Below are positions 1 through 64,000 of a stretch of DNA of 64,000 bases, in pieces. Position numbers and translations under genes: made by a program. Source of the stretch: a virus; IMG/VR virus record IMGVR_UViG_3300036834_000211, positions 1 to 64,000 of that record. One strand, written 5' to 3'. Each line of letters begins with the position of its first letter. Position 1 is the stretch's first letter. The notes beneath the pieces were generated by a model. It worked only from the letters and a program-made list of their open reading frames with translations. It was not told the origin of the DNA and ran no database searches.

Positions 1-1
1 C

Positions 2-2584
2 AACCTGTTCGTCCCCCAGTGGAACGGCCCCACCGGACTGCTGCTGGGCGCCGGTCTACCGGTCAGCTCGACTGGGGCGGCCTCCTCGATCGTCGAGTCC
101 ACGGCGAGCGGCACCATACCCAACTCGCTGATCGCCTTACTCCCCAACGCGAACCTGGCCAACTCGACGATCGGTCTGGTAGTCCCCAGCTGGCTCCAGG
201 TCGGCGGGAGCCCTGCCGCGCTGGGCGGTACGATGACGATCTCCGGGACTAGCCAGACGGCGAATCAGTTCGTCGCTACTCCGAACGGCTCCGCCGGAGC
301 CGTCGCGCTCCGCACCATAGCGCCCGCCGACCTGCCGCTCGGGTCCAGTTCCCAGTTCGGGGCCTTGGAGTGCGGGTCTGGGACGACGTGCACATCGGGC
401 GTGATAACCGTCTCCGGGAGCGGACTGCCGACGGTCAGCAATCAGCAGTTCCTCGGCTACGGGGCGGGATCCGGTAGCGGTACCGCGCAGGCCGTGTCGC
501 TCGCCGCCGGTACCGGCATAACGATCACCTGCTCGGCCCAGACTTGCACCGTCGGTGCGTCGGGCAGCGGGGGCGTATCGGGGCCTGGCTCGTCGGTCAA
601 CAACGACGTCGTGGCGTGGAGCGGCACGGCCGGAGCGGCGCTCAAGGACACCGGCATCCTCTACACGAACCTGGCCACGCTCGCCGGCCCGAACGTGTTT
701 ACCGGGGTCAACACGCTCTCGTCAGGCAACGAGCGAATCCTCGGGACCTCGACCGGCTACACGGCGCTCGCCTCGGCGAATACGACCGCGTCCAACTTCA
801 CGATTACGTTCCCCGCCGCGACGGACACAGTAGACCTGATAGCCGCGGCCCAGGCGCTCAGCAACAAGACGATTAATGGCCTGTCGATCACGGCCAACGG
901 CTCCAATACGCTCAACATCGCCGCCGGCAAGACCCTGACCGACACCTCCGGTGCTGGCCCCGTCCTGCTCCTCGGCGCCACCGGCGGCGGGTTCGCGGGC
1001 TACGCCGGGGCGTCGTGCACGAGCCAGGTCCTCACCGCCATCAGCGCGGCCGGACTCGGCTCGTGCGGGAACGTGGGAACGTCCATGCTCGCGGCCGCGG
1101 CCGTCACCTACGCCAAGATCCAGAACGAGGCCGCGAATACGGTCCTCGGGAATCCGACCGGTACGGCGGCGTCCCCGTCGGAGATCGCGCTCGGGACGAC
1201 CGGCAACTCGACGGTCGTCCTGACCGACAGCAGCGGCAACATGAAGGCTCCGGTCAATACGACGACCGGAGCCTTCAGCGGACCGATCACGTCGACTGCT
1301 GCGACCGGTACTCCTCCCTTCGTCATCGCTAGTACTACGAACGTCCCGAACCTCAACGCCAGCAGCCTCGGGGGGGCCACCTTCGCGTCTCCAGGGCCCA
1401 TCGGCAGTACTGCGTCGAGTACCGGTGCGTTTACCGTGCTGACCGGTACCTCGGGTAGTCTCACGGGGATCACCGCTCTCGGCCTCCGTGATACCTCCGC
1501 GGCGTTCGATGTGACCTTCACCCCGACGTCGTCCGTGGCGCTGACCGCTGCGCGTACTCTGACCTACGATCTGGCTAACGGATCTCGCACGTTCAAGCTC
1601 GGCGCGAACCTCACGGTAGTCACGGACCCCGGAGCAGTAACCGGGGCGCTCAGGAGTAACGGCTCCGGTACGTTCTCCCAGGCCGGCTGCGCCGATCTCT
1701 CCGGCGGCTGCGCCGCGGTGACTACGTCCGACGGGACCCACAGCGTCCCCAACACCACGTCGCTCGCCTTCGGCAACGGCTTCGTCGTCGGGGGCTCGGC
1801 CGGAGCGGCAACAGTCAACGCGACGGTGCCGGACAGCACGAAGACGGCGAGCTACACGGCGACGTCCGCCGACATGAACGGCGCGCTCAACCTGGCGGGG
1901 ACCTCCGGCACGCCGGCCCTGACCCTCCCCGCGCACAGCACTGCGATCCTCGCTCCCGGCATGTCCCTGTCCATCTCCGTCACTGGTACGGTGCCGTGGA
2001 CGATCACGAACTCCAGCGGCCTGACGATGACCGGGCTCAACTCGACGACGCTGCCGCCCGGAACCAACGGATCGCTCGTCGCCAACTCCAACGGCACCGG
2101 TCTGGACTTCTTCGCCGGGGCCCAGCCGCCCACGACGACTGTGATCGGCTCCGTCATGGCGAAGGACTGCTCGACCGGCGGGCAGTTACTCCAGAAGATC
2201 AACACAGACGGGACCGAGACCTGCGCTACCCCCGGCGCCGGCGTCGACTCGGTGGCTACTGGGATCGCCTCGGCGGGTACGACGCAGGCCTCGGCGACGG
2301 TGCTGGCCTCGCAGACGAATCAGGTGACGACGGCAGCCGGGGCCTGCCCGAGCGGCGGACCCTACGCGGCGTGCAACGGCGTGGTCCTCGGCAGTGCGGT
2401 CGCCGTCGGGGACCACCAGGTCGTCTGCAACGACGGGGCCTCGAACGGATTCCTGGCCTATCCGTCTGGAACGGGGACGATCTTCAACGGCGCCGCCGCG
2501 GCCGCGGTCCGCGTCGAGGTTAACTCCTGCAACACGTTTCGAAGGATCACCTCCGGTGCGAATGGGCATTGGGTCGTCTCTTAG
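2..2584 (+). CDS. Repetitive tail-fibre-like protein, N-terminus outside the window
   Basis: The frame is open from the first bases of the window, so the gene starts upstream. The visible ~860 residues are dominated by Gly, Ser, Thr, Ala and Asn, with short beta-prone repeats of the type seen in phage fibre shafts (for example ALRTIAPADLP near the start). Two Cys-containing patches (GSGTTCTSG, CSAQTCTVG) recall the Cys pairs in the secreted fibres further along this genome. No enzymatic motif is visible. Its stop lies inside the next gene, which starts 23 bases earlier. Fibre assignment rests on composition and context only. Confidence 0.65.
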   Translation, partial: NLFVPQWNGPTGLLLGAGLPVSSTGAASSIVESTASGTIPNSLIALLPNANLANSTIGLVVPSWLQVGGSPAALGGTMTISGTSQTANQFVATPNGSAGAVALRTIAPADLPLGSSSQFGALECGSGTTCTSGVITVSGSGLPTVSNQQFLGYGAGSGSGTAQAVSLAAGTGITITCSAQTCTVGASGSGGVSGPGSSVNNDVVAWSGTAGAALKDTGILYTNLATLAGPNVFTGVNTLSSGNERILGTSTGYTALASANTTASNFTITFPAATDTVDLIAAAQALSNKTINGLSITANGSNTLNIAAGKTLTDTSGAGPVLLLGATGGGFAGYAGASCTSQVLTAISAAGLGSCGNVGTSMLAAAAVTYAKIQNEAANTVLGNPTGTAASPSEIALGTTGNSTVVLTDSSGNMKAPVNTTTGAFSGPITSTAATGTPPFVIASTTNVPNLNASSLGGATFASPGPIGSTASSTGAFTVLTGTSGSLTGITALGLRDTSAAFDVTFTPTSSVALTAARTLTYDLANGSRTFKLGANLTVVTDPGAVTGALRSNGSGTFSQAGCADLSGGCAAVTTSDGTHSVPNTTSLAFGNGFVVGGSAGAATVNATVPDSTKTASYTATSADMNGALNLAGTSGTPALTLPAHSTAILAPGMSLSISVTGTVPWTITNSSGLTMTGLNSTTLPPGTNGSLVANSNGTGLDFFAGAQPPTTTVIGSVMAKDCSTGGQLLQKINTDGTETCATPGAGVDSVATGIASAGTTQASATVLASQTNQVTTAAGACPSGGPYAACNGVVLGSAVAVGDHQVVCNDGASNGFLAYPSGTGTIFNGAAAAAVRVEVNSCNTFRRITSGANGHWVVS

Positions 2585-3623
2585 TTGCCTCGTCCTGGCG
2601 CTCCTCCTCGCCGCCCTCTGCGGTAGTGCGGCTGCGCAGACCGAGGCCCCGCACCCGTTCGTGCCAGGCCACTCGCTGTGCATGGTCAACGGGATCGCGG
2701 ATACGTGCGCGCCGATCTACACCCCGCCGCTCACCTCCAACGCCTACTCGGTCCTGTACACCGGATCCAACTCGAATGGGTTGGGGACCGGCACGGACGA
2801 CTTCCACATCCTGTCGTGCTTCGGGGCCGGCGCCCCGGCGACGTACACGCTCCCGCAGAGCACCTCGACGGTGTTCCCACCGGGCCACGGAGTGGGGATT
2901 AAGAACGCCTGCAACTATCCCCTCACGGTGACGTCGGCCTCGTTCATCTACGGGGCACCGGGAGTGGTAAACGGCAACCCAGCCAGTCTCGGTGGGCAGT
3001 TCGTGCTGTTCCCCGGAGGGGAGGCGTGGCTCCAGGCCGACCCATCTAACCACTACTTGGTGACCGGGTTCGTCCCGGGGACGTGGTACCAGTTCGCCAA
3101 CAACGTACCCCTACTGCGGTGGACCGGCCTCGGCGGGTACCCGGAGTATCGACTCATCTGCTCCGGGCTGATACTCGCGACCTCGGGCGACCACTTCAGT
3201 CTGCAACTCGCCTACGGCGGCACGTTCCAGACGACTGGATACCAGTACGTGAAGACGAGCATACTTCAGACCATAAGTACCGCGGCGGTCTACACTAGTA
3301 GTGGTACCCAGGGGCCGACTGGTACGGGGGATACTGCGATCGTGCTCACGGACTCCATAGACAGCACGACCGCCGCTGCCGACGGCACTACGCTCAACCT
3401 ATTGATTACGACGGCCAACGGTACGGGGGCCGGAAATAAGGTCGTAGTCACCGGCATAGGGAGTTGGAACGCCTCCGGCGGGCCGGCGTACGAGGGTGGT
3501 ACCACACTTAACGCCAGCGGACCGTACTCGACGAGCGCGAACCTGACCGGGATACAGATCATCGACTGGAACAACAGTAGTGCAAACTTTACCGGTATGT
3601 GCCGTCTGGAGCCAGTGACGTGA
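2562..3623 (+). CDS. Secreted fibre-like protein with Sec signal peptide
   Basis: Start chosen at the ATG overlapping the end of the previous gene, because it gives a clean signal peptide (MGIGSSLSCLVLALLLAALC followed by GSAAAQ, cleavage after AQ/AAA). The mature part of ~330 residues is rich in Gly, Thr, Ser and Asn with probable beta structure, and has paired Cys residues early on (LCMVNGIADTCAP). No catalytic motif is recognised. It overlaps the following gene by one base. Likely a surface or fibre component; the export signal is the odd feature. Confidence 0.65.
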   Translation: MGIGSSLSCLVLALLLAALCGSAAAQTEAPHPFVPGHSLCMVNGIADTCAPIYTPPLTSNAYSVLYTGSNSNGLGTGTDDFHILSCFGAGAPATYTLPQSTSTVFPPGHGVGIKNACNYPLTVTSASFIYGAPGVVNGNPASLGGQFVLFPGGEAWLQADPSNHYLVTGFVPGTWYQFANNVPLLRWTGLGGYPEYRLICSGLILATSGDHFSLQLAYGGTFQTTGYQYVKTSILQTISTAAVYTSSGTQGPTGTGDTAIVLTDSIDSTTAAADGTTLNLLITTANGTGAGNKVVVTGIGSWNASGGPAYEGGTTLNASGPYSTSANLTGIQIIDWNNSSANFTGMCRLEPVT

Positions 3624-4162
3624 TGCGATTTCTGCTGGCCCTTGCGGCGTGCTTCCTCGCGGGCTCCGCCGCCGAGGCGACGCCCGTCTGCGTCGTCCTG
3701 ACCCCCGACGCGACCGCGGTCAGGGGCGTGGCGACGTGCGACGCAGCGAACGCGGTCTCGATCGATACCTCCGATTCCAGATGGGCCTTGTGGGTCGCAC
3801 AGAACGCCGCACAGAATGCCCAGCAACTCTATCAGAGGAATTATCAGGCGCAGATCACCAAGGGAGTAACGCTGACCTCGACTGGTGCACCAGCCCTCAA
3901 CGCCGTCTACGCTTGCGACCCGGCCACCCAGCAGCAGATCATCGCAGAGGTGACGTCGATCCTGCTGAACGGTACATTCACGGACGGTTCGGCGGCACTC
4001 GACTGGCCTGATGCGGGGTACGCTCTGCACACGTTCTCGGTGGCACAGTTCAAGTCGTTCGCCACTGCAGTCGCATCGTACATCACCACTTTGTCTCCAC
4101 AAATCGTCGGTCCTCCTGGTAATCAGGGCTGGCCGGCTAATCCGGCGATCACCATCCCGTGA
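3623..4162 (+). CDS. Small secreted protein, unknown function
   Basis: 179 residues starting at an ATG that overlaps the upstream TGA (TGATG). The N-terminus MRFLLALAACFLAGSAAEA is a typical Sec signal peptide. The mature part has two early Cys and a predicted helical stretch (WVAQNAAQNAQQLYQRN), then unremarkable sequence ending in a Pro-rich tail. No family is recognised. It is part of a translationally coupled run of exported proteins at 2.5-7.6 kb. Confidence 0.6.
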   Translation: MRFLLALAACFLAGSAAEATPVCVVLTPDATAVRGVATCDAANAVSIDTSDSRWALWVAQNAAQNAQQLYQRNYQAQITKGVTLTSTGAPALNAVYACDPATQQQIIAEVTSILLNGTFTDGSAALDWPDAGYALHTFSVAQFKSFATAVASYITTLSPQIVGPPGNQGWPANPAITIP

Positions 4163-4166
4163 GTTA

Positions 4167-4643
4167 ATGATGGTCCCCTCGATGATTAGATGGATGCTTC
4201 CATTCCCCCTCTGCCTGCTGCTTGTCTCGGCCTCTCTGGCTCAGACTACGCGGACGACCCACTGGCAACTGGGGCCTGTGACGACGGACATCATCGGCGA
4301 GTCCGCGAAGTTCGCCAACCCGGTCGCCAATACGGACGGCACGATGAGCTTCGACGTCGTCATCACGACGATGCCTCTGCCACCTCCACCATCGGGGTGC
4401 AGCCCCGACGGCACGGTCATCCGCTATCCCACCGCCGCGACCGTCAAGACCAACGTCGGGAAGGACGTCTGGGGCTGGGGAACTGGCAGCAACGCCGTGC
4501 TGCTGAACGGCAGTCAGGCCCGCGGCGGGTTCGCGACGCTCCTGGAGGTCGCCGACGGCTGCAAGTTGTTTTCGCAGAACGCCGGCGTGTGGTACACGTG
4601 GTCGGACACCACCAGCTCGTGGTTCAGCTCGACCGGGCCGTGA
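4167..4643 (+). CDS. Small secreted protein, unknown function
   Basis: Two adjacent ATG codons (4167, 4170) follow the upstream stop; a third in-frame ATG at 4182 gives the tightest signal peptide (MIRWMLPFPLCLLLVSASLA). No strong Shine-Dalgarno decides between them. The ~135-residue mature chain contains WQLGPVTTDIIGESAKF and a Trp-rich C-terminus (WGWGTGSN, WYTWSDTTSSWF), suggesting a small beta domain. The stop overlaps the GTG of the next gene. Function unknown. Confidence 0.6.
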   Translation: MMVPSMIRWMLPFPLCLLLVSASLAQTTRTTHWQLGPVTTDIIGESAKFANPVANTDGTMSFDVVITTMPLPPPPSGCSPDGTVIRYPTAATVKTNVGKDVWGWGTGSNAVLLNGSQARGGFATLLEVADGCKLFSQNAGVWYTWSDTTSSWFSSTGP

Positions 4644-6052
4644 GATCACTCCCCGCCATCGTCCTTCTTCTGCTCCTCAGCTTCGCTGCGGAGGCCCGCT
4701 TCTTCGTCCAGATGCAGGGTACCCAGGGGTCTATCCCTCCGGCGACCTTCACCGGTCTGACGATGTCGAATCTATCTTTCACGTCTGGTAGCACCAATCC
4801 GGTAGGCACCGCGAGCGCCGTCGTCAGTAGTGGTTCCAATACCCCGAGCTGGAACTTTAAGACCTCAGGGACTGACTCGGCCACCGGTCTCATCAACTGC
4901 CACGACTATACGGCGTACTTCGCGATCGGCGGTGCTACTGGTGTGGTCACGCCGTCCTCCGGCGCCCCGGTGCAGAGCTATCCTGGTACCTGCGTTCAAG
5001 ATACTCAGGCCGGAGTGAACGGCTCACCCTACTCCGCGGCGTTCACGCTCGTCGGGCAGAGTGGTGTAGCTTATGAACCGGCTGGCTGCGTGCCCGGGAA
5101 CCACGGCCTCGTCCGCGGACGGCCGAGTATTAAGACCATCAACGGCTCTCCCGTGCTCGTCGCGGACGACGGTTGTTTGATCGTTGCGTACGGCGGCTTC
5201 GCCAGCGGATCCGGCTATGAGGGAAGTACCTATTGCAACCCGTGCGAGTACAACCCAGGCGATAGCCTATTCGGTCTTAACGTGCACTGGGCGCAGCAGG
5301 TCCGAGACCTGGGTCACTTCAACGGAATAGGTGTCGGTCAATTCACTATAAACCCGAACGAGGCCCCGTCGACGTGCCAGTTTGGGTTTCCTTACGGGCA
5401 GACACTTGCCCAGAGTGTGACGACCAACCAGGCGCTGCTGAACATCGTGAACCAGACGGGTATGTACCTGATCATCTCGCCGGCCATCTGCAGCGACTGG
5501 CACGGCGGGTCCATTGATCTGGGCTTCATGTCCACGTACTGGCAGACGATGGCGCAGGATTTTGGCGCCTACACCAACGTAATATTTCAGGAGTTCTCCG
5601 AGCCCCAGGGCATGTCCAACTACTCGTGCTCGCTGGACGGCCAAATGAACGACCAGGACTACCAGGTGGTGCGGCAGTACGCATCCAACTCGATGTTCCT
5701 GGCATGGGGCGACTTTAGCTTTGGTAACTTCACTACGTCGTGTGGTACTTGGCCCCAGCTGACGGCCAACGCTACGAGCATAAACTACTCCAACGCGGGG
5801 AGTGCGTTCTCGTCCATCCACACCGAGGGTTCACAGGTGGTCAGCGCCTTCATCCAGCCGGCAGCCTCGATCGGTCAGGCGATGTGGTCGCTTGAGGGGC
5901 CGGAGAGCCCCACCAACTGTGCGTTCCAGGGGGCGGACACCAACCTTCTGGGATACATACAGACACTGATGAACAATAATGTGGGGTGGCAGTGTGACGA
6001 CGGGTGGCCTAACCCATACGGCGCGGTAGTTCCATTCTGGCCCGCGGATTGA
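4640..6052 (+). CDS. Secreted GH5-like glycoside hydrolase with QMQGTQG N-terminal module
   Basis: GTG start inside a GTGA overlap. A signal peptide (about residues 1-19) is followed by RFFVQMQGTQGSIPP, a block shared with the next gene. A ~90-residue beta-type domain with paired Cys follows, then a ~300-residue region resembling a clan GH-A TIM barrel. Candidate catalytic acids are Glu321 in FQEFSEPQG (position of the usual NEP motif) and Glu396 (HTEG) or Glu419 (WSLEG) as nucleophile. The middle Asn of NEP is Ser here, so activity is uncertain. Likely a polysaccharide depolymerase acting on the host envelope or exopolysaccharide. Family call is by motif shape only. Confidence 0.6.
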   Translation: MRSLPAIVLLLLLSFAAEARFFVQMQGTQGSIPPATFTGLTMSNLSFTSGSTNPVGTASAVVSSGSNTPSWNFKTSGTDSATGLINCHDYTAYFAIGGATGVVTPSSGAPVQSYPGTCVQDTQAGVNGSPYSAAFTLVGQSGVAYEPAGCVPGNHGLVRGRPSIKTINGSPVLVADDGCLIVAYGGFASGSGYEGSTYCNPCEYNPGDSLFGLNVHWAQQVRDLGHFNGIGVGQFTINPNEAPSTCQFGFPYGQTLAQSVTTNQALLNIVNQTGMYLIISPAICSDWHGGSIDLGFMSTYWQTMAQDFGAYTNVIFQEFSEPQGMSNYSCSLDGQMNDQDYQVVRQYASNSMFLAWGDFSFGNFTTSCGTWPQLTANATSINYSNAGSAFSSIHTEGSQVVSAFIQPAASIGQAMWSLEGPESPTNCAFQGADTNLLGYIQTLMNNNVGWQCDDGWPNPYGAVVPFWPAD

Positions 6053-6056
6053 TCTT

Positions 6057-7553
6057 ATGAGACGATCCATCCTCATCGCTGTTCTATTCCTTCTACTTAG
6101 CTCCGTTGCGAGTGCCCGCTTCTTCGTCCAGATGCAGGGTACCCAGGGAGTGATCCCGCCTCCTCAGTTCACTGCCATCAATTCATCCTGCGGGTCGAGC
6201 TGCACGTTTACCCCAGGTACAGCGGGGTCGATCGGTATCGCAACCGCCGTGGTTAGCAGTGGGCAGTCGAACCCGACCTGGACTCTCGCGTTCGCCGGTT
6301 CCGACGTCAACGGCGTCATCTGCGACACACATTCGACCTACTGGAGCATCAACGGCAGCACGGGACTGTTCAGCAGCACCGCGAGCGCCGTTGCCGGGAC
6401 CTACAACCTATGTAGAACGGCGACACAGGCGGGGGTGGGGGGCTCGCCGTACACGGTGGCCGTGCCGGTCTCCGGGTCTATCCAGGGCATTGCTTGCGCC
6501 ATCGGCCCGAACTACATGGGACCCATCCCCAACCCAGCCGCGGCGATGGGCTACACGACGTGCCTCAACTTCGACTTCACATACACTGGGACGTTCAGCA
6601 ATCGCGTCGCCTTCACGAACGCTAATAACGTAAACGTTCCGGCGAACCAAACATATCAGTGGTCGAATATAGGCTCGTGGCTGAACAATGCTAATACGGG
6701 CATCACCAATGCACTATTGGCTGGCGCCAACGCTACTAACGGTACCGCATTTAGCTCTAGTGCGTACCAGATTGTTCAAGACAATGGGACGCAGGTGCTG
6801 TTGAGTCAGTACATACAGGGTGACGGTGCTCCGCAAATAAATACGCCTCTCTTTCCGCTTACTAATATGTTTCTCGAGGAGGAGGCTAGAGTAGATCCGC
6901 TCGCGTATGCGAACGTGACGTCTGAACTCAACACTGAGATCATTGACGACTTTGGGTTCTTTCGCAATAAGCCGGGCGGTACCGCAGGGGCGGAAATTGA
7001 TGCTGGGTTCAACTGCGGGGTTTCGTCACCATCAGGCTGGGCGAATGCCGGGCAGAGCCAAGCGTGTGGTGGAAACGGTTCGTTTTACTTGACCCCTGCT
7101 GGAGCCTACGTCGGCCAGCCGACCTATCCACCACCTTCTCCCATACTTCTATCGGACGGCAACTACCACACAATGGCCATGCTGTCTGTCGCCAGCCGTA
7201 CTAACAATAGGCAAGCAACTTGCGGTTACTACGATCACCAGTGGGCCGATGGGAGGGGTTTCGGTCCGTGTTGGGCTATGGGTGACGATGTTGGCGGGCA
7301 AGGAACTGCCTGCACGCACACAACAAACAGCGCGATCTGCTGGGAGACGGGGAATGTGTCCATAGGGACTTATGTGACTGGGGCGACGGCAACGACAGGA
7401 AAGCAGTGGATCAGGAGGATAACGATATGGACTTGTGCCGGTTGGAACACGCCGGCTCCGTCCGGCAATGGATACACAGCCGATAATAATTGCGACCCCG
7501 GAAACTTGGTCTTCAATGCCACCGGCGGGAACCAAAGTGGGCCATCATACTGA
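6057..7553 (+). CDS. Secreted protein sharing the QMQGTQG module; lectin/glucanase-like C-terminus
   Basis: 498 residues. The signal peptide (MRRSILIAVLFLLLSSVASA) and the following RFFVQMQGTQGVIPPP match the upstream GH5-like protein, as does a Cys-containing beta module to about residue 140; the two are paralogous at the N-terminus only. The C-terminal ~300 residues contain FLEEEARVDP, AEIDAGF and NYHTMAML, an arrangement like GH16/LamG jelly rolls, but the full ExDxxE active-site motif is not intact. Codon use is more AT-rich after about 6.6 kb, as if the C-terminal domain was acquired separately. Best guess: carbohydrate-binding or degenerate glucanase domain. Confidence 0.55.
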   Translation: MRRSILIAVLFLLLSSVASARFFVQMQGTQGVIPPPQFTAINSSCGSSCTFTPGTAGSIGIATAVVSSGQSNPTWTLAFAGSDVNGVICDTHSTYWSINGSTGLFSSTASAVAGTYNLCRTATQAGVGGSPYTVAVPVSGSIQGIACAIGPNYMGPIPNPAAAMGYTTCLNFDFTYTGTFSNRVAFTNANNVNVPANQTYQWSNIGSWLNNANTGITNALLAGANATNGTAFSSSAYQIVQDNGTQVLLSQYIQGDGAPQINTPLFPLTNMFLEEEARVDPLAYANVTSELNTEIIDDFGFFRNKPGGTAGAEIDAGFNCGVSSPSGWANAGQSQACGGNGSFYLTPAGAYVGQPTYPPPSPILLSDGNYHTMAMLSVASRTNNRQATCGYYDHQWADGRGFGPCWAMGDDVGGQGTACTHTTNSAICWETGNVSIGTYVTGATATTGKQWIRRITIWTCAGWNTPAPSGNGYTADNNCDPGNLVFNATGGNQSGPSY

Positions 7554-7569
7554 TGTGGATACGTGGACC

Positions 7570-7656
7570 ATGACTGACTGGTATGTGTTCACTTGTGGTG
7601 CATTGTGTGGTGCTGGGCTAATGGGCCTCATCTGGTTTGCTATGGCGCTGGGTTGA
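7570..7656 (+). CDS. 28-residue single-span membrane peptide
   Basis: A short frame reading MTDWYVFTCGALCGAGLMGL and ending in IWFAMALG, essentially one transmembrane helix with two Cys. Its TGA overlaps the ATG of the next membrane protein (TGATG), suggesting coupled translation. No strong ribosome site is visible. It could be a leader peptide for the downstream gene rather than a protein with its own role. Confidence 0.4.
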   Translation: MTDWYVFTCGALCGAGLMGLIWFAMALG

Positions 7657-8792
7657 TGTGGATACGCAACCCTTGGTGGGACGGATGCTGGTTTCTCAGC
7701 GGTTTCCCGCTCGCGTTGGCGCTCGTTCTGGTAGCGGCGTGGAGCGGGCTGCGTTTGCAGAACGTTTTTGCCTTCTTCGCGGTCGTGATGACCTTGGACA
7801 CGATCCACCGGCTCGCGCCGATGTGGACTGCGTGGAGTCACCCCGGTTTCCGGCAGGTCATGGTTCGTAGGCCGATGAAGTACGTCGTGCTTCCGGTCGC
7901 GATCCTCGTGGCTGGTGCCGCGGCCGGTTTCGCGTCTCGGGCATATTGGCCTGCGGATGTGTTCGTGCTCAGCGGACAAACCTACTGGCCTGCCGATCGG
8001 TACATGGCGAGCGGCGGCGTAACGTATGTGCCAAGGACGCTGAGTCTCAACCCGCTCGTCTGGTTGATGGTTCTGCATTACGTGTGGAACATCTGGCATT
8101 TCGCCATGCAGAACTTCGGCGTGATGCAGATCTATCGGAGACTGAGTGAGAGGAAAAGCAATGGACTTTTACGTGAAGCGACTGAGGTACGACCAGGTGT
8201 TCATGGAAAAAACGCCACGCGCGAACGCGCCATCGACAGGGGATTGTTCCTGGGTATCCAAATTGCTATCGGCATTCAGGTGTTGTTTTCGCTGCCGTCA
8301 ACGAACTGGCTGACTAGATACCCTCCGGCAGTGGAGACAAACCACGTCGTCTATGTGCTGCTCGGCATCGCCGCGCTGGCCGCCGTTGTGCGGGAGGCTG
8401 CGGTATCGGGACACTGGTGCAGCCCGCGCATCTTGTTCGCCGCCTCGCAGATGGTAATCATGTTCACGGCTTCGGGTCTGTGGGTGGTGGTGATCTCGAG
8501 CTTCAACCATTGGCTGGTTGCCATAGGTCTGACGGGCCACATCGACGCTAATCGGCGAGGGGGATCTCCGCTGCCAGCCGTCTGCATCGTGGCCGTGCTC
8601 GGAGCGGGGCTGACCGTCCTATTGTTCTTCACGCCCTATCTGCGCGCCAATTTCTTCGCCGCATTGCTTGGGTTTAGCGCTGCGTTGGGGATCGTGCATT
8701 TTCTTTATGACCGCTGGCTCTACAACCTGAGCAATCCCGCAGTGCGCGCCACCATCGGAACGGACCTCTTCGGAGAGGCGCGGAAGACATGA
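7656..8792 (+). CDS. Polytopic inner-membrane protein, unknown function
   Basis: 378 residues starting MWIRNPWWDGCW, with about eight hydrophobic spans. Conserved-looking polar residues lie in or near helices: HYVWNIWHFAMQNFG around residue 145, SSFNHWL, and HFLYDRWLYNLS near the C-terminus. His pairs within membrane helices suggest a metal or cofactor site as in membrane oxygenases or desaturases, but no family is recognised with confidence. Such a protein is unusual in a virion operon. Its codon use resembles bacterial genes, so recent acquisition from a host is possible. Confidence 0.6.
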   Translation: MWIRNPWWDGCWFLSGFPLALALVLVAAWSGLRLQNVFAFFAVVMTLDTIHRLAPMWTAWSHPGFRQVMVRRPMKYVVLPVAILVAGAAAGFASRAYWPADVFVLSGQTYWPADRYMASGGVTYVPRTLSLNPLVWLMVLHYVWNIWHFAMQNFGVMQIYRRLSERKSNGLLREATEVRPGVHGKNATRERAIDRGLFLGIQIAIGIQVLFSLPSTNWLTRYPPAVETNHVVYVLLGIAALAAVVREAAVSGHWCSPRILFAASQMVIMFTASGLWVVVISSFNHWLVAIGLTGHIDANRRGGSPLPAVCIVAVLGAGLTVLLFFTPYLRANFFAALLGFSAALGIVHFLYDRWLYNLSNPAVRATIGTDLFGEARKT

Positions 8793-8823
8793 CTGAATCG
8801 GCCCACCGGCAGGGGCCTCCGCA

Positions 8824-8898
8824 CTCCTCGCTGGGTCGACCCGCTTCGCCGGGTTGCCCACTTGGGCGGGTCCCTGCCGGACCGCACCCAGCGAGGAG
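8824..8898 (+). promoter_or_regulatory. Leader hairpin that covers the ribosome binding site of the next gene
   Basis: CTCCTCGCTGGGT (8824-8836) is perfectly complementary to ACCCAGCGAGGAG (8886-8898), giving a 13-bp stem. The 3' arm contains the GAGGAG Shine-Dalgarno of the GTG start at 8906. Inside lies a second helix, GACCCGC (8838-8844) with GCGGGTC (8866-8872). Folding would hide the ribosome site. The sequence pairing is seen directly; translational control is inferred. No U-tract follows, so it is not a typical terminator. Confidence 0.6.
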
Positions 8899-8905
8899 AT
8901 GAGTC

Positions 8906-10306
8906 GTGCTAATAGCCTTCGTCACTACGTGCAAGAACCGTACCTATCACCTGCGCCAGACCCTGCCGAGGAACCTGGACGACAACCCCGACGCCATCTT
9001 CGTGGTACTGGACTACGGCAGCCCCGACGGCCTCCGCGACTACGTCCGATCCGAGCTGGCCGGGTACGTCGAGCGCGGCACGCTGGTCGTCTACAGCCAC
9101 CGGGACGCGCCGATATTTCACATGGCGCACGCCAAAAACATGGCCGCCCGCTGCGCCATGCGCGAGGGAGCGGACGTGCTCGTCACGCTCGACGCCGACA
9201 ACTACGCCGGTTACCGCGCCGACGCCTACCTGGCCCACAAGTTTGGCGTGATCCCAAACCTGTCCTTCCTGTGCCCGGACGTCAGGGCCATTCCCCCGGT
9301 CGGGCAGCGCTACAACGGCGGGAATCCCACGTGGCTCGGCCGAGGGTTCATGGGACGGCTCGCCATGAGGACCAACGACTTCGTCAAGCTCGGCGGGTAC
9401 AACGAGACCTACGACACCTGGAGGGGGGAGGACATCGACTTGCTCGCCCGCGCCCGCCGCCTGGGCCTCGTGGAGGACTCGATCGACAGCGCGTACCTCA
9501 ACGCCATCTCCCACGACTCCGCGGTGCGCTTCAGCGAGTACCCGCACGCCCAGCAGTACGAGAACGACGACGTGTACTCGCGCGTCCGGCTCTCCTACGA
9601 CACGGTCGTGAACTATGGCAACTTCGGCTGCGGGACCGTCTACCGGAACTTCGTCGAGGAGCCGATCCGTCTCGCTCCGATCCCGACGAGGGTGTTTGGC
9701 GTCGGCATGCAGCGGACCGGGACGTCGTCCCTTTGCGAGGCGCTCCGGATCCTCGGGCACGACAGCGCCCACTGGGAGTCCGGAGAGTGGGCGCGCGCAG
9801 TGTGGCAGGAGATGAACATGTGGGGCAGGTCGAGGACCCTGGAGCGGTTCTACGCTGCCTGCGACAATCCCATCCCACTCGTCTACCGGTGGCTCGACGA
9901 GGCGTATCCCAACTCGAAGTTCGTGCTGACCGTACGCGACGAGGGTGACTGGGTCCGGAGCGTCGAGCGGCTCTGGTCGCACGAGACCAACCCGCGCCGC
10001 TGGACCTGGGACTCAGACGGATTCTCGCACAGGGTCCACTCGATGATCTACGGTCAGCCGACGTTCGACCGCGACGCGTTCCTCGAGCGCTACCGCCAGC
10101 ACAACGCGGAGGTGATGTCGTACTTCCGGGGAAGGCCGCGCGACCTGCTGGTCATGGACATGACCAGCCATCTCCGCAGCCGCTGGCCCGAGCTGTGCGG
10201 TCTCCTCGGGGTTGACCGGATACCGGATGTCCCGTATCCCAGCGAGAACGGGACGGACGCGACTAGCGGCAAGCTGCCTGCGTATAATGCTCTGGGATTG
10301 ACCTAA
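8906..10306 (+). CDS. Glycosyltransferase family 2 fused to a sulfotransferase
   Basis: GTG start, 8 bases after GAGGAG. Residues 1 to ~225 look like a GT2 (GT-A fold) transferase: N-terminal MLIAFVTTCKNRTYHL, a DxD-type motif in VTLDADNYAG near residue 96, and GGYNETYDTWRGEDIDLLAR near residue 170 (the ED acceptor-site motif). From ~260 a sulfotransferase-like P-loop domain begins with VFGVGMQRTGTSSL (PAPS 5'-phosphate loop), followed by FVLTVRDEGDWVRS. This predicts transfer of a sugar and of sulfate to one acceptor, probably a glycan or glycosylated protein. Acceptor and direction of benefit to the phage are unknown. Confidence 0.8.
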   Translation: MLIAFVTTCKNRTYHLRQTLPRNLDDNPDAIFVVLDYGSPDGLRDYVRSELAGYVERGTLVVYSHRDAPIFHMAHAKNMAARCAMREGADVLVTLDADNYAGYRADAYLAHKFGVIPNLSFLCPDVRAIPPVGQRYNGGNPTWLGRGFMGRLAMRTNDFVKLGGYNETYDTWRGEDIDLLARARRLGLVEDSIDSAYLNAISHDSAVRFSEYPHAQQYENDDVYSRVRLSYDTVVNYGNFGCGTVYRNFVEEPIRLAPIPTRVFGVGMQRTGTSSLCEALRILGHDSAHWESGEWARAVWQEMNMWGRSRTLERFYAACDNPIPLVYRWLDEAYPNSKFVLTVRDEGDWVRSVERLWSHETNPRRWTWDSDGFSHRVHSMIYGQPTFDRDAFLERYRQHNAEVMSYFRGRPRDLLVMDMTSHLRSRWPELCGLLGVDRIPDVPYPSENGTDATSGKLPAYNALGLT

Positions 10307-10331
10307 CAAGACCGGACAAAAAAGATCACAC

Positions 10332-11390
10332 ATGAATCCACACCGCAGCTACATCAAGTTTCCTCGGTTCTTGGCTTCCGCCTCTCCGTGGACCGTGCCT
10401 GATATCGCCCCCGAGTACGGCTTCCCGCTCGGTACCATGCCGGGCGGCGGGATCATAGCTATCGGCTCGCTCGGTGGTGGGTACCAGCCTACCGATCTGA
10501 GGCAGAACTTCGCGGCCCTCGGCCTCCCCGCTCCTACCGTCGTCGACGTGTCGGTAAGGGGGGCCACTAACTCGCCGGGCAATGCCGCCGACGTCGAGAA
10601 CATGCTGGACCTGGTAATGGCCGGGTCCGCGTACGCCGTCCTGACCGGCCAATCTGCGTTGATACGCTTCTACTCGGCCCCGAACGACGGAACCGCCATC
10701 CAGGACGTCACCAGGCAGGCGGCGATGGACGGAGTGGACGTGCTCTCGTGGTCCTGGGGCCAACCCGAGGTGGGCTGGGGTAAGCAGGCCCTCGACGACA
10801 TGGAGCTAGCTGCCGTTGTGGCTACGCTTGCTGGTACTGTAGTTACCGCCGCCGCCGGCGACAACGACTCCGGCGACGGCGCCTCCGGCTCCAACGTCGA
10901 CGCCCCGGCCAGCTGCCCCCACGTAGTTGGGTGCGGCGGCACCATGCGGCCCCACGGGACTACGAGTCACGCGCAGGAGATCGTCTGGAACGACAACCCC
11001 GGTCAGTCCAACGGCGAGGGTACGGGTGGCGGTTGGTCTAATCACTTCCCCGAGCAGCCCTGGCAGCTCGGTGCACCTCACGGTTCGGGTCGCATGGTCC
11101 CAGACCTCGCGGCTAACGCCGATCCGAATACTGGTTGGAAGCTGTACGTCCAGGGCCGGTGGATAGTGGTTGGCGGGACCTCCGCAGTGGCTCCGCTCAC
11201 GGCTGGCGAGTTCGCCTCATTCGGCAGGAAGCTGGGCTGGGTTCTCCCAAAACTGTGGACGTTCCACATGGCGTTCTGGGACGTCACCAGGGGCAACAAC
11301 GGCATGAACCGAGCGCTGGTCGGTCCCGACGCCTGCTCGGGCCTCGGCGTCCCGCGTGTCGGCCGCCTGGCTACCCACTTTCGCAAATGA
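10332..11390 (+). CDS. S53 family (sedolisin/kumamolisin-like) serine-carboxyl peptidase
   Basis: 352 residues. The Ser-Glu-Asp machinery of the family is visible: Glu89 and Asp93 (ENMLD, four-residue spacing), oxyanion Asp177 (AAAGDNDSG), nucleophile Ser284 in GGTSAVAP, and the preceding VPDLAANADPNTGW. The C-terminal DVTRGNNG ... GLGVP segment matches the family's calcium site. There is no large N-terminal propeptide and no signal peptide, unlike secreted sedolisins. It lies immediately before the muramidase and overlaps it (ATGA). It may degrade envelope proteins during lysis or be a virion-associated protease; that role is inferred. Confidence 0.88.
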   Translation: MNPHRSYIKFPRFLASASPWTVPDIAPEYGFPLGTMPGGGIIAIGSLGGGYQPTDLRQNFAALGLPAPTVVDVSVRGATNSPGNAADVENMLDLVMAGSAYAVLTGQSALIRFYSAPNDGTAIQDVTRQAAMDGVDVLSWSWGQPEVGWGKQALDDMELAAVVATLAGTVVTAAAGDNDSGDGASGSNVDAPASCPHVVGCGGTMRPHGTTSHAQEIVWNDNPGQSNGEGTGGGWSNHFPEQPWQLGAPHGSGRMVPDLAANADPNTGWKLYVQGRWIVVGGTSAVAPLTAGEFASFGRKLGWVLPKLWTFHMAFWDVTRGNNGMNRALVGPDACSGLGVPRVGRLATHFRK

Positions 11391-11974
11391 TCGACGCGAT
11401 CGTCGACCTCTCCCACTGGCAGACCCCGGTCGACTTCGTCGCGCTGAGGAACTCCGGCATCCTCGCGGTGATCCTCAAGGCGACTCAAGGTAGCTCGTGG
11501 GTCGATGCGACGTTTATTCAGAAGCTCCTCGCGGCCCACTCGGCTGGCCTCCTCCTGGGGGCCTACCACTTCGCCGACGCTACTCCGCCGGTGGCTCAGG
11601 TGGACAACTTCCTCACACATGCTAGCGGCATTCAGTTTCTTGCCACTGACTTCGAGGCCAACGGTATGGGTGGTACGGTCTCGACGGCGCAGGCCGCGGA
11701 GATCGTGGCTCGGATCCACTCCGCCCGCGGGCGGACGCCGACGGTGTACATCAATAAGTACGGTCCGAGCGGCAACGACGCCGGGCTGCCGAATTCGATA
11801 CTCAGCCGGTGCGACCTGTGGGTAGCGAAGTACACCACGTCGGCCGTACTACGTCCCACGGACCTGCCGCCCGGCTGGACCAACTGGCGTCTGTGGCAGC
11901 ACGTCGACGCCCCCCTCGACCGCTCTCGGTTCAACGGGACCGCGGACGAGCTGAAGACTTACTGGGATAGTTAG
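11387..11974 (+). CDS. GH25 muramidase endolysin
   Basis: 195 residues, start overlapping the upstream stop (ATGA). The sequence follows the GH25 lysozyme pattern: MIDAIVDLSHWQ at the N-terminus, VILKATQGSSWVD, GAYHFAD, then FLATDFEANG containing the catalytic Asp/Glu pair, and WQHVDAPLDRSRFNGT at the end. It hydrolyses the MurNAc-GlcNAc beta-1,4 bond of peptidoglycan. There is no signal peptide or separate cell-wall-binding domain, so release should need a holin; a candidate lies 220 bases downstream. Confidence 0.9.
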   Translation: MIDAIVDLSHWQTPVDFVALRNSGILAVILKATQGSSWVDATFIQKLLAAHSAGLLLGAYHFADATPPVAQVDNFLTHASGIQFLATDFEANGMGGTVSTAQAAEIVARIHSARGRTPTVYINKYGPSGNDAGLPNSILSRCDLWVAKYTTSAVLRPTDLPPGWTNWRLWQHVDAPLDRSRFNGTADELKTYWDS

Positions 11975-11979
11975 AGAAA

Positions 11980-12177
11980 GTGACTGCTCGCGCTGCCGAC
12001 GACTACGATGCGATCCGTGCTCGCATCCACGAGCTGAGGAACGACTGTGCTGATGATCCAGCGCCCAAGACCGATGGGCGCGTGTGCTTCTGCAGTCGAC
12101 TTCTGGCATACTGCCTAGGTGAAGAATGCGCGCGCCTGCCCGGCCGGCGCAAACCGGGAGAGAATCCCACATCATGA
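11980..12177 (+). CDS. Small Cys-containing protein, doubtful
   Basis: 65 residues from a GTG preceded by AGAGAAA. Begins MTARAADDYDAIRARIHELR, followed by a Cys cluster (CFCSRLLAYCLGEEC). It fills the space between the muramidase and the holin candidate. The helical start and Cys pattern are not those of a known lysis protein. Could be a spurious frame in high-GC DNA. Confidence 0.4.
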   Translation: MTARAADDYDAIRARIHELRNDCADDPAPKTDGRVCFCSRLLAYCLGEECARLPGRRKPGENPTS

Positions 12178-12197
12178 GAATGAGAGACGGCACTTAG

Positions 12198-12389
12198 ATG
12201 AAGGACAGCGTCTACTTCAAGGTCGTCGTGACGGTGTTGATAAGCGCCGTCATCCCGATCGCCACCGCCGTGATGTCGGTGCCCGCCGATCAGCCGTTCA
12301 CGACCCGCAGTATCATCGTCATCTGCGCGGGTGGCGTACTCGCTGCGTGCCACACCGTCCAGAAGATGCTGGAGACACCTCCGTCGTGA
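12198..12389 (+). CDS. Putative holin, two transmembrane helices
   Basis: 63 residues: a short charged N-terminus (MKDSVYFK), helix 1 (VVVTVLISAVIPIATAVM), a turn with DQPFTTR, helix 2 (SIIVICAGGVLAACHTV), and a short polar tail. Size and layout fit a class II-type holin. It lies just downstream of the GH25 endolysin and its TGA overlaps the GTG of the next gene. No sequence family is recognised, so the call rests on topology and neighbours. Confidence 0.6.
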   Translation: MKDSVYFKVVVTVLISAVIPIATAVMSVPADQPFTTRSIIVICAGGVLAACHTVQKMLETPPS

Positions 12390-13204
12390 TAGAGTTCTAT
12401 TACTGCGCAACATGCAACAAAACCACTCGGCACGACCATCCCCACGATGCAGCCCACGGCATCGAGGGCACGCACATGGCCAACACGGAGCGCTTCGTCT
12501 GCTCGGAGTGCGAGAGGGTCACGTACGCCTCGTCCGGAGCCGAGTCTGGCTTCAGGTTTCTCCTGGACAAGGTGTGCCCGGTGCTGCTCCCACTACTCAC
12601 CGTCCTGGCTCTCTCCGCTTGCGCCGGCCAGCAGCTGACTCCTCCCCCGCAGCCCACTGCCGCGTACGTCGAGGCCGCGCTGACCGACCTCGCTCAGATA
12701 CAGGGAACTCCCCTCCAGGTGTGGCGCGCCGGCAACGGCGCGGTCCGTGCGGCCTGCTATGCCTACTTGAACCAAGCTGCTTCACGCAACGCGAGCATCA
12801 GCTTCGGCAGTTCCGCTGCGGGGGTTCTGGGTGCCGGTCTGTCGGTCGTCAACCCACTGGCCGGCGTCGCCTCGTCGCTGGTGCAGACGCTCCTAACTGC
12901 CTTCCAGTCGAGTGGAGCCATTCCATACACGACCGAGACGTCGACGATCATCGTCAACGCGATGAACGCGGAGGAGGACGCCGTCGAGGCGTCGCCTCCG
13001 GCCGATGCGGCGCAGGCACTGAGTTACGTCAACGATCAGTGGTTTAACTGCTCCGCCGGCGGATACCAGATCTTGGTGACTAAGAGCATCGCCACCGCGC
13101 AGATCGGGGTCGCGACAACCAGGGTCGCCCCGCTCCAGTCTCGCGCGGCCGGAGGAGGTATAATGGGCGTGGGCCGACCGGTAATAACGGTTAACGGACG
13201 GTGA
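12386..13204 (+). CDS. Zinc-ribbon / lipobox protein, possibly two nested start sites
   Basis: From the GTG at 12386 the product begins with a Cys4 zinc-ribbon pattern (CATC ... CSEC) within the first ~45 residues. A hydrophobic stretch with a lipobox, TVLALSACAGQQ, then occurs near residue 78, followed by a Pro-rich stretch (LTPPPQP). An in-frame GTG at 12572 would give VCPVLLPLLTVLALSAC, an ideal lipoprotein signal at the N-terminus. The remaining ~200 residues have a small hydrophobic Ala/Ser/Gly segment and no known domain. Location behind the holin and the Pro-rich lipoprotein start recall an outer-membrane spanin, but it is longer than usual. Confidence 0.5.
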   Translation: MIEFYYCATCNKTTRHDHPHDAAHGIEGTHMANTERFVCSECERVTYASSGAESGFRFLLDKVCPVLLPLLTVLALSACAGQQLTPPPQPTAAYVEAALTDLAQIQGTPLQVWRAGNGAVRAACYAYLNQAASRNASISFGSSAAGVLGAGLSVVNPLAGVASSLVQTLLTAFQSSGAIPYTTETSTIIVNAMNAEEDAVEASPPADAAQALSYVNDQWFNCSAGGYQILVTKSIATAQIGVATTRVAPLQSRAAGGGIMGVGRPVITVNGR

Positions 13205-13216
13205 CTGAGGAGAACA

Positions 13217-13405
13217 ATGATGACACACAGCGCGGAGGTCATCAACCTGGCGAGTGTCAAGGCCAAGCGAGAGCGAATCAGGCGGCAGACCCCGGAGGGT
13301 CTCGTGGTGTCTGGGTGGCTGCTCGCCTCCATGGGGCTCGGAGTGATCGTGTGGGTCGGTGCGTGGATGATCGCGATGGGGATGTGGGGTATGGTGTCGG
13401 ATTGA
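13217..13405 (+). CDS. Small single-span membrane protein
   Basis: 62 residues after a strong ribosome site (GAGGAG, 6 bases upstream). The first 30 residues are basic and polar (ASVKAKRERIRRQTPEG); a hydrophobic helix rich in Gly, Met and Trp forms the C-terminal half. Cytoplasmic N-terminus, membrane C-terminus. Its TGA overlaps the TTG start of the next gene. Function unknown; an additional lysis or holin-modulating role is possible from position only. Confidence 0.55.
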   Translation: MMTHSAEVINLASVKAKRERIRRQTPEGLVVSGWLLASMGLGVIVWVGAWMIAMGMWGMVSD

Positions 13406-14301
13406 TCGAGTCTCAAATCGACCTACTGCTGTACTGGGTGCGCGAGCGCGAGAAGATCCGCGTTCTCAAGGAATCCGGCCTGCCCCCACCCTGGACGTCC
13501 GATCTGATCTTCCGAGAGTGGAAGTTCTGCAACGTTCGGCGTGAGGACGACCGCGTTACCCGCTGGATCAAGTCGGAGATCCGCGATCGGTTCGCCGGCC
13601 ACGAGCATCTCTGGTTCATGCTCTGCGCGGCGCGGATGATCAATTGGCCCGACACCCTCGACGTGCTGATGGGTAGCTCGCTGGCAAAGAGGTATCCCAA
13701 CGCGTGGCCGGACTCCCCGGACTTCGTACCAGCGCGCATGGGTGACGCCCTCGAGGACCTTAAGTTGCTAAACCTGAAGGTCTTCACCGGGGCCTACATC
13801 GTTCCCGCCCCGACCATGTCAGGTCAGACCAAGGGCAGGTACGTCGCGGAGCAGGTGCTGGGCAACCTGTGGTGCAGTGAGCCGCTGAGGAAGTGGTTTG
13901 CCTCTCCGGTGGGCAGGACCCTGGAGCGCACGCACCTCATGCTGACCTCCTATCGGGGCTGGGGTCCCTTCCTCGCCTACCAGGCGGTGGTGGACATGCG
14001 CTTCACATCGCTGCTGTCCTCCGCGCCCGACGTCGGGACGTGGTGCGCCTGCGGACCGGGGACGATCAGGGGGCTCAATAGGCTTGCCGGACGTCCACTG
14101 GCTGCCCAACCCAATCGAGACCAGCTCTTGCGAGAGGTCCTCGAGCTCTACCCGATCGTCGTACGTGCGACCCGAGTGTCGATGGACCTGAGCGACGTGC
14201 CGAACGTCCTCTGCGAGTTCGACAAGTACTCGCGCGTGAAGCTGTGCCAGGGGACGCCCCGCGCTAGGTACTCGGCGGTAGCAGTCCACGCGCTGTTCTG
14301 A
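13402..14301 (+). CDS. Thymine-hypermodification family protein (aGPT-Pplase / 5-hmdU DNA kinase helical domain)
   Basis: TTG start in a TTGA overlap; 299 residues. It carries the pattern of the alpha-glutamyl/putrescinyl-thymine pyrophosphorylase superfamily described in phage DNA base hypermodification: WFMLCAARMINWPDTLDVL, VFTGAYIVPAPTMSGQTKG, SYRGWGPFLAYQAVVDMRF, CGPGTIRGLNRLAG and the C-terminal CEFDKYSRVKLCQGTPRARY. Members act on 5-hydroxymethyluracil in DNA, adding phosphate or exchanging a pyrophosphoryl group. No 5-hmdU-synthesising enzyme lies in this window, so partners would be elsewhere. Whether it is the kinase or the pyrophosphorylase clade is not decided here. Confidence 0.72.
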   Translation: MIESQIDLLLYWVREREKIRVLKESGLPPPWTSDLIFREWKFCNVRREDDRVTRWIKSEIRDRFAGHEHLWFMLCAARMINWPDTLDVLMGSSLAKRYPNAWPDSPDFVPARMGDALEDLKLLNLKVFTGAYIVPAPTMSGQTKGRYVAEQVLGNLWCSEPLRKWFASPVGRTLERTHLMLTSYRGWGPFLAYQAVVDMRFTSLLSSAPDVGTWCACGPGTIRGLNRLAGRPLAAQPNRDQLLREVLELYPIVVRATRVSMDLSDVPNVLCEFDKYSRVKLCQGTPRARYSAVAVHALF

Positions 14302-14315
14302 GGGGGGTTTCCCAC

Positions 14316-14630
14316 ATGCCGATGTCTCCCGCCGACGTCCAGAAGTACGACCGATTCCGCGGGGGCGCTCGAGCCCGCGGTTACGATGCTGACTGGGACC
14401 GAGCTAGGAGGGCCCACGCCGCGGTTGAGCCCCTGTGCCGGCGTTGTGCCCAGCGCGGCTTGGACGTGCCCATGAGCGTGGTCGACCATATCGTCCCTAT
14501 CCCCGTGGCCCCCGAGCTCCGCCTCGAGGACGGCAACTTGCAGAGCCTATGCCACACTTGTCACTCTGCCAAGTCTCGGGAGGATCGCAGGCGATGGCCG
14601 CTGCTGGTTGGACGAGCGTGGGCGCTGTGA
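14316..14630 (+). CDS. HNH endonuclease, terminase-associated
   Basis: 104 residues, ATG with an AGGGGGG ribosome site. The fold is clear: CRRC at residues 44-47, VVDHIVPI with the catalytic His, the Asn of DGNLQSLCHTCHSAK and the second Cys pair CHTC. Small HNH proteins of this kind are typically encoded next to terminase in phages that package by cos or headful cutting, and assist the large subunit. Position two genes upstream of the small subunit fits this. Confidence 0.88.
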   Translation: MPMSPADVQKYDRFRGGARARGYDADWDRARRAHAAVEPLCRRCAQRGLDVPMSVVDHIVPIPVAPELRLEDGNLQSLCHTCHSAKSREDRRRWPLLVGRAWAL

Positions 14631-14866
14631 CGGACTGTCAGCTCGTCAGGCGCGCTCTCTGCGATGCGATCAACTGGCAGGAGAGTCTGGCCAGTGCGTA
14701 CTTCAAGGGAGCACCCGAGCACACCGAGGCGACGGACCTAGCTAGGTCCTACCGCAGGTTGATGAAGAAGCGATATGGTGAGTCTCGCCTGCCGATGGAG
14801 ATCGCCACCGAGGGGATGGAGTCCATCAGCATCCAGGAGCTGTCACGGCGCCGGTCCGGCTCATGA
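14627..14866 (+). CDS. Small conserved-looking packaging-region protein, unknown
   Basis: 79 residues from a GTG in a GTGA overlap with the HNH gene; its own TGA overlaps the next ATG. Mostly helical: LVRRALCDAINWQESLASAY, DLARSYRRLMKKRYGES. No family recognised. Being sandwiched between the HNH nuclease and the terminase small subunit, it may help packaging. Confidence 0.6.
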   Translation: MTDCQLVRRALCDAINWQESLASAYFKGAPEHTEATDLARSYRRLMKKRYGESRLPMEIATEGMESISIQELSRRRSGS

Positions 14867-15846
14867 GGAGGACGCCCAGGTTCCGCCGGCGTACTCCCTT
14901 ACCCCCACCGGGTCAGCAGGTCAGGACCACCGGCTTGATCAAGGTGGGAGGCGAGTGGCTGCCACCCAGGGACGCCGGATTCCTGACTGAATATCTAAAG
15001 CATTTCAATGGGATGCGGGCTGCTCAATCCCTCGGAATAGTGCCGGGGACGTCTGGCTTCGCAGCGACGGAGTTTCTGAGGAAGCCTAAGGTTAGACTCG
15101 CTCTGAGGGGAGCGCTCGAGGAGAGGCGGATCAGGGCTGATGTCCAGGTCGACGAGGTTGCCAGATACTGGTACGACATCGCCACAGCAGACCCCAGGGA
15201 GCTGTCGCAGATCGTCTACGTCCCATGCAGATACTGCTGGGGCATTGATCACCAGTACCAGTTCACGGACGGCGAGATGCGGACCGCCGGACAGGCTCAC
15301 CTGTCTCAGCAGTTGAGGATCCCCATCGGCGATCGTATTCCGTTCGACGAGCTGGGTGGAGCGGGCTACACGATCAATCGGTATCCGATGCGCGGACCGG
15401 ACTGGGCGTCCAGGATCGAGCGGATATACGCCGCCATGGGCGTCCCCATATCGGAGGGCCTGGAGGCGAATTCAGATCACTCCTGCCCGGAGTGTCACGG
15501 CGATGGGGAGCACAGAGTCTGGATTGCCGACACGCGCCACCTGTCTAAGGCGGCTGCCCGCCTGTACTCCGGCGTCCGCGTCACCCGGGAGTCGGTCGAG
15601 GTCAAGACACTCGATCGGATCGCTGCCATGGACAAGTTCGAGCAGCTGACCGGGATGATCAAGCCGAGGCGGATGAAGTTTGGATTCAACCTGGATGAGC
15701 TCAACGCCGAGGAGCTGGACGCGCTGCTCGACGAGGCTCGGAGCCGGGGGCTGCTCAGCGACGACGAGATCACCCGCGGACAACTCATCGACGCGACGCC
15801 GTCTCAGTCCGGGGGCCAGCGTACACCAGTTGAGGAGGAGGAATGA
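14863..15846 (+). CDS. terS: Terminase small subunit with zinc-binding insertion
   Basis: 327 residues. The N-terminal half follows the Terminase_2 DNA-binding pattern (FLTEYLKHFNGMRAAQSLGI, then ATEFLRKPKVRLAL), a helix-turn-helix that recognises the packaging site. A pair of Cys motifs (CRYC near residue 125, CPEC near 207) flank a central region and probably bind zinc, as in other phage small subunits that interrupt the fold this way. The C-terminus is acidic (PVEEEE). It recruits the large subunit to phage DNA. Confidence 0.85.
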   Translation: MRRTPRFRRRTPLPPPGQQVRTTGLIKVGGEWLPPRDAGFLTEYLKHFNGMRAAQSLGIVPGTSGFAATEFLRKPKVRLALRGALEERRIRADVQVDEVARYWYDIATADPRELSQIVYVPCRYCWGIDHQYQFTDGEMRTAGQAHLSQQLRIPIGDRIPFDELGGAGYTINRYPMRGPDWASRIERIYAAMGVPISEGLEANSDHSCPECHGDGEHRVWIADTRHLSKAAARLYSGVRVTRESVEVKTLDRIAAMDKFEQLTGMIKPRRMKFGFNLDELNAEELDALLDEARSRGLLSDDEITRGQLIDATPSQSGGQRTPVEEEE

Positions 15847-16190
15847 AACTAGACCGCAACATACCGGGTAACGGTGGGCGCGGGAAGTACGCGCTGTTGC
15901 TCATCCGACGGCTCACCGAGATACGATCAGGTAATCTGGCCCTCGGGGTACCCATCGGTGCAGTCGAGGAGGCCGTCCGGCTCCTCGACAGCGTCGGCGC
16001 GATCGACTGGGGCGAGGTCGGCTCCGACGGCGAGTTCTTCCTGATTCGGCTCAAGGACGCCCACGCCGGGGTCGCGCTGTCGGCCTACGCGATGCACGCG
16101 ACGGCGAGTGACCTGGAGTACGCGCGAGACGTGTTGGAACTCGCTCAGCGCGCCGGGAAGAACCACCCCGGCTGCAAGATGCCGGATTGA
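15843..16190 (+). CDS. Hypothetical protein between terminase subunits
   Basis: 115 residues, starting in an ATGA overlap and ending directly against the GTG of the large terminase. Helical with a basic start (GGRGKYALLLIRRLTEIRSG) and a winged-helix-like middle (GAVEEAVRLLDSVGAIDW then FFLIRL). It could be a small DNA-binding accessory factor, but no family is recognised. Confidence 0.6.
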   Translation: MKLDRNIPGNGGRGKYALLLIRRLTEIRSGNLALGVPIGAVEEAVRLLDSVGAIDWGEVGSDGEFFLIRLKDAHAGVALSAYAMHATASDLEYARDVLELAQRAGKNHPGCKMPD

Positions 16191-17834
16191 GTGACCGACC
16201 TCGGAACCATAGACCGCCGCGACAAGCTGGCGCTCCTGGCGGGAGCGGCAAGCCGCAAGCGCCTGGGCGTCCTGTCGCCGGCCAACGCTCGGGCGAGGGC
16301 CGAGCGCGATGCCTGGATAGAGCAGTGCCGGACCGACCTCCACAGCATGTCAGTCGAGGCGCTCCGTCACCTGCCTCCCCCTCCGAGACTGAGGGAGGTG
16401 ACGATACTGCCCGCTCGTCACCATCGGCTGGTGATCTCCGAGTTGGAGGGAGTGCTAAGCGGACACACCCTGCGCCTGATCCTCGAGGCCCCGCCGGGTA
16501 GTGCCAAGTCCACGTACGCCAGTCTGATCACCCCTCTCGCCGCGTTCCAGCGCAGGCGCAACACGCGGATCATCGGAGCCAGCCACACGTCCGACCTGGC
16601 GCTGGACTTCAGCGGGAAACTCCAGGGCTTGATCACCGACATGGACGCGGCTGGCGTTCTGTCGTACCGACTGAGGTCCGAGAACAAGCAGAGGTGGTAC
16701 ACGACCAACGGTGGGGCCTACCTGGCCGCGGGCGTGGGTCAGGCGATCCCCGGATTCCGCGCCGACCTGGGTATCATCGACGATCCGATCAAGAGTCGTC
16801 AGGCTGCGGACAGCGAGACCGAGCGCAGGCGGGTGTGGGAGTGGTACAACGGCTCCTTCGAGCGCCGCCTGACTCCAGGTGCACCAATCATCATCATCCT
16901 GACGCGCTGGCATGAGGACGACGTCGTCGGTCGCCTGCTCGAGACTCAGTCCGAGCAGTGGCGCGTCGTCAGGCTGCCCGCCGAGGCGGAGGTGCCGTGT
17001 GATCCAGATTGCTCGCTGGAGCACGACCACCTGGATCAAGATCCCCTCGATCGCGAGCCGGGCGAATGGTTGTGGGACGACGACGACTACGGCTACGGAG
17101 CCGAGCTGTCCCTGATCAAGGACAACCTGATCGCCTCAGGCGAGATCCGAGAGTGGGAGAGCCAGTACCAGCAGCACCCGCGCCCGCGGGAGGGCTCGGT
17201 ATTCAAGATCGGGATGATTGGTGTACTACCGACTGCCCCGGCCGGGGGCAAGACGGTCCGTGCGTACGACCTCGCCGCGACGAAGGACACGGGTACGCGA
17301 GATCAGGCGTGGACCCGAGGTGTCAAGCTGACCCTTCACCCCAGTCGGCGTTTGGTAGTCGAGGACGTGTGCAGCGTCCGGGGCGGGCCCGACGACGTGG
17401 ATCGGTTGATGATCAACACGGCCGGCCAGGACGGGCACAAGGTCAAGATCGGAATCCCCCAGGATCCGGGACAAGCCGGGAAGTCCCAGGTCCTGTACTA
17501 CGCTAAGCAGCTCCACGGCTTCGTCGTCGAGTCCTCGCCGGAGACTGGTGACAAGGAGGAGCGCGCTCGGCCGATCGCCAGTCAGATCAACGTCGGTAAC
17601 CTTGACGTCGTGGCTGGTCCGTGGAACCGGGCATTCCTCCACGAGCTGGGGGCGTTCCCGGCCGGTGGGACGAAGGATCAGGTGGACGCCCTGTCGCGCG
17701 CCTACAGTATGTTACTGGAGACTGGGAAGCCGCTAATCCTGTCTGCCCAGGCTCGGCAGAGGCTCGCGGACGTCCCAGCTAGGAGCAGGTTTGCGGGAAC
17801 TCCGACGCGGAGCAGATTTGCCAGGTCCCGATGA
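16191..17834 (+). CDS. terL: Terminase large subunit
   Basis: GTG start, 547 residues. ATPase domain: Walker A EAPPGSAKST (residues 99-108), Walker B DLGIIDDPI (192-200), coupling region around IIILTRWHEDD. A Cys pair (PCDPDC) lies between the domains. RNase H-like nuclease: RAYDLAATKD near 357 and the C-terminal acidic DQVDALSRAYS near 500. It pumps DNA into the prohead and cuts the concatemer. The Arg/Ser-rich tail (ARSRFAGTPTRSRF) is an imperfect repeat and may be a portal-docking or DNA-binding extension. Confidence 0.95.
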   Translation: MTDLGTIDRRDKLALLAGAASRKRLGVLSPANARARAERDAWIEQCRTDLHSMSVEALRHLPPPPRLREVTILPARHHRLVISELEGVLSGHTLRLILEAPPGSAKSTYASLITPLAAFQRRRNTRIIGASHTSDLALDFSGKLQGLITDMDAAGVLSYRLRSENKQRWYTTNGGAYLAAGVGQAIPGFRADLGIIDDPIKSRQAADSETERRRVWEWYNGSFERRLTPGAPIIIILTRWHEDDVVGRLLETQSEQWRVVRLPAEAEVPCDPDCSLEHDHLDQDPLDREPGEWLWDDDDYGYGAELSLIKDNLIASGEIREWESQYQQHPRPREGSVFKIGMIGVLPTAPAGGKTVRAYDLAATKDTGTRDQAWTRGVKLTLHPSRRLVVEDVCSVRGGPDDVDRLMINTAGQDGHKVKIGIPQDPGQAGKSQVLYYAKQLHGFVVESSPETGDKEERARPIASQINVGNLDVVAGPWNRAFLHELGAFPAGGTKDQVDALSRAYSMLLETGKPLILSAQARQRLADVPARSRFAGTPTRSRFARSR

Positions 17835-18202
17835 TGGGGAGTTTGAATGAGATGCCCTTCCGACGAGATGAGTTAGCATCCAGGCCGTACACTGATGATG
17901 AGGATGCCTACCTACGCGCCCACCCTTCCCGGGAGGAGCGCGAGGAGGTGGCTCGTCACCTGGGCCGCTCCGCCGGGGCCGTAACCCAGCAGCTCTCGAA
18001 GCTGGGAGTGATCGGGCGCCCGGGTCTCTACGGCAGGCCGCCGACGTGGTCGACAGGTACTGGTCCGAAGCCGCGTCCCGAGGCACGAAACAACCAGCCT
18101 CCGCCGAATCCCTTGGATCGGGTGGGCAGGCCGGCGTGGTTCGCGCTCGAGGGTGGCGAGAGCTCGGTCGAGTTCGCCCGGCGCCTCACGCGCGGCAGGT
18201 AG
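17831..18202 (+). CDS. Helix-turn-helix (SANT/Myb-like) DNA-binding protein
   Basis: 123 residues (or 122 from the second ATG). The core, YTDDEDAYLRAHPSREER followed by ARHLGRSAGAVTQQLSKLGV, is a Myb/SANT-like three-helix DNA-binding motif of the kind common in phage regulators. The C-terminal half is Pro/Arg rich. It overlaps the large terminase stop and is the last plus-strand gene before the minus-strand cluster, so it may regulate the late operon that starts at 19.3 kb. Its stop codon lies in the loop of a hairpin belonging to the repeated RNA element. Confidence 0.6.
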   Translation: MMGSLNEMPFRRDELASRPYTDDEDAYLRAHPSREEREEVARHLGRSAGAVTQQLSKLGVIGRPGLYGRPPTWSTGTGPKPRPEARNNQPPPNPLDRVGRPAWFALEGGESSVEFARRLTRGR

Positions 18203-18307
18203 CCTGCCAGCGACTGCGCGTGCCGCCCAGCTTGACAAAAGGAGAGGCCGCTACCTGCATAGCGGCCACGGCACCGATCGGGCTGGACGAGCCTTAGGGA
18301 CGATTTT
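18194..18307 (+). ncRNA. Repeated intergenic pseudoknot element, copy A
   Basis: Stem P0: GGCAGG (18194-18199) with CCTGCC (18203-18208), with the TAG stop of the preceding gene as loop. P1: GTGCCG (18220-18225) with CGGCAC (18269-18274). P2: CCAGCTTGA (18227-18235) with TCGGGCTGG (18278-18286), crossing P1, so a pseudoknot. P3: GGCCGCTA (18246-18253) with TAGCGGCC (18260-18267). It ends with GACGAGCCTTAG ... GACGATTT, conserved in other copies. No plus-strand gene follows; the 3' end abuts the stop of a minus-strand gene. Function unknown. Confidence 0.65.
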
Positions 18308-18590
18308 AAAGTTCCTCCGGGTTCCGGCCGTAGCCTACGAAGTTACCGTCCTTGTCGCAAGCCACGACCGCGGCCATCTCCATCACGGTCCGGCTTCGGT
18401 CGCCGCTCTTGCGTACTGGCATGATGCTGTAGCGGTAGCCGGCGGGGTAGAGGTCCGGATGGCACTCGATCGCGCGCTCGGCGGCCTCGCAGCAGTCGAA
18501 CAGCTTGCCGGGCTGGGAGACGAATGGAGTTGCCCTAGCATCCTTGTGGACGGGCAGGCCGGCTTCGCAGAGTGGGCAGTGCTTCTTCAT
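18306..18590 (-). CDS. Small zinc-finger-like protein, minus strand
   Basis: 94 residues with an N-terminal CPLC and a second CC pair (DCCEAAERAIECHPD), consistent with a small zinc-binding domain. Ribosome site GGGGAG lies 9 bases upstream. The rest (YRYSIMPVRKSGDRSRTVME then VVACDKDGNFVGYG) looks like a compact beta domain. Last gene of a three-gene minus-strand cluster. Similar small Cys proteins in other phages are of unknown role. Confidence 0.65.
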   Translation of the reverse strand: MKKHCPLCEAGLPVHKDARATPFVSQPGKLFDCCEAAERAIECHPDLYPAGYRYSIMPVRKSGDRSRTVMEMAAVVACDKDGNFVGYGRNPEEL

Positions 18591-18603
18591 CGTGGTTCTC
18601 CCC

Positions 18604-18693
18604 TTATTGAAGTGTGGCTAGGAAGTACCCCTCGGCCACTCCCAGGCCGAGGGAGATTGCAATTGTGATCAGTACGACGACGAACGCGTTCAC
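18604..18693 (-). CDS. 29-residue single-span membrane peptide, minus strand
   Basis: A very short frame starting at GTG with GGAGG 8 bases upstream, reading (V)NAFVVVLITIAISLGLGVA and then EGYFLATLQ: one transmembrane helix. The GTG overlaps the stop of the upstream minus gene (GTGA) and the stop precedes the zinc-finger gene by 13 bases, so the three form an operon. Function unknown; supported by its ribosome site and coupling. Confidence 0.5.
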   Translation of the reverse strand: MNAFVVVLITIAISLGLGVAEGYFLATLQ

Positions 18694-19241
18694 GCTACTG
18701 TCCTCCACAACCAGACGTGATCGTCGCCGCTCTCGACCAGCTTGTACTTGCCGCCCTTCACCCGGAACTTTGCGTGCGCCCGGACGATGCGGATTGGCTT
18801 GCCCGCTGCCTCGGCGATGTCGTCCCAGGTACCACCGGCCATCAGTGCGAGGTCCATCTTCTGGGCGTCCGACCCCTCATAGCGCCGGCGCTTCGGTGGG
18901 GCGTCGATCTCCTCGACCACGACTGGGAAGAGGTCTGGAGAGCATTCGATCTCAGTTGGCTCCACGTGATTGTCTAGCTGTTCCTGGATCTCGTCCTGCG
19001 TCGGAGTTGGATCGACGTAGGTCGTATTGGTTACGTGCACGTGCTGGCGCTGGAACGCTGCGAGGATCCTGTTGTACCGCTTGGAGCCTATCTGGAAGTA
19101 GTGGTTGTAATTCTGATGCGACCCGCGGGAAATTATGCGACTGATCGACGGTTGGGTCCGACCGACCGGATCCCAGATCCGGTACGAGCGGCCTTGGTGC
19201 TCGAATTCGACGTGTGGGACTACTGCGACGCTGTCCGCCAT
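18690..19241 (-). CDS. Hypothetical minus-strand protein with C-terminal DNA-binding-like helix pair
   Basis: 183 residues; the start is set by AGGAGAG 5 bases upstream of ATG at 19241. The first half (VEFEHQGRSYRIWDP ... HYFQIGSKRYNRILAAFQRQ) is mixed; the second half contains MDLALMAGGTWDDIAEAAGK, which resembles a helix-turn-helix, then a Lys-rich strand region. First gene of a minus-strand operon that diverges from the portal operon, so it could be a regulator of either. No family recognised. Confidence 0.6.
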   Translation of the reverse strand: MADSVAVVPHVEFEHQGRSYRIWDPVGRTQPSISRIISRGSHQNYNHYFQIGSKRYNRILAAFQRQHVHVTNTTYVDPTPTQDEIQEQLDNHVEPTEIECSPDLFPVVVEEIDAPPKRRRYEGSDAQKMDLALMAGGTWDDIAEAAGKPIRIVRAHAKFRVKGGKYKLVESGDDHVWLWRTVA

Positions 19242-19287
19242 CTCGCTCTCCTGTGGGGTTTCAATGCTCTTCTTCGCTCTGCTAAGA

Positions 19288-19313
19288 TAAGCGAGCTTGC
19301 GGAAAACTGCAAG
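19288..19313 (+). promoter_or_regulatory. 26-bp operator-like site, copy 1, in divergent intergenic region
   Basis: Contains the palindrome GCTTGC-N8-GCAAGC (19295-19314) preceded by TAAGCG. The same 26 positions recur at 52531-52556 with four differences. Both copies lie between a minus-strand gene and the plus-strand start of a structural operon, in the same orientation. The dyad symmetry fits a dimeric repressor or activator; alternatively it is part of a phage promoter. No clear sigma-70 boxes were found here. Confidence 0.55.
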
Positions 19314-19345
19314 CACAAAGTGCTTCAATCTGGAACTTTTTTCTG

Positions 19346-21328
19346 ATGGCACGTTCTGCCTCGCCGCCCAAGCCCAAGTCCAGCGTCGTCCCGCTGCCCG
19401 AGCGCAAGAGGCACCCGAATCTTTGGCACTGGTTGCTGGCCGCAGCCCGCGACCTGCCGCACCGCGCCCTCGGAGGCAGGTCCCAGCCTGCCCCGCGCCC
19501 CAACCCGTTCACCCCGGCCACGCCGTTGCCGGGCGTGGTCGGCGAGGGTGGCAGCACCAAGCCCCCGAAGATCGCCATGGATGCGGCCAAGATGTGGGAG
19601 GGAGCTTGGGACGACGGTGGCATCGACCCGGGTTGGGTCGGCGGTTACGGCAGCTCGTACTTTGCCAGCTCCTACGAGGAGGGCCAGCAGTGGCTCGGCT
19701 ACGCGGTCCTGGCGCTCCTGTCGCAGCGCCCGGAGTACCGGGTGATGACCGACACCTACGCGACCGAGATGACGCGCGAGTGGATCGAGTTCAAGAGCAA
19801 GTCCGAGAGGGAGACTCTGAAGAAGTGGCGCGAGCGGAGGAAGGAGAAGAAGGATGACGATCACCCCGAGCGAGAGATGTACCGGAACGAAGCACGGATC
19901 GACGAGCTGAACACTAGACTGACCGAGCTCAGACTGAAGCAAACCACCAAGAGCGCGATCGAGGGAGACGGATTCCAGGGCCGCGGTCAGATCTACATCG
20001 ACACCGGCGACGAGGACGACCGGGACGAGCTGAGGACCCCGATTGGCGACGGTGGCAAGGCCAGTCAGGCCAAGTTCGGGCGCGACGGCCTGGCCCACGA
20101 CTTCGAGCCCAGGTCCTTTCGGGAGCCCGATCCGGACCAGCCCAAGCGCAAGAAGATCGAGCGCCTGGCTGCGATCGAGCCGATGTGGTGCTACCCAGCC
20201 GTGTACAACGCCAGCGACCCACTCCGGACCGATTGGTACCGCCCGGAGACGTGGTGGGTCATGGGCAAGGAGGTCCACCGCTCGCGCCTGCTGATGATCA
20301 TCTCGAACCCCGTTCCGGACATGCTCAAGCCGGCGTACTCGTTCGGCGGGCTGAGCCGGACCCAGATGTCCAAGCCCTACGTTGACTTCTGGTTGCGCAA
20401 CCGCACCAGCGCCTCGGACCTGCTGAACAACTTCTCGCTGTGGGTCCTGGCCACCGAGCTGGACGTGTCCACGATGGACGAGGGGTCCGAGCTGTTCCAG
20501 CGCATCGCCACGGCCAACGTGATGCGCGACAACCAGGGTATGATGCTGATCAACAAGGGCAGCGAGGAGGTCGACATCAAGTCGTCCCAGCTGGCCGGGG
20601 TCAAGGACCTGGTGGGTCAGAGCGCCGAGCACATGACGGTTCCCAATCAGATCCCCATCGTCAAGTTCTTCGGGAACCAGCCGAGCGGCCTGAATGCCGA
20701 CTCGGAGGGGGTCATCCGGTTGTGGTACGACCGCGTCCACGCCCTCCAGGAGAGCCTCATCCGGGAGCCGATCCAGACCATCGTCAACCTGGTGATGGTC
20801 GAGCTGTGGGGCGAGGTCGACGACGACATCGAGTTCGAGTTCGTGAAGCTGTGGCAGCTCGACGAGGCCGGCAAGTCGGCGATCCAGAAGACCAAGGCGG
20901 ACCAGCGCGCCGTGGACATCGAGGCGGGGATCATCATCCCCGAGGAGGGTCGCCAGGCCGCCGCCCGGGACCCGGACAGCCAGTACGCCGGCCTCGACCT
21001 CCACGAGCCACTACCGGAGCCCGACCCGATGGAGATGATGATGGGCCCGGGGGGCGAGGGAGAGCAGCCCGAGGGACCCGGTGGCGAGCAGGGGCAGGCG
21101 CGCAGCATGAAGCCCAATCGACGCGACCTGGCCGGACTGACCTCGCAGGCCGCCCGGTTCGGCGGGGCCACCAGCGGCGGGTTGTCCGCGAAGGACGTGG
21201 TCCTCGACGAGTTCCACCGTGTTGTTAATCAGGCGCTTGATAAGGCGCTAAGTCGTCTCGGCCCAGCTGAGGATGTCCCAGAACTGACAGCCTCGGACTT
21301 CGACTATCAGCCGGTGGAGCGGACATGA
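19346..21328 (+). CDS. Portal protein, DUF1073 family
   Basis: 660 residues. The core from about residue 100 to 560 matches DUF1073 portals: QRPEYRVMTDTYATEMTREW near the start, then IEPMWCYPAVYNASDPLR, MGKEVHRSRLLMII, the RNRTSASDLLNNFSLWVL crown helix and VPNQIPIVKFFG followed by NADSEGVIRLWYDRV. A highly charged insertion (about 150-270) and an acidic Gly/Glu-rich C-terminal tail are extra. Forms the dodecameric DNA channel at one capsid vertex. The family has sometimes been linked with Acb1-type anti-CBASS proteins; here the length and position indicate portal. Confidence 0.9.
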   Translation: MARSASPPKPKSSVVPLPERKRHPNLWHWLLAAARDLPHRALGGRSQPAPRPNPFTPATPLPGVVGEGGSTKPPKIAMDAAKMWEGAWDDGGIDPGWVGGYGSSYFASSYEEGQQWLGYAVLALLSQRPEYRVMTDTYATEMTREWIEFKSKSERETLKKWRERRKEKKDDDHPEREMYRNEARIDELNTRLTELRLKQTTKSAIEGDGFQGRGQIYIDTGDEDDRDELRTPIGDGGKASQAKFGRDGLAHDFEPRSFREPDPDQPKRKKIERLAAIEPMWCYPAVYNASDPLRTDWYRPETWWVMGKEVHRSRLLMIISNPVPDMLKPAYSFGGLSRTQMSKPYVDFWLRNRTSASDLLNNFSLWVLATELDVSTMDEGSELFQRIATANVMRDNQGMMLINKGSEEVDIKSSQLAGVKDLVGQSAEHMTVPNQIPIVKFFGNQPSGLNADSEGVIRLWYDRVHALQESLIREPIQTIVNLVMVELWGEVDDDIEFEFVKLWQLDEAGKSAIQKTKADQRAVDIEAGIIIPEEGRQAAARDPDSQYAGLDLHEPLPEPDPMEMMMGPGGEGEQPEGPGGEQGQARSMKPNRRDLAGLTSQAARFGGATSGGLSAKDVVLDEFHRVVNQALDKALSRLGPAEDVPELTASDFDYQPVERT

Positions 21329-23898
21329 AGAGCAAGAAGTATCCCAGTCTGACCTCCGCTCAGCGGACTGAGGCGGCCATCAAGCGGATGGCTGCGAAGA
21401 CTCCCGAGCAGCGGGCTGCTTCGATGCGCAAGGGGTGGCAGACCAGGAGGCGCAACCTGGGCACACTCGCGGTCTCAATTCTGATCCTGTGTGCCCACGC
21501 CGCCCTCGCCCAGTGCCCAACCTCGGCCAACAGCACGCCGAACTTCCCGACCGGTGGTAACCTGTTCGGCAGGTCGGGTCCTCAGGTTAACGCATACTTC
21601 GGTGCCAAGGCCGATTCCAACAACGGCGTGCTGTGCGGACCGTCCATTCAGAACCTGCCCAACCCGGTCAACCCCGGGGATGCGGCGAGCAGGCAGTACG
21701 TCGACAACAAGGCGACCCCGATCGTCCTCAAGAACCCGGTCTCCGTGGTGACCAACGGGTCGGCGACGTTCACCGGGTCGATCTCCGGTACCGCGCTGAC
21801 TGTTTCGGTCGTCTCGTCCGGTAAGATCGGTCCCAATCAGTTCCTCACCGGCACCGGGGTCACAGCGGGGACCCAGATAGTGTCCGGTAGCGGGACGTCG
21901 TGGGTCGTATCACCCTCCCAGACCGTCTCCTCCGCGGCGATGACGTCGTCGGGAGCGCTCCCGCCCAACGCCTACTCCAATGGGACCAACGGCATCGGAG
22001 CATCGCTGACCGGGCTGTCCAATGGGGCGCTGTCGATCGACGGCGTCGCGGTCACGGCGGGGATGAGGGTGGGTGTCAAGGACGAGATCAGCCCCACCAA
22101 CAACGGCATGTACGTCGTCACCGCGCCGGGTGACTCTAGTCATCCCTACGTGCTGACTCGCGCCCCGGGACCCCCCATTCAGGCTGAGTACGACTCCAGC
22201 TTGAGCATCACCCCAAACAGCTACTTCCTGGCGACCGGCGGGCAGATCAACACGTCGACCGGCTGGCTGATGACGACCCAGGGGATCATCACGGTCGGCG
22301 TGTCGCCCATCAGCTTCGTGCAGTTCACCCAGGCTACCCCGGGACTCGGCTACACGCCGCTCAACCCGGTGAATAACCTGGCGGACGTAGCTAGCGCCGC
22401 GACCGCTCGGAACAACCTCATCCCCAGCGGGACCATCTTATTATCCCAACTTGCTTCGAGCGTCGCCGGGCAGATCGCGAGCTGCCCGAACGTCATGGCC
22501 TACGGCGCCGACCCGACTGGCGCGGCGGACAACGCGGCGGCGTGGGGTGCCATCCTCGCTGCGCAAGCGACTAATCCATGTGTGTACTTCCCAAGAGGAA
22601 AGTACAAGTTCCTCTCTGCGCTGACGTACACCTTCCCCGCCGACAGGCAAGCCATCGTTATCAAGGGCGACGCACCAGACGTTACTGAGCTGACGTGGCC
22701 CAACGCCGTTGGCACGGGACTTCTCATCAACCTGCCCGGTCTGACCGACCACGTTCACGTCCGAGACCTGACCTTCAGTACCGGAACGAACAACGCGGAC
22801 ACTGGCATCAAGCTCGTTCAGCAAACTGCTGCCGGCACTCCGACGGCTTCCGGGGAGATCCAGAGCGACTTCACAAACCTGATCTTCCGGTCGTCCGAAG
22901 GTGTATGGGGAGAAACAGGAGCAGCGACAACGCACGTGTGGCAGAATGGCATCATCACGCAGGATGTCTCATTTGTCCTGTTTAATAACGTCGAGGCGTG
23001 GGGACCATCAACACAGTTAACAATAACCGGCTACGCTAGTCTTACTAATTCCGGTGCTGGAATTACGGTTGTCGGCACCCATCCAACAGGACCACTTCCT
23101 GTTGTCTTTAATTTTACCAATTGCAATTTTCAGTGGTTGAGTAATGGTATTCTCATTGGAAACTTAGTTCAGGGCATCACTATTAGTCAGAGCAACTTCA
23201 CGGGTAATTATACTGGTATCGGCGTGCCCCCAGGCGAGACGGGCCTCGACGAGTTGACCGTCGCGAACGGTAACCAGCTTAACAACATTTATAATCTCAA
23301 TATTCTATCTACCGTTCCTAACCTTATTGTGTCGGGAAACGGCCCCTTCATTCAAGAAGGAGCGGTAAGTGCCGTTGGCATCTACTATCCCGTCCCATCA
23401 TACCTTACAACCATCACTGGGAATACATTCAACGCGGGTGTCTCACCTGTTGGAACGAAAGGTATAGTACTGAATGGGAGTGGATCTGCTGACGTAGCCC
23501 CCGCAACTATCATCGGTAATGCTTTCGTTAATCAAGCCACAGCGATAACGCTCGGCGCGGGTTCTTCTGGTACTGTTGTTAGTGATAATATCTATCCAAA
23601 CACTTCAATAAAGGTCGTGAACAACGGTTCGCCCCTGAACGTCGTGAAGGGCCTCGGCAACGCCTTCGCGGTCGTCGGCGCGGTCACGAACAATGGCTCC
23701 GGCCTGACGCGGCTGACGGTCAGTTCGACGGCACAGTTCGTCACGGGCGAGCAGGTAAGCATCAGCGGGTCCAGCTACCCCTCCGCCAACGTGGTGACGT
23801 TCATCACCGTGGTAGATGGTACCCACTTTGACCTTCCTGCGGTACTCTTCACTGGTGGACCCTATAGTGGCGGCGGTATCGTCAGCTCGATGCCGTAA
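21325..23898 (+). CDS. Tailspike-like protein with right-handed beta-helix and internal signal anchor
   Basis: 857 residues from the ATG in the ATGA overlap with the portal gene. Residues 1-43 are basic and helical (AAIKRMAAKTPEQRAASMRK), then a hydrophobic signal LGTLAVSILILCAHAALAQ; a Met near residue 34 could be an alternative start giving a standard signal peptide. A beta module with SGTALTVSVVSSG and LTGTGVTAGTQI follows. From about residue 390 (VMAYGADPTGAADNAAAW) a pectate-lyase-type beta-helix begins, which is lower in GC. Likely binds or cleaves a surface polysaccharide. Its place between portal and head-morphogenesis genes is unusual. Confidence 0.72.
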   Translation: MKSKKYPSLTSAQRTEAAIKRMAAKTPEQRAASMRKGWQTRRRNLGTLAVSILILCAHAALAQCPTSANSTPNFPTGGNLFGRSGPQVNAYFGAKADSNNGVLCGPSIQNLPNPVNPGDAASRQYVDNKATPIVLKNPVSVVTNGSATFTGSISGTALTVSVVSSGKIGPNQFLTGTGVTAGTQIVSGSGTSWVVSPSQTVSSAAMTSSGALPPNAYSNGTNGIGASLTGLSNGALSIDGVAVTAGMRVGVKDEISPTNNGMYVVTAPGDSSHPYVLTRAPGPPIQAEYDSSLSITPNSYFLATGGQINTSTGWLMTTQGIITVGVSPISFVQFTQATPGLGYTPLNPVNNLADVASAATARNNLIPSGTILLSQLASSVAGQIASCPNVMAYGADPTGAADNAAAWGAILAAQATNPCVYFPRGKYKFLSALTYTFPADRQAIVIKGDAPDVTELTWPNAVGTGLLINLPGLTDHVHVRDLTFSTGTNNADTGIKLVQQTAAGTPTASGEIQSDFTNLIFRSSEGVWGETGAATTHVWQNGIITQDVSFVLFNNVEAWGPSTQLTITGYASLTNSGAGITVVGTHPTGPLPVVFNFTNCNFQWLSNGILIGNLVQGITISQSNFTGNYTGIGVPPGETGLDELTVANGNQLNNIYNLNILSTVPNLIVSGNGPFIQEGAVSAVGIYYPVPSYLTTITGNTFNAGVSPVGTKGIVLNGSGSADVAPATIIGNAFVNQATAITLGAGSSGTVVSDNIYPNTSIKVVNNGSPLNVVKGLGNAFAVVGAVTNNGSGLTRLTVSSTAQFVTGEQVSISGSSYPSANVVTFITVVDGTHFDLPAVLFTGGPYSGGGIVSSMP

Positions 23899-23905
23899 AA
23901 AGGAG

Positions 23906-24154
23906 ATGAACGTGAGCCTTATTTATCGTGCGCTAGTACTCGTGGTCCTGGCGACCGTCCCGGCTGGTGCCCAGACAGGCGTGCCGCCGTCATACGGACG
24001 CGCCGCGAGGATGCCCCCGCGTCCCCTCACCGCCGAGGAGCTTCGGGCTGCTGCCAAGCTGTGCGAGGGCGACGCCGGGAAGGCGTACCCGGACGCCTGC
24101 GCCGACGTGACTAGGCGGATCGAGGAGGGGTCGAGATCAGAGCCGACGAGGTGA
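23906..24154 (+). CDS. Small secreted protein, unknown function
   Basis: 82 residues; the start is fixed by AAAAAGGAG just upstream. Signal peptide MNVSLIYRALVLVVLATVPA (cleavage near AGAQ), then a short polar chain with one Cys pair (KLCEGDAGKAYPDACADV). The TGA overlaps the GTG of the head-morphogenesis gene. A disulfide-containing periplasmic peptide is likely; function unknown. Confidence 0.6.
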   Translation: MNVSLIYRALVLVVLATVPAGAQTGVPPSYGRAARMPPRPLTAEELRAAAKLCEGDAGKAYPDACADVTRRIEEGSRSEPTR

Positions 24155-26058
24155 TCGGTCGCGTCCTCGATCCCTTCCAGCGCCCCTTCGGCGCTCCCGC
24201 CGTCCTGGCAGCGGACGCCGCGCCCCGCCGTCCCAGGCGAACGGCGGACGGCAGGCCGATCGGGGCCGCGATCCGGCCCAGCGCCGGCATCCAGGCCAAC
24301 TACGACGCGCGCCTGCGCCGCCTCCTCGACGAGATGTGCGTCTCCGTGCTGTACTGGGTCAAGGCCGCGTACCGGAGGGAGGACGAGCGGATCGGGGTAC
24401 TCGCCGCGGATTCGTGGATCGACTCTAGTCCTGATCCGTCCTCATTCGCATTGGACGCCCGCCCGAGTACCGCGCTGCGGGAGGTCATCCGGCGCCTGCG
24501 GCGCCGCTGGCTGGGCCGGTTCGACGAGGCCTCGCAGGACCTGGCGCGCTACTTCGCGACCGCGGTCTGGCGTCGCAATGCCGACGAGCTGCGAAAGATC
24601 CTGAGGAGGGGCGGCCTCTCGGTCGAGTTCAGGCCCGGCCGCGCCGCGCGAGACGCGCTGGCCGCGATCGTCGAGGAGAACGTCGCGCTGATCCGGAGCA
24701 TCCCCCAGCAGTACCTGACCCAGGTCGAGGGGTCCGTGATGCGCAGCGTGGTGGCCGGGCGCGACCTGGCCGCGCTGACCTCCGATCTCCAGCACCAGCA
24801 CGGGGTGACCAGGCGACGTGCCGAGCTGATCTCGCTCCACCAGAACAACATGGCGACCGGCGCGATTCAGCGCGTCCAGTACCTCGACCTGGGGATCGAG
24901 CGGGCGATCTGGAGGCATAGCCACGCCGGCAAGTGCAAGCGCCCGTCCCACGTTGCCAACGACGGCGAGGAGTACGACGTCCGGACCGGGTGGTACGACC
25001 CGCACGAGAGGCGGTATATTAGACCAGGAGAATTGATTCACTGCTTTCCTGGATCAACTCAGATCGAGCTCCGGCGTAGTATCTCTATCGAGAGGCTTTG
25101 GCGTTCGTTTTTCAACGGACCAGTGATCAACCTCGTGGTGGGAACCGATTTGCTCCAGTCGACACCTAATCACCCAATACTGACCCGAGATGGTTGGAAG
25201 TCTGCTAATGCGATTGAGGTAGGAGACGAGATAATTTGCGTGCTCAGTGAGGATGCGAGCGTTGTTGCAAACCAGGAATACAAATTTGTAACCAGCTTCG
25301 CCGATCTTTTTGAAACGTGCCTCATTATTTTTGGAAATGTGCGCCGAAGTCGAGCTAGTTTTGACTTCTATGGCGACGTTCCCGATAGTGATGTCGATGA
25401 GGTAGCTGTCGATCACGGTCTGCTGCTCGAATACTATTCCCTTACTTTCGAGCAGTGTGGCGAGTTCCGCCTCGCCGAATCCGATGGATGGGTTAAATAT
25501 TCCGTTTTGGACGTTCTCGATCGCGTTCTGCATTCGTCGGCTGCGTGCGGACTCGGTATATTGTCTTCGCTGTTCGATGGTACGATTAGAAGCCATAAGT
25601 CGGTTTGCGTCTCCCACCGATCTGCGAGGGATGGCCCTCTCTTCGAGGATGCGCTCAACGTTGCTTCTACTGATGCCGAGCTTGCGTCCAATGTTCGGCG
25701 ATCCATCTCCACTCAAGTACATTGTGACGACTTGCGCCTTCGTTTCGGCAGAGATGGAGTCGAGCTTGGTGGGAGGTCGACCCCAAGGACGTCCGGGTCG
25801 ATGTCCTATCGGGATCTTGAAGCCGCGGCCACGCAGCGCAGTACTTACTTGGTCGGCGGTAAAGCCGACGGCTTCGGCAGCTTCCTTGAGTCGCGCGCCC
25901 GCTCGTATCAGATCCGCTGCATTAGCGAGAAGTTTATCGGGGATTTTTCTGGACATGTATATACCATGCAAACTAACCTAGGGTATTATACTGTCGGTGC
26001 GGTAAATGTCCTAGCGAAAAATTGCCGCTGCTTCAGCCAGCCAATACTGCCGAGGTGA
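24151..26058 (+). CDS. Mu gpF-like head morphogenesis protein interrupted by an intein
   Basis: 635 residues from a GTG. Residues 1-297 are the N-extein: a helical phage-head morphogenesis domain ending with RAELISLHQNNMATGAIQ, RHSHAGKCKRPSHV and DPHERRYIRPGELIH. Residues 298-624 are an intein; residues 625-635 (CRCFSQPILPR) complete the family's conserved C-terminal HCRC metal-site motif only after splicing. The mature product would be ~308 residues, normal for this family. It joins portal and capsid assembly and is packaged in small numbers in the head of many phages. The C-extein begins with Cys, as splicing chemistry requires. Confidence 0.88.
   Translation: MIGRVLDPFQRPFGAPAVLAADAAPRRPRRTADGRPIGAAIRPSAGIQANYDARLRRLLDEMCVSVLYWVKAAYRREDERIGVLAADSWIDSSPDPSSFALDARPSTALREVIRRLRRRWLGRFDEASQDLARYFATAVWRRNADELRKILRRGGLSVEFRPGRAARDALAAIVEENVALIRSIPQQYLTQVEGSVMRSVVAGRDLAALTSDLQHQHGVTRRRAELISLHQNNMATGAIQRVQYLDLGIERAIWRHSHAGKCKRPSHVANDGEEYDVRTGWYDPHERRYIRPGELIHCFPGSTQIELRRSISIERLWRSFFNGPVINLVVGTDLLQSTPNHPILTRDGWKSANAIEVGDEIICVLSEDASVVANQEYKFVTSFADLFETCLIIFGNVRRSRASFDFYGDVPDSDVDEVAVDHGLLLEYYSLTFEQCGEFRLAESDGWVKYSVLDVLDRVLHSSAACGLGILSSLFDGTIRSHKSVCVSHRSARDGPLFEDALNVASTDAELASNVRRSISTQVHCDDLRLRFGRDGVELGGRSTPRTSGSMSYRDLEAAATQRSTYLVGGKADGFGSFLESRARSYQIRCISEKFIGDFSGHVYTMQTNLGYYTVGAVNVLAKNCRCFSQPILPR
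25054..25956 (-). CDS. Vsr/PD-(D/E)XK-type homing endonuclease encoded antisense within the intein
   Basis: 300 residues from ATG 25956 (a TTG at 25971 would add five). The N-terminal half carries two helix-turn-helix units: LIRAGARLKEAAEAVGFTAD and YLSGDGSPNIGRKLGISRSN, for site recognition. The C-terminal half is a PD-(D/E)XK nuclease core: Glu162 (FGEAEL), Asp188 (YLIDITI), Glu197 and Lys199 (AIEVKTS), then RFKKIGEAGYKFVFLVCN as in Vsr-like very-short-patch nucleases. Its codons are in exact register with the sense codons, so both products are encoded by the same triplets read in opposite directions. Predicted to cut intein-free alleles and drive homing. Assignment by motif; no search was possible. 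Confidence 0.8.
   Translation of the reverse strand: MSRKIPDKLLANAADLIRAGARLKEAAEAVGFTADQVSTALRGRGFKIPIGHRPGRPWGRPPTKLDSISAETKAQVVTMYLSGDGSPNIGRKLGISRSNVERILEERAIPRRSVGDANRLMASNRTIEQRRQYTESARSRRMQNAIENVQNGIFNPSIGFGEAELATLLESKGIVFEQQTVIDSYLIDITIGNVAIEVKTSSTSAHISKNNEARFKKIGEAGYKFVFLVCNNARILTEHANYLVSYLNRISRLPTISGQYWVIRCRLEQIGSHHEVDHWSVEKRTPKPLDRDTTPELDLS
25985..26012 (-). promoter_or_regulatory. Promoter-like sequence for the antisense endonuclease
   Basis: On the minus strand a perfect TATAAT (plus 25985-25990) is preceded at 16 bases by AGGACA (plus 26007-26012), four of six matches to the -35 consensus. The expected transcript start is about 20 bases before the ATG at 25956. It lies within the sense-strand codons of block F/G. 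No strong Shine-Dalgarno follows. Confidence 0.55.
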
Positions 26059-26123
26059 GAATTGACTAAGGTCGCAGCGTTCACTTCTCTTGGTCTCGCG
26101 CATTCTATCCGTACCACGTTCTA

Positions 26124-26261
26124 ATGGAAGCCCTGCATCGAATCCTCTCTGGGCAGGCGCTGACGACCCGACAGCTGACGCTCGCGGGCATCTTCGTGAG
26201 CGTGTGGTTCCTAATGGACCTGATCCAGTTCGTCGACTGGGTCGCCGGTAAATTTTTCTAG
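26124..26261 (+). CDS. 45-residue membrane peptide
   Basis: Begins MEALHRILSGQALTTRQ, followed by one hydrophobic helix (LAGIFVSVWFLMDLIQFV) and a short basic end. No clear ribosome site, so the start is uncertain. It lies in the 217-base space between the intein-containing gene and the next gene. Single-span membrane protein of unknown role. Confidence 0.45.
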   Translation: MEALHRILSGQALTTRQLTLAGIFVSVWFLMDLIQFVDWVAGKFF

Positions 26262-26275
26262 GTGGGAGGGGAAGA

Positions 26276-26497
26276 ATGTCGATCGCAGTGAACGGTTTGG
26301 AGTGGCACAAGCAGGCACTGGTCAATATGCGCCTCTCCCTGGCCGCGAGGCAGAGGGCATTCGAACAGTCGCTGGTTGAGTTGACCGATCTGAGGACGCG
26401 GGTGGCCTTCTACGGTATACAGATCGACGAGGCGGAAAGGATGGGTAAGAAGGCGTTCGACGCCGACCACTTCATGAGATCTCGGGAACGAATCTAA
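26276..26497 (+). CDS. Small helical protein, unknown function
   Basis: 73 residues preceded by GGGAGGGGAAGA, a strong ribosome site. Almost entirely alpha-helical with heptad character: WHKQALVNMRLSLAARQRAF, SLVELTDLRTRV, IDEAERMGKKAF. No family recognised; a small coiled-coil accessory protein of the head region. Confidence 0.6.
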   Translation: MSIAVNGLEWHKQALVNMRLSLAARQRAFEQSLVELTDLRTRVAFYGIQIDEAERMGKKAFDADHFMRSRERI

Positions 26498-26519
26498 TCT
26501 CAAACGAGGAGAACTGACT

Positions 26520-27035
26520 ATGAGCGAGCAGGAGACTACCCGCGAGGAATTGCTGAGGCGCGTCCGCGAGGCCGCGCAGCGGGAGCCCAGGCAGGTCGTC
26601 TACCAAGACAAGAGCCGCGTTGTGCCGGTCGACCACGCCGCGAACCTGAAGGAGCATCTGGGGACGGCCTTCGGCTTCCCTCCCCACCTTAACGACGCGC
26701 TCCGCTCGTGGGTTGACAGCGTGGAGCAGCGCTGGAACCGAAGCGCTGCTCCACAGTCCGGGGAGCCTGGTACTCGCGTCGATACTCTCCACCTCGACTT
26801 TGACTCTACCGAGCTGAAGGACGTGCTCGACGAGCTGCGCGGTGTAGTAGGCCGCGTCGCCGCAGTCGAGACTGCAGTTGCCGACCTCAAAGCCGCCCTC
26901 AGCGACAAGCCGGCACCAGCCGGCGTTCAGAAGGCGGTCGCCGATGTGGAGGTGCCGCAACCCAATCCTCCCGAAGAAGATACCCCTGTGGAGGAAGCCC
27001 CTGCACCCATACGCCGCGGGCGAGAAACCTGCTAG
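26520..27035 (+). CDS. Hypothetical coiled-coil protein
   Basis: 171 residues with GAGGAGA 8 bases before ATG. Helical N-terminus (TREELLRRVREAAQREP), a central region with LDFDSTELKDVLDELRGVV and VAAVETAVADLKAAL forming a coiled coil, and a disordered Pro/Glu-rich C-terminus ending in Arg-rich residues and a terminal Cys. No family is recognised. It could be a structural or scaffolding accessory. Confidence 0.6.
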   Translation: MSEQETTREELLRRVREAAQREPRQVVYQDKSRVVPVDHAANLKEHLGTAFGFPPHLNDALRSWVDSVEQRWNRSAAPQSGEPGTRVDTLHLDFDSTELKDVLDELRGVVGRVAAVETAVADLKAALSDKPAPAGVQKAVADVEVPQPNPPEEDTPVEEAPAPIRRGRETC

Positions 27036-27141
27036 GTCACGATTTTAGGGTATTGCATTGCGTCCAATTATCGCTTATTAAGGTCAGTTGCGCTGTCGAC
27101 GCCTTCGAAGGGCCTTTGCGGTAGCTACCGAGAAATTACGA

Positions 27142-27399
27142 ATGTCGCTCACAAAACTCCCAGATGGCAGCTTCCTCGACGTGGAGTGCAATCCGGTCGG
27201 GGCAATCTTCAAGCAGGCTCGACCCGCCAGTGAGGACTGGGTCGTCGTTGTGATGACGAAGATGGCTCAGTTCATCGTCCCTTGTGCGGACGAGGCCGAG
27301 GCCGACGCGCAGCTTGGTGCACTAGCTGCTCGATTGGGCTATAGTGCTGTCCGGGAGGCGAAGGACGCCTTCGAAGAGATGCGCGCACGAACTCAGTAG
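27142..27399 (+). CDS. Hypothetical small protein
   Basis: 85 residues from ATG 27142: MSLTKLPDGSFLDVECNPVG, a strand-rich middle with VVVVMTKMAQFIVPC, and a helical end (AEADAQLGALAARLGY). The preceding ~105 bases hold no gene and no clear promoter, and this start has only a weak upstream purine stretch. It ends directly against the metallopeptidase ATG. Looks like a compact alpha/beta protein; function unknown. Confidence 0.55.
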   Translation: MSLTKLPDGSFLDVECNPVGAIFKQARPASEDWVVVVMTKMAQFIVPCADEAEADAQLGALAARLGYSAVREAKDAFEEMRARTQ

Positions 27400-27945
27400 A
27401 TGGTAGAGTTCGACCTCTCTGAAGCCCACCCGGACTACAAGCGGGACATTCCGGCAATACTCGAGCTATTGATGGGTCTCTACCCCGCGGCGGAGCTCCG
27501 ATCCGTTAAGCTGTATCAACCTAAGTCCGGCGACACTTCGATGGGTGCGACGTACCCCGGCGGCGAGATACGGTTGAATTCGTACTGGTTCACCAGTGAG
27601 CCCACCCAGCTCAGCGAGTCAGCCCTGCACCACACCATCGTCGACGTCGGCGGGGTGCAGATGGGATGGCACGGTCCCATGGTATGGGAGCCCAGGCAGC
27701 TTCTGACTCACGAGTTTGGGCACGTCATCTGGCAGGCCTTGCCGAAGCGTCAGGTCGAGGAGTGGGCCGGCGATAGGTGGCGGGAGGCGACTCGCAACCC
27801 ACGCCTGGCCCCGAGCGCCTACGCGCTTGCCGGCAACCCACCGGCTGAGGAGTTCTTCGGCGAGATGTTCGCACTGGTCCACCTCGGATTTGCAACCGAC
27901 GCCCAGGTTGCCGACATGGACGACTTGATCGGTAGACTGAGATGA
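27400..27945 (+). CDS. HExxH zinc metallopeptidase-like protein
   Basis: 181 residues. The zinc motif HEFGHVIW lies near residue 107; a downstream acidic segment, PAEEFFGEMFALVH near 152, supplies the third zinc-ligand Glu as in gluzincin-type minimal metalloproteases. There is no signal peptide. Similar toxin-like or minimal peptidase domains are found in phage head regions, often fused to structural proteins; a second one is in the protein at 29940-32915. Substrate unknown; roles could include head protein processing or host protein cleavage after injection. Confidence 0.7.
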   Translation: MVEFDLSEAHPDYKRDIPAILELLMGLYPAAELRSVKLYQPKSGDTSMGATYPGGEIRLNSYWFTSEPTQLSESALHHTIVDVGGVQMGWHGPMVWEPRQLLTHEFGHVIWQALPKRQVEEWAGDRWREATRNPRLAPSAYALAGNPPAEEFFGEMFALVHLGFATDAQVADMDDLIGRLR

Positions 27946-28250
27946 CTATTCGAAGTCTGATCATGATCTACGCCGTCACTTTGCTAGTGACGGTAATACT
28001 GCTGGCTCTGCAGTCTGCTCACGCCCAATCTTCCTTCTCCAGGAGCTGCCAGAACATACAGCACCACATCGGCGACGACAGGCTGTCGGCGGAGTGCCGA
28101 ACGATGGATGGGCGGTGGGTCCACACCGAGCTCGACAACGTCGGATGGTGCATCGGGGACATAGGTAATCAGGACGGTCAGCTTGTGTGCAATCGACGTC
28201 GCGACATGATTCATCGGGAAGAGCACAATTGGGGAGAGCACTACCGATGA
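27942..28250 (+). CDS. Secreted cyanovirin-N (CVNH) domain lectin
   Basis: 102 residues. A signal peptide ends near AHA (residue 28). The mature chain matches the CVNH pattern: SFSRSCQNIQ, RLSAECRTMDGRWVHTELD, then CIGDIGNQDGQLVCN, with two Cys pairs as in the canonical fold. CVNH proteins bind mannose-rich or other glycans and are frequent in soil proteobacteria, fungi and plants. Here the gene is coupled (ATGA) to the metallopeptidase upstream and to another secreted protein downstream. Role in a phage unknown; glycan binding at the cell surface is the obvious guess. Confidence 0.75.
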   Translation: MTIRSLIMIYAVTLLVTVILLALQSAHAQSSFSRSCQNIQHHIGDDRLSAECRTMDGRWVHTELDNVGWCIGDIGNQDGQLVCNRRRDMIHREEHNWGEHYR

Positions 28251-28465
28251 GAAGTGTGATCCTAGCCGTATCGGTACTAGTGGGACTGGTGTCGATCTCT
28301 CCCGCCCGAGCCGTACCCGTGCGCTCGTTCGTCGTTATCGACGCCGAGCACAGGGCGCAGGAGGAGGAGAGGGAGCGCCACCGCTGGTACCGAGAGCGAT
28401 GGCACGAGCATCGTCCCGACCGGTGGCACGAGCACCATCACGAGTACTACCGCGAGTACCGGTGA
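28247..28465 (+). CDS. Small secreted His/Arg/Glu-rich protein
   Basis: 72 residues in an ATGA overlap with the lectin gene. Signal peptide MRSVILAVSVLVGLVSISPA then RAVPV. The mature part ends in a dense run of His, Arg, Glu, Trp and Tyr (WHEHRPDRWHEHHHEYYREY), which could bind metal ions or act as a charged linker. Such small periplasmic His-rich proteins are common in alphaproteobacteria. Function unknown. Confidence 0.55.
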   Translation: MRSVILAVSVLVGLVSISPARAVPVRSFVVIDAEHRAQEEERERHRWYRERWHEHRPDRWHEHHHEYYREYR

Positions 28466-28713
28466 TGGCATCCTGTCATCCGATCTACGTGACCGGCATA
28501 TCGCAGGATGAGTGGGATCGGCTGCGCGCGGCCGCCACACTGCGCGCTCAGTTCGTCCTGAACGGCACTTCCGGCACCTACGACGGTCACGGATTCCGCG
28601 TCGATTGGTCGTACTCGGCCGCGTCGGAGACAATCACGGTAACGCCGCAGGACATCCCGATTGCGTGCCTCCTCTTCGAGAGCTTGCTGCGCCACGGCAT
28701 CGCGACTGTCTGA
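28465..28713 (+). CDS. Hypothetical small protein
   Basis: 82 residues from an ATG overlapping the upstream TGA by one base. The sequence PIYVTGISQDEWDRLRAAAT and the C-terminal IACLLFESLLRHGI suggest a compact alpha/beta domain with two Cys. No family or signal peptide. Fits the run of short coupled genes at 27.1-28.7 kb. Confidence 0.55.
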   Translation: MASCHPIYVTGISQDEWDRLRAAATLRAQFVLNGTSGTYDGHGFRVDWSYSAASETITVTPQDIPIACLLFESLLRHGIATV

Positions 28714-28763
28714 GAAAACCCGCGGCGTCGTCCCCCCGAAAAACAGCGATGGAGTGCTAGAGC

Positions 28764-29210
28764 TTGTCCGGCCTCCCTCCCGCTCCTGCGACGACGATCA
28801 AGACAGTCTTCTCCCAGGTTGACCAGATCGCTGCCCGACTCCAGATTCTTTCGGCTCAGGCCCCCACCTACGCGCAGTTCAACGTTACTCTGGGGCACCT
28901 GTCGAACCAGATCTCGCAGCTCCAGCAGCAGTTCGTCGCGTTCCAGGATCAGATAGTCGCCATACTGGAGCTCCTCCAGGCAATCCTGGAGCTGGCGCCG
29001 ACCTTCGGGACACTCCTTAATCAGGAGCTGATCCTCCAGAGCTTGGTACGCATCGAGCAGGCGCTCGGGAGCGTTCCGAAGACCCCGACGCAGATCGGGG
29101 TGGACTTTAAGAACGTTGAGACTGAGCCCCAGAAGCCGGCGAAGATCGGCGTGAGGACCGACGAGGTCACAACGGAACCTCAGAAGACCCCAGTGAGACG
29201 TGGACCCTAA
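28764..29210 (+). CDS. Coiled-coil protein, unknown function
   Basis: 148 residues from TTG 28764, with GGAG about 10 bases upstream. A long amphipathic region (FSQVDQIAARLQILSAQAP, LGHLSNQISQLQQQFVAF, ILELLQAILELAP) predicts a coiled-coil rod. The C-terminus has two similar segments, VDFKNVETEPQKPAKIGV and VRTDEVTTEPQKTPV, a short internal repeat. No known family; may be a structural spacer. Confidence 0.55.
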   Translation: MSGLPPAPATTIKTVFSQVDQIAARLQILSAQAPTYAQFNVTLGHLSNQISQLQQQFVAFQDQIVAILELLQAILELAPTFGTLLNQELILQSLVRIEQALGSVPKTPTQIGVDFKNVETEPQKPAKIGVRTDEVTTEPQKTPVRRGP

Positions 29211-29228
29211 CCCCAAGGAGATTGCGAC

Positions 29229-29666
29229 ATGGCTACCCTGCCCGTACTCCCCAACGGCCACTTTGGCCTCCAGAACAACATGGTCTACTACTTCCCCCTC
29301 CAAGACGAGGACGTCAACAACAACATTGTACCGGCTCCAACTGGCGACGTCGTGACCCCTGTCGCCACCGGAGCTCACGCCGCCTCCCTGGCGTTCGCTG
29401 TCGGAGCAATGCCCGCCGGTAGCCCCAACCCCGGCGCCCCGGCGATCGTCGGTACTCCCATGGTCGTCCAGTCGGACGCTGGCAACGGCGGAGGCGGTAT
29501 CGGCCTGACTCTGACCGACACCGCGGGTCTGGCCGAGAACACGGTGACGTCGTCTGCACTGTTCGACATCACCGTGCCACCCCCGGGTCCGGCGACCGCG
29601 GAGGGCGTGGACTTCCCCGGCGTGTTCGTGGTGGCCCAGCCAACCCCGGCTGCTCCAGGGCCGTAA
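29229..29666 (+). CDS. Hypothetical, probable minor structural protein
   Basis: 145 residues, ATG 8 bases after AAGGAG. Composition rich in Ala, Pro, Gly, Val and Thr with beta-strand alternation (VVTPVATGAHAASLAFAVG, GIGLTLTDTAGLAENTV), like small Ig-like decoration proteins. No signal peptide. Its stop codon begins the second copy of the repeated RNA element. Confidence 0.5.
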   Translation: MATLPVLPNGHFGLQNNMVYYFPLQDEDVNNNIVPAPTGDVVTPVATGAHAASLAFAVGAMPAGSPNPGAPAIVGTPMVVQSDAGNGGGGIGLTLTDTAGLAENTVTSSALFDITVPPPGPATAEGVDFPGVFVVAQPTPAAPGP

Positions 29667-29776
29667 TCGAGCCTGCAACGACGAATTACTGCGATTCCAG
29701 CTTGATAAGAGCTGTGGCCGCTCCCCTTATTGCGGCCACAGCTTAATCAAGGCTGGACGAGCCTTAGAGACGATTT
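29667..29776 (+). ncRNA. Repeated intergenic pseudoknot element, copy B
   Basis: P1: GATT (29693-29696) with AATC (29745-29748). P2: CCAGCTT (29697-29703) with AAGGCTGG (29749-29756). P3: a 12-bp stem AGCTGTGGCCGC (29710-29721) with GCGGCCACAGCT (29732-29743). The 5' AGCCTGC and 3' GGCTGGACGAGCCTTAG ... GACGATTT are as in copies A and D, while helix sequences differ but stay paired. An alternative hairpin AAGGCT/AGCCTT competes with P2. It starts right after a stop codon and ends 7 bases before the next ATG. Confidence 0.68.
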
Positions 29777-29782
29777 CCCGAG

Positions 29783-29938
29783 ATGCTCGGAACGATTTTA
29801 CTCATCGTCCTGATCCTGCTGCTGGTCGGCGCGCTGCCCACCTGGCCGCACAGCGCCGGTTGGGGATATTATCCGACTGGCGGCCTGGGTCTCATCCTGA
29901 TCATCCTGATCGTGCTGCTGTTGCTCGGACGCTTGTAG
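29783..29938 (+). CDS. DUF3309 small membrane protein
   Basis: 51 residues: MLGTILLIVLILLLVGALPT, a WPHSAGWGYYPTGG turn, then a second hydrophobic helix ending LLLLGRL. This two-helix layout with the Trp-Pro and Gly-Tyr turn is the DUF3309 signature, a family widespread in proteobacterial chromosomes. No Shine-Dalgarno precedes the ATG; instead the repeated RNA element ends 7 bases upstream. Possible holin-like or membrane-stress role; unknown. Its stop touches the GTG of the next gene. Confidence 0.8.
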   Translation: MLGTILLIVLILLLVGALPTWPHSAGWGYYPTGGLGLILIILIVLLLLGRL

Positions 29939-29939
29939 T

Positions 29940-32915
29940 GTGTCGTCCTGTTCATTATTGCCTCTGTGCTTCGACTGCTCTCGCCTGCGCGGCGTCGTAC
30001 CGGATGTGGGCTGGACCTGCGAGGCGTTCCCTAGTGGTATCCCGACCGACATCCTGGCATCAGTCCACGACCACCGCGAGCCGTACGAGGGCGACGGCGG
30101 TCTGACGTTCGAGTCCAAGGTGACGGCTCAGGATTGGTGGGGTGATGTCGAGTGGAATGAGGGAGAGCACCCGCGCGGTCAGCCCGAAAACAAAGGTCAG
30201 TTTGCCAAGACTTCGAGTGTTGACCCGAAGGTTCATTCAGGTCTCGAGAAGAAAGGTTTTTCGCACGCAGGTGGCGAGGAGGCTCGTTATACTCACGCTT
30301 CGGGGCATGGGATCAGTTTTGAGCCACCGGCAAGGGAGGGTAGCTACGCCTACCAGTGGCAGCATCACGATCCTCAGGGAAATCTCGTCAAGAGAGACTT
30401 TGGCACCAGCACCCTAACAACCCATACGAACAAGATAGTTCGTGAAGCGCAAAGGGCTCCTACTGCTGAAATACCCGAGACACCCGATTGGAAGACGCCT
30501 GAAGAGGCTGCTAAAGGATTCCGCGAGCGGCATGGAAGCGCCATCATATTTGACAATTCGATATCATCCGCTGCTCAAGTATCGAAAACAAAGCAGCTTG
30601 ATCACTCATTAAGCGAGATCAAAGCCAATTTTCCTGGTTTAGGTGCTCTTGTTAGTGTATCCCAATTCGAAATCGCCAGTGGGCGCAGTGTCCCAATGGA
30701 GGACAGTGCGGGTGCGATGGGTGGATATTATCCACAGACTAGGAGACTTGTACTAGCTTCCAGTCTCAGAACAGAGGATGGGGTTCTTCACCGCGGACAG
30801 CATCTGGTTGGTGGACATACTCTACCTAACGTCCTACGACATGAGTTGGGGCACGCTATCGAGCGCAAGGTTCGTGAGGCCTCACCTGGAGGTTGGTCTA
30901 GTACGTGGTGGCAGGAGGTAAAGAAAACTGCTGGTAAAGACATCAGCAAGTATGCCGCGACCAACTTTGCCGAGTACTTCGCCGAATCCGTAGCAGCATA
31001 TTTGCATCCAGACTTTGCAACCAGTGGGGTTAAGATTGCTCCACGCATTCTAGAAGCTTTTGACAGTTTGCTGAGAAAGTCTCCACCCGAGGGCAAATCT
31101 TTAGATCAACACATTGAAGATTCGATGCCCGAACTGACTACAGACCCCCCCGAGTCCGAGGCCCAACGCCGCGCCATGTTCGCGGCTGCGGCCGGCCACT
31201 CGAACCTGGGCATCTCCCCGAGCGTGGGCAAGGAGTTCGCCGAGTCCGACCCGGGCGGCAAGCTGCCCGAGAAGGTCGGCAAGGACCTGGCCCCCCGCAA
31301 GTGGAAGATCCTCAAGCGCCTGTTCGGCGAGTGGCTGGACGAGGAGGAGGCCGAGCCGGAGCACCAGACCGTCGACGGGTGGGATGAGTGGTCTCCAGAG
31401 GCTCGAGAGGCGGCGGCCAAGGCAAGACAAAAGAAGACCCCTTTTGAGCGTGCGATGGAGCGAACCAATAAGGGTATTGCTAAGACCGAGCGCGAAAAAG
31501 CGAAGTATGGCGGCTTGACTGCGCCTCCTAAAGGAAAGAAAATTCAAGGCCCTAGCGAGTATGACCCAAATAATCCTGCAGGTCACAAGAGATTTGATTC
31601 GGCTGACGACAACTGGACACGCCGGGGCCGAGCGGCCAGCGTAGCGCTCACCACCGGGGACGGCCACGTCCTGCTCCTGCGACGGGCACGAGACGAGACG
31701 AACTGGCCCGATACCTGGTCGTTCCCCGGTGGGAAGGCAGAGGATGACGAGGATGACGAATCCGCCGCCAGGCGGGAGTTGGGCGAGGAGACTGGTTACG
31801 ACGGCGCCCTCGACGGCATGGCCGAGCTGGAGCGCACCCGCACCCCGAACGACTTCGAGCACGTCACCTACGTCGTCCCAGTCAGGGAGAAGTTCGAGCC
31901 CAAGCTTAGCCGGGAGCACAGCGGCTTTATGTGGGCTCCGGTGACCCGACTGCCCGAGAATACCCACCCCGGCGTCCGAGCCGCGATCGACCGGGTGATC
32001 GGGAAGGTGGCCGACGACGACGGTGCTCGAGACAAGAAGCTCGTCGTAGACCTGGACGACGACGAGAACCAACTCACCAAGCTGCTGACCCACATCAAGG
32101 AGACGGCCTCCGTCGGTCACTCGTTCGAGGTCGTGGTCGACCCGGAGGACCCGGAGCATCGGGCCAAGTTCTTCATCGACGGCGACGGCGCGTTCCGCAT
32201 CAAGAAGGTGGAGCAGGCCGCCGACGAGCTGGCGATGGACTGGACCGGGACCGCGATCCTCAGTCACTCGCCGCCCTGCGAGCTGGGGCTCTTCGACCCG
32301 AATGGACCAGTTCCACCTGTCTTCGACTTCGCCTACGACCGCGAGTCGGCCCGGCAGTACGATGCGGACGGTCACCTCCACGTCAGGGACGTGAACATCG
32401 CCAAGGCGAGCGTCAACGAGTATCTCGGCGAGGAGATCCCGGACTGGGAGAAGCTGGGGCTGGACCCGAAGAGGAAGTACCGCCTGTGGCGACACCCGGA
32501 CGAGCTGAAGAAGGCCGTTCCGACGGCCAACGGGAAGCCGATCCTGGACGACCACGCGCCGATCAACGCGGACACGCACGATCGAAAGATGGTCGTCGGA
32601 TCGGTTGGCACCGACGCGAGGTGGGAGCCCCCGTTTGTGAAGTCCACCCTGTCGTTCTGGCCGGCTAAGGCCAGCCGGGAGATTGAGAGCAACCGGCGCC
32701 GCGCCCTGAGCCCGGCTTACCGATACCGACCTGACATGACCCCGGGTCGTACTCCCGACGGCGAGCCTTACGACGGTGTGATGCGCGACATCTCCTTCTC
32801 GCACCTGGCCCAGATCCCGGAGGGTCGCCAGGGACCGGACATCGTCGTCACGGACGAATTGTTCACGTGGTCGACAATCGAGCGGGCCCTGCAGGAGATG
32901 ATGGTCTCGGGATGA
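29940..32915 (+). CDS. Multi-domain head maturation protein: metallopeptidase, NUDIX hydrolase and DUF2213 prohead protease-like domains
   Basis: 991 residues from a GTG. Residues ~8-60 hold a Cys-bearing module ending SVHDHREPYEGDGGLTFE, common at the front of phage head proteins. Residues ~95-400 are lower in GC and contain HELGHAIE near 303 and FAEYFAESVAAY near 345, a gluzincin-type metallopeptidase. Residues ~560-690 are a NUDIX domain (FPGGKAEDDEDDESAARREL then GEETGY). Residues ~760-985 match DUF2213 (YLGEEIPDWEKLGLDP, GKPILDDHAPINAD, ISFSHLAQIPEGRQGPDIVV), associated with capsid maturation. DUF2213 proteins usually stand alone at ~400 residues, so this is a fusion. Confidence 0.8.
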   Translation: MSSCSLLPLCFDCSRLRGVVPDVGWTCEAFPSGIPTDILASVHDHREPYEGDGGLTFESKVTAQDWWGDVEWNEGEHPRGQPENKGQFAKTSSVDPKVHSGLEKKGFSHAGGEEARYTHASGHGISFEPPAREGSYAYQWQHHDPQGNLVKRDFGTSTLTTHTNKIVREAQRAPTAEIPETPDWKTPEEAAKGFRERHGSAIIFDNSISSAAQVSKTKQLDHSLSEIKANFPGLGALVSVSQFEIASGRSVPMEDSAGAMGGYYPQTRRLVLASSLRTEDGVLHRGQHLVGGHTLPNVLRHELGHAIERKVREASPGGWSSTWWQEVKKTAGKDISKYAATNFAEYFAESVAAYLHPDFATSGVKIAPRILEAFDSLLRKSPPEGKSLDQHIEDSMPELTTDPPESEAQRRAMFAAAAGHSNLGISPSVGKEFAESDPGGKLPEKVGKDLAPRKWKILKRLFGEWLDEEEAEPEHQTVDGWDEWSPEAREAAAKARQKKTPFERAMERTNKGIAKTEREKAKYGGLTAPPKGKKIQGPSEYDPNNPAGHKRFDSADDNWTRRGRAASVALTTGDGHVLLLRRARDETNWPDTWSFPGGKAEDDEDDESAARRELGEETGYDGALDGMAELERTRTPNDFEHVTYVVPVREKFEPKLSREHSGFMWAPVTRLPENTHPGVRAAIDRVIGKVADDDGARDKKLVVDLDDDENQLTKLLTHIKETASVGHSFEVVVDPEDPEHRAKFFIDGDGAFRIKKVEQAADELAMDWTGTAILSHSPPCELGLFDPNGPVPPVFDFAYDRESARQYDADGHLHVRDVNIAKASVNEYLGEEIPDWEKLGLDPKRKYRLWRHPDELKKAVPTANGKPILDDHAPINADTHDRKMVVGSVGTDARWEPPFVKSTLSFWPAKASREIESNRRRALSPAYRYRPDMTPGRTPDGEPYDGVMRDISFSHLAQIPEGRQGPDIVVTDELFTWSTIERALQEMMVSG

Positions 32916-34369
32916 GCAGATTAGTTGACGCGTTACGTCGAAAGTACAAGACGCCGCAGGAGGCCGTGGAGGCACTGGGTCTCGATGCCGCGCTGCTGAG
33001 AGGTGATACCGCACTGGTCGGTGATGAGGAGAATAGCATGAGAACTCAGTTGACTCCGAAGGCAGCCCTCGCCGCAGGCGCGGTCCTGGGTTGGTACAAC
33101 GCCAACAAGTCGAAGAGTACCGGCATGGCGATGGACGCTGCCGCCGATCTGATCAATCCGATCTTCGCCGGCGTCACGTCCAAGAACTACGCCGCCCAGA
33201 TACCCGTCGTCTCAGCTGCCGTCCTCGCTGCCGTCAACGGCAAGTTGGCTAACGACGTCTCCATCGAGGACGTCACCACACTAATCTCGGCGCTCCAGGG
33301 GACGGAGGCGGGTGCCGACACTGGCACCGAGGCCAACGTCGGTATGCCGGCCCACATGATGGAGGATCCGGAGGATGCCGACGACGAGAGCGAGGAGGAG
33401 CGCAAGGAGGACGAGGGCTGGGACAAGCGTGCCCGGGACGCCCGCGACCGGCTCGGTCGAGACGAGAGTGAGGAGGAGGCGGAGCGCCGCGAGGAGGAGG
33501 AAGCGGACGACGAGATGAATCCGCTAACCGGTCACGTATCAGACCGCAAGGCCGCCCGCGACAAGAGGCGGGCCGACGACGCTCGCAGGCGCCTGGGTCA
33601 CGACGAGAGCGAGGAGGAGCGCGAGAAGCGTGAGGAGCGGGAATCAGCAGAGGATCGAGTCCGCGCCCGCGACCGTCGGCGCATGGGTCGCGACTACCGC
33701 AAGGCCAGGGACGCCCACATAGCCGCCCGCGATGCCCACCGGAGGGCTACGAACGACTGGCGTGCGGCCAAGGACGCGCACCAGAGGGCGATGGACGGAC
33801 GCAGTGCGGACGACGCCGTCGCCGCCGACCGCGCTATGAAGAAGGCTGACGACGAGGCCCGCAGGGCCCACGACGCCCTGGTCAAGGCCAGGGACGCCCG
33901 TCACAAGGCCCGCGACGCTCGCAGGGCCCACGACAAGCGGTTCGGGCGGGACGAGCCCCCGCCGTTCGAGGGACGGCCGAAGAACGGAGGAACAGTGGAC
34001 AAGGCAGCGATGGACGAGGCCATCAGAGTGAGCGTCGCCGACGCCTTGCGCGAGAACGACCGCCGACACGCTGCGATCGCCGAGGCTCTCCGCGTCGTCC
34101 GACCCAGGGTCGGCGAGCTGGCGATGGACAGTTCAATCTACGCAGCCTCGGACGTCTACGATCGCGCCCTAACCGTGCTGGGCGTCGACCACGCGGGGAT
34201 CCGCGATGCGACAGCCTTGAAGCGCCTGTTCGAGGTGGCGGCGACTGCCCGTCCTAGTGCCGATCGACCGGGCGACGGGTTTGCGCACGACTCCGCCGGA
34301 CCGACCGCCGACGCAGCGAGGAGCTTCGACTCGCTCTACCCCGGGGTGCGGAACCGCTATCAGAACTGA
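32912..34369 (+). CDS. Putative scaffolding protein, charged coiled-coil
   Basis: 485 residues; the start is taken at the ATGA overlap (MSRLVDALRRKYKTPQEAVE) rather than a longer upstream frame. The N-terminal ~150 residues are ordinary (YNANKSKSTGMAMDAAADLI). The centre is an extreme Arg/Asp/Glu/Ala-rich helical stretch with repeated RRLGHDESEEER-type and ARDAHRRATNDW-type units, as in phage scaffolds that are made next to the DUF2213 protease and removed during maturation. The C-terminus has ALTVLGVDHAGIRDATALKR. It would template capsid assembly; function by context. Confidence 0.7.
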   Translation: MSRLVDALRRKYKTPQEAVEALGLDAALLRGDTALVGDEENSMRTQLTPKAALAAGAVLGWYNANKSKSTGMAMDAAADLINPIFAGVTSKNYAAQIPVVSAAVLAAVNGKLANDVSIEDVTTLISALQGTEAGADTGTEANVGMPAHMMEDPEDADDESEEERKEDEGWDKRARDARDRLGRDESEEEAERREEEEADDEMNPLTGHVSDRKAARDKRRADDARRRLGHDESEEEREKREERESAEDRVRARDRRRMGRDYRKARDAHIAARDAHRRATNDWRAAKDAHQRAMDGRSADDAVAADRAMKKADDEARRAHDALVKARDARHKARDARRAHDKRFGRDEPPPFEGRPKNGGTVDKAAMDEAIRVSVADALRENDRRHAAIAEALRVVRPRVGELAMDSSIYAASDVYDRALTVLGVDHAGIRDATALKRLFEVAATARPSADRPGDGFAHDSAGPTADAARSFDSLYPGVRNRYQN

Positions 34370-34419
34370 GTTAGAACCCGGGACGTACTTCCGAGCAAAA
34401 GTGAGAGAGGATTAGTCAG

Positions 34420-35385
34420 ATGCCCTCAAGACAGCAGCAGGCCCTAGTCGTCCCGGGGATCGGGGTCGAGGGCGACTTCGCGGATATGAACCCGCGCTAC
34501 AGCGTCCTCGCCGGACCCGGGGCGCTAGTCTCCGGATCGGCCGGGGTCTTCGTCGGTAGGTTTGCCTGGCTGAGCCAGGCGGCCCTGGATCCGGACTACG
34601 CCGCTGCGATCGTCAACAACTTTGGTGTCGGCGTCCCGGATGGCTTCGTACCGCGCAGCGGCCAGCAGTCGCTGATAACCCAGTACCTCGCCGACAGCAC
34701 CCTGCTAATCCAGCAAGGTGCGCCGCTGTGGTTGGCGGCTGGGGGTGGCTTCTTGGTGCGCAATAGCGGCTCCAACCAGGCGCTCGTCTGGCCTGTGGCG
34801 ATGAAGGCATATGCCAACCTGGCCAACGGCCTGGCTACCTTCGCCGCGACCGGCTCCCCGACCACGGCCTCCCTGACGACCTCGTCGATCGCGGCGAATA
34901 CGACGGTCGCCGCGATCAGTATGACCGGGTCGATTACCAACAACGTGCTGACGGTCACGGCCGTCTCCACCGGCACGCTGTACCCCGGTACGATCCTCAC
35001 GGGTCCGTCCGGCGTTGCCACCGGCACGCAGGTCGTCGCGCAGCTCACCAGCACGGCCACCGGCGGCGCTCTCGGCGGCCTCGGTACCTACGCACTGTCG
35101 ATCGGCGAGCAGACCGTCGCGTCCGGTACCGTGGTCGGCACCTACGGCATCTTGACCGTCGGCGGTGGCGGCCCGCCCGTTTCCGGCAGCGTGCTATCGG
35201 GCACCGGAGTCACGACCGGGACGATCGTGTGGGGACAGCTTACCGCCTCCACCTGGGTCGTGTCACCGTCCCAGACGGCGGCGAGTACTACGATCACCGC
35301 GACCCTGAACGTCGAGACCAAGTGGGCCGCGCGCTCCAGCGGCGGTGCCGGCGAGCTGATCAAGATCAGCGAGATCGCGCAGTAG
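34420..35385 (+). CDS. Capsid cement / decoration-like protein with beta inserts
   Basis: 321 residues. The first ~130 match structural cement-type proteins that follow DUF2213 in related phages (ADMNPRYSVLAGPGALVSGS, VGRFAWLSQAALDPDYAAAI, VPDGFVPRSGQQSLITQYL). From ~165 an inserted region with NVLTVTAVSTGTLYPGTILT, ATGTQVVAQL and YALSIGEQTVASG forms the same beta module seen in the tail sheath, tail terminator and tailspike of this genome. It stabilises the capsid shell surface. The inserts may be surface-exposed decoration. Confidence 0.7.
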   Translation: MPSRQQQALVVPGIGVEGDFADMNPRYSVLAGPGALVSGSAGVFVGRFAWLSQAALDPDYAAAIVNNFGVGVPDGFVPRSGQQSLITQYLADSTLLIQQGAPLWLAAGGGFLVRNSGSNQALVWPVAMKAYANLANGLATFAATGSPTTASLTTSSIAANTTVAAISMTGSITNNVLTVTAVSTGTLYPGTILTGPSGVATGTQVVAQLTSTATGGALGGLGTYALSIGEQTVASGTVVGTYGILTVGGGGPPVSGSVLSGTGVTTGTIVWGQLTASTWVVSPSQTAASTTITATLNVETKWAARSSGGAGELIKISEIAQ

Positions 35386-35386
35386 G

Positions 35387-35599
35387 ATGGCCGGCTTCGC
35401 CTTCTCGAGGGTCTACAACCCGCTGGTCGACGACTACGAAATGATCGTCGCCGCCGCCCACCACCACGCCCTGGTCGGCGTGACGGTCTTCTCGCCGACC
35501 GCGGTTCGCCTGGACTTCGCCCCGTCCGACCTACCGGGCGCTCCGGCACCCGCGAAGGTGGTACTGCCCCCGTACATCGCCCCGCCGAAGCACCGCTGA
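35387..35599 (+). CDS. Hypothetical small protein
   Basis: 70 residues, one base after the previous stop. VYNPLVDDYEMIVAAAHHH and VTVFSPTAVRLDFAPSDLPG suggest a small beta protein; no family known. A short hairpin, TCCGG (35613-35617) with CCGGA (35625-35629), lies after it and before the capsid gene; it lacks a long T-tract and is probably not a full terminator. Confidence 0.5.
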   Translation: MAGFAFSRVYNPLVDDYEMIVAAAHHHALVGVTVFSPTAVRLDFAPSDLPGAPAPAKVVLPPYIAPPKHR

Positions 35600-35653
35600 A
35601 GACCTAGACATTTCCGGCCAGGAACCGGATTTAACTGAGGAGTTTACTTAATC

Positions 35654-36769
35654 ATGACACCACAAGAAGCGAGGGCCGAGTTCCTGGCGCACCGTCCCAT
35701 CCTCGTCGAGAGGGGGATCTCGTGGTACCCCGGTACGGAGCCGCGCTCTTACTGGCCGTCCGACTTCGCCCGAGTGGCGATGGACGCCGGGCTCACCATG
35801 GATGCCGTCCCAGCCATCGGCAGCAACGCGAATGCTGGCATCCCAGCGCTGTTCACCACGTACGTCGATCCGAAGGTCTACAAGTGGATCTTTGCCGCGC
35901 TGGCCATTGCCGACATCATCGGCGAGGAGCGGCGCGTCGCCGACTGGGCCGAGCAGACGGCGATGTTCCCAGTGTCGGAGCCGACCGGCGAGACGACCGC
36001 ATACAGCGACTACGCGGACGGCGGCCGTCCCTCCGACTACAACGCTAACTGGGCGCAGTTCCAGCAGTTCCTGTTCCAGGGCGTCATCGACTACGGCGAC
36101 CTCGAGGTGGAGAGGTTCTCCCGCGCGAAGATCAATGTGATCAGCGAGAAGCAGGAGTCCAGGGCGCGCAACCTGAACACGTTCTTGAACTTCATCTACG
36201 CCTTCGGCGTGGCCGGCCTGGCGAACTACGGGTTGCTCAACGATCCGCTGCTCTCCGCGGCACTGACGCCCGGTCCGAAGGCGTACGGCGGTACGGCGTG
36301 GCAGGTCGGGACGGTCACCCGGGCGACTCCGAACGAGATCTTCACCGACATCCAGTCGCTGATCACGCTCGGCGTCCAGCAGACCCTGGGCCGCGCCAAC
36401 ATGAAGAGCCGCATGACCTTGGCCCTCGGGCCGGTCAGCCACATGGCAATCACCGCGACCAATTCCTTCAACGTCAACACGACCGACCTACTGAAGAAGA
36501 ACTTCCCGAACCTGGAGATCAACGGCGAGGCCGTCCAGTACACGGCCCAGTCTTCGATCAACCCGCAGGGGATCGTCGGTGGCAACCTCATGCAGCTCGT
36601 GATCCACGAGATCGAGGGACAGCAGACCGGCTTCGCCGCGTACGGCGAGAAGCTGCGCACCTTCCCCGTCGTCCGTCAGCTGTCGTCCTTCCGCCAGAAG
36701 GCAGTGTCGGGAGGCTGGGGCTCCATAATCCGGATGCCGATGGCGATCGTGTCGATGTTCGGCATCTGA
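35654..36769 (+). CDS. Major capsid protein, DUF2184 family
   Basis: 371 residues with GAGGAG upstream. Matches the DUF2184 capsid family in length and motifs: an early IGSNANAGIPALFTTYVDPK, WAEQTAMFPVSEPTGETTAY, a spine-like helix FSRAKINVISEKQESRARNL, FGVAGLANYGLLNDP, then LALGPVSHMAIT and a C-terminal SSFRQKAVSGGWGSIIR. HK97-like fold expected. It builds the icosahedral shell; the scaffold and DUF2213 protease lie upstream. One of the most secure assignments in the window. Confidence 0.92.
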   Translation: MTPQEARAEFLAHRPILVERGISWYPGTEPRSYWPSDFARVAMDAGLTMDAVPAIGSNANAGIPALFTTYVDPKVYKWIFAALAIADIIGEERRVADWAEQTAMFPVSEPTGETTAYSDYADGGRPSDYNANWAQFQQFLFQGVIDYGDLEVERFSRAKINVISEKQESRARNLNTFLNFIYAFGVAGLANYGLLNDPLLSAALTPGPKAYGGTAWQVGTVTRATPNEIFTDIQSLITLGVQQTLGRANMKSRMTLALGPVSHMAITATNSFNVNTTDLLKKNFPNLEINGEAVQYTAQSSINPQGIVGGNLMQLVIHEIEGQQTGFAAYGEKLRTFPVVRQLSSFRQKAVSGGWGSIIRMPMAIVSMFGI

Positions 36770-36783
36770 ATAGAGGAGAAGAG

Positions 36784-37392
36784 ATGTCAGAAGAGACCAC
36801 TCAGGTACTTAGGCGGCAATCGAGCCCGGCTCGGGTCGGGGGCTCCCCGCCGGCGGCCGGCACCGACACCGTCACCGTCGCGTGCAAGCTCCCGATGGGT
36901 GTACACATGGTGCTGTACGACGTCATCGTCGAGAAGCTCCGCGACCTCGGTGGCAACGAGCAGGAGTCGTTCAGGTCGTACCCCCGAACCGGCGCACCGA
37001 CCTTCATCCTCAACGGCTGCTCCGTCGACATTGAGAAGATGCGCAAGGGTGAGCTCCCGGATTATACGATCGTCCAAGGCTCCCTGCCCGGCACCGGATT
37101 CGGCCTGACCTCGGGCATCCCGCGGGACTTCTGGGAGGAGTGGACCAGGGCGCCGGAGTTCGCAGACGGCAAGGTGGTCACGCACCCCGGTCCGGGCTAC
37201 GACTTAGTCAAGACGGGCCAGGTGTTCGCCGCCGCAAACGACCAGCGCGCCGCGGCCGAGGCCAAGGAGAAGCGGGATGTCAGGTCCGGCCTGGAGCCGC
37301 TCAACCCGGCTGACCCGGGTCCTCGCGCCGGCCTGCCCACCGGATCAATACGTCAGAGCACGAAGGGTGCCGCGCAGACCCCGGACATCTGA
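36784..37392 (+). CDS. Hypothetical protein downstream of capsid gene
   Basis: 202 residues with AGAGGAGAAGAG before the ATG. A beta-type start (DTVTVACKLPMGVHMVLYDV) resembles a group of phage proteins encoded directly after DUF2184 capsid genes that share VACKLP. A second block reads SGIPRDFWEEWTR, and a Lys/Glu-rich helical tail follows (DQRAAAEAKEKRDVRSGLEP). No function is established for the group; a head-completion or decoration role is likely from position. Confidence 0.65.
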   Translation: MSEETTQVLRRQSSPARVGGSPPAAGTDTVTVACKLPMGVHMVLYDVIVEKLRDLGGNEQESFRSYPRTGAPTFILNGCSVDIEKMRKGELPDYTIVQGSLPGTGFGLTSGIPRDFWEEWTRAPEFADGKVVTHPGPGYDLVKTGQVFAAANDQRAAAEAKEKRDVRSGLEPLNPADPGPRAGLPTGSIRQSTKGAAQTPDI

Positions 37393-37404
37393 TCTTCACC
37401 CAGA

Positions 37405-38148
37405 ATGGCCGACGACAGCAACGGGAGGGTTGATGCGGCGACGCTCCAGCGTCTCGAGAGCGACGTCACCGCATTTCAGAGGTCCCTCCAGCTGCTGCGC
37501 GAGGAGCAGATCACCCAGATCGGCGAACTCACGAGCCTGAAGGCCTCCGTCCAGACCGGCGAGGCCGAGACCAGCGCGGCCATAAAGACCATCAACGGCA
37601 AGCTCGGACCAAACTACACAGCCCTGGCTCTGTACGCCGCCCTGGTGATCGCCGTCGTGCCGGTGGTGTGGCTGATCGTCACCATGTACACTGGAGCGGC
37701 AGTCGACAAGGCGAGCAGCGATCTGACAAACAAGATCACCCCCGCGATCTCGGCGACGCAGGTCAACGGGGAGGCCATCAGGCGCCTGAGCGACGCCGTG
37801 TCGACACTGCAGCAGGTCTCTTCCGGCAGTACCGTCGCAGACGCTGCGTCGAGGGGAGACCGGGCTCAGATCAACGATCGGCTGGGGAAGGTGGAGTCAG
37901 GCCTCGCGAGCGAGGTGGCCGAGCGCCGGGAGTTCGCCGCCTCCGTCAGGGTTGCCGAGGCCGAGATCGAGACCCAGTTCTGTAACGCGGACGCGATACG
38001 CAACCTGATGCACAAGATGGACGCAACTGACATCTCGATAGTGTGGAGGAAGGTCCTTCCCGACTCGCCCATGCCAACTGACAACATGTACTATCCGGTG
38101 CTGTGCCACCGCGGTACCAATCCGACGCAGGCGTCAGATGCGCGATGA
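37405..38148 (+). CDS. Membrane-anchored coiled-coil protein
   Basis: 247 residues. An N-terminal coiled coil (AATLQRLESDVTAFQRSLQ) leads to one transmembrane helix at about residues 74-95 (LALYAALVIAVVPVVWLIVT), then a second long helical region (AIRRLSDAVSTLQQVSS, RAQINDRLGKVESGLASE). Two short Cys-containing segments lie near the C-terminus. A membrane protein directly after the capsid gene is unexpected. With the next two genes it forms a membrane cluster that might be a spanin, holin or exclusion cassette. Confidence 0.6.
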   Translation: MADDSNGRVDAATLQRLESDVTAFQRSLQLLREEQITQIGELTSLKASVQTGEAETSAAIKTINGKLGPNYTALALYAALVIAVVPVVWLIVTMYTGAAVDKASSDLTNKITPAISATQVNGEAIRRLSDAVSTLQQVSSGSTVADAASRGDRAQINDRLGKVESGLASEVAERREFAASVRVAEAEIETQFCNADAIRNLMHKMDATDISIVWRKVLPDSPMPTDNMYYPVLCHRGTNPTQASDAR

Positions 38149-38639
38149 GCCTCCTCTGGAAGGCCATCCTGGGACGGGTCAACAGGCGCGCATTCGACTT
38201 CCCCGGCGCGGCCTACATCGCGATGATCTCGTGGATGCACGTCTCTCAGGCAATCTTCGTGCACCTGGATTCCCGGGCTGCGGACTTCCAGCACCTGCAC
38301 GGTGCGACGGACCTGATCGCCATCTTCTTGGCCTTCCACTACTTCGGCTGGGACATCGATGCCACGTTCCTGCAGGCGTTGATATGCTGCGCGTCCTCGC
38401 TGGCCGTCGTCGGGGTGGTATTCTCGGTCGGGTGGGTTCGCCTGGCCACGTTCGTGCCGCAGCACTTGGTACTCGGCGCGATGGGGTGGGGCGGGGTGCT
38501 GGCGGCCTGGCAAGGTCACTACCTCGACGGTACCCCCATGTCGTGGGGGCACATCGGTGCCGACCAGATCGGCTACATAACTCTATTCATCATCCACTCG
38601 TACGCCATCTGGCGTCGCTGCCGCTGGCAGGACGAGTGA
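38145..38639 (+). CDS. Polytopic membrane protein, holin-like size
   Basis: 164 residues in an ATGA overlap with the previous gene. About four hydrophobic spans: YIAMISWMHVSQAIFVHL, LIAIFLAFHYFGWDI, CCASSLAVVGVVFSVGWVRL, LVLGAMGWGGVLAAW, and a short last span ending in a basic tail. Several His residues are near the helix ends. No family recognised. Topology is compatible with a holin or with a membrane exclusion protein. Confidence 0.55.
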   Translation: MSLLWKAILGRVNRRAFDFPGAAYIAMISWMHVSQAIFVHLDSRAADFQHLHGATDLIAIFLAFHYFGWDIDATFLQALICCASSLAVVGVVFSVGWVRLATFVPQHLVLGAMGWGGVLAAWQGHYLDGTPMSWGHIGADQIGYITLFIIHSYAIWRRCRWQDE

Positions 38640-38939
38640 ATGCCGGGCGGGGGCCTGATAGTAGCACTAGTCGGAGCAGGTACGGGTCTGCTGATCTTGT
38701 TCCTGATACTGGGAAGACGAAATTCCACCGCAGTCAGCACCAACGGGTGGCGGGCGACGGTTGCGCAGCAGCACAGGATCGAGGAGCTCACGCGCGAGAA
38801 CTCCAGGTTGAGGAGAGACCTCGTTACCGCGCAGGAGGACGTCATGACCATCAGGAGTGACCTCGCCAGGTCGCAGCAGGATGTGATTCGTTGGCGCCGT
38901 CGGTACGAGCAGGAAGTGAGACGAGGCAGTCCCGGATGA
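38640..38939 (+). CDS. Signal-anchor coiled-coil protein, i-spanin-like
   Basis: 99 residues directly after the previous stop. An N-terminal transmembrane helix (LIVALVGAGTGLLILFLI) is followed by a periplasmic-type coiled coil (RIEELTRENSRLRRDLVTAQ, DVMTIRSDLARSQQDVIRW). That is the layout of Rz-type inner-membrane spanins, but no overlapping or nested Rz1 lipoprotein was found here. Call by topology only. Confidence 0.5.
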   Translation: MPGGGLIVALVGAGTGLLILFLILGRRNSTAVSTNGWRATVAQQHRIEELTRENSRLRRDLVTAQEDVMTIRSDLARSQQDVIRWRRRYEQEVRRGSPG

Positions 38940-38952
38940 CGAGGTATGTGAG

Positions 38953-39354
38953 GTGATCGCGCCGACAAACACGTTCGACGTCCTCGGCGACCTGGTCTCC
39001 AGGGTGCGGTGCAAGCCGGGGTGGGACTTCAAGCTGGTCGACGAGGACGGGGCGATGCGCCTGGTGATCACCGTGCGCGGTCGAGACTCGTACGACGAGG
39101 ACCTGCCGATGAACGTGCGACACTTCCTGCCGGTCCCGACGACGACGTACAACGAGAGGAGCTGGCGGCGGTGGGTGTTCGAGCAGTGCAGGCGCGTTGA
39201 GAATCACGAGCTGGGCGAGTGGTTCAGGATCGGCGACGAGCGCCCGTTCGCCCCGCTGCATGGTCCCGGCGAGGATCCGTACACCGTCCACGAGTTCCGC
39301 GACGAGGCGGACGCGCTGACTACCCAGGACGGGTCGATGCGGTCGAGGTCCTAG
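38953..39354 (+). CDS. Hypothetical protein
   Basis: 133 residues from a GTG with GAGGT upstream. Contains TFDVLGDLVSRVRCKPGWDF, LVITVRGRDSYDED, and WRRWVFEQCRRVENHELGEW followed by FRIGDERPFAPLHGPGEDPY. This Trp/Arg-rich alpha/beta pattern recurs in small phage proteins of unknown role. Located just before the head-tail connector. Confidence 0.6.
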   Translation: MIAPTNTFDVLGDLVSRVRCKPGWDFKLVDEDGAMRLVITVRGRDSYDEDLPMNVRHFLPVPTTTYNERSWRRWVFEQCRRVENHELGEWFRIGDERPFAPLHGPGEDPYTVHEFRDEADALTTQDGSMRSRS

Positions 39355-39359
39355 TTTAA

Positions 39360-39866
39360 GTGGGTGCGACCCCGATCACGTTCGACTACGCCAGGTGGAC
39401 CGCGCAGTTCCCGGAGCTGTCAGGCATCTCGTCGTCGGTCATCTACGGCGTTGACGCCTCCGGCCTCCCGTTCGGCTACTGGTCCGACGCGACGATGTTC
39501 GTGAGGAACGACGGCATCGGTCCGGTTGACGACCCGATCATGCTGGCCAACCTACTCTACCTGACCACTGCCCACATCGCCTTCATGTCGTCGCCGCGGA
39601 CCAACGGCGTGCCCACTACCGGTGGGCTCGAGCCACCCCCGCCCATCGTCGGTCGCATCGCCAGCGCCGCGGAGGGGAGCGTCAACGTTGCCACCGAGAT
39701 GCCGGACCAGCTCCCAGCCGCGGCGTGGTGGAACCAGACGCCGTACGGGGCGACGGCGTGGGCCATGCTGAAGCCGTTCCGGACGTTCCGCTACTTCCCC
39801 AGCCGGCGGCGTCGGACCTACAACCCGCCCCGCCGGTACCTGGGCGGCAACTTCGGCTACTGGTGA
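39360..39866 (+). CDS. Head-tail connector, DUF4054 family
   Basis: 168 residues from a GTG. The N-terminal pattern FDYARWTAQFPELSGISSSV, with WSDATMFVRND and MLANLLYLTTAHIAFM, is that of DUF4054 adaptor proteins, a helical ring that attaches under the portal. The basic, aromatic C-terminus (YFPSRRRRTYNPPRRYLGG) may contact DNA or the portal. Position after the capsid and before the tail-completion gene supports the role. Confidence 0.78.
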   Translation: MGATPITFDYARWTAQFPELSGISSSVIYGVDASGLPFGYWSDATMFVRNDGIGPVDDPIMLANLLYLTTAHIAFMSSPRTNGVPTTGGLEPPPPIVGRIASAAEGSVNVATEMPDQLPAAAWWNQTPYGATAWAMLKPFRTFRYFPSRRRRTYNPPRRYLGGNFGYW

Positions 39867-39882
39867 GGGAGAGATTTGAATT

Positions 39883-40095
39883 ATGCCTATGAATATGTTC
39901 GTACCGTCCCTCGGAGACGTGGTGCTGGGAGTTATCTTTCCCAGGGCTGGCGTACCTAGCACAACGACACTCCTCGGCATCGCCGGGGTGGGCGATATGT
40001 ACGTTAACACGACGGCCGGTCCACCAGCGACACTCTACCTCTGTACCGCTGCGACGCCCACCGCACTGACGTGGGCGTCGGTCAGCGTCCCGTAG
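39883..40095 (+). CDS. Hypothetical small protein
   Basis: 70 residues, ATG preceded by GAGGGAGAG. Sequence VVLGVIFPRAGVPSTTTLLG and MYVNTTAGPPATLYLCTAAT resembles the short beta modules of fibre proteins. No signal peptide. Ends just before the divergent copy of the repeated RNA element. Confidence 0.5.
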   Translation: MPMNMFVPSLGDVVLGVIFPRAGVPSTTTLLGIAGVGDMYVNTTAGPPATLYLCTAATPTALTWASVSVP

Positions 40096-40112
40096 GACTC
40101 CCCAGTGCCTAA

Positions 40113-40214
40113 TCGAGCCTGCGCCAGCCTGCGCGTGTCGTCCAGCTTGACAAAAGGCTTGGTAGCTACCGCTATAGCCTCCGGTACCCCACCGCGCGCA
40201 GCGCACGCGCAGGC
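40113..40214 (+). ncRNA. Repeated intergenic element, divergent copy C
   Basis: The 5' part (TCGAGCCTGC at 40113-40122, CTGCGCGTG, CCAGCTTGACAAAAGG at 40142-40157) matches copies A and D, but the 3' GGCTGGACGAGCC half is absent. A different 11-bp helix forms instead: GCCTGCGCGTG (40127-40137) with CACGCGCAGGC (40204-40214). Inside, AGGCT (40155-40159) pairs with AGCCT (40176-40180). It separates a stop codon from the GTG at 40224. Either a truncated relic or a structural variant. Confidence 0.5.
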
Positions 40215-40223
40215 ACCTGCAAC

Positions 40224-40493
40224 GTGACCGTAGTCTTCAGCAACATCTCCGCGACGACGAGCCCGTTCGTCCTGCCTCCCGGCCAGTACGACATCGACGT
40301 TCACGCGACGTCCTACGGAACGGCGGTGACGTTGCAGAAGCTGGCGGCGGATGGGTCCACGTGGATGACCGCCCTGACAAACTTCGCGGCCGACGGCGTC
40401 ACGCCTGGGGTCTACTTATCTGGCACCTACCGAGTACTCGTCACCGGGGCTAGTGGTATCTATCTCAACATCGCGACGTTGGTTCAGTACTGA
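40224..40493 (+). CDS. Hypothetical beta-rich small protein
   Basis: 89 residues from a GTG 10 bases after the RNA element, without a clear Shine-Dalgarno. FVLPPGQYDIDVHATSYGTA and GVYLSGTYRVLVTGASGIYL indicate a small beta sandwich such as those used in fibre heads or capsid decoration. No family recognised. Confidence 0.5.
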   Translation: MTVVFSNISATTSPFVLPPGQYDIDVHATSYGTAVTLQKLAADGSTWMTALTNFAADGVTPGVYLSGTYRVLVTGASGIYLNIATLVQY

Positions 40494-40506
40494 GGAGATA
40501 GAGAGC

Positions 40507-40731
40507 ATGAAACTGGAAGAGATCGCCGAGATCGTCGGACGCGTCTGCCGGTGTGATCCCGACCGCGCGACCAATGCGGCAGCCGAGATCTTCGAGAAGG
40601 TGACCGCGGCGAGATGCGTCCTCACCGAGACCGTAGGTGAGGCGTCCGTGACGTTCTCCGCCCCCACCGTTGAGGAGCTGTACGGAGTCGCTGACGAGTA
40701 TCGCAGGCGCTATGTCGACCCGGGTACTTGA
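40507..40731 (+). CDS. Hypothetical small protein
   Basis: 74 residues; ATG follows GAGGAGATAGAGAG. Two helices (KLEEIAEIVGRVCRCDPDRA and TNAAAEIFEKVTAARC) then a strand-rich end (EASVTFSAPTVEELYGV). Stop overlaps the start of the tail-completion gene by 20 bases. Function unknown. Confidence 0.55.
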   Translation: MKLEEIAEIVGRVCRCDPDRATNAAAEIFEKVTAARCVLTETVGEASVTFSAPTVEELYGVADEYRRRYVDPGT

Positions 40732-41167
40732 GGGAGGCGAGAACCTCCGCCGCGCCCTGGCCTCGATCTCCATGGGGATACGACGCGGCGGCTCGCTGAA
40801 GGTCGGCTTCCTGAAAGGCTCCACGTACCCGGACGGCACACCCGTCGCCATGGTTGCCGCTGTCCACAACTACGGTGCCCCCAGCCGCGGCATCCCGCCG
40901 CGCCCGCACGGTAGTAACATGGTGGCGCGATACAGCCCCGAGTGGCCCGATGAGATCAGAGCGCAGCTTAAGGCAACCAACTACGACGCGCGGCTGACCA
41001 TGAACCGGATGGGCGCTCTCATCCGGGGGCAGTGGCAGCAGAGCATCCGCGACGGGCCCTTCGTCCCACTGAAGCCTGCGACGATCCGCGCCAAGGGATT
41101 CGATCAGCCTCTGATCGACAAGGCGCACATGATCAATTCGGTGGCGTTCGAGTACGAGGAGAGGTAA
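40712..41167 (+). CDS. Tail completion / virion morphogenesis protein (HK97 gp10 / Mu gpG-like)
   Basis: 151 residues. The pattern LKVGFLKGSTYPDGTPVAMV, AAVHNYGAPSRGIPPRPHGS, the central MGALIRGQWQQSIRD, and PLIDKAHMINSVAFEYE is characteristic of tail-completion proteins that join the head connector to the tail. It sits after the DUF4054 connector, as expected. Start chosen at the ATG within the previous gene because it gives the family's usual N-terminus. Confidence 0.78.
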   Translation: MSTRVLEGGENLRRALASISMGIRRGGSLKVGFLKGSTYPDGTPVAMVAAVHNYGAPSRGIPPRPHGSNMVARYSPEWPDEIRAQLKATNYDARLTMNRMGALIRGQWQQSIRDGPFVPLKPATIRAKGFDQPLIDKAHMINSVAFEYEER

Positions 41168-41196
41168 AATAGGACGCTTTCAGTAGGGAGGTCTCG

Positions 41197-41388
41197 ATGT
41201 CGTCGATCGTATATGATTTCCGCAACATGGAAGACTTCGCGGTGAAGAAGCCGGTCTACCTGTCTGACTTCGTCTCGATCCGACACAAGATCAACGAGCT
41301 GCTCAAGACCAGACTCGTCCCGGACGCCGCCGCGTCGCTGCACCCCGGCCTCGACCTCATCCTGCCCGGGACGTCGTCCGAGACGTGA
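41197..41388 (+). CDS. Hypothetical small protein
   Basis: 63 residues, ATG 7 bases after AGGGAGG. MSSIVYDFRNMEDFAVKKPV then YLSDFVSIRHKINELLKTRL; no family. Stop overlaps the next GTG. Probably a small assembly factor in the neck region. Confidence 0.55.
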   Translation: MSSIVYDFRNMEDFAVKKPVYLSDFVSIRHKINELLKTRLVPDAAASLHPGLDLILPGTSSET

Positions 41389-42209
41389 GGCCTACCGCCT
41401 TCGCCGAGGCCCTCGCCTCGGTCCTCTCCCCCGCCGATGGGACGGACGTGAACCTGCACAGCATCGTCGCGCCCGTCGTCGGGGCCGTCAACGAGAATCA
41501 GATCGTCACGCTGATGCAGAATGTGAGATTCGTGACGAACGTCGACTTCTCGCGCTCTCCCGTCTACTCGACGTTCCGGATGAGGGCGCAGGTGCAGGGT
41601 CTGCAGTCCGACGACATCCGGGTCCTCAACGGCCTGGGCATCCAGGGAGAGCGCCGGAAGGTCTACCTGTGGGGGGCGTGGACCGGCATGGTCCGCAGCC
41701 TGCAGAAGGGCAACGACCTGATGATCCGCCCCGACGGCAGCCTGTGGAAGGTGGCCCACGTGTTCGAGGACTACGGGCACAACCTCGTCGGCACGGGTGG
41801 GTGGTGCAGCGTCGCTGCCGTACTGCAGAACCCGACGAGCGAGGACTACTACGTACCGAGACCACCAGGGCCAGATGACGTGACAACCATAAGCCTGACT
41901 TCCAGCTACAACGTGGCGTTCGCGGACAGCGGGACGTACTTCGACAACGACGCGGTCTCCGTACCGATCACCGCGACGCTCCCGCCGCCGTCGCCGGGTC
42001 TGAACTACCACTTCACCGTCACTAGCGCGCAGCTCTTCCAGATTAAGGCGTCGGCCGGGGTCTCGATAGCGATCGGTACGGTGGAGAGCGTGCCGGGCGG
42101 CAGCCTGAGCTCCAATTTTCTGTACTCGTCGGTCTACATCTACGCGCCGTCGGGAGTGAGTAACCAGTGGGTCGCCGAGAGCGAGACAGGAGGATGGGAT
42201 GTTAACTAG
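41385..42209 (+). CDS. Neck/collar-like tail completion protein with C-terminal beta extension
   Basis: 274 residues from a GTG in a GTGA overlap. The first ~160 residues follow the collar-type protein of related contractile phages: VNLHSIVAPVVGAVNENQIV, VQGLQSDDIRVLNGLGIQGE, RRKVYLWGAWTGMVRSLQKG, then WKVAHVFEDYG and GWCSVAAVLQN. From ~165 a Ser/Thr/Ala-rich beta domain is appended (SYNVAFADSGTYFDNDAVSV) that is not part of the core. Head-tail joining role by family and location. Confidence 0.72.
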   Translation: MRPTAFAEALASVLSPADGTDVNLHSIVAPVVGAVNENQIVTLMQNVRFVTNVDFSRSPVYSTFRMRAQVQGLQSDDIRVLNGLGIQGERRKVYLWGAWTGMVRSLQKGNDLMIRPDGSLWKVAHVFEDYGHNLVGTGGWCSVAAVLQNPTSEDYYVPRPPGPDDVTTISLTSSYNVAFADSGTYFDNDAVSVPITATLPPPSPGLNYHFTVTSAQLFQIKASAGVSIAIGTVESVPGGSLSSNFLYSSVYIYAPSGVSNQWVAESETGGWDVN

Positions 42210-43008
42210 CAAGATGAGGGTACTGCGGGCCGCGGGCGCGGTACTCGCGCTGGTACTGGCCCCCCTGGGGGCAGACGCGGCCACGTCGCTCGTGGGTCCG
42301 ATCCAGACCTACTCCTGCACGAATCAGGTGGCGACGGCGCTCGCCTCGGGCACCGCCGCGACGACCTGCTCGAACGTTACGGCAGCCATGTTCGGCTCGG
42401 CCATCGGTGCGGGCACGCTCTTCGGGAATCCGACGGGCTCAGCCGGGGCTCCGAGCTTCACGGCCGCGCCGGTCCTCGGCGTTGCCTCGACCACCGCCGG
42501 CACCCTGGGCCTCGCCAGCTCGACGCAGTCCGGGATCGTGCAGTTGGAGAACACGGGTGCCACCGCGTCCTGGCACCTGGACTTCCCGGCTACCGCCGGC
42601 TCCTCCAACGGCCAGGTGATGACGTGGCAGGGCGTCGACACCCCAATGACGTGGCAGAGCGTCGCGCTCGCCGCGGTGCCTATCCTCGTCGAGACGACGG
42701 GACCGGTGACGCTGACCAGCGCCCTCGACCGGACGGTATTCTACACGACTACCGCCGCCGTGACGTTTAACCTGACCGGCTCGGTAGTAGCCGGCGACAA
42801 CTGGTGCTTCGTCCAGACCTCCTCCAACGCCTGGACCCTCGCGGCCAACAGCGTTACCGGCATGACGATCACGGTGGCCAACTCTCCCGGTACCGCCACG
42901 ACGGGTACGCTGGTGTCGGGGGCGGCTGGCAGCCTGGTCTGCATCGACATGATCACGGCGACCAACGCCCAGGCGTACACGAGCAACGGCGCTGTGACGA
43001 ATAACTGA
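42199..43008 (+). CDS. Secreted fibre-like protein
   Basis: 269 residues; the start has a perfect GGAGG 4 bases upstream inside the previous gene. Signal peptide MLTSKMRVLRAAGAVLALVL ending near GADA. The mature chain is Gly/Thr/Ser/Ala rich with fibre-type repeats (GSAIGAGTLFGNPTGSAGAP) and a beta-sandwich-like end (VAGDNWCFVQTSSNAWTLAA). First of six coupled fibre or secreted proteins inserted between the collar and tail terminator genes. Confidence 0.65.
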   Translation: MLTSKMRVLRAAGAVLALVLAPLGADAATSLVGPIQTYSCTNQVATALASGTAATTCSNVTAAMFGSAIGAGTLFGNPTGSAGAPSFTAAPVLGVASTTAGTLGLASSTQSGIVQLENTGATASWHLDFPATAGSSNGQVMTWQGVDTPMTWQSVALAAVPILVETTGPVTLTSALDRTVFYTTTAAVTFNLTGSVVAGDNWCFVQTSSNAWTLAANSVTGMTITVANSPGTATTGTLVSGAAGSLVCIDMITATNAQAYTSNGAVTNN

Positions 43009-43520
43009 TGCGATACTCCCTATCCTACTGCCTGCTGGTCCTAGTCATCGTGTGGGGCGTAGGCGCGCACGCGCAGCAGCAGCCCCCGGGACAGGACATG
43101 TGCGCCGGACCCCTCCCGTACCAGGCCGACGCCCTCGTCGACCAGCGATTTCGGCTCCAGTGCTCCATCCAGAAGCTCATCGCCGAGCGAGCCGACGCCG
43201 AGAACCGCGCGACCGCCGCGGAGGTTCAGACCTCGGTCGAGGCGGCACACGCCAAGGCCCAGACGGACGCGCTCGACGCGGCGAATAAGAAATCCGCCGA
43301 GACGAGCGAGTACTGGAAGTTATACGTCGAGGGAGCCGACGCGCAGATAGTCGAGGACAACGAGAAGATCAAGGAGCTGTCCACCGAACTCTCCGAGGCC
43401 AGGAAGCGAGTTGAGATGTATACTCCGAGATTGACGTCGGCCGTCGACGCGTCGTGCTCCTGGCGCGGAGCGCTCAACGAGCCCACCGCGAGGATGTGTA
43501 GACTGTGGCAGAAGAGATGA
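43008..43520 (+). CDS. Secreted coiled-coil protein
   Basis: 170 residues in a TGATG overlap. Signal peptide MRYSLSYCLLVLVIVWGVGA cleaved near AHA. The mature part has a Cys-bearing start, then a long helix (IQKLIAERADAENRATAAEV, NEKIKELSTELSEARKRVEM) and two Cys at the end (SCSWRGALNEPTARMC). A periplasmic coiled coil with terminal Cys is spanin-like in layout, but it is embedded in a fibre cluster, so the role is open. Confidence 0.6.
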   Translation: MRYSLSYCLLVLVIVWGVGAHAQQQPPGQDMCAGPLPYQADALVDQRFRLQCSIQKLIAERADAENRATAAEVQTSVEAAHAKAQTDALDAANKKSAETSEYWKLYVEGADAQIVEDNEKIKELSTELSEARKRVEMYTPRLTSAVDASCSWRGALNEPTARMCRLWQKR

Positions 43521-44404
43521 GTTCAAGATTGCGCGGCGCGCTCGCCCTCCTCTGCTCCCTCCTCTGCTCCCTCCTCTGCTCCCTCGCGTGGTCGATCGCG
43601 TGGTCGATCGCGTCGGCCAGCGCCGGGACGTTCGTGTCCGGCCCCGCCGTCCTCGGCATCCAGAACACTCTGTCGGCGTGGAGCAGCGCTACGACGGTCA
43701 ACTCGACGCAGACCATCTTCTCGTCAGCCGGAGCTGCCGTCGCCGTTGTCCAGACCGACACTACATCTACGGTGACCGGGGGCGCGATTAGCTTCCAGGT
43801 GTCCTACGACGGCACGAACTGGGTTACCGTCGCTGCGGATCAGGTCCTCGACCCGGCTTCTGCTAACCTCGCGCAGATCTCGCTCCCCTACACGCTAGTT
43901 GCGAGCACGAACAAGACGTTCCTGATCCTGCCGCACGGCGCGCAGGGATTGCGGATCATCCTGACGACCGCGATCACCGGCACCGCCACGCTGACGCCGT
44001 ACTACGCGCTCTCCGGCACGCCCGGAGTCTACGAGGTAATCGATCCGGCCAACACCGCGGCCAACCCCGACTACGTCGCCCCGGGGACCGGGCAGACCTT
44101 CCCGATCGGCCCGCCGCCAGCCGCCGCCCGCAACACGCCGGGCTGCACGGTAGGCACGTCCTCGGCCCAGTGCCTCGCGGCGTCCACCGCCGTCTCCTTC
44201 CTGCAACTCCAGAACACTTCCGCGTCTGCTAACATCGCCTGTAACATCGTCGGCGGCACCGCCGTGCTCAACAGCAGTACCTCCGTCCAGCTCGGGGCCG
44301 GTCAGTCGGCGAGCTGGGGCGAGGGTACCGGGGGAGTTCCGTCCGGTGCGATCAACTGCATAGCTAGCGCCGCGTCCACGCCGCTCTACGTGGAGTGGAA
44401 GTGA
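43517..44404 (+). CDS. Secreted fibre-like protein with tandem-repeat signal peptide
   Basis: 295 residues from the ATG in the ATGA overlap (a GTG 12 bases earlier is possible). The hydrophobic core of the signal peptide is built from repeats: LLCS three times then AWSI twice, encoded by exact 12-base units. The mature part is a beta protein (ISFQVSYDGTNWVTVAADQV, IILTTAITGTATLTPYYALS) followed by a Cys-containing C-terminal domain with TPGCTVGTSSAQC. Probably a surface or fibre tip domain. Confidence 0.62.
   Translation: MSSRLRGALALLCSLLCSLLCSLAWSIAWSIASASAGTFVSGPAVLGIQNTLSAWSSATTVNSTQTIFSSAGAAVAVVQTDTTSTVTGGAISFQVSYDGTNWVTVAADQVLDPASANLAQISLPYTLVASTNKTFLILPHGAQGLRIILTTAITGTATLTPYYALSGTPGVYEVIDPANTAANPDYVAPGTGQTFPIGPPPAAARNTPGCTVGTSSAQCLAASTAVSFLQLQNTSASANIACNIVGGTAVLNSSTSVQLGAGQSASWGEGTGGVPSGAINCIASAASTPLYVEWK
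43547..43609 (+). repeat. 12-bp tandem repeats inside the signal peptide codons
   Basis: CTCCTCTGCTCC occurs three times in a row (43547-43582) and GCGTGGTCGATC twice (43586-43609), without mismatches. Both units are multiples of three, so gain or loss of a unit changes the length of the hydrophobic core by four residues without a frameshift. Seen directly in sequence. Confidence 0.8.
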
Positions 44405-45363
44405 TGCCGCGCTCGATCGTCCTTGCCGTCCTCCTCTGCTCAGTGGCGGCGAGCGCTCTTGCCCAGATCGGACCGCCCCCCGGTGGGGGAGGCAGTGGCA
44501 TCTCGGGCCTGACGAACAACGTCGTGCCGAAGTCGAACTCCGCGGGGACTAACATCGTCAACGGGGCGGCTACCGACACGGGCAATACGTTCCAGGTCGC
44601 CGAGGGAGCCCTCGAGACCCCGGTCGCCCTCACCGACGGCTCGACGGTCGCGGTCAACTGCTACCTGTCGAACAACTTCACACTACAGCTCACGGCTAGC
44701 GGACACACGATCTCGAATCCGACCAACTGCACGGCCGGACAGCGACTCGACTTTCTGGTGCAGCAGCCGGCGTCCGGCGGACCCTACACGGTGTCGTGGG
44801 GCGCGGCCTACGTGTGGGTCGCCAGCGCCCCGGTGCTCAACACCGGCGCGAGCGCCTACACCGAAGCGGTGTGTAAGATCACTGCCACGACCCCGACAAT
44901 GATCTGCTACGCCCATGTCAACGGGGCCACCGGTGCGGCGTCAGTCGCGGCCCCTGCCGCGCCCGCGAGCACGTCTGCGTACCAGGCCCAGGGACTGTCG
45001 AGCGGTACCACGATCATCACACCTGTGACGACTGGCAACGTGGCGGTCACGATCTCGGGCACCTGCGAGACGACGGTGACGACGGTGACGGACGGCGCCC
45101 AGTTCTACATCATGCACGGGACCGGCAACGGAAACGCGAACGGCTCGACGACCCTCGGGACGCAGGACGGATCGGTCGAGCCGTGCCAGCCTGGTACGAC
45201 CCTGACGGCTGCGGCGGACTGGAAGTCACCCTGGTCGAAGACCTGGGTGGTGACGGGGCTGACGGTCGGGACCGCGTACTACTTCGACCTCGCCGGAGAG
45301 GCGATAGGGGCGTCGGCGGTCAAGCTCGTCAATGTGGACGTCGCCGCTTACGAGATCCAATGA
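44404..45363 (+). CDS. Secreted fibre-like protein
   Basis: 319 residues in a TGATG overlap. Signal peptide MPRSIVLAVLLCSVAASALA, then GPPPGGGGSG linker and fibre-type sequence (SGLTNNVVPKSNSAGTNIVN). Two beta domains follow, the second with GTCETTVTTVTDGAQFYIMH and TGLTVGTAYYFDLAGEAIGA, typical of fibre receptor-binding or adaptor folds. No enzyme motif. Confidence 0.62.
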   Translation: MPRSIVLAVLLCSVAASALAQIGPPPGGGGSGISGLTNNVVPKSNSAGTNIVNGAATDTGNTFQVAEGALETPVALTDGSTVAVNCYLSNNFTLQLTASGHTISNPTNCTAGQRLDFLVQQPASGGPYTVSWGAAYVWVASAPVLNTGASAYTEAVCKITATTPTMICYAHVNGATGAASVAAPAAPASTSAYQAQGLSSGTTIITPVTTGNVAVTISGTCETTVTTVTDGAQFYIMHGTGNGNANGSTTLGTQDGSVEPCQPGTTLTAAADWKSPWSKTWVVTGLTVGTAYYFDLAGEAIGASAVKLVNVDVAAYEIQ

Positions 45364-47132
45364 AGAAGCTATTTTTCTGTCTCTTGATGCTCTTCGTCGC
45401 GACCTTCGTCGTGGCCTTAGTCGACGTCGCGACCATGCCGGGATCTCGCGCCATCCTGATCGCCGGCGGTGGGGGAAGCGGTGGAGGAACAAGTACCATA
45501 ACTGGATTGTCCCTGTCGAGTACGACTTACACGTCAAGTACAGCGGGGACCAATGTAGGAACTCTTACTCTCGCAGGAACGAACAATGGTACGGCAACCT
45601 ACACGCTGAGCGGTCCGGACGCGGCGAGGTTTCAACTCAGCTCGTCCTGCACAGGGGCGTCGTGCAGCCTTCAGGCCAGCGGTAGCGAGCCAGACGGATT
45701 CCACGATGGTCGTTTTCTGGTGTTCGTTACGCCGACACTCGCCGGCGCAAGAGGAAGCGGCGTCGTTTATCCTTTTACTGTCAACGAGACAGTCACTTGT
45801 AATCAAACGGTTACGACAGGCTTCGCCGCATCGAACATCACGAGCGCCATAGCCGCCGCGAGCGCCGGACAGAACATCTGCATTCAGGGCAGCGGGACTG
45901 TAGCTAGTAACGTGGCGGTCAACAAGGGCGTTCGAATCACGGGAGTCAACAGTACCTCTAACCCATCGATCACGGTATCGGGGCAGATAGTCGCGTTCAA
46001 CGTCACCGCCAATGCGGCTCAGATCGACCATTTGACGGCGTCCGGAACGATACCAGGGTCGCCAGCGACGAACGTTTGCAATAGCACGCTGTCTGGCTTC
46101 GTCAGCACAGGCACAGGCATCAGCGGCTTCACCGCCACGTACAACAAGACCAGCTCCTTCATGTGCGACTACGTGTACGGCGACACGACGACTGGATTGA
46201 GTGGTTTGGTGCACAAGTACAACTACAGCTCTGGCAGCGGGTACGTCGGGGTGGCGTGTGACATCTGCGTGGGAGGCAGCAACGTCGTCAACAACAATAC
46301 TTGGAAAGATGGCGCCCCCGCCACTGGCGAGGTCAATCTATATCCATTCGCCATAAGTGGAGACGCAATATCGGTGGGGGTGTCGTTTACGAATAACATC
46401 GTGATCAATAATACTCTCTGGGAGTGCTACGACGCACACGGTGGTACGGACATCTACTGGACCAGCAACTATGCGTTGGCGTGCAATGCTCACGGCAACA
46501 GCTCGGCCTTGGCCGTGGGTCCAATCTCAGGGCGGAATGCGACTCGCGATCGGGTCAACAGCAATTACATCGACGCGGGAACAGCCGGCAGCTGTTGCGA
46601 CGCGATCGTTGATGAGGCCGTCTCGGGAACCTCGCTGATCTGCACTGGTGGAGACGGACAAGGCTGCCAAGTCGAGAACAACACCGCTTTGGTCAGTGGC
46701 GCGTCCTGCTCCGGCTGGATCTTGACGGGAGCCGCCGGCGGCACGTTGACGGGCACGCAGACCGTGAGCGGAAATGTCTGTACTGGCGCTCCGGCGACGA
46801 TGGCCGCTCCGGTACTGACGACCGATCAGCCGTCGAACGGGTTTGTGGCCGGCCAAGCGAATGGAGTCATCGGCAAGATCACGGTGGCGATGACGCCGGC
46901 ATTTCCTGCGTGGGTAGGTAGCTGGCCATACGCCAGTGGCTGGCCAGGGACATTCTCAGTCGGCGGCACAAATTCCGGGGGTTTCGTGATTTGCGTCGAT
47001 GGCCAGCACCTTTGTCAGAGTGCCACCGGAACGCCGGCAGGAACCTATAATGATTTTACGATCACCGGCACCTTGACTGGGCTCAGCAACTCGCCGCAGA
47101 CATCCGGTACACAGACCGTGACGGGCACTTAA
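45360..47132 (+). CDS. Secreted right-handed beta-helix protein with Ig-like N-terminal domain
   Basis: 590 residues, ATG in an ATGA overlap. Hydrophobic signal MKKLFFCLLMLFVATFVVAL, Gly-rich linker, then a cadherin/Ig-like domain (GTATYTLSGPDAARFQLSSS). From ~150 a parallel beta-helix of the NosD/pectate-lyase type runs to ~530, with stacked Asn (GGSNVVNNNTW, FTNNIVINNTLW) and many paired Cys, unusual for a cytoplasmically folded spike. Possible polysaccharide lyase or binding protein. The helix region is less GC-rich than its surroundings. Confidence 0.65.
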   Translation: MKKLFFCLLMLFVATFVVALVDVATMPGSRAILIAGGGGSGGGTSTITGLSLSSTTYTSSTAGTNVGTLTLAGTNNGTATYTLSGPDAARFQLSSSCTGASCSLQASGSEPDGFHDGRFLVFVTPTLAGARGSGVVYPFTVNETVTCNQTVTTGFAASNITSAIAAASAGQNICIQGSGTVASNVAVNKGVRITGVNSTSNPSITVSGQIVAFNVTANAAQIDHLTASGTIPGSPATNVCNSTLSGFVSTGTGISGFTATYNKTSSFMCDYVYGDTTTGLSGLVHKYNYSSGSGYVGVACDICVGGSNVVNNNTWKDGAPATGEVNLYPFAISGDAISVGVSFTNNIVINNTLWECYDAHGGTDIYWTSNYALACNAHGNSSALAVGPISGRNATRDRVNSNYIDAGTAGSCCDAIVDEAVSGTSLICTGGDGQGCQVENNTALVSGASCSGWILTGAAGGTLTGTQTVSGNVCTGAPATMAAPVLTTDQPSNGFVAGQANGVIGKITVAMTPAFPAWVGSWPYASGWPGTFSVGGTNSGGFVICVDGQHLCQSATGTPAGTYNDFTITGTLTGLSNSPQTSGTQTVTGT

Positions 47133-47953
47133 TGGCGATTACGCACGTTAATGGCGTAATTGGCGCTGATGGTTCAGCCACCGGAGCGACCAGCGGCACT
47201 GCGCCGTCTTTCACTGCCTCGGCCGGCAATCTCGTCTGTGGCGGAGTGACGTTTAGTAACGCCACCAATGTCTTGACATCGGTCAAGATTGGCTCACTTA
47301 TAGCGACGCTTGGAACAGCAATAAACAATACCAACAATGCGACATTTTTAGTACCATATCATTTTCCTGGCTCAATTCTTACGGGGGGTGCCGCAGTAAT
47401 CACCGCGGCATTCTCCGCGGCCGTCACCTACATAAGGATCATAGGCGACGAATTTGCGGGCGTTCAGGTAAGCTCGCCGCTCGATCAAGCGACTGGCCAG
47501 TATCAGCCGGCGCCATCTGGGGGTCCCTCGTCCGGCAACGTCACGCCGCTGCACAATGGAGAACTGATCTACGGCATCGTCGACGACGGCTCGCAGGGCG
47601 GCGGAACGTGGACGGCGGGCAGTGGCTTCACGCTGCTCGAACAGAATGCCAGCGGCAATGCCGTTACGATGGCGAGTGAGTGGCGGGTGCAAGCCACCGC
47701 TGCCGCGATAGCCGCAACGTTCACCGAGAGCTTCGGCAATACTACGGACAGTTTCGAAACCGCGATCATGACATTCCAGGCGGCGGCCTCTAGCGCTTCT
47801 AGTAGAGGTTGCATCAAGGGGTCAATCTTGCTATTCGGTTGCGGCATCTGGGCGGCAAAGAAGATCGAGAAGAATGAGATCGTCACTAGGCGGTCTCTCA
47901 TCTTGCCAGGTCGCCGAGGTCTGATCGACCACAACGGCGGTCCCTCCCGATGA
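47132..47953 (+). CDS. Fibre-like protein with C-terminal membrane-like segment
   Basis: 273 residues, TAATG overlap. No signal peptide. Beta-rich body (ASAGNLVCGGVTFSNATNVL, GVQVSSPLDQATGQYQ, GNVTPLHNGELIYGIV) resembling a jelly-roll domain found in secreted bacterial and phage proteins. Near the end, GCIKGSILLFGCGIWAAKKI is hydrophobic and then basic, like a C-terminal anchor. Lower GC in the middle suggests recent exchange. Confidence 0.55.
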   Translation: MAITHVNGVIGADGSATGATSGTAPSFTASAGNLVCGGVTFSNATNVLTSVKIGSLIATLGTAINNTNNATFLVPYHFPGSILTGGAAVITAAFSAAVTYIRIIGDEFAGVQVSSPLDQATGQYQPAPSGGPSSGNVTPLHNGELIYGIVDDGSQGGGTWTAGSGFTLLEQNASGNAVTMASEWRVQATAAAIAATFTESFGNTTDSFETAIMTFQAAASSASSRGCIKGSILLFGCGIWAAKKIEKNEIVTRRSLILPGRRGLIDHNGGPSR

Positions 47954-48735
47954 GTAGCGGTCCTCCCGGTATCACGATCTCGCTGACCGAGGCCCAGGGC
48001 TTCCAGGCGCTCGGTCAGTTCCTCCAGGCGGTCTGCTCACCCTCCCCGATTACGGTGGTGCGCGGGCTCGGCTCCACAGCACCGGGCAGCAACGTACGCG
48101 TGCCGGAGCCGGTCGCGGGCGACTTCGTGGTGATGTCCAGCCTGCGCATCGCGCGTCTGGAGACCAACGAGATGACGTTCAGCGACAACGTCTGCGTGGG
48201 GTCGATATCCGGTACGACGCTGACGGTGACGGTCGCGACGCGGGGAGCGCTGGCTCCGGGCAACCTGCTGATCGACTACAACTACCCCGGCGGACTCATC
48301 CTACCCAACACGACGATCGTGAGGCAGCTGACTGGAGCGATCACCGGCGGTCCGGGTACCTACCAGGTCGGCGTCAGTCAGACACTCTCGAGCGAGACCC
48401 TGTACGCTGGTACGAGGTCGGACCAGGTAGGCACCGAGTGGACCGTACAGCTCGACGTGCACGGTCCCAACAGCCTCAACAACGTCAACGTGATCGAGAC
48501 CCTGTTCCGCAGCGATTACGGCGTCGACTTCCTCGCTGCCACGGGGTTCTGGATCGCACCCCTCCACATCGACACGGCCGGCCAGATGCCGTTCGAGAAC
48601 GCCGAGGGAGAGGTTGAGTATCGGTGGGTTATGGAGGCCCACCTGGAGATCGTCCCGATCGTAACGACGCCGCAGCAGTTCGCCGACCATGTCCAGGTTG
48701 AGACCGTCGAGGCTGGAGTCATCTACGTGCCGTAG
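47950..48735 (+). CDS. Tail terminator / neck protein (LIC_12616, gp12-like) with inserted beta module
   Basis: 261 residues. The framework VRVPEPVAGDFVVMSSLRIA, then WTVQLDVHGPNSLNNVNVIE and TLFRSDYGVDF, APLHIDTAGQMPFENAEGEV matches the phage neck terminator family that caps contractile tails. Between the two halves sits an insert, GTTLTVTVATRGALAPGNLL to YQVGVSQTLSSETLY, the same beta module found in the cement, sheath and tailspike proteins. The insertion would project from the ring. Confidence 0.78.
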   Translation: MSSGPPGITISLTEAQGFQALGQFLQAVCSPSPITVVRGLGSTAPGSNVRVPEPVAGDFVVMSSLRIARLETNEMTFSDNVCVGSISGTTLTVTVATRGALAPGNLLIDYNYPGGLILPNTTIVRQLTGAITGGPGTYQVGVSQTLSSETLYAGTRSDQVGTEWTVQLDVHGPNSLNNVNVIETLFRSDYGVDFLAATGFWIAPLHIDTAGQMPFENAEGEVEYRWVMEAHLEIVPIVTTPQQFADHVQVETVEAGVIYVP

Positions 48736-48741
48736 ATAGGT

Positions 48742-48912
48742 TCACCTGGACAGGATCGGCAGTGCGCGTTTGAGAAGTCCCTGCCACTCGTCATCCTCGA
48801 TCATCAATATGATGACCCTGAGCCATGTCCAGTGGAGCATCTCGACGGGGTTAATCAGCTTGTTCTTATGGTCATCTATCAACTTTAGGGCGTCGTCCTT
48901 CGTCATCTGCAT
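48742..48912 (-). CDS. Small minus-strand protein, unknown function
   Basis: 56 residues, ATG overlapping the upstream minus-strand stop (TAATG) with GGAG 6 bases before. MQMTKDDALKLIDDHKNKLI, PVEMLHWTWLRVIILMIEDD: helical and amphipathic, of the size of small phage anti-host or regulatory peptides. It ends 6 bases from the convergent tail terminator gene. Confidence 0.6.
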   Translation of the reverse strand: MQMTKDDALKLIDDHKNKLINPVEMLHWTWLRVIILMIEDDEWQGLLKRALPILSR

Positions 48913-49106
48913 TATCTCCTGCTTGCGAGGTCGCGGATCCATCGATCCAAGGCAGCCTCGTACTTCCTGCGGTAGTGGCGCGTGTTGCGCCTGGGATTGG
49001 TCTCGTGGAGAGCCGCTGCCACAGCTATGAGACACAAGCACTCGACCTCCACGTCGGTGATGTTTGGCTCGGGGATGAGCGAGGGCGTTACCCAGACGAG
49101 ATCCAT
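48912..49106 (-). CDS. Small minus-strand protein, unknown function
   Basis: 64 residues. MDLVWVTPSLIPEPNITDVE, CLCLIAVAAALHETNPRRNT, then an Arg-rich helix (YRRKYEAALDRWIRDLASRR). First gene of a two-gene minus-strand unit that diverges from the tail sheath gene with only 23 bases between the two start codons, so its promoter must overlap the sheath region. Unknown role. Confidence 0.6.
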   Translation of the reverse strand: MDLVWVTPSLIPEPNITDVEVECLCLIAVAAALHETNPRRNTRHYRRKYEAALDRWIRDLASRR

Positions 49107-49129
49107 GGTCTAATATACGGGAATAGCCG

Positions 49130-51172
49130 ATGCCGACAAATGTGATACCAGCAATTCCCGCTAGTCAACTCGTCGACGTCGTCCCGAGCGTACTGGCAGC
49201 TGGCGGCAACCCGCTGCAATTCTGGGGTCTACTCGTCGACTCCAACATCGGCGCCAACGGCTACCCACTGATGCCGATGGGCGAGGTCCTGCTCTTCTCC
49301 GGCTCGACGGACGTGAGCAGCTACTTCGGGGCGGTGAGTCAGGAGGCCGGTCTCGGCAACGTCTACTTTACCGGCCCCACCAACTCCACCCGGTCGCCGA
49401 GCGGCCTGCTGGCGGTGCAGTACGCGCTGAATGCCGTCCCCGGATACCTGCGAGGCGGCAACGCCTCCGGCATGACGCTCGGCCAGCTGCAGACGGTCAA
49501 CGCCCCGCTGACGGTGTCGATCGACGGCGCGGCGCCGATCACGGCGACGGTCAACCTGGCCGCCGCCACTAGCTTCTCGAACGCCGCCCAGCTGATCGGC
49601 GCGGCGCTGGGCATCAGGGGCATCCAGAAGGGCACCTTTCAGGCCTCGCTCTCCGGCAACGCGATGACGGTGTCCGCGTTCGCGACGGCGAGCGCCAACG
49701 GACCGCTCCAGGCCACCTTCACGGCGAGCCTGTCCGGCACTCAGATGGTGGTGACCTCCGTCGCCGGCGGCTACCTGCAGCTCGGCCAGGTCCTCGTCGG
49801 AACGGGCATCGCGCTCGGCACGACGGTCGCCTCGTACTCGGGCGGAGGGCAGCCCGGCGGCGTCGGTACGTACGTGCTGAGTCAAGCGGCGACGACCGAG
49901 CCGGCCGAGACGATCAGCGCCTACGCGCCGCTGCCGACGATCCTCCTCGGCGACGTGGTCGTGGGCACCGGCATCCCGGCCAACACGTACGTCGCGAGCC
50001 AGTCTGGCGGCACGATCGGCGGGGCCGGCACCTACGTACTGAATCAGAGCGTCACCACCGAGTCCGCGGAGGCGATCAGCCAGTACGCCGCCGGCTGCTC
50101 GTACAGCTCCATCCACGGGGCCTTCGACATCCACTCTGGGACGACGGGGGTAAATTCCAGCGTCTCGTTTTGCACGGGGGCGGCGGCTGCTCCTCTGTTC
50201 CTGACGCAGGGCCTGGGTGCCGTACAGTCCCCCGGAGCTGCCGCGTCGTCCCCCACGGCATTCATGAACGGCGTCATCGCACAGACCCAGAATTGGGTCA
50301 GTTTCATGACGACCTGGGAGCCGACTGACGCCGACAAGGCGACCAATACTGCGTCGAGCTTCGCGGGATGGAACAACGCTCAGGGCAACTCCTACCGCTA
50401 CTGCATGTGGGAGACTAACGCCGTTGACACGGCGATCGGTGGACCGTCGGCCGCCGCGACGCAGATCAACAACGCTGACCTGAGCGGCACCGTGATGATC
50501 TACACCAACCCAGCGATCACCACGCTGCCCGGGGAGAAGGCGGCGTTCTCCATGGGCTGGGCCGCGGCGCTCGACTTCCCCAGGCTGAACGGCCGACAGA
50601 CGGCGGCGTTCAAGTCCTACGTCGGGGGCCTGCCGGACGTCACCAACGGCACGATCGCGCAGGTCCTCGCGGGCTCGCCGCAGAGCGGAACTTTCGGATA
50701 CGGCATCAACTTCTACGGAGACTACACGACTCGCAGTCAGGGGTTCCCCGAGTACCAGCGCGGCCTGGTCTCGGGCCCGTTCGTCTGGGACGACAGCTAC
50801 ACCAACCAGATACAGCTGAACAACGCCCTGCAGAATGCGATAATGATCGGACTGTCGGCCGCCAACTCGGTCCCCTACGCCAATCCGGGCTACGCCCAGA
50901 TCGAGTCCTGGTGCCTCGATCCGATCCTCGCGGCGCTGAACTTCGGATCCATCGTGCCGGGAGTGCAGCTCAGCCAGGCGCAGACGCAGTCGGTCAACCA
51001 GTCCGCCGGCATCGACATCGCGACCACACTGTTCCAACGGGGCTGGTACTTACAGATCAGCCCGGCATCTGCCGCGACGCGCTCCATCCGAGCGAGCCCG
51101 CCGTGCACGCTGTGGTACGCGGACGGGGGGAGCGTCCAGGCGATCACGCTGGCGTCGATCACCGTTCAATAG
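49130..51172 (+). CDS. Tail sheath protein, DUF3383 family, with beta-module inserts
   Basis: 680 residues. DUF3383 landmarks: VVPSVLAAGGNPLQFWGLLV, MGEVLLFSGSTDVSSYFG, AVQYALNAVPGYLRGGNA, a central TQNWVSFMTTWEPTDADKAT, and the C-terminal GFPEYQRGLVSGPFVWDDSY and AMIGLSAANSVPYANPGY. Family members are usually near 500 residues; the excess is an insert at ~185-325 containing two copies of the beta module (LGQVLVGTGIALGTTVASYS and LGDVVVGTGIPANTYVASQS). Contractile sheath around the tail tube; the insert likely faces outward. Confidence 0.88.
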   Translation: MPTNVIPAIPASQLVDVVPSVLAAGGNPLQFWGLLVDSNIGANGYPLMPMGEVLLFSGSTDVSSYFGAVSQEAGLGNVYFTGPTNSTRSPSGLLAVQYALNAVPGYLRGGNASGMTLGQLQTVNAPLTVSIDGAAPITATVNLAAATSFSNAAQLIGAALGIRGIQKGTFQASLSGNAMTVSAFATASANGPLQATFTASLSGTQMVVTSVAGGYLQLGQVLVGTGIALGTTVASYSGGGQPGGVGTYVLSQAATTEPAETISAYAPLPTILLGDVVVGTGIPANTYVASQSGGTIGGAGTYVLNQSVTTESAEAISQYAAGCSYSSIHGAFDIHSGTTGVNSSVSFCTGAAAAPLFLTQGLGAVQSPGAAASSPTAFMNGVIAQTQNWVSFMTTWEPTDADKATNTASSFAGWNNAQGNSYRYCMWETNAVDTAIGGPSAAATQINNADLSGTVMIYTNPAITTLPGEKAAFSMGWAAALDFPRLNGRQTAAFKSYVGGLPDVTNGTIAQVLAGSPQSGTFGYGINFYGDYTTRSQGFPEYQRGLVSGPFVWDDSYTNQIQLNNALQNAIMIGLSAANSVPYANPGYAQIESWCLDPILAALNFGSIVPGVQLSQAQTQSVNQSAGIDIATTLFQRGWYLQISPASAATRSIRASPPCTLWYADGGSVQAITLASITVQ

Positions 51173-51386
51173 GGATGGTGAAGATCTCCCAGCTGTCAAC
51201 TGGGACGGCTTCTCCACTTAGAATCTTGAACCAAAACGCCATCCTCAGCTCGATGATTGCGGTCTGTCCAGTGCTCGGGTGTTGAAGCGTCATGCGCAGC
51301 TTGCCACCTTGCTGAAGTGCCTTGATCGATCCATTGTTCGCACTGATGACCTGCTTCTCGTCTACGTCCAGATCGGATATTTTCAC
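51159..51386 (-). CDS. Small minus-strand protein, unknown function
   Basis: 75 residues from a GTG in a GTGA overlap with the upstream minus gene; GGAGA lies 7 bases before. VKISDLDVDEKQVISANNGS, then QQGGKLRMTLQHPS and MAFWFKILSGEAVPV: a small beta barrel-like protein. Its 3' end overlaps the last 14 bases of the convergent sheath gene. Unknown function. Confidence 0.6.
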   Translation of the reverse strand: MKISDLDVDEKQVISANNGSIKALQQGGKLRMTLQHPSTGQTAIIELRMAFWFKILSGEAVPVDSWEIFTIPIER

Positions 51387-51772
51387 GTCTGATCTCCATT
51401 GGGGAACTCCGGCTCTGTGAGGTCGACCCAGCCGCGTGGTGCGAGCGGGGTCTCGAACTCCGAGTGAGCCTCGAACCACCAGTCTGGAATGACTGTCCAT
51501 GGACCCCAGCCCTCACCGCTCTCGTCCTCGTACACTCCGCCTCCCCAGACGGCTACGAAGTAGCCCTTGTCCTTCGTGTATCCCAGGCCCTCGCAGTGGG
51601 CACCGTAGATGGTCAGGATGGTTCTTTCTGGCGGGGATCTGAGATCCTCCGTCTCTATGTCCACATAGATACCGTCGTCGGGACGGGATTCGTAGTACGG
51701 GTCGCTGTCGTGGTCGTGCCAGACTAGGATCGGCCGGTCCGTCGGGGCATCCTTCATCGGTCTCAGCTTCAT
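51383..51772 (-). CDS. DUF551-like minus-strand protein
   Basis: 129 residues; ATG 5 bases after GGGAGA. The opening MKLRPMKDAPTDRPILVWH, the repeated Trp-rich strands (FVAVWGGGVYEDESGEGWGP) and the ending WVDLTEPEFP follow the pattern of DUF551-type phage proteins (commonly starting W-P-I-x-x-A-P-x-D). These are accessory proteins of unknown function, often encoded as isolated early genes. Transcribed against the surrounding tail operon. Confidence 0.68.
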   Translation of the reverse strand: MKLRPMKDAPTDRPILVWHDHDSDPYYESRPDDGIYVDIETEDLRSPPERTILTIYGAHCEGLGYTKDKGYFVAVWGGGVYEDESGEGWGPWTVIPDWWFEAHSEFETPLAPRGWVDLTEPEFPNGDQT

Positions 51773-51807
51773 TCGGATCTCCCTATCAGGTCAGGAATAA
51801 ATATACC

Positions 51808-52266
51808 ATGGCGTTCAACACGATCACGTCGGCCTCCGCGACGTTCTACCTGACCATCGCCCAGGTCTACCCGCAGGGCGTCAACCTGATCGGATTCGGC
51901 GTGGACGACGCGTTCGTCGCCGAGACGGTAGACGCTGCGGAGACCCGGGTGGGCGTCGACGCGTACGGCGTGATGGGTTACAGACCGCGCGAGGTCCCGA
52001 TGTCGATCCGCTTCCTCGCGGCGTCTCCGTCCATAGTTGTGTTCGAGAACTGGTTAGCGGCCGAGGATCAGCTCAACGACAAGTTGCCGGCAACCGCTAT
52101 AATCACGCAGCCCGCGGTCAACCGCAAGTACGCGTGTGCCTTCGGCGCGCTGATGCGCGTCTCGACCCTGGCTGAGGCACGTCGCGTCTTGCAGGACCGG
52201 GAGTGGCGTATCACGTGGCTGCCCCAGGGGCCCGGCCGGCCGGCGGTCAGCGCGGCGCCGATGTAG
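51808..52266 (+). CDS. Tail tube protein
   Basis: 152 residues. MAFNTITSASATFYLTIAQV, GFGVDDAFVAETVDAAETRV, PREVPMSIRFLAASPSIVVF, IITQPAVNRKYACAFGALM and the C-terminal REWRITWLPQ match the tube protein paired with DUF3383 sheaths. It forms the rigid inner tube driven through the envelope on contraction. Directly follows the sheath in plus-strand order, with two minus genes between. Confidence 0.85.
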   Translation: MAFNTITSASATFYLTIAQVYPQGVNLIGFGVDDAFVAETVDAAETRVGVDAYGVMGYRPREVPMSIRFLAASPSIVVFENWLAAEDQLNDKLPATAIITQPAVNRKYACAFGALMRVSTLAEARRVLQDREWRITWLPQGPGRPAVSAAPM

Positions 52267-52269
52267 CGT

Positions 52270-52497
52270 CTAGCGAGCCAGGTTCCAGGCCGGGACACTT
52301 CTCGACATGCACGCGTAGTACGGCAAGGCCGCGCCGGGTTCGACTGTCCCACCATTCGCATCGTTCATCTCCATGGCCTTCGCCTTGCAGGTACTCGCGG
52401 AGGGATGATTGGAAGTCGTCTCGTCCCACGGTATGACGCCCGTGCACGGCTGGTTGATGCCGTACCAGCATAGGAAGATCGCGTAGATCGTATTCAT
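52270..52497 (-). CDS. Small Cys-containing minus-strand protein, possibly exported
   Basis: 75 residues from ATG 52497 (AGGA 9 bases upstream; a GTG at 52515 would add six). MNTIYAIFLCWYGINQPCTG has a short hydrophobic start that could be a weak signal peptide, followed by CKAKAMEMNDANGG and YYACMSRSVP with paired Cys. The start lies 34 bases from the second copy of the 26-bp operator-like site, and its 3' end nearly touches the tube gene. Confidence 0.55.
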   Translation of the reverse strand: MNTIYAIFLCWYGINQPCTGVIPWDETTSNHPSASTCKAKAMEMNDANGGTVEPGAALPYYACMSRSVPAWNLAR

Positions 52498-52530
52498 TTT
52501 ATCAGATCCTATCACTTCTCATCCGTGATG

Positions 52531-52556
52531 TAAGCGCGCTTGCGAAAATTTGCAAG
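52531..52556 (+). promoter_or_regulatory. 26-bp operator-like site, copy 2, in divergent intergenic region
   Basis: TAAGCGCGCTTGCG followed by AAAATTTGCAAG, differing at four positions from the site at 19288-19313. The inner part, CTTGC-GAAAATTT-GCAAG, has dyad symmetry. It lies between the minus-strand gene starting at 52497 and the plus-strand gene at 52579, in the same orientation as copy 1 relative to both flanking genes. Likely binding site for one shared regulator, or a phage promoter element. Confidence 0.55.
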
Positions 52557-52578
52557 ACTCCACTGAGAGAAATGTTCA

Positions 52579-52794
52579 ATGCCACGTCGAATCTGTCCTA
52601 CCTGCCACGGGCTGCGTTCCGTCCGCTACGGTGCGGGAATCTATAGGTGTCCCACGTGTCTCGGATCGGGAGGTGTTCCGCTCGGATTGGCTCCCCTAGA
52701 CATCTCGCCAGTGGAGCGTCAGAGCGGTCTCAGTCGAGCCGACACCCACGTCTCCAGGGGCCGCCCCCCGCCCATACCGGGACCTCCCAGGTAG
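52579..52794 (+). CDS. Small zinc-ribbon protein
   Basis: 71 residues. Two Cys pairs, CPTCHG and CPTCLGSG, with the CxxCxGxG flavour of DnaJ-type zinc fingers; Pro/Arg-rich tail (VSRGRPPPIPGPP). First gene after the second operator-like site. Could help tail-protein folding or act as a regulator; no specific family. Confidence 0.65.
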   Translation: MPRRICPTCHGLRSVRYGAGIYRCPTCLGSGGVPLGLAPLDISPVERQSGLSRADTHVSRGRPPPIPGPPR

Positions 52795-52806
52795 TGGAGG
52801 AGCCTA

Positions 52807-53379
52807 GTGCTCAGTTCAGATTGGACCCGCCAGTATGGCAGTCGGAAGGTCAAGATCGTGACGATCCCCGGCGTCCGGTCCGAGCAGCCCGGACAGAGGG
52901 ACAACGGCAAGAGCTTCCTGCTGGTGGAGATGGCCGCGCGTCCAGCGGAGAAGTGGGCGAACCGCGCCTTCCTCGCACTGGCCCACTCCCGGGCCGACAT
53001 CCCACCCGGCATCGCCGAGAGGTACGCGAGGGTCCGAGGGGACATGCGTCAGATCGAGGCCATCGCCGGCCTGCTGGGACACATGCACTTTCCCGAGATC
53101 GAGCCCCTCATGGACGAGTTGATGGGTTGCGTCAGCTTCGTCATCAATTCCGGACCCCCTCCCGTCACCAGATTGCTGAACGATTCCGGCAGCGTGGACG
53201 ACGACGTCGAAGAGATCTCCACTCGCCAGCACCTGCGCGCGGAGGTCATCGATCTCCACGTGGGTTTTTCCGTGCCCGCCGCGGTCATCCTCTTGATCTC
53301 GGTGGGCTCGACGATGACGGAGATTTCGGAGCCGACCTCGTCGAGTACCCGAACGTCCCGCCGACGATCGCGGCGATAA
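52807..53379 (+). CDS. Tail assembly chaperone, short form (gpG-like)
   Basis: 190 residues from a GTG. KVKIVTIPGVRSEQPGQ, GKSFLLVEMAARPAEKWANR, AFLALAHSRADIPPGIAERY and the PEIEPLMDELMGC segment match tail assembly chaperones encoded before the tape measure in contractile phages. After residue ~154 the zero frame becomes Ser/Arg-rich junk-like sequence and stops, as expected when most ribosomes do not shift. Binds the tape measure protein during tail assembly; not in the mature virion. Confidence 0.8.
   Translation: MLSSDWTRQYGSRKVKIVTIPGVRSEQPGQRDNGKSFLLVEMAARPAEKWANRAFLALAHSRADIPPGIAERYARVRGDMRQIEAIAGLLGHMHFPEIEPLMDELMGCVSFVINSGPPPVTRLLNDSGSVDDDVEEISTRQHLRAEVIDLHVGFSVPAAVILLISVGSTMTEISEPTSSSTRTSRRRSRR
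53262..53268 (+). other. Programmed -1 frameshift site (GGGTTTT)
   Basis: Zero-frame codons read gtG GGT TTT tcc, so G-GGT-TTT is a canonical X-XXY-YYZ slippery heptamer at codons 152-154 of the chaperone. A -1 slip joins the short chaperone to the overlapping frame that ends at 53528. The site is followed by GC-rich sequence able to form secondary structure. Confidence 0.75.
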
Positions 53380-53528
53380 TCTCGTCGTCCTCTGGCAGGG
53401 CAATGGCGACCTTGCACGAATTGGATACGGTATACGGGGTCGAGGATCTCTACGACATGCTGGAGGTCCTGGAGGTGGATGCTCACAATAAGCGCATCGC
53501 GCAGGCTGCTCTGAACAAGAGAGACTAG
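53269..53528 (+). CDS. Frameshift extension of the tail assembly chaperone (gpGT-like)
   Basis: After the -1 slip the product continues FRARRGHPLDLGGLDDDGDF, GADLVEYPNVPPTIAAIISS and ends DTVYGVEDLYDMLEVLEVDA then HNKRIAQAALNKRD. Total fused product ~240 residues. The C-terminal part looks like a real helical domain (MLEVLEVDAHNKRIAQA), unlike the zero-frame tail. In lambda the T extension recruits the tail tube protein. The gene ends 1 base before the tape measure GTG. Confidence 0.75.
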
Positions 53529-53529
53529 G

Positions 53530-55257
53530 GTGGCTACGGTTATAGATGAACTCGTGGTCCGCCTAGGCCTCGACCCGACCGACTTCGACGAGGGCGAGGC
53601 CAGGCTCATCGCATCCCTGCGCAGGATGGAGGCCGCGGCCCAGCGCGGTGGTCGCCAGGTGACCGACACGGTCGGCAGGGACACGATCGCCTTCTTCCGC
53701 GCAGTCGAGAACCCGATCTCCGGGCTGCGACGGACCTTCGAGGGCATGGTACTCCAGACCGAGCGCACCCGCGAGAGCCTGCGGAAGACCGGCGAGGAGG
53801 GCGAGGCGTCCGGCGAACGCGTGGCCCGCGGTACGTCTGCCGCGACCGCGGCGATGCGCGGCCTCGGCGTCGCCGGCCTTGCCGCCTTCGCTGCGTACGA
53901 GGCGCTGAGCAAGACGCTCGGTGCAGTCACCGACGTCGCCGGGCGAGTGTTCGCCACCGGGATAGGTGCCGGTGCTGCCGGCATGGGTATCACCCAGTTC
54001 GGTGCGATCAGCCAGGCGCTGTTCGCTGGTGGCAACGTACCCCAGGCCGAGACTCAGAACTGGCTGGCCCAGTACTCCGAAATGCAAGGGCAGGCTGCCA
54101 GGGGTATCAGCCCCGGCATTGGCTTCATAACCAACCTGAACAAGCTCCTCAACCAGGAGACCTTCACTGGCATCGACCCATTCCGAGACTCGCCCGAGCA
54201 GATAATAACCAAGCTGGCCGCCCAGCTCTCCGCCATGCCGGAGGCCCGGGCGTACAGCGCCGGCAATGCCCTCGGGCTGAGCCGGCAGATGGTCTCGGGC
54301 CTGCGCGCGGAGGGTGAGCGACTCCCGGCCGACATCGCGGAGCAGCGACGCAGGGCCCCGACCGGCGAGGATCTGAGGGCCGCGCAGCGCCTGATTCTGG
54401 CCGAGGACAAACTGGCCACGGCGTGGGAGAAGCTCGAGCGCGACCTACTACTCAGCGGTATTGCCGAGGGCCTGACCAGGTTGGCGTCGTGGCTCGATAC
54501 GCTGATAGCCCCCGGATCCAACGACCCCCGCGGGTTCCTGGGGCGCTTCTTCGGCGGATCTCGCCCGGAGTACGGAGAGGGGGCAGTGGTCAGCGGAGGC
54601 TCCGGGGGACAACTGTCGCAGGTCGTCGCCGGCGGCCAGGCCGACCAGTTGGTCGACTACATCATCAAGCACGAGGGTCACTCCCCCACCGGCGTCGTGA
54701 ACAACCCGGGCAACATCAAGTTCACCGGCGCCGAGGGGCAGACCGACTCCGGCGTCCGCGCCACCGACGGCGGCACCTTCGCGTCCTACCCGACGCCGGA
54801 GGCTGGCCGCGCCGCCATCGCCGCTCAGATCAATAGGGCCGCGAGCGGACTGTCCACTGCGTACGGTCCCAATCCTACCGTCAGCAGTTTCTTGAGCAAG
54901 TACAGCGGCGGGGGATACAGCGGCTCGGATCTGGCCATCGCACCACCGCCACCGACGACTCCTCCTCCCGCTGGCAAGCCCAGTACGGTGCACGTACCCG
55001 ACCCGCTGGACTGGATACTGGGGCCGGTCGACCCGGTGGCGAAGGCTCCCATTCCCGCCAAGCAGGCTGCCCTTCGCTCCATCCAGATGGCAAACGCGAC
55101 GAATAACACGTCGACGACGCACAACTACGGTGACCAGCACGTCGACATCACCGTCAACGCCCCGACGAGAGAGGCCACCGCAATTGCCAACTCGGTCAGC
55201 GACCAGGTGAGGCAGCTTCCGCCCATGGCCGGACCGGCCAACACGGGTCTGGCGTGA
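53530..55257 (+). CDS. Tape measure protein with peptidoglycan-hydrolase-like segment
   Basis: 575 residues from a GTG: IDELVVRLGLDPTDFDEGEA at the start, the family's typical opening, then helical Ala-rich segments (GLGVAGLAAFAAYEALSKTL). Residues ~370-455 hold DQLVDYIIKHEGHSPTGVVN, NPGNIKFTGAEGQTDSG and SYPTPEAGRAAIAAQ, resembling lysozyme/transglycosylase-like domains carried by tape measures for cell-wall penetration. The Pro-rich hinge and C-terminal NATNNTSTTHNYGDQHVDIT are structural. Length of 575 predicts a fairly short tail. Confidence 0.85.
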   Translation: MATVIDELVVRLGLDPTDFDEGEARLIASLRRMEAAAQRGGRQVTDTVGRDTIAFFRAVENPISGLRRTFEGMVLQTERTRESLRKTGEEGEASGERVARGTSAATAAMRGLGVAGLAAFAAYEALSKTLGAVTDVAGRVFATGIGAGAAGMGITQFGAISQALFAGGNVPQAETQNWLAQYSEMQGQAARGISPGIGFITNLNKLLNQETFTGIDPFRDSPEQIITKLAAQLSAMPEARAYSAGNALGLSRQMVSGLRAEGERLPADIAEQRRRAPTGEDLRAAQRLILAEDKLATAWEKLERDLLLSGIAEGLTRLASWLDTLIAPGSNDPRGFLGRFFGGSRPEYGEGAVVSGGSGGQLSQVVAGGQADQLVDYIIKHEGHSPTGVVNNPGNIKFTGAEGQTDSGVRATDGGTFASYPTPEAGRAAIAAQINRAASGLSTAYGPNPTVSSFLSKYSGGGYSGSDLAIAPPPPTTPPPAGKPSTVHVPDPLDWILGPVDPVAKAPIPAKQAALRSIQMANATNNTSTTHNYGDQHVDITVNAPTREATAIANSVSDQVRQLPPMAGPANTGLA

Positions 55258-55934
55258 GCGGATTACCTCCCCTGCTCCTGCTGACCCAGGATGATCTCAG
55301 CATACTGTCGGAGTTCGGTCCACCGCAGTGGGGCATCTTCGACGAGGGCGGGCAGCCCGTACTAATCTCGGAGTCTGTCGGAGAACTCGGGTACCACCGT
55401 GGGTACGACGTCTCAAACTATCCCCAGGAGATGGGGGCGTTCGCCAGCTACAACAAGGTTCAGATCCCCTACGACGCGAGGGTGACGCTGCTGTCCAGCC
55501 AGACGCGGGGACAGCTCCTCTCGATACTCGAGCCGGTTGCGGCGTCGCTCCAGTTGGTGGCGGTCGTGATGCCGGAGTACGGATACCCCAGCGCCAACGT
55601 GGTGGACTACGAATTCCGGCGCACGGTCAGGAGCGGCGTTACACTAATTGCGGTGGAGGTGAGGCTCAAGGAGATCCGGACCCCGACTACCTCCACACTC
55701 TCCAGTTCTCAAGGTAACTCCACCTCGCCCGCCGGAGCCGGAGCCGGAACCTCGAGGCCCGTCGGACAGGTGAGCAACCAGGCGCTGGGAGGTGGACTCA
55801 CCTCCAGCCTGTTCCCGTCGGCGACCAGCACCAGCTCGACGAATGCCGCTTTCCCGACTCAGAGCGGACCGGTCCAGCCGACGGATCGGTCGTCCCTCAC
55901 GTCGCCCTGGGTCGCCATCCAACCCCCGACCTGA
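55254..55934 (+). CDS. Dit-like / tail-baseplate junction protein
   Basis: 226 residues from a GTG overlapping the tape measure stop. N-terminal ~130 residues (QWGIFDEGGQPVLISESVGE, YDVSNYPQEMGAFASYNKVQ, IPYDARVTLLSSQTRGQLLS) resemble the Dit-like proteins after the tape measure in related phages. The C-terminal ~90 residues are Ser/Thr/Pro-rich and probably disordered. Expected to form the ring joining tube and baseplate. Confidence 0.68.
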   Translation: MSGLPPLLLLTQDDLSILSEFGPPQWGIFDEGGQPVLISESVGELGYHRGYDVSNYPQEMGAFASYNKVQIPYDARVTLLSSQTRGQLLSILEPVAASLQLVAVVMPEYGYPSANVVDYEFRRTVRSGVTLIAVEVRLKEIRTPTTSTLSSSQGNSTSPAGAGAGTSRPVGQVSNQALGGGLTSSLFPSATSTSSTNAAFPTQSGPVQPTDRSSLTSPWVAIQPPT

Positions 55935-55945
55935 GTGTAAAGTCG

Positions 55946-57190
55946 ATGCGCAGCCGACTCGGTCTCCTCCTCACGATCCTCCTCGTGCTCTCGCCCGCCG
56001 CGGCGAGGGCCCAGACCGCGTGCACGGTTCTCCCCCAGTCGTCCCTGCTCAATCTGTTCTCCGACGCCGCGCCGGTGGCCTCGATCGTCCCTGCCTACGT
56101 GCGCAACGCGATCTGTAGCTCTCTCAATCCGACGAATAATCTCTCGGACGTGGCGTCGCAGCAAACGTCGATAAATAATCTATTCGGACCTAATACTTAT
56201 TTGAAGATCCTGGGTAGTGGGGCATTATCCGTTCCGTCATATACATCATTGTCCACGCAGGGGACTCTGTCGGGAACGCCTGCGGGATCTTCGATTGATG
56301 TCAATTATGGGTCTACGACGCCACTCTCGACCATAGCAGTAATCAGCGATACTGCGACGAATCAGCTGTTGGGAGGAGTAATACCAGCTCTCAGCATAGC
56401 TCACACGTTTGGCGGTACTGGAGCCGGTCCAGGCGCTCGACAGGGGATTTTTGTTGATCTTGTCCAAAATGGAAATGTCGGTTCCGGTACGGGAGCCTTT
56501 CAAACTGGGATCTTTTCGAATGTGTGGGCCAGGAGCGGAACCGGCGGCGGCCAATTCTACGCCTATGCAGGACAAGTAATCGACGACCTAAACGTCTCTC
56601 ACTATGGTACGGTCGGTGGCGAGATCGACTTGGCATTGCACCAGCCTGGGGCTGGGATCAAAGAAGGATGGGCGGTTGCGTCCACCCCGTTGGGGAGCGG
56701 GAACGACACACAGCAAGGTACCAACTATTCGGCCGGCTATGGGCTGTGGGCCGGCGGCTCGTGCGGGAATGGTGCACTCGCCGGGGGGAGCGCCTGCGCC
56801 GGCTTCAACACAGGCATTTCGTTCGGCCGCTCCGATAGTTACTGGCCCATTTCCAACGCCGGTACGGTGATCGCCGCAACGCAAGGGGTCGGCACGATTG
56901 GTAATATGAAGGCGGCGCAGGGCATCGACATGCACAACGTCACCTTCAGCACTTACGCGCTGAATTTCCCTGGATTCCAAGTCACTGGCGACGGCAGCCT
57001 ATTTGCCGGCGGCGCATCGGGTCTCGGCGTGGCTAAGCAGTCGAGTGGTCCGGGTGCTGGACCGGGCGCCGCGGTCGTCAGGATAATTGCATTGCCGGGC
57101 ACAACGGGAGGCACCTGCAAACTGGTGGCCTATGCCGGCACGAGCACCACGGGTGTGCTCTTGGCTGATAACATTGGTAGCGGGTGCTGA
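55946..57190 (+). CDS. Secreted fibre-like protein within the baseplate operon
   Basis: 414 residues. Signal peptide MRSRLGLLLTILLVLSPAAA cleaved near RAQ, Cys pair (CTVLPQ, NAICSS), then a fibre body with SLNPTNNLSDVASQQTSINN, a shaft/head junction motif, and Gly-rich beta sequence. Codon use shifts to lower GC after about 56.15 kb. It sits between the Dit-like and baseplate plug genes, where related phages have none, so it appears inserted. Confidence 0.62.
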   Translation: MRSRLGLLLTILLVLSPAAARAQTACTVLPQSSLLNLFSDAAPVASIVPAYVRNAICSSLNPTNNLSDVASQQTSINNLFGPNTYLKILGSGALSVPSYTSLSTQGTLSGTPAGSSIDVNYGSTTPLSTIAVISDTATNQLLGGVIPALSIAHTFGGTGAGPGARQGIFVDLVQNGNVGSGTGAFQTGIFSNVWARSGTGGGQFYAYAGQVIDDLNVSHYGTVGGEIDLALHQPGAGIKEGWAVASTPLGSGNDTQQGTNYSAGYGLWAGGSCGNGALAGGSACAGFNTGISFGRSDSYWPISNAGTVIAATQGVGTIGNMKAAQGIDMHNVTFSTYALNFPGFQVTGDGSLFAGGASGLGVAKQSSGPGAGPGAAVVRIIALPGTTGGTCKLVAYAGTSTTGVLLADNIGSGC

Positions 57191-57194
57191 GTAG

Positions 57195-57845
57195 ATGAGC
57201 GGCAGCCCGTGGGGGAGTCAATTTGGTCCCCAGTTCGGGATCGGCATCCGTCCCGGTCCCTCGACGCTGCCGGTGCCTGGTGGGATCCCATACATACCGC
57301 CGCCGGCCGCGCCAAACCTCTCGACCGCCTACTCGATCGTCCCGACGAGCGAGGCGCCGGCCCAGCAGATCACGATAACGCTCGCCGGGCAGGCGTGCCT
57401 GATCAGACTGTACACGAAGAGCACCAACGTGCCGACGATCGACCCGGGGGAGATCCCGACCGACCCCGAGCCGCGCTACGAGAACATCAACCCATGCTTC
57501 GTCGACGTGTATACCGGCAGCGGGGCTAACTTGATCGTGGGCGGGGTCTACGTCCGGCAGGGGACGCTGATCGTGCGCGACGTCTACCTGGGATTCGTCG
57601 GCGACCTCGTGGTCGTCGACACGACAGGCGCGGCCGAGGACCCGCGCGGGGTGCCGGCGAGGCTGCCGCCGACCTACCTGAGGAATCAGACCCAGCTCGC
57701 CGAGTACCCACTGGCCGACGGCGACATGGCCCCACCGGCGGTGGCCGGCCGCATCCCCGGTATGGGGACTCGTTGGATACTGACGTACTGGCCGGTTGGT
57801 TCGTACGTGCCCGGATACTCCTTGCCGCGCTCGGTGGCAGCGTGA
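57195..57845 (+). CDS. Baseplate plug protein (DUF6983-like)
   Basis: 216 residues. Pro-rich start (GPSTLPVPGGIPYIPPPAAP) then a domain with PAQQITITLAGQACLIRLYT, NLIVGGVYVRQGTLIVRDVY, LGFVGDLVVVDTTGAAEDP: a small beta-barrel family found next to the hub in Bcep781-like baseplates. Stop overlaps the GTG of the hub gene. Confidence 0.7.
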   Translation: MSGSPWGSQFGPQFGIGIRPGPSTLPVPGGIPYIPPPAAPNLSTAYSIVPTSEAPAQQITITLAGQACLIRLYTKSTNVPTIDPGEIPTDPEPRYENINPCFVDVYTGSGANLIVGGVYVRQGTLIVRDVYLGFVGDLVVVDTTGAAEDPRGVPARLPPTYLRNQTQLAEYPLADGDMAPPAVAGRIPGMGTRWILTYWPVGSYVPGYSLPRSVAA

Positions 57846-58792
57846 GCAACGGCACCACTACCCTGCCGGACGTCTCGGTCACCGCCCAGGCTCCCTCGCC
57901 GGTCGTCACGACGCTCCAGGCACCCTACGCGGTCCGGAAGATCGACCTCACGTTCCAGATCGGCACGGGGGACTTCGGTGTGTCCGGAGCGGACCAGCTC
58001 ACCCTCACCGGCCTGCGCGTTTATGCCCACCTAGAGGCCGTCGTGTCTCCCCACATGGCCTCGGTCGCGTTGTTGCGCGTTTATGGTATGTCTCTCGACC
58101 ACATGAACGCCGTCTCGGTGGCTGGATTGCTGTACCAGAGTCGGAAGAACCTGGTCCAGGTCAGGGCAGGAGACGACGCGTCCGGCATGACGACCGTGTT
58201 CGACGGTCTTATCACCGAGGCCTACCCGAAACTCGACGGTGGCGCTGACGATCGTCACTTCTACGTCTACGCGACGCCGGCCACTGCCATCCAGCTCAAG
58301 CCGGTCTCGCCGTCGAGCTACCCCGGCTCGGTGCCAGCGTCCCAGGTCCTCAAGACCCTGGCTCAGTCCGTCGGCTACACCCTCCAGGACAACGGCGTCA
58401 CCGCCGTGCTACAGACTCCCTACCTGCCCGGCACGGTGTGGCAACAGATCCAGGCCGTCGTCGCAGCGGCGGACTGCTTCGCGTTCCTCGACAGCGTCAA
58501 CAAGGTGCTGATCACCTGGTCGAAGAATAGCAAGACGACACCTCCAGTGACGGTGATTGTGGGACCTCAGACCGGCATGATCAATTATCCGATGTTCCAG
58601 AATAAGCAGATCATCGTTCGCACGCTGTTCAGCCCGTCCATGGCCATCTCTCCGGGCACTACCGTGCTCGTGCAGAGTGAACTGAAGGCTGCCAACAATG
58701 CTAAGCTGACCCTCAACATGGTTACCCACGAGCTGGAGTCTCAAGAGCCAGGTGGTCCCTGGGAGACTATCCTGATTGGGTCGCCGCCGTGA
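57842..58792 (+). CDS. Baseplate hub protein
   Basis: 316 residues from a GTG in a GTGA overlap. IDLTFQIGTGDFGVSGADQL, TLTGLRVYAHLEAVVSPHMA, MTTVFDGLITEAYPKLDG, HFYVYATPATAIQLKPVSPS and SQVLKTLAQSVGYTLQDNGV fit hub proteins (Mu gp44 / late-control-D relatives). Sits above the spike; its stop overlaps the spike gene's GTG. Confidence 0.8.
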   Translation: MSNGTTTLPDVSVTAQAPSPVVTTLQAPYAVRKIDLTFQIGTGDFGVSGADQLTLTGLRVYAHLEAVVSPHMASVALLRVYGMSLDHMNAVSVAGLLYQSRKNLVQVRAGDDASGMTTVFDGLITEAYPKLDGGADDRHFYVYATPATAIQLKPVSPSSYPGSVPASQVLKTLAQSVGYTLQDNGVTAVLQTPYLPGTVWQQIQAVVAAADCFAFLDSVNKVLITWSKNSKTTPPVTVIVGPQTGMINYPMFQNKQIIVRTLFSPSMAISPGTTVLVQSELKAANNAKLTLNMVTHELESQEPGGPWETILIGSPP

Positions 58793-59532
58793 GCGACGCC
58801 GACACCTACGCCTATGTGGGGGCCCAGGATGCCGGCACCACCGTACATCCATTCAATACTACGGACTTCCACATCGACCAGGCCATCGCCGACGTCCGTA
58901 CGGCTCAGTACGCGAAGGTGATTCGGGGCGCCTACGACGCTAACGGAAACGACATCCCGCCAGGTACCATAGGACCGATAGGCTTCGTCGACGTCCAGCC
59001 GCTGGTCAACCAGGTGGACGGCAACAACGGGAACTCCACACCACACGGGACGATCTATAAGATCCCATACTTCCGGTACCAGTCCGCGCTCGGCGCGATC
59101 ATCTCGAACCCGAAGAAGGACGACATCGGGGAGATCATCATGCACGATCGGGACACCAGCGTCGTTCGGGCTACGGGAGCCCAGGGAAACCCGGGGTCGA
59201 GAAGACGGCACGACTTTGCTGATGCCGTATTTCACGGCTCGCACATTGACACCGGGACACCAACCCAGGGAGTAGCCTTCTCAGATACTGGCGTAAAGAT
59301 ATTCGACAAGAACCACAATACGGTCACGCTGGCCAACAACCTGATCACGATCAAGGTCGGAAATGCAACCTACACGTTCGATCAGAACGGGCTCTTTACA
59401 GCTAGTGGGAATGTTATTGCGGGCCAGGGCGGGTCGGATCAAGTGACGTTACAAGGACATCAGCATACTCAACCTAATGATAGTCATGGAGATACAGAAC
59501 AACCTACGAATGCTCCTACCGCAGGTACTTAG
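58789..59532 (+). CDS. Baseplate spike protein (gpV / Gp138-like)
   Basis: 247 residues from a GTG. FVDVQPLVNQVDGNNGNSTP, PYFRYQSALGAIISNPKKDD and GEIIMHDRDTSVVRATGAQG then NPGSRRRHDFADAVFHG match the OB-fold N-domain of phage spikes. The C-terminus forms a beta-helical needle (FSDTGVKIFDKNHNTVTLAN) ending in GHQHTQPNDSHGD: an HxH motif as used for the iron ion at the tip of piercing spikes. Confidence 0.85.
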   Translation: MSDADTYAYVGAQDAGTTVHPFNTTDFHIDQAIADVRTAQYAKVIRGAYDANGNDIPPGTIGPIGFVDVQPLVNQVDGNNGNSTPHGTIYKIPYFRYQSALGAIISNPKKDDIGEIIMHDRDTSVVRATGAQGNPGSRRRHDFADAVFHGSHIDTGTPTQGVAFSDTGVKIFDKNHNTVTLANNLITIKVGNATYTFDQNGLFTASGNVIAGQGGSDQVTLQGHQHTQPNDSHGDTEQPTNAPTAGT

Positions 59533-59642
59533 GCGTAGCCTGCCAGCGACTGCGCGTGCACTCCAGCTTGAAGAAAAGGGCGGCCGCTATGCGAGTAGCG
59601 GTCAGTGGTACCATCAGGCTGGACGAGCCTTAGAGACGATTT
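59521..59642 (+). ncRNA. Repeated intergenic pseudoknot element, copy D
   Basis: P0: GCAGG (59521-59525) with CCTGC (59539-59543), loop containing the TAG stop of the spike gene. P1: GTGCACT (59556-59562) with AGTG-g-TAC (59604-59611). P2: CCAGCTTGA (59563-59571) with TCAGGCTGG (59614-59622). P3: GGCCGCTA (59582-59589) with TAGCGGTC (59596-59603), one G-U pair. Conserved 3' end GGACGAGCCTTAG ... GACGATTT, 13 bases before the next ATG. P1 and P2 cross, as in copies A and B. Confidence 0.68.
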
Positions 59643-59655
59643 CTGAGACATACAC

Positions 59656-60225
59656 ATGAACACCCTCGCCCTTTCCACCCCCGACCAGGACGGCACCGGC
59701 TGGGACCTGGTCGTCGAGAACGGCACCCTCAAGGTGAACTCCGGTGGTATCGCACTCGCACAGGATGTGGCAAGCGCCGTCCGCACGTTCCGAGGTGAGT
59801 GCTGGTACGACTCGACGCTCGGCGTGCCGTACTTCCAGAACATCCTCGGCCTCCGCGTTAGCCTGCAGTTTCTGAAGCAGGCGCTTGTGACGGCTGGGCT
59901 GGTCGTCCCCGACGTGGCCTCGATCAAGTGCTTCCTGACCGGGCCGGGCTCGGGCCGAGAGATCGGTGGTCAGCTCCAGATCACCAGCTCGAGTGGGCAG
60001 GTCTCGGTGGTCGAGACCGGAAACCTGCTCGGCGTCGCGCCGTGGTGGGTGAGTGCGGTCTCGGGAGACATTGCCGCAACTCCTCCGATGGCCGGTGGAA
60101 GCGACTTCGGACCGCCGGACTTCGGACCGCCGGACTTCGTCCAAGGTGATGCTACTGCAACTCAGACTGTACTCACCGGAGGCGGGGTCCCACTTACGGG
60201 AGGGGGTAAGGTATTGACACAATGA
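59656..60225 (+). CDS. Baseplate wedge protein (Mu gp46 / GPW-like)
   Basis: 189 residues. The N-terminal 110 residues (TGWDLVVENGTLKVNSGGIA, LAQDVASAVRTFRGECWYDS, LGVPYFQNILGLRVSLQFLK) are typical of the gp46/W wedge family. The C-terminus has an extra segment with the repeat DFGPPDFGPPDF, encoded by 15-base units. No Shine-Dalgarno precedes the ATG; copy D of the RNA element does. Overlaps the next gene by 4 bases. Confidence 0.82.
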   Translation: MNTLALSTPDQDGTGWDLVVENGTLKVNSGGIALAQDVASAVRTFRGECWYDSTLGVPYFQNILGLRVSLQFLKQALVTAGLVVPDVASIKCFLTGPGSGREIGGQLQITSSSGQVSVVETGNLLGVAPWWVSAVSGDIAATPPMAGGSDFGPPDFGPPDFVQGDATATQTVLTGGGVPLTGGGKVLTQ

Positions 60226-61937
60226 GGATCATCCTGCGCATCCTCGCCGCGTTCCTGGGTGCCGTCGCGGCTAGTCACTTGGCCCACTCGCAGCAGCAGG
60301 AGATAGAGGCGTACGTGTACGGCCAGTCCCAGGCGACTCAGCCGTACTCATCGGGTCTACTCATCCCGGCAATCCCCAACCCCAATCGATTCTCCCTGCT
60401 CAGCATTCCGGCGAATGCCTTCCTGTACACCAGTGGCGTGCCCAACGCTCCCTTCCTGAGCGGATCTGGTGGCGGCTTCCAGGGATTAACGGGATCTGCG
60501 GCGACGGCCCTACTCTCCCCCTGTACCTCGACGGTCCAAGGGGTCGTCCCCACCCCGCCGAACGATGCCACCAAGTTCCTAAATGGGAAGTGCTCGTTCG
60601 CTTCCTCCGGCTCCGTAAGTCCGGACGTCATGGGCGCCCCGCACAACGGGACGTCCGACGACTCGTCAGGCTTCAGCGCAGCGCTGGCGACCGGTATTCC
60701 GGTTCAGATGGTGTGCAACGGTACTCCCTACAAGCTGACGAGTAACGTCATCATAGCCACCCCGGCGCACCTGATGGGCTGCGGGACGATCCTGGGGTCC
60801 CCGATCAATCTATCCGGTGCGTCCGCGGGAATAACCATAACGTCGAGCGGAGTGATCGTCGAGAACGTCCACGAGGTCGGCGATCGCACTACTGGGCAAG
60901 TCGGCATAAAACTGACCGGCGGCAGCCGAGACCTCGTCCGCAATGTCCAAGTCGAGTTGGCCGACATCTGCTTCCAGCAGGGCGTGGGGGCCGGAGTAAT
61001 CAACAACTGGGAGCACATCTATGGCAGGAACTGCAAGAGCATCTTCGCGACCTTCCAGGACGGTATAGGACCGATCATCGACGAGGCACTTTACGACACC
61101 GACGTGGGCTCATACGCGGATCCCCAGGGTATAGTAGTCGAGACGGAGGGTGTATTCATGACCAGGGCCGACATCCTGGACACCACGTACCCGCTCATAA
61201 TACAGTGCAACGGGGCTCACCACGCGAACGGTCCGATATGGGGGGAGTACGGGCTCAACTTCTTCGACATCTCACAGCAAGGGGTCTTGATCACCAACCA
61301 GTCCGGTGGGGGATGTTCCGTGAGGGGAGAGCACTTCCACGGGACGTGGTTTGCCACCTCCACGAACAATGGTCTGACTGTCACTACCGACTCGCTGAGC
61401 AGCATCCAGACCGTGCTGTGCGACGGGTGCCAGATTCACAATAATGGGGCCCATGGCGTCAGTCTATCGGGTAACTCCAACGACATCATCTTCAACGGCT
61501 CCATAATCTCCGGGAACGGGAGCGCGAGCGGCAGCGCCTACGACAACGTCAAGATAGCCACCACCGCCCCGCTGGACACCATCGTGTTCAACGGTGGTAT
61601 AATTGGTAGGGCGGAGGGCGAGACCGCGCTTCCCAAGTACAACTTGGAGATAACGACTCCGTCGTACGTCCGGATAACCGGGACGTACTTCGATGTGGGT
61701 GGGGTGACAACCGCGAACATCGTGAACCCCGGAGGTGCCAACATACAGACGGACGGTCTCTCCGGATTCGAGACTACGGCATCGACGCTCGGTCCCTGCA
61801 CAACTGGCAACGCCGGGAACAGGACGTCGATATCCGACGCGACGTCGGGGACGTTCGGAGCCCCCGTGGGAAGTGGGGGCTCCCACCACGTACTGGCATA
61901 CTGCGACGTATCGGTATCTGGTTGGGTAGTCCATTAG
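60222..61937 (+). CDS. Secreted tailspike-like protein with right-handed beta-helix
   Basis: 571 residues. Signal peptide MRIILRILAAFLGAVAASHL cleaved near AHSQ. A linker with LLSPCTSTVQGVVPTPPNDA then TKFLNGKC is shared with the next gene. From ~135 (MGAPHNGTSDDSSGFSAALA) a pectate-lyase-like beta-helix starts, with stacked turns (GVIVENVHEVGDRTTG, HNNGAHGVSLSGNSNDIIFN). C-terminal cap with TLGPCTTGNAGNRTS. Likely a depolymerase or receptor-binding protein for surface glycans, placed between W-like and J-like baseplate genes. Confidence 0.7.
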   Translation: MRIILRILAAFLGAVAASHLAHSQQQEIEAYVYGQSQATQPYSSGLLIPAIPNPNRFSLLSIPANAFLYTSGVPNAPFLSGSGGGFQGLTGSAATALLSPCTSTVQGVVPTPPNDATKFLNGKCSFASSGSVSPDVMGAPHNGTSDDSSGFSAALATGIPVQMVCNGTPYKLTSNVIIATPAHLMGCGTILGSPINLSGASAGITITSSGVIVENVHEVGDRTTGQVGIKLTGGSRDLVRNVQVELADICFQQGVGAGVINNWEHIYGRNCKSIFATFQDGIGPIIDEALYDTDVGSYADPQGIVVETEGVFMTRADILDTTYPLIIQCNGAHHANGPIWGEYGLNFFDISQQGVLITNQSGGGCSVRGEHFHGTWFATSTNNGLTVTTDSLSSIQTVLCDGCQIHNNGAHGVSLSGNSNDIIFNGSIISGNGSASGSAYDNVKIATTAPLDTIVFNGGIIGRAEGETALPKYNLEITTPSYVRITGTYFDVGGVTTANIVNPGGANIQTDGLSGFETTASTLGPCTTGNAGNRTSISDATSGTFGAPVGSGGSHHVLAYCDVSVSGWVVH

Positions 61938-61948
61938 TCGTGGCTTTC

Positions 61949-63229
61949 ATGGTTAGACTCCTCAAGTACTTCTGCACCATTGTCGTACTCGCCACTGCCA
62001 CACAGGTGCAGGCTCAGACTATTAAGACGCAGTCGGCGCTGATAACCGAGTGGCAGCCCTGCTCTGTGCTCGGTCAGCCAAGCGCGTGCCACGGCAGCTC
62101 GACGCAGATTCAGGACATCATTCAGTCGGTGGCTCCCTGGGCGTGGACGCTCAGTCCGAGCGGGCCGATCCCGTCGGCTCTGCTCTCCCCCTGCACTACG
62201 ACGGTCCAGGGGGCCGTACCAGCGCCGCCGAACGATGCCACCAAGTACCTCAACGGACAGTGTCAGTGGTCGGGGTTGGCGATTGAAGCTCCTAACTACA
62301 CGAATCCGTCTGGAGGATTGAATGGAGGATTTCGGGTTGAAAATATCGCTACTCTAGCACCGAGTAACCCTGGGGTAAACAATGCGATTAGCATCTCGGC
62401 GTTCATCGATAATCTGAATGGCCGTGGGTCGGGGGGTACATTGGCAAACCCTCAGCTCATCGAAGCGATAAATCCGCTCTGCAATCAGTTCGCTGTCGCC
62501 CAAGGAGGGTCGGTATCGGACGTACAGTGCGTCGAGAGTGATGTACTTCAGAGCTTCGCGCCAACTAATGTCGATGAGCCGTTCAATGCGAACTCTCCGA
62601 CAGTTTTTGCCTACTCGGCGACCGCCGAACGCAATACTACAGGAGCGACGCCACAGCGGCCAAATGGCGCCTACATGGTGGTATCGGCCAACACTGCGAA
62701 CACCAACGATTGGTTTGCTTATGGACTTGTCCTCAGCCGAGTACAATATGAAGGGATTAGGATCGAGGATTTCCCACTCGACACGCTCCACGGCTTCACT
62801 CATGCAGCCATCTCCGATTATAGCAACTCTGCGCGAGTGCTGAATATTAAGGGCACGCACGCGACTGCCATTGTCGACATGAGTGGGGAGGTTGGCATAC
62901 CAAATTTCATCCTAGGACCCTCTAGCGTAAGTGCGAATTTCGTGGTGGCGAATAGCGCAAATTTTAACACCGAGTGGAGTGTGGACTCCGGTGGTACCGC
63001 CGCGGAGTTCTCAATAATGGGATGGCGCGACCGCGGCGCAGAAGAGTATCAAATACTGAAGAACGCGTCCAACAACTTGCAATTTGTCGACTTTGTCCAC
63101 ACTGTGACGTTTATGAATTATGTACAATCGACGCAAGTATTGGAGATATCCCACATCCCCACCTCGTGCTCCGGACACCCGTCTGGGACTGAGTGGAATA
63201 ATGCTGGAGTGGTGAATATCTGTCCATGA
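61949..63229 (+). CDS. Secreted fibre-like protein
   Basis: 426 residues. Signal peptide MVRLLKYFCTIVVLATATQV cleaved near QAQ. A 35-residue linker (LLSPCTTTVQGAVPAPPNDA then TKYLNGQC) is nearly the same as in the upstream tailspike. The C-terminal ~300 residues are lower in GC and beta-rich without enzyme motifs, ending with a Cys pair (SCSGHPSG ... NICP). Probably an alternative fibre head on a common N-terminal module. Confidence 0.62.
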   Translation: MVRLLKYFCTIVVLATATQVQAQTIKTQSALITEWQPCSVLGQPSACHGSSTQIQDIIQSVAPWAWTLSPSGPIPSALLSPCTTTVQGAVPAPPNDATKYLNGQCQWSGLAIEAPNYTNPSGGLNGGFRVENIATLAPSNPGVNNAISISAFIDNLNGRGSGGTLANPQLIEAINPLCNQFAVAQGGSVSDVQCVESDVLQSFAPTNVDEPFNANSPTVFAYSATAERNTTGATPQRPNGAYMVVSANTANTNDWFAYGLVLSRVQYEGIRIEDFPLDTLHGFTHAAISDYSNSARVLNIKGTHATAIVDMSGEVGIPNFILGPSSVSANFVVANSANFNTEWSVDSGGTAAEFSIMGWRDRGAEEYQILKNASNNLQFVDFVHTVTFMNYVQSTQVLEISHIPTSCSGHPSGTEWNNAGVVNICP

Positions 63230-64000
63230 GCGACGGCTTCGTCACCGCCGTCCCCCAGCCGACCTTCGGTCCGAGGGGGGTCGTCCTCCCGACCGAAGAC
63301 GCGGCGCTCGCCGGCGTCCAGGTCGACATCAATGCTGCACTCGGCGGGGGCATCAACCCGCAGCTGACGAATCCGACGGGACAGATTGCGGTCACCGAGA
63401 CCGCGGTCATCGGCGACAGCTGGGCGCAGCTTGCGTGGTTCTTCTCTCAGATAGATCCGGCGCTCAACTCCGGTCGCGGTCAGGACGCGATCGGCCGCAT
63501 CTACTTCCAGGACCGGATCTCGGCGCAGCCGACCGTCCAGCCGTGCACCTGCGTCGGCCTTAACACCACGCCGATCGGCGTCGGCTCCCAGGCGCGGGAT
63601 CCCAACACGGGCCTGATCTGGCTCTGTACGCAGGCCGGCGAGATCGGGGTGTCCGGATCGGTCACGCTGGAGTTCTCCTGCGGGACGAGCGGCCCGATCG
63701 CCGCCCCGGCGAGCTTGAACATCTACCAGCAGATCTACGGGTGGGAGAGCGTCACACCGAGTGGACCGGCAGTGCTCGGGAACCTCGTCGAAACCCCCAC
63801 CCAGTACGAGCTCAGGCGGCAGCTCTCGGTCGCAGCCAACGCCATTCAGATACTTGACGCGATTCAGGGGACGGTGCTCGCGCTCCCCGGCGTCCTCGAC
63901 TGCTACTGCCTCGAGAACAATCTGCCCACGGTTGCGGTCGTCGGGGGTGTCACGATCGGACCAAACTCGATCTACGTCGCCGTCCTGGGTGGGAGTCAGA
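63226..64000 (+). CDS. Baseplate J-like protein, C-terminus outside the window
   Basis: At least 258 residues, open to the window end. ATG in an ATGA overlap with the previous gene. Begins MSDGFVTAVPQPTFGPRGVV, then ALAGVQVDINAALGGGINPQ, AVTETAVIGDSWAQLAWFFS, QIDPALNSGRGQDAIGRIYF and QYELRRQLSVAANA: the standard opening of the baseplate J / gp47-like wedge protein. It crosslinks wedges around the hub and controls baseplate opening. Confidence 0.88.
   Translation, partial: MSDGFVTAVPQPTFGPRGVVLPTEDAALAGVQVDINAALGGGINPQLTNPTGQIAVTETAVIGDSWAQLAWFFSQIDPALNSGRGQDAIGRIYFQDRISAQPTVQPCTCVGLNTTPIGVGSQARDPNTGLIWLCTQAGEIGVSGSVTLEFSCGTSGPIAAPASLNIYQQIYGWESVTPSGPAVLGNLVETPTQYELRRQLSVAANAIQILDAIQGTVLALPGVLDCYCLENNLPTVAVVGGVTIGPNSIYVAVLGGSQ

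Follow-up and report, generated by a model that had tools for sequence, protein, structure and literature searches.

A phage intein with a putative EDxHD/Vsr-type homing endonuclease gene on its opposite strand

Introduction

Fractured genes, reportedly described by Dassa et al. in 2009, carry split inteins that flank a free-standing gene for a Vsr-like endonuclease. The locus analysed here, which lies in a window of 64,000 nucleotides (positions 1 to 64,000 of the IMG/VR virus record IMGVR_UViG_3300036834_000211), is similar in that a Vsr-like/EDxHD nuclease, predicted to be translated separately, is linked to an intein. It differs in that the intein is contiguous, with a sense frame uninterrupted across the nuclease region, and in that the nuclease is encoded on the other strand. 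Bifunctional inteins, such as PI-SceI, contain an in-frame homing endonuclease (PMC3943268). They share with the present locus the combination of a splicing domain and a homing endonuclease in one insert, a conserved insertion site and the existence of empty alleles; their nuclease, however, is fused to the intein, read from the same strand and controlled by the host gene, whereas here it would be a separate protein, encoded on the opposite strand and provided with a predicted promoter and start of its own.

Antisense homing endonuclease genes are known from the nuclear group I introns of Didymium (PMC9548176) and Porphyra (PMC2585584). There, as here, the nuclease gene lies opposite the splicing element and is transcribed separately (by prediction in the present case). 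These are RNA introns, and their opposite strand need not encode protein, whereas an intein requires that both strands are open and that the splicing motifs are dual-coding. The mobile intron protein I-Bth0305I (PDB 3r3p) resembles the antisense product in the sequence and fold of its catalytic domain, but is encoded in a group I intron and not over an intein; two N-terminal helix-turn-helix units are found in the present protein. In-frame intein nucleases and antisense nucleases of group I introns are already known, and an antisense nuclease gene in an intein is apparently undescribed: as had been suspected in a first-pass annotation made from the sequence alone, no description was found in the open-access literature searched, an absence that is no proof.

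We consider it very likely that the insert is a mobile intein in which each strand carries a gene, the antisense one encoding a separately expressed homing endonuclease of the EDxHD/Vsr type; splicing, cleavage and homing are functions that we infer.

Results and Discussion

Host gene and sense-strand intein

A MuF-like head gene, flanked by a portal gene and by downstream head genes, was found to be interrupted by an insert. The features of the sense strand are as follows:

24151-26058, + strand: open reading frame of the MuF-like head gene, interrupted by the insert
24151-25041, + strand: N-extein of the MuF-like minor head (head morphogenesis) gene (PHROG phrog_324, 3e-56)
25042-26022, + strand: contiguous intein of 327 aa, Cys1 to Asn327 (invariant residues, HINT model, Foldseek)
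25042-25044, + strand: codon of intein Cys1
25162-25185, + strand: splicing block B, TPNHPILT
25951-25971, + strand: splicing block F, GHVYTMQ (GHVY at 25951-25962), the complement of which contains the antisense start codon
26005-26022, + strand: splicing block G, NVLAKN, with the terminal Asn at 26020-26022
26023-26058, + strand: C-extein CRCFSQPILPR and stop codon, beginning with Cys+1

The match of the N-extein to Pfam Phage_Mu_F (8e-4) was below the Pfam cut-off. The N-extein ends with RPGELIH directly before the intein Cys; the insertion is exact, because intein-less MuF relatives read PGELINCRCISRPVIKG over the junction at the same site. The G+C content is 52% in the insert and 63% in the window.

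Cys1, the TxxH of block B and a C-terminal Asn followed by Cys, by which inteins are recognised, are present in the window copy. C1, T41, N43, H44, G304, H305, Y307 and N327, which are the standard splicing residues, were invariant in 55 intein sequences. The window copy has Lys as the penultimate residue of block G; most relatives have His and the others Ser or Lys. In known inteins, a penultimate His is not strictly required. In the predicted model, approximately the first 70 and the last 40 residues form a HINT fold with pLDDT values above 90, and the centre, mostly at pLDDT 36-65, is modelled as disordered. The best PDB matches of this model in Foldseek were inteins, with the Mtu RecA intein first (best E value 2.5e-3, probability 1.00). 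Domain and profile scans of the sense protein found no nuclease domain in this frame, which is unbroken between the intein ends, unlike that of a split intein or a fractured gene. The first-pass annotation had placed a contiguous intein with its splicing blocks and without a sense endonuclease domain at 25042-26022, and this was confirmed by ORF reading, the domain scans and the model.

The PHROG phrog_15127 ("head protein") match in 24151-26058 spans the intein, so that public profiles of the head protein contain intein sequence. Two further phage ORFs of the window gave domain matches: the 991-aa ORF at 29940-32912 combines a NUDIX domain with DUF2213 and a weak match to a zincin-like peptidase, and the ORF at 4190-6049 matches glycosyl hydrolase family 5 weakly, slightly under the cut-off.

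Antisense gene and nuclease homology

The following features were assigned to the complementary strand of the intein:

25054-25956, - strand: antisense homing-endonuclease-like gene, 300 aa (ATG at 25954-25956, stop at 25054-25056)
25969-25971, - strand: alternative antisense start, TTG
25828-25938, - strand: first helix-turn-helix unit, residues 7-43 (Pfam HTH_31, 1e-5; model helices H7-18, H23-30 and H34-43)
25639-25749, - strand: second helix-turn-helix unit, residues 70-106 (Pfam HTH_23, 1e-5, above the cut-off; model)
25162-25473, - strand: EDxHD/Vsr-like nuclease core, residues 162-265, with E162, D188 and E197 (3r3p and 3hrl by profile; fold)

The antisense and sense frames are in exact codon register. 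The antisense ATG lies opposite His305 of block F and the antisense stop opposite intein codon 5, so that the gene also spans almost the entire N-terminal splicing domain. That it overlies the codons of block B and reaches block F had been noted in the first-pass annotation; the two helix-turn-helix units and a nuclease core with D188, E197 and K199, also read there in frame 25054-25956, were recovered in the ORF and in the model.

The predicted antisense model (mean pLDDT 84.7) consists of two tri-helical helix-turn-helix units and an alpha/beta core, with pLDDT values mostly above 90 in the units and the core. Foldseek placed the catalytic domain of I-Bth0305I first (E value 1e-3, probability 1.00), with 3hrl and Vsr also among the matches. 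As a single sequence, the window protein gave a weak nuclease match (DUF559, E value 0.07) and, in a PDB search, chance matches only; family profiles were needed. A profile of 70 antisense proteins matched 3hrl (3e-6) and 3r3p (5e-6) among the PDB sequences, and 23 of the 70 proteins matched the MTES_1575 restriction-nuclease family; the nuclease homology on which the initial interpretation depended is hence found by profile search. D188 is invariant in the 70 sequences, and E162, Y185 and E197 are nearly so. For the His and the other residues of the EDxHD motif, some relatives read VEV(L/F)GG(N/G)W(H); the window reads IEVK, which is nearer to PD-(D/E)XK, and has Leu at the position of the family Asn186. 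These results support the assignment of the antisense frame as a gene for a nuclease of the EDxHD/Vsr type, with cleavage as its predicted activity.

The complement of TPNHPI in block B (25162-25179) encodes antisense residues 260-265 (YWVIRC), modelled as a late strand of the nuclease. Sense F109 and antisense E197 share positions 25366-25368, and the sense motif FHGD is the complement of the nuclease motif V/I-A-V/M-E, which contains the catalytic Glu. FHGD as a "conserved intein motif" is probably a shadow of the opposite strand.

Recurrence in other phages

The same architecture was found in phages of Salmonella, Pantoea, Vibrio, Aggregatibacter, Klebsiella, Edwardsiella and Gordonia. Searches of phages by tblastn with the antisense protein led to the opposite strand of MuF genes (Aggregatibacter, Vibrio, Gordonia, Salmonella and related enterobacteria), several of which were read over their full length; the phages of Klebsiella and Edwardsiella were added by reading MuF genes that had been found with the sense protein. 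Alignment of the antisense proteins against the collection, like a search with the window antisense protein alone, gave nothing usable, and the alignment search of viral contigs was replaced by a DNA pattern for the antisense start site. The pattern identified 82 viral contig loci, at which antisense frames of ∼190-350 aa lie under an open sense frame, except in a few cases cut by a contig end. A codon-independent peptide search gave at least 579 relatives. Of the 53 "HVYNL" inteins that were kept, 52 carry an antisense frame of at least 180 aa that starts exactly opposite the His, in a sample that favours inteins alike in the centre, so that 52/53 is not the share among MuF inteins at large. 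The antisense frame accordingly recurs in related inteins, as would be expected if the original reading is correct. The peptide scan gives the arrangement in ∼80 contigs, partly shared with the start-pattern set, and the overall number of viral contigs with it is well above 80, with MuF as the most frequent host gene. In a second form, FHGxVYNL, it is the His two codons before that faces the antisense start. Comparison by blastp links all 84 antisense proteins, and by these sequence comparisons the family is widespread and the window copy a divergent member of it.

A host gene other than MuF, encoding a UDG-PolA fusion, was found at three loci. A UDG-PolA gene at L100 (3818-4771, + strand) seems to have two inteins in tandem, the first with an in-frame HNH-like stretch and the second of the antisense type.

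The start pattern was also applied to bacterial genomes (L209-L247) as an independent promoter test and was rejected for this use; the matches were mostly NrdD look-alikes (HMYNLEATPAEGT). Real copies in the bacterial scan were confined to L227 (Firmicutes MAG), L237 (Spirochaetaceae MAG) and L245 (Chloroflexi MAG), and L247 is an intein with an antisense frame of just 47 aa.

Selection on the two frames

An antisense frame might be a by-product, with selection on the sense protein only and the complement as its echo. Frames in register share their second positions and give mirrored similarity, and long antisense frames are common in GC-rich DNA: in the genome scan, in which nearly all matches were NrdD look-alikes, 23 of the 39 matches had frames of at least 180 aa. 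Changes at sense position 3 were compared with those at position 1 in 14 separate pairs of relatives. The ratio of position 3 to position 1 changes was 1.53 in the N-exteins, 3.0 in block B and 1.76 in blocks F-G, versus 0.80 in the centre, where position 2 was the most conserved (centre versus N-extein, Fisher p 4e-35). In the part from Cys1 to block B the ratio was near even (1.06), as expected where both strands are constrained. The central bias was missing or reversed in two of the 14 pairs (L079/L026 and L090/L099). In the jersey-type Salmonella phages, which have diverged little, variable sites at sense positions 1/2/3 numbered 36/7/14 in the centre versus 71/43/175 in the N-extein (positions 1 and 3 of the centre against both exteins, p 1.5e-9). 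Substitutions are concentrated at antisense third positions in the centre and at sense third positions in the exteins.

For the window copy, the sense protein was kept, its own synonymous codons were permuted and the antisense frame was rescored with the family HMM. The observed score of 199.9 compares with 59.9 ± 13.4 in this null (∼10 SD); in the converse shuffle, the sense score fell from 163 to about 0. Neither of the two frames echoes its complement. The by-product explanation is hardly credible: the selection signal changes strand in the centre, the antisense signal is lost when only the sense protein is preserved, the sense centre is modelled as disordered and the antisense protein is homologous to solved nucleases. 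For the family, an echo of a single coding strand is rejected by the codon-position counts together with the synonymous nulls in both directions.

Because the frames are in register, a sense stop would appear as TTA, CTA or TCA in the antisense gene. In 81 antisense genes, at loci that are not all independent, none of these codons was found versus 713 expected from the codon usage of neighbouring genes, which indicates that the sense frame is held open. Codons 6-312 of the window's sense intein are likewise free of TTA, CTA and TCA. The counts bear on a further explanation, in which a reverse nuclease gene was inserted into MuF without forming a spliced intein, the sense frame being open by chance or as a long tail. 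The Lys in place of the penultimate His in the window would agree with it, splicing itself being a prediction, but it is very unlikely in view of the invariant C1, T41, H44 and N327 followed by Cys, the precise empty sites in relatives, the HINT fold in the model and the 0/713 sense-stop complements.

The closest relative of the window antisense protein in the antisense set has 33% identity (blastp); with no closer relative, selection on the window copy is seen only through the profile score and the codons. For the family, the substitution patterns show that the predicted antisense gene is under purifying selection.

Predicted expression signals of the antisense gene

Two putative promoter elements were located upstream of the antisense ATG in the window:

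25985-25990, - strand: -10 element TATAAT, 28 nt upstream of the ATG, opposite sense Tyr-Tyr codons
26007-26012, - strand: -35-like element AGGACA, with a 16-nt spacer (10 of 12 matches to the promoter)

This promoter is the sole promoter-like site in 25850-26150 (mean of 0.2 in shuffles), and the best -10 match is at the same distance of 28 nt in 12 of 115 inteins. The antisense Shine-Dalgarno sequence of the window copy is weak; in relatives, the complement of block F (N-L-Q/E) reads GGAGGTT, a Shine-Dalgarno sequence directly upstream of the antisense ATG. The complement of block G (I-I-T-H-N) is very often TGTGTTATAAT, an extended -10 element 45 nt from the ATG. In inteins with a different block G, TATAAT occupies other positions (for example, 28 nt), and in several cases TTGACA lies 17-18 nt upstream.

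Synonymous recoding of the same block F-G peptides was used as the null. TATAAT occurred 44 times versus 7.4 expected, TGnTATAAT 23 versus 1.2, and TTGACA together with a -10 element 7 versus 0.2; ATA was used at the second Ile in 34 of 43 cases versus 9.8. A perfect TATAAT is present in 44 of 114 C-terminal regions and no more. In a viral set selected by peptide, independently of the start pattern, TATAAT was found 15 times versus 2.0, TGnTATAAT 9 versus 0.1 and the Shine-Dalgarno sequence 37 versus 14.8. These comparisons support the prediction that a Shine-Dalgarno sequence and a sigma70 promoter are spelled out by the choice among synonymous codons in blocks F and G. An earlier guess, that nuclease expression is uncoupled from that of the host gene, gains support from the predicted antisense promoter and ribosome-binding site.

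Taken as a class, these phage inteins probably have dual-coding splicing motifs: a late strand of the nuclease is encoded opposite block B, its ribosome-binding site and start codon lie opposite block F, and its promoter lies opposite block G or nearby.

Mobility and proposed mode of action

The MuF gene of the jersey-type Salmonella phages matched 348 phage records; in 58 of them, 80% or more of the intein-bearing gene is covered. Most of the other matches listed are in two pieces with a gene of ∼1044 nt, that is, 1860 nt minus the 816-nt intein, and are empty; filled and empty alleles coexist in these phages. Between LSPA1 and the others, the N-extein differs by 28-32% and the intein by about 4%; across comparisons with N-extein differences of up to 32%, the intein range is 3-5%. 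This contrast agrees with the intein having recently moved laterally in one piece; it may also stem from recombination confined to the 5′ part of the MuF gene. Mantel correlations were 0.39 for the nuclease with the MuF extein and 0.49 for the splicing domain with the nuclease. Co-mobility and vertical descent are not clearly told apart by this comparison; since the nuclease also correlates with the MuF extein, vertical inheritance may account for some of the spread.

In the proposed mode of action, the + strand frame would be translated within the MuF head protein, and the HINT domain, built from the two ends of the insert according to sequence and model, would excise itself. The sense reading of the nuclease region would serve as an unstructured linker without stops. 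The - strand frame would yield the separate EDxHD/Vsr-type homing endonuclease with its two helix-turn-helix DNA-binding units, from a start opposite block F and a promoter inside the C-terminal coding region of the intein. As both lie inside the intein, the whole expression cassette would move with it. In mixed infections, MuF alleles that lack the intein would be cleaved by the nuclease where the intein inserts, and recombinational repair would then copy in the intein and the nuclease. Its own promoter would have the advantage of freeing the timing of the nuclease from that of a structural, presumably late, gene.

Free-standing phage nucleases are known that act in exclusion. A real antisense nuclease might bring its benefit through marker or superinfection exclusion, or through antisense-RNA control of MuF, since a convergent antisense promoter could dampen sense expression. 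As a replacement for homing this is quite unlikely: the intein and the nuclease stay linked, there are signs that the intein has moved laterally from allele to allele, and empty alleles coexist with filled ones. Exclusion and homing are compatible with each other.

If the homing intein is as proposed, the two strands of one stretch of DNA have different roles: one is a complete mobile element that expresses itself, and the other encodes a protein that removes itself. This would be a new architecture for intein biology and would offer a way to produce a nuclease in time for homing even though it is encoded within a structural, presumably late, gene. It would also give dual-coding studies a well-supported example in which complementary strands, in codon register, each encode a full-length protein, and of which many natural variants exist. 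The pairs of intein-plus and empty alleles in jersey-type Salmonella phages make homing directly testable. Many "head morphogenesis" annotations and one PHROG profile would contain an unrecognised intein and nuclease.

The window copy itself may be partly decayed, given its weak Shine-Dalgarno sequence, Leu for Asn186 and Lys for the penultimate His. At L135 (match at 2501-3316), the sense intein is open and the antisense gene is broken after 35 codons; this is a decayed copy, such as a homing cycle would produce in its decay phase.
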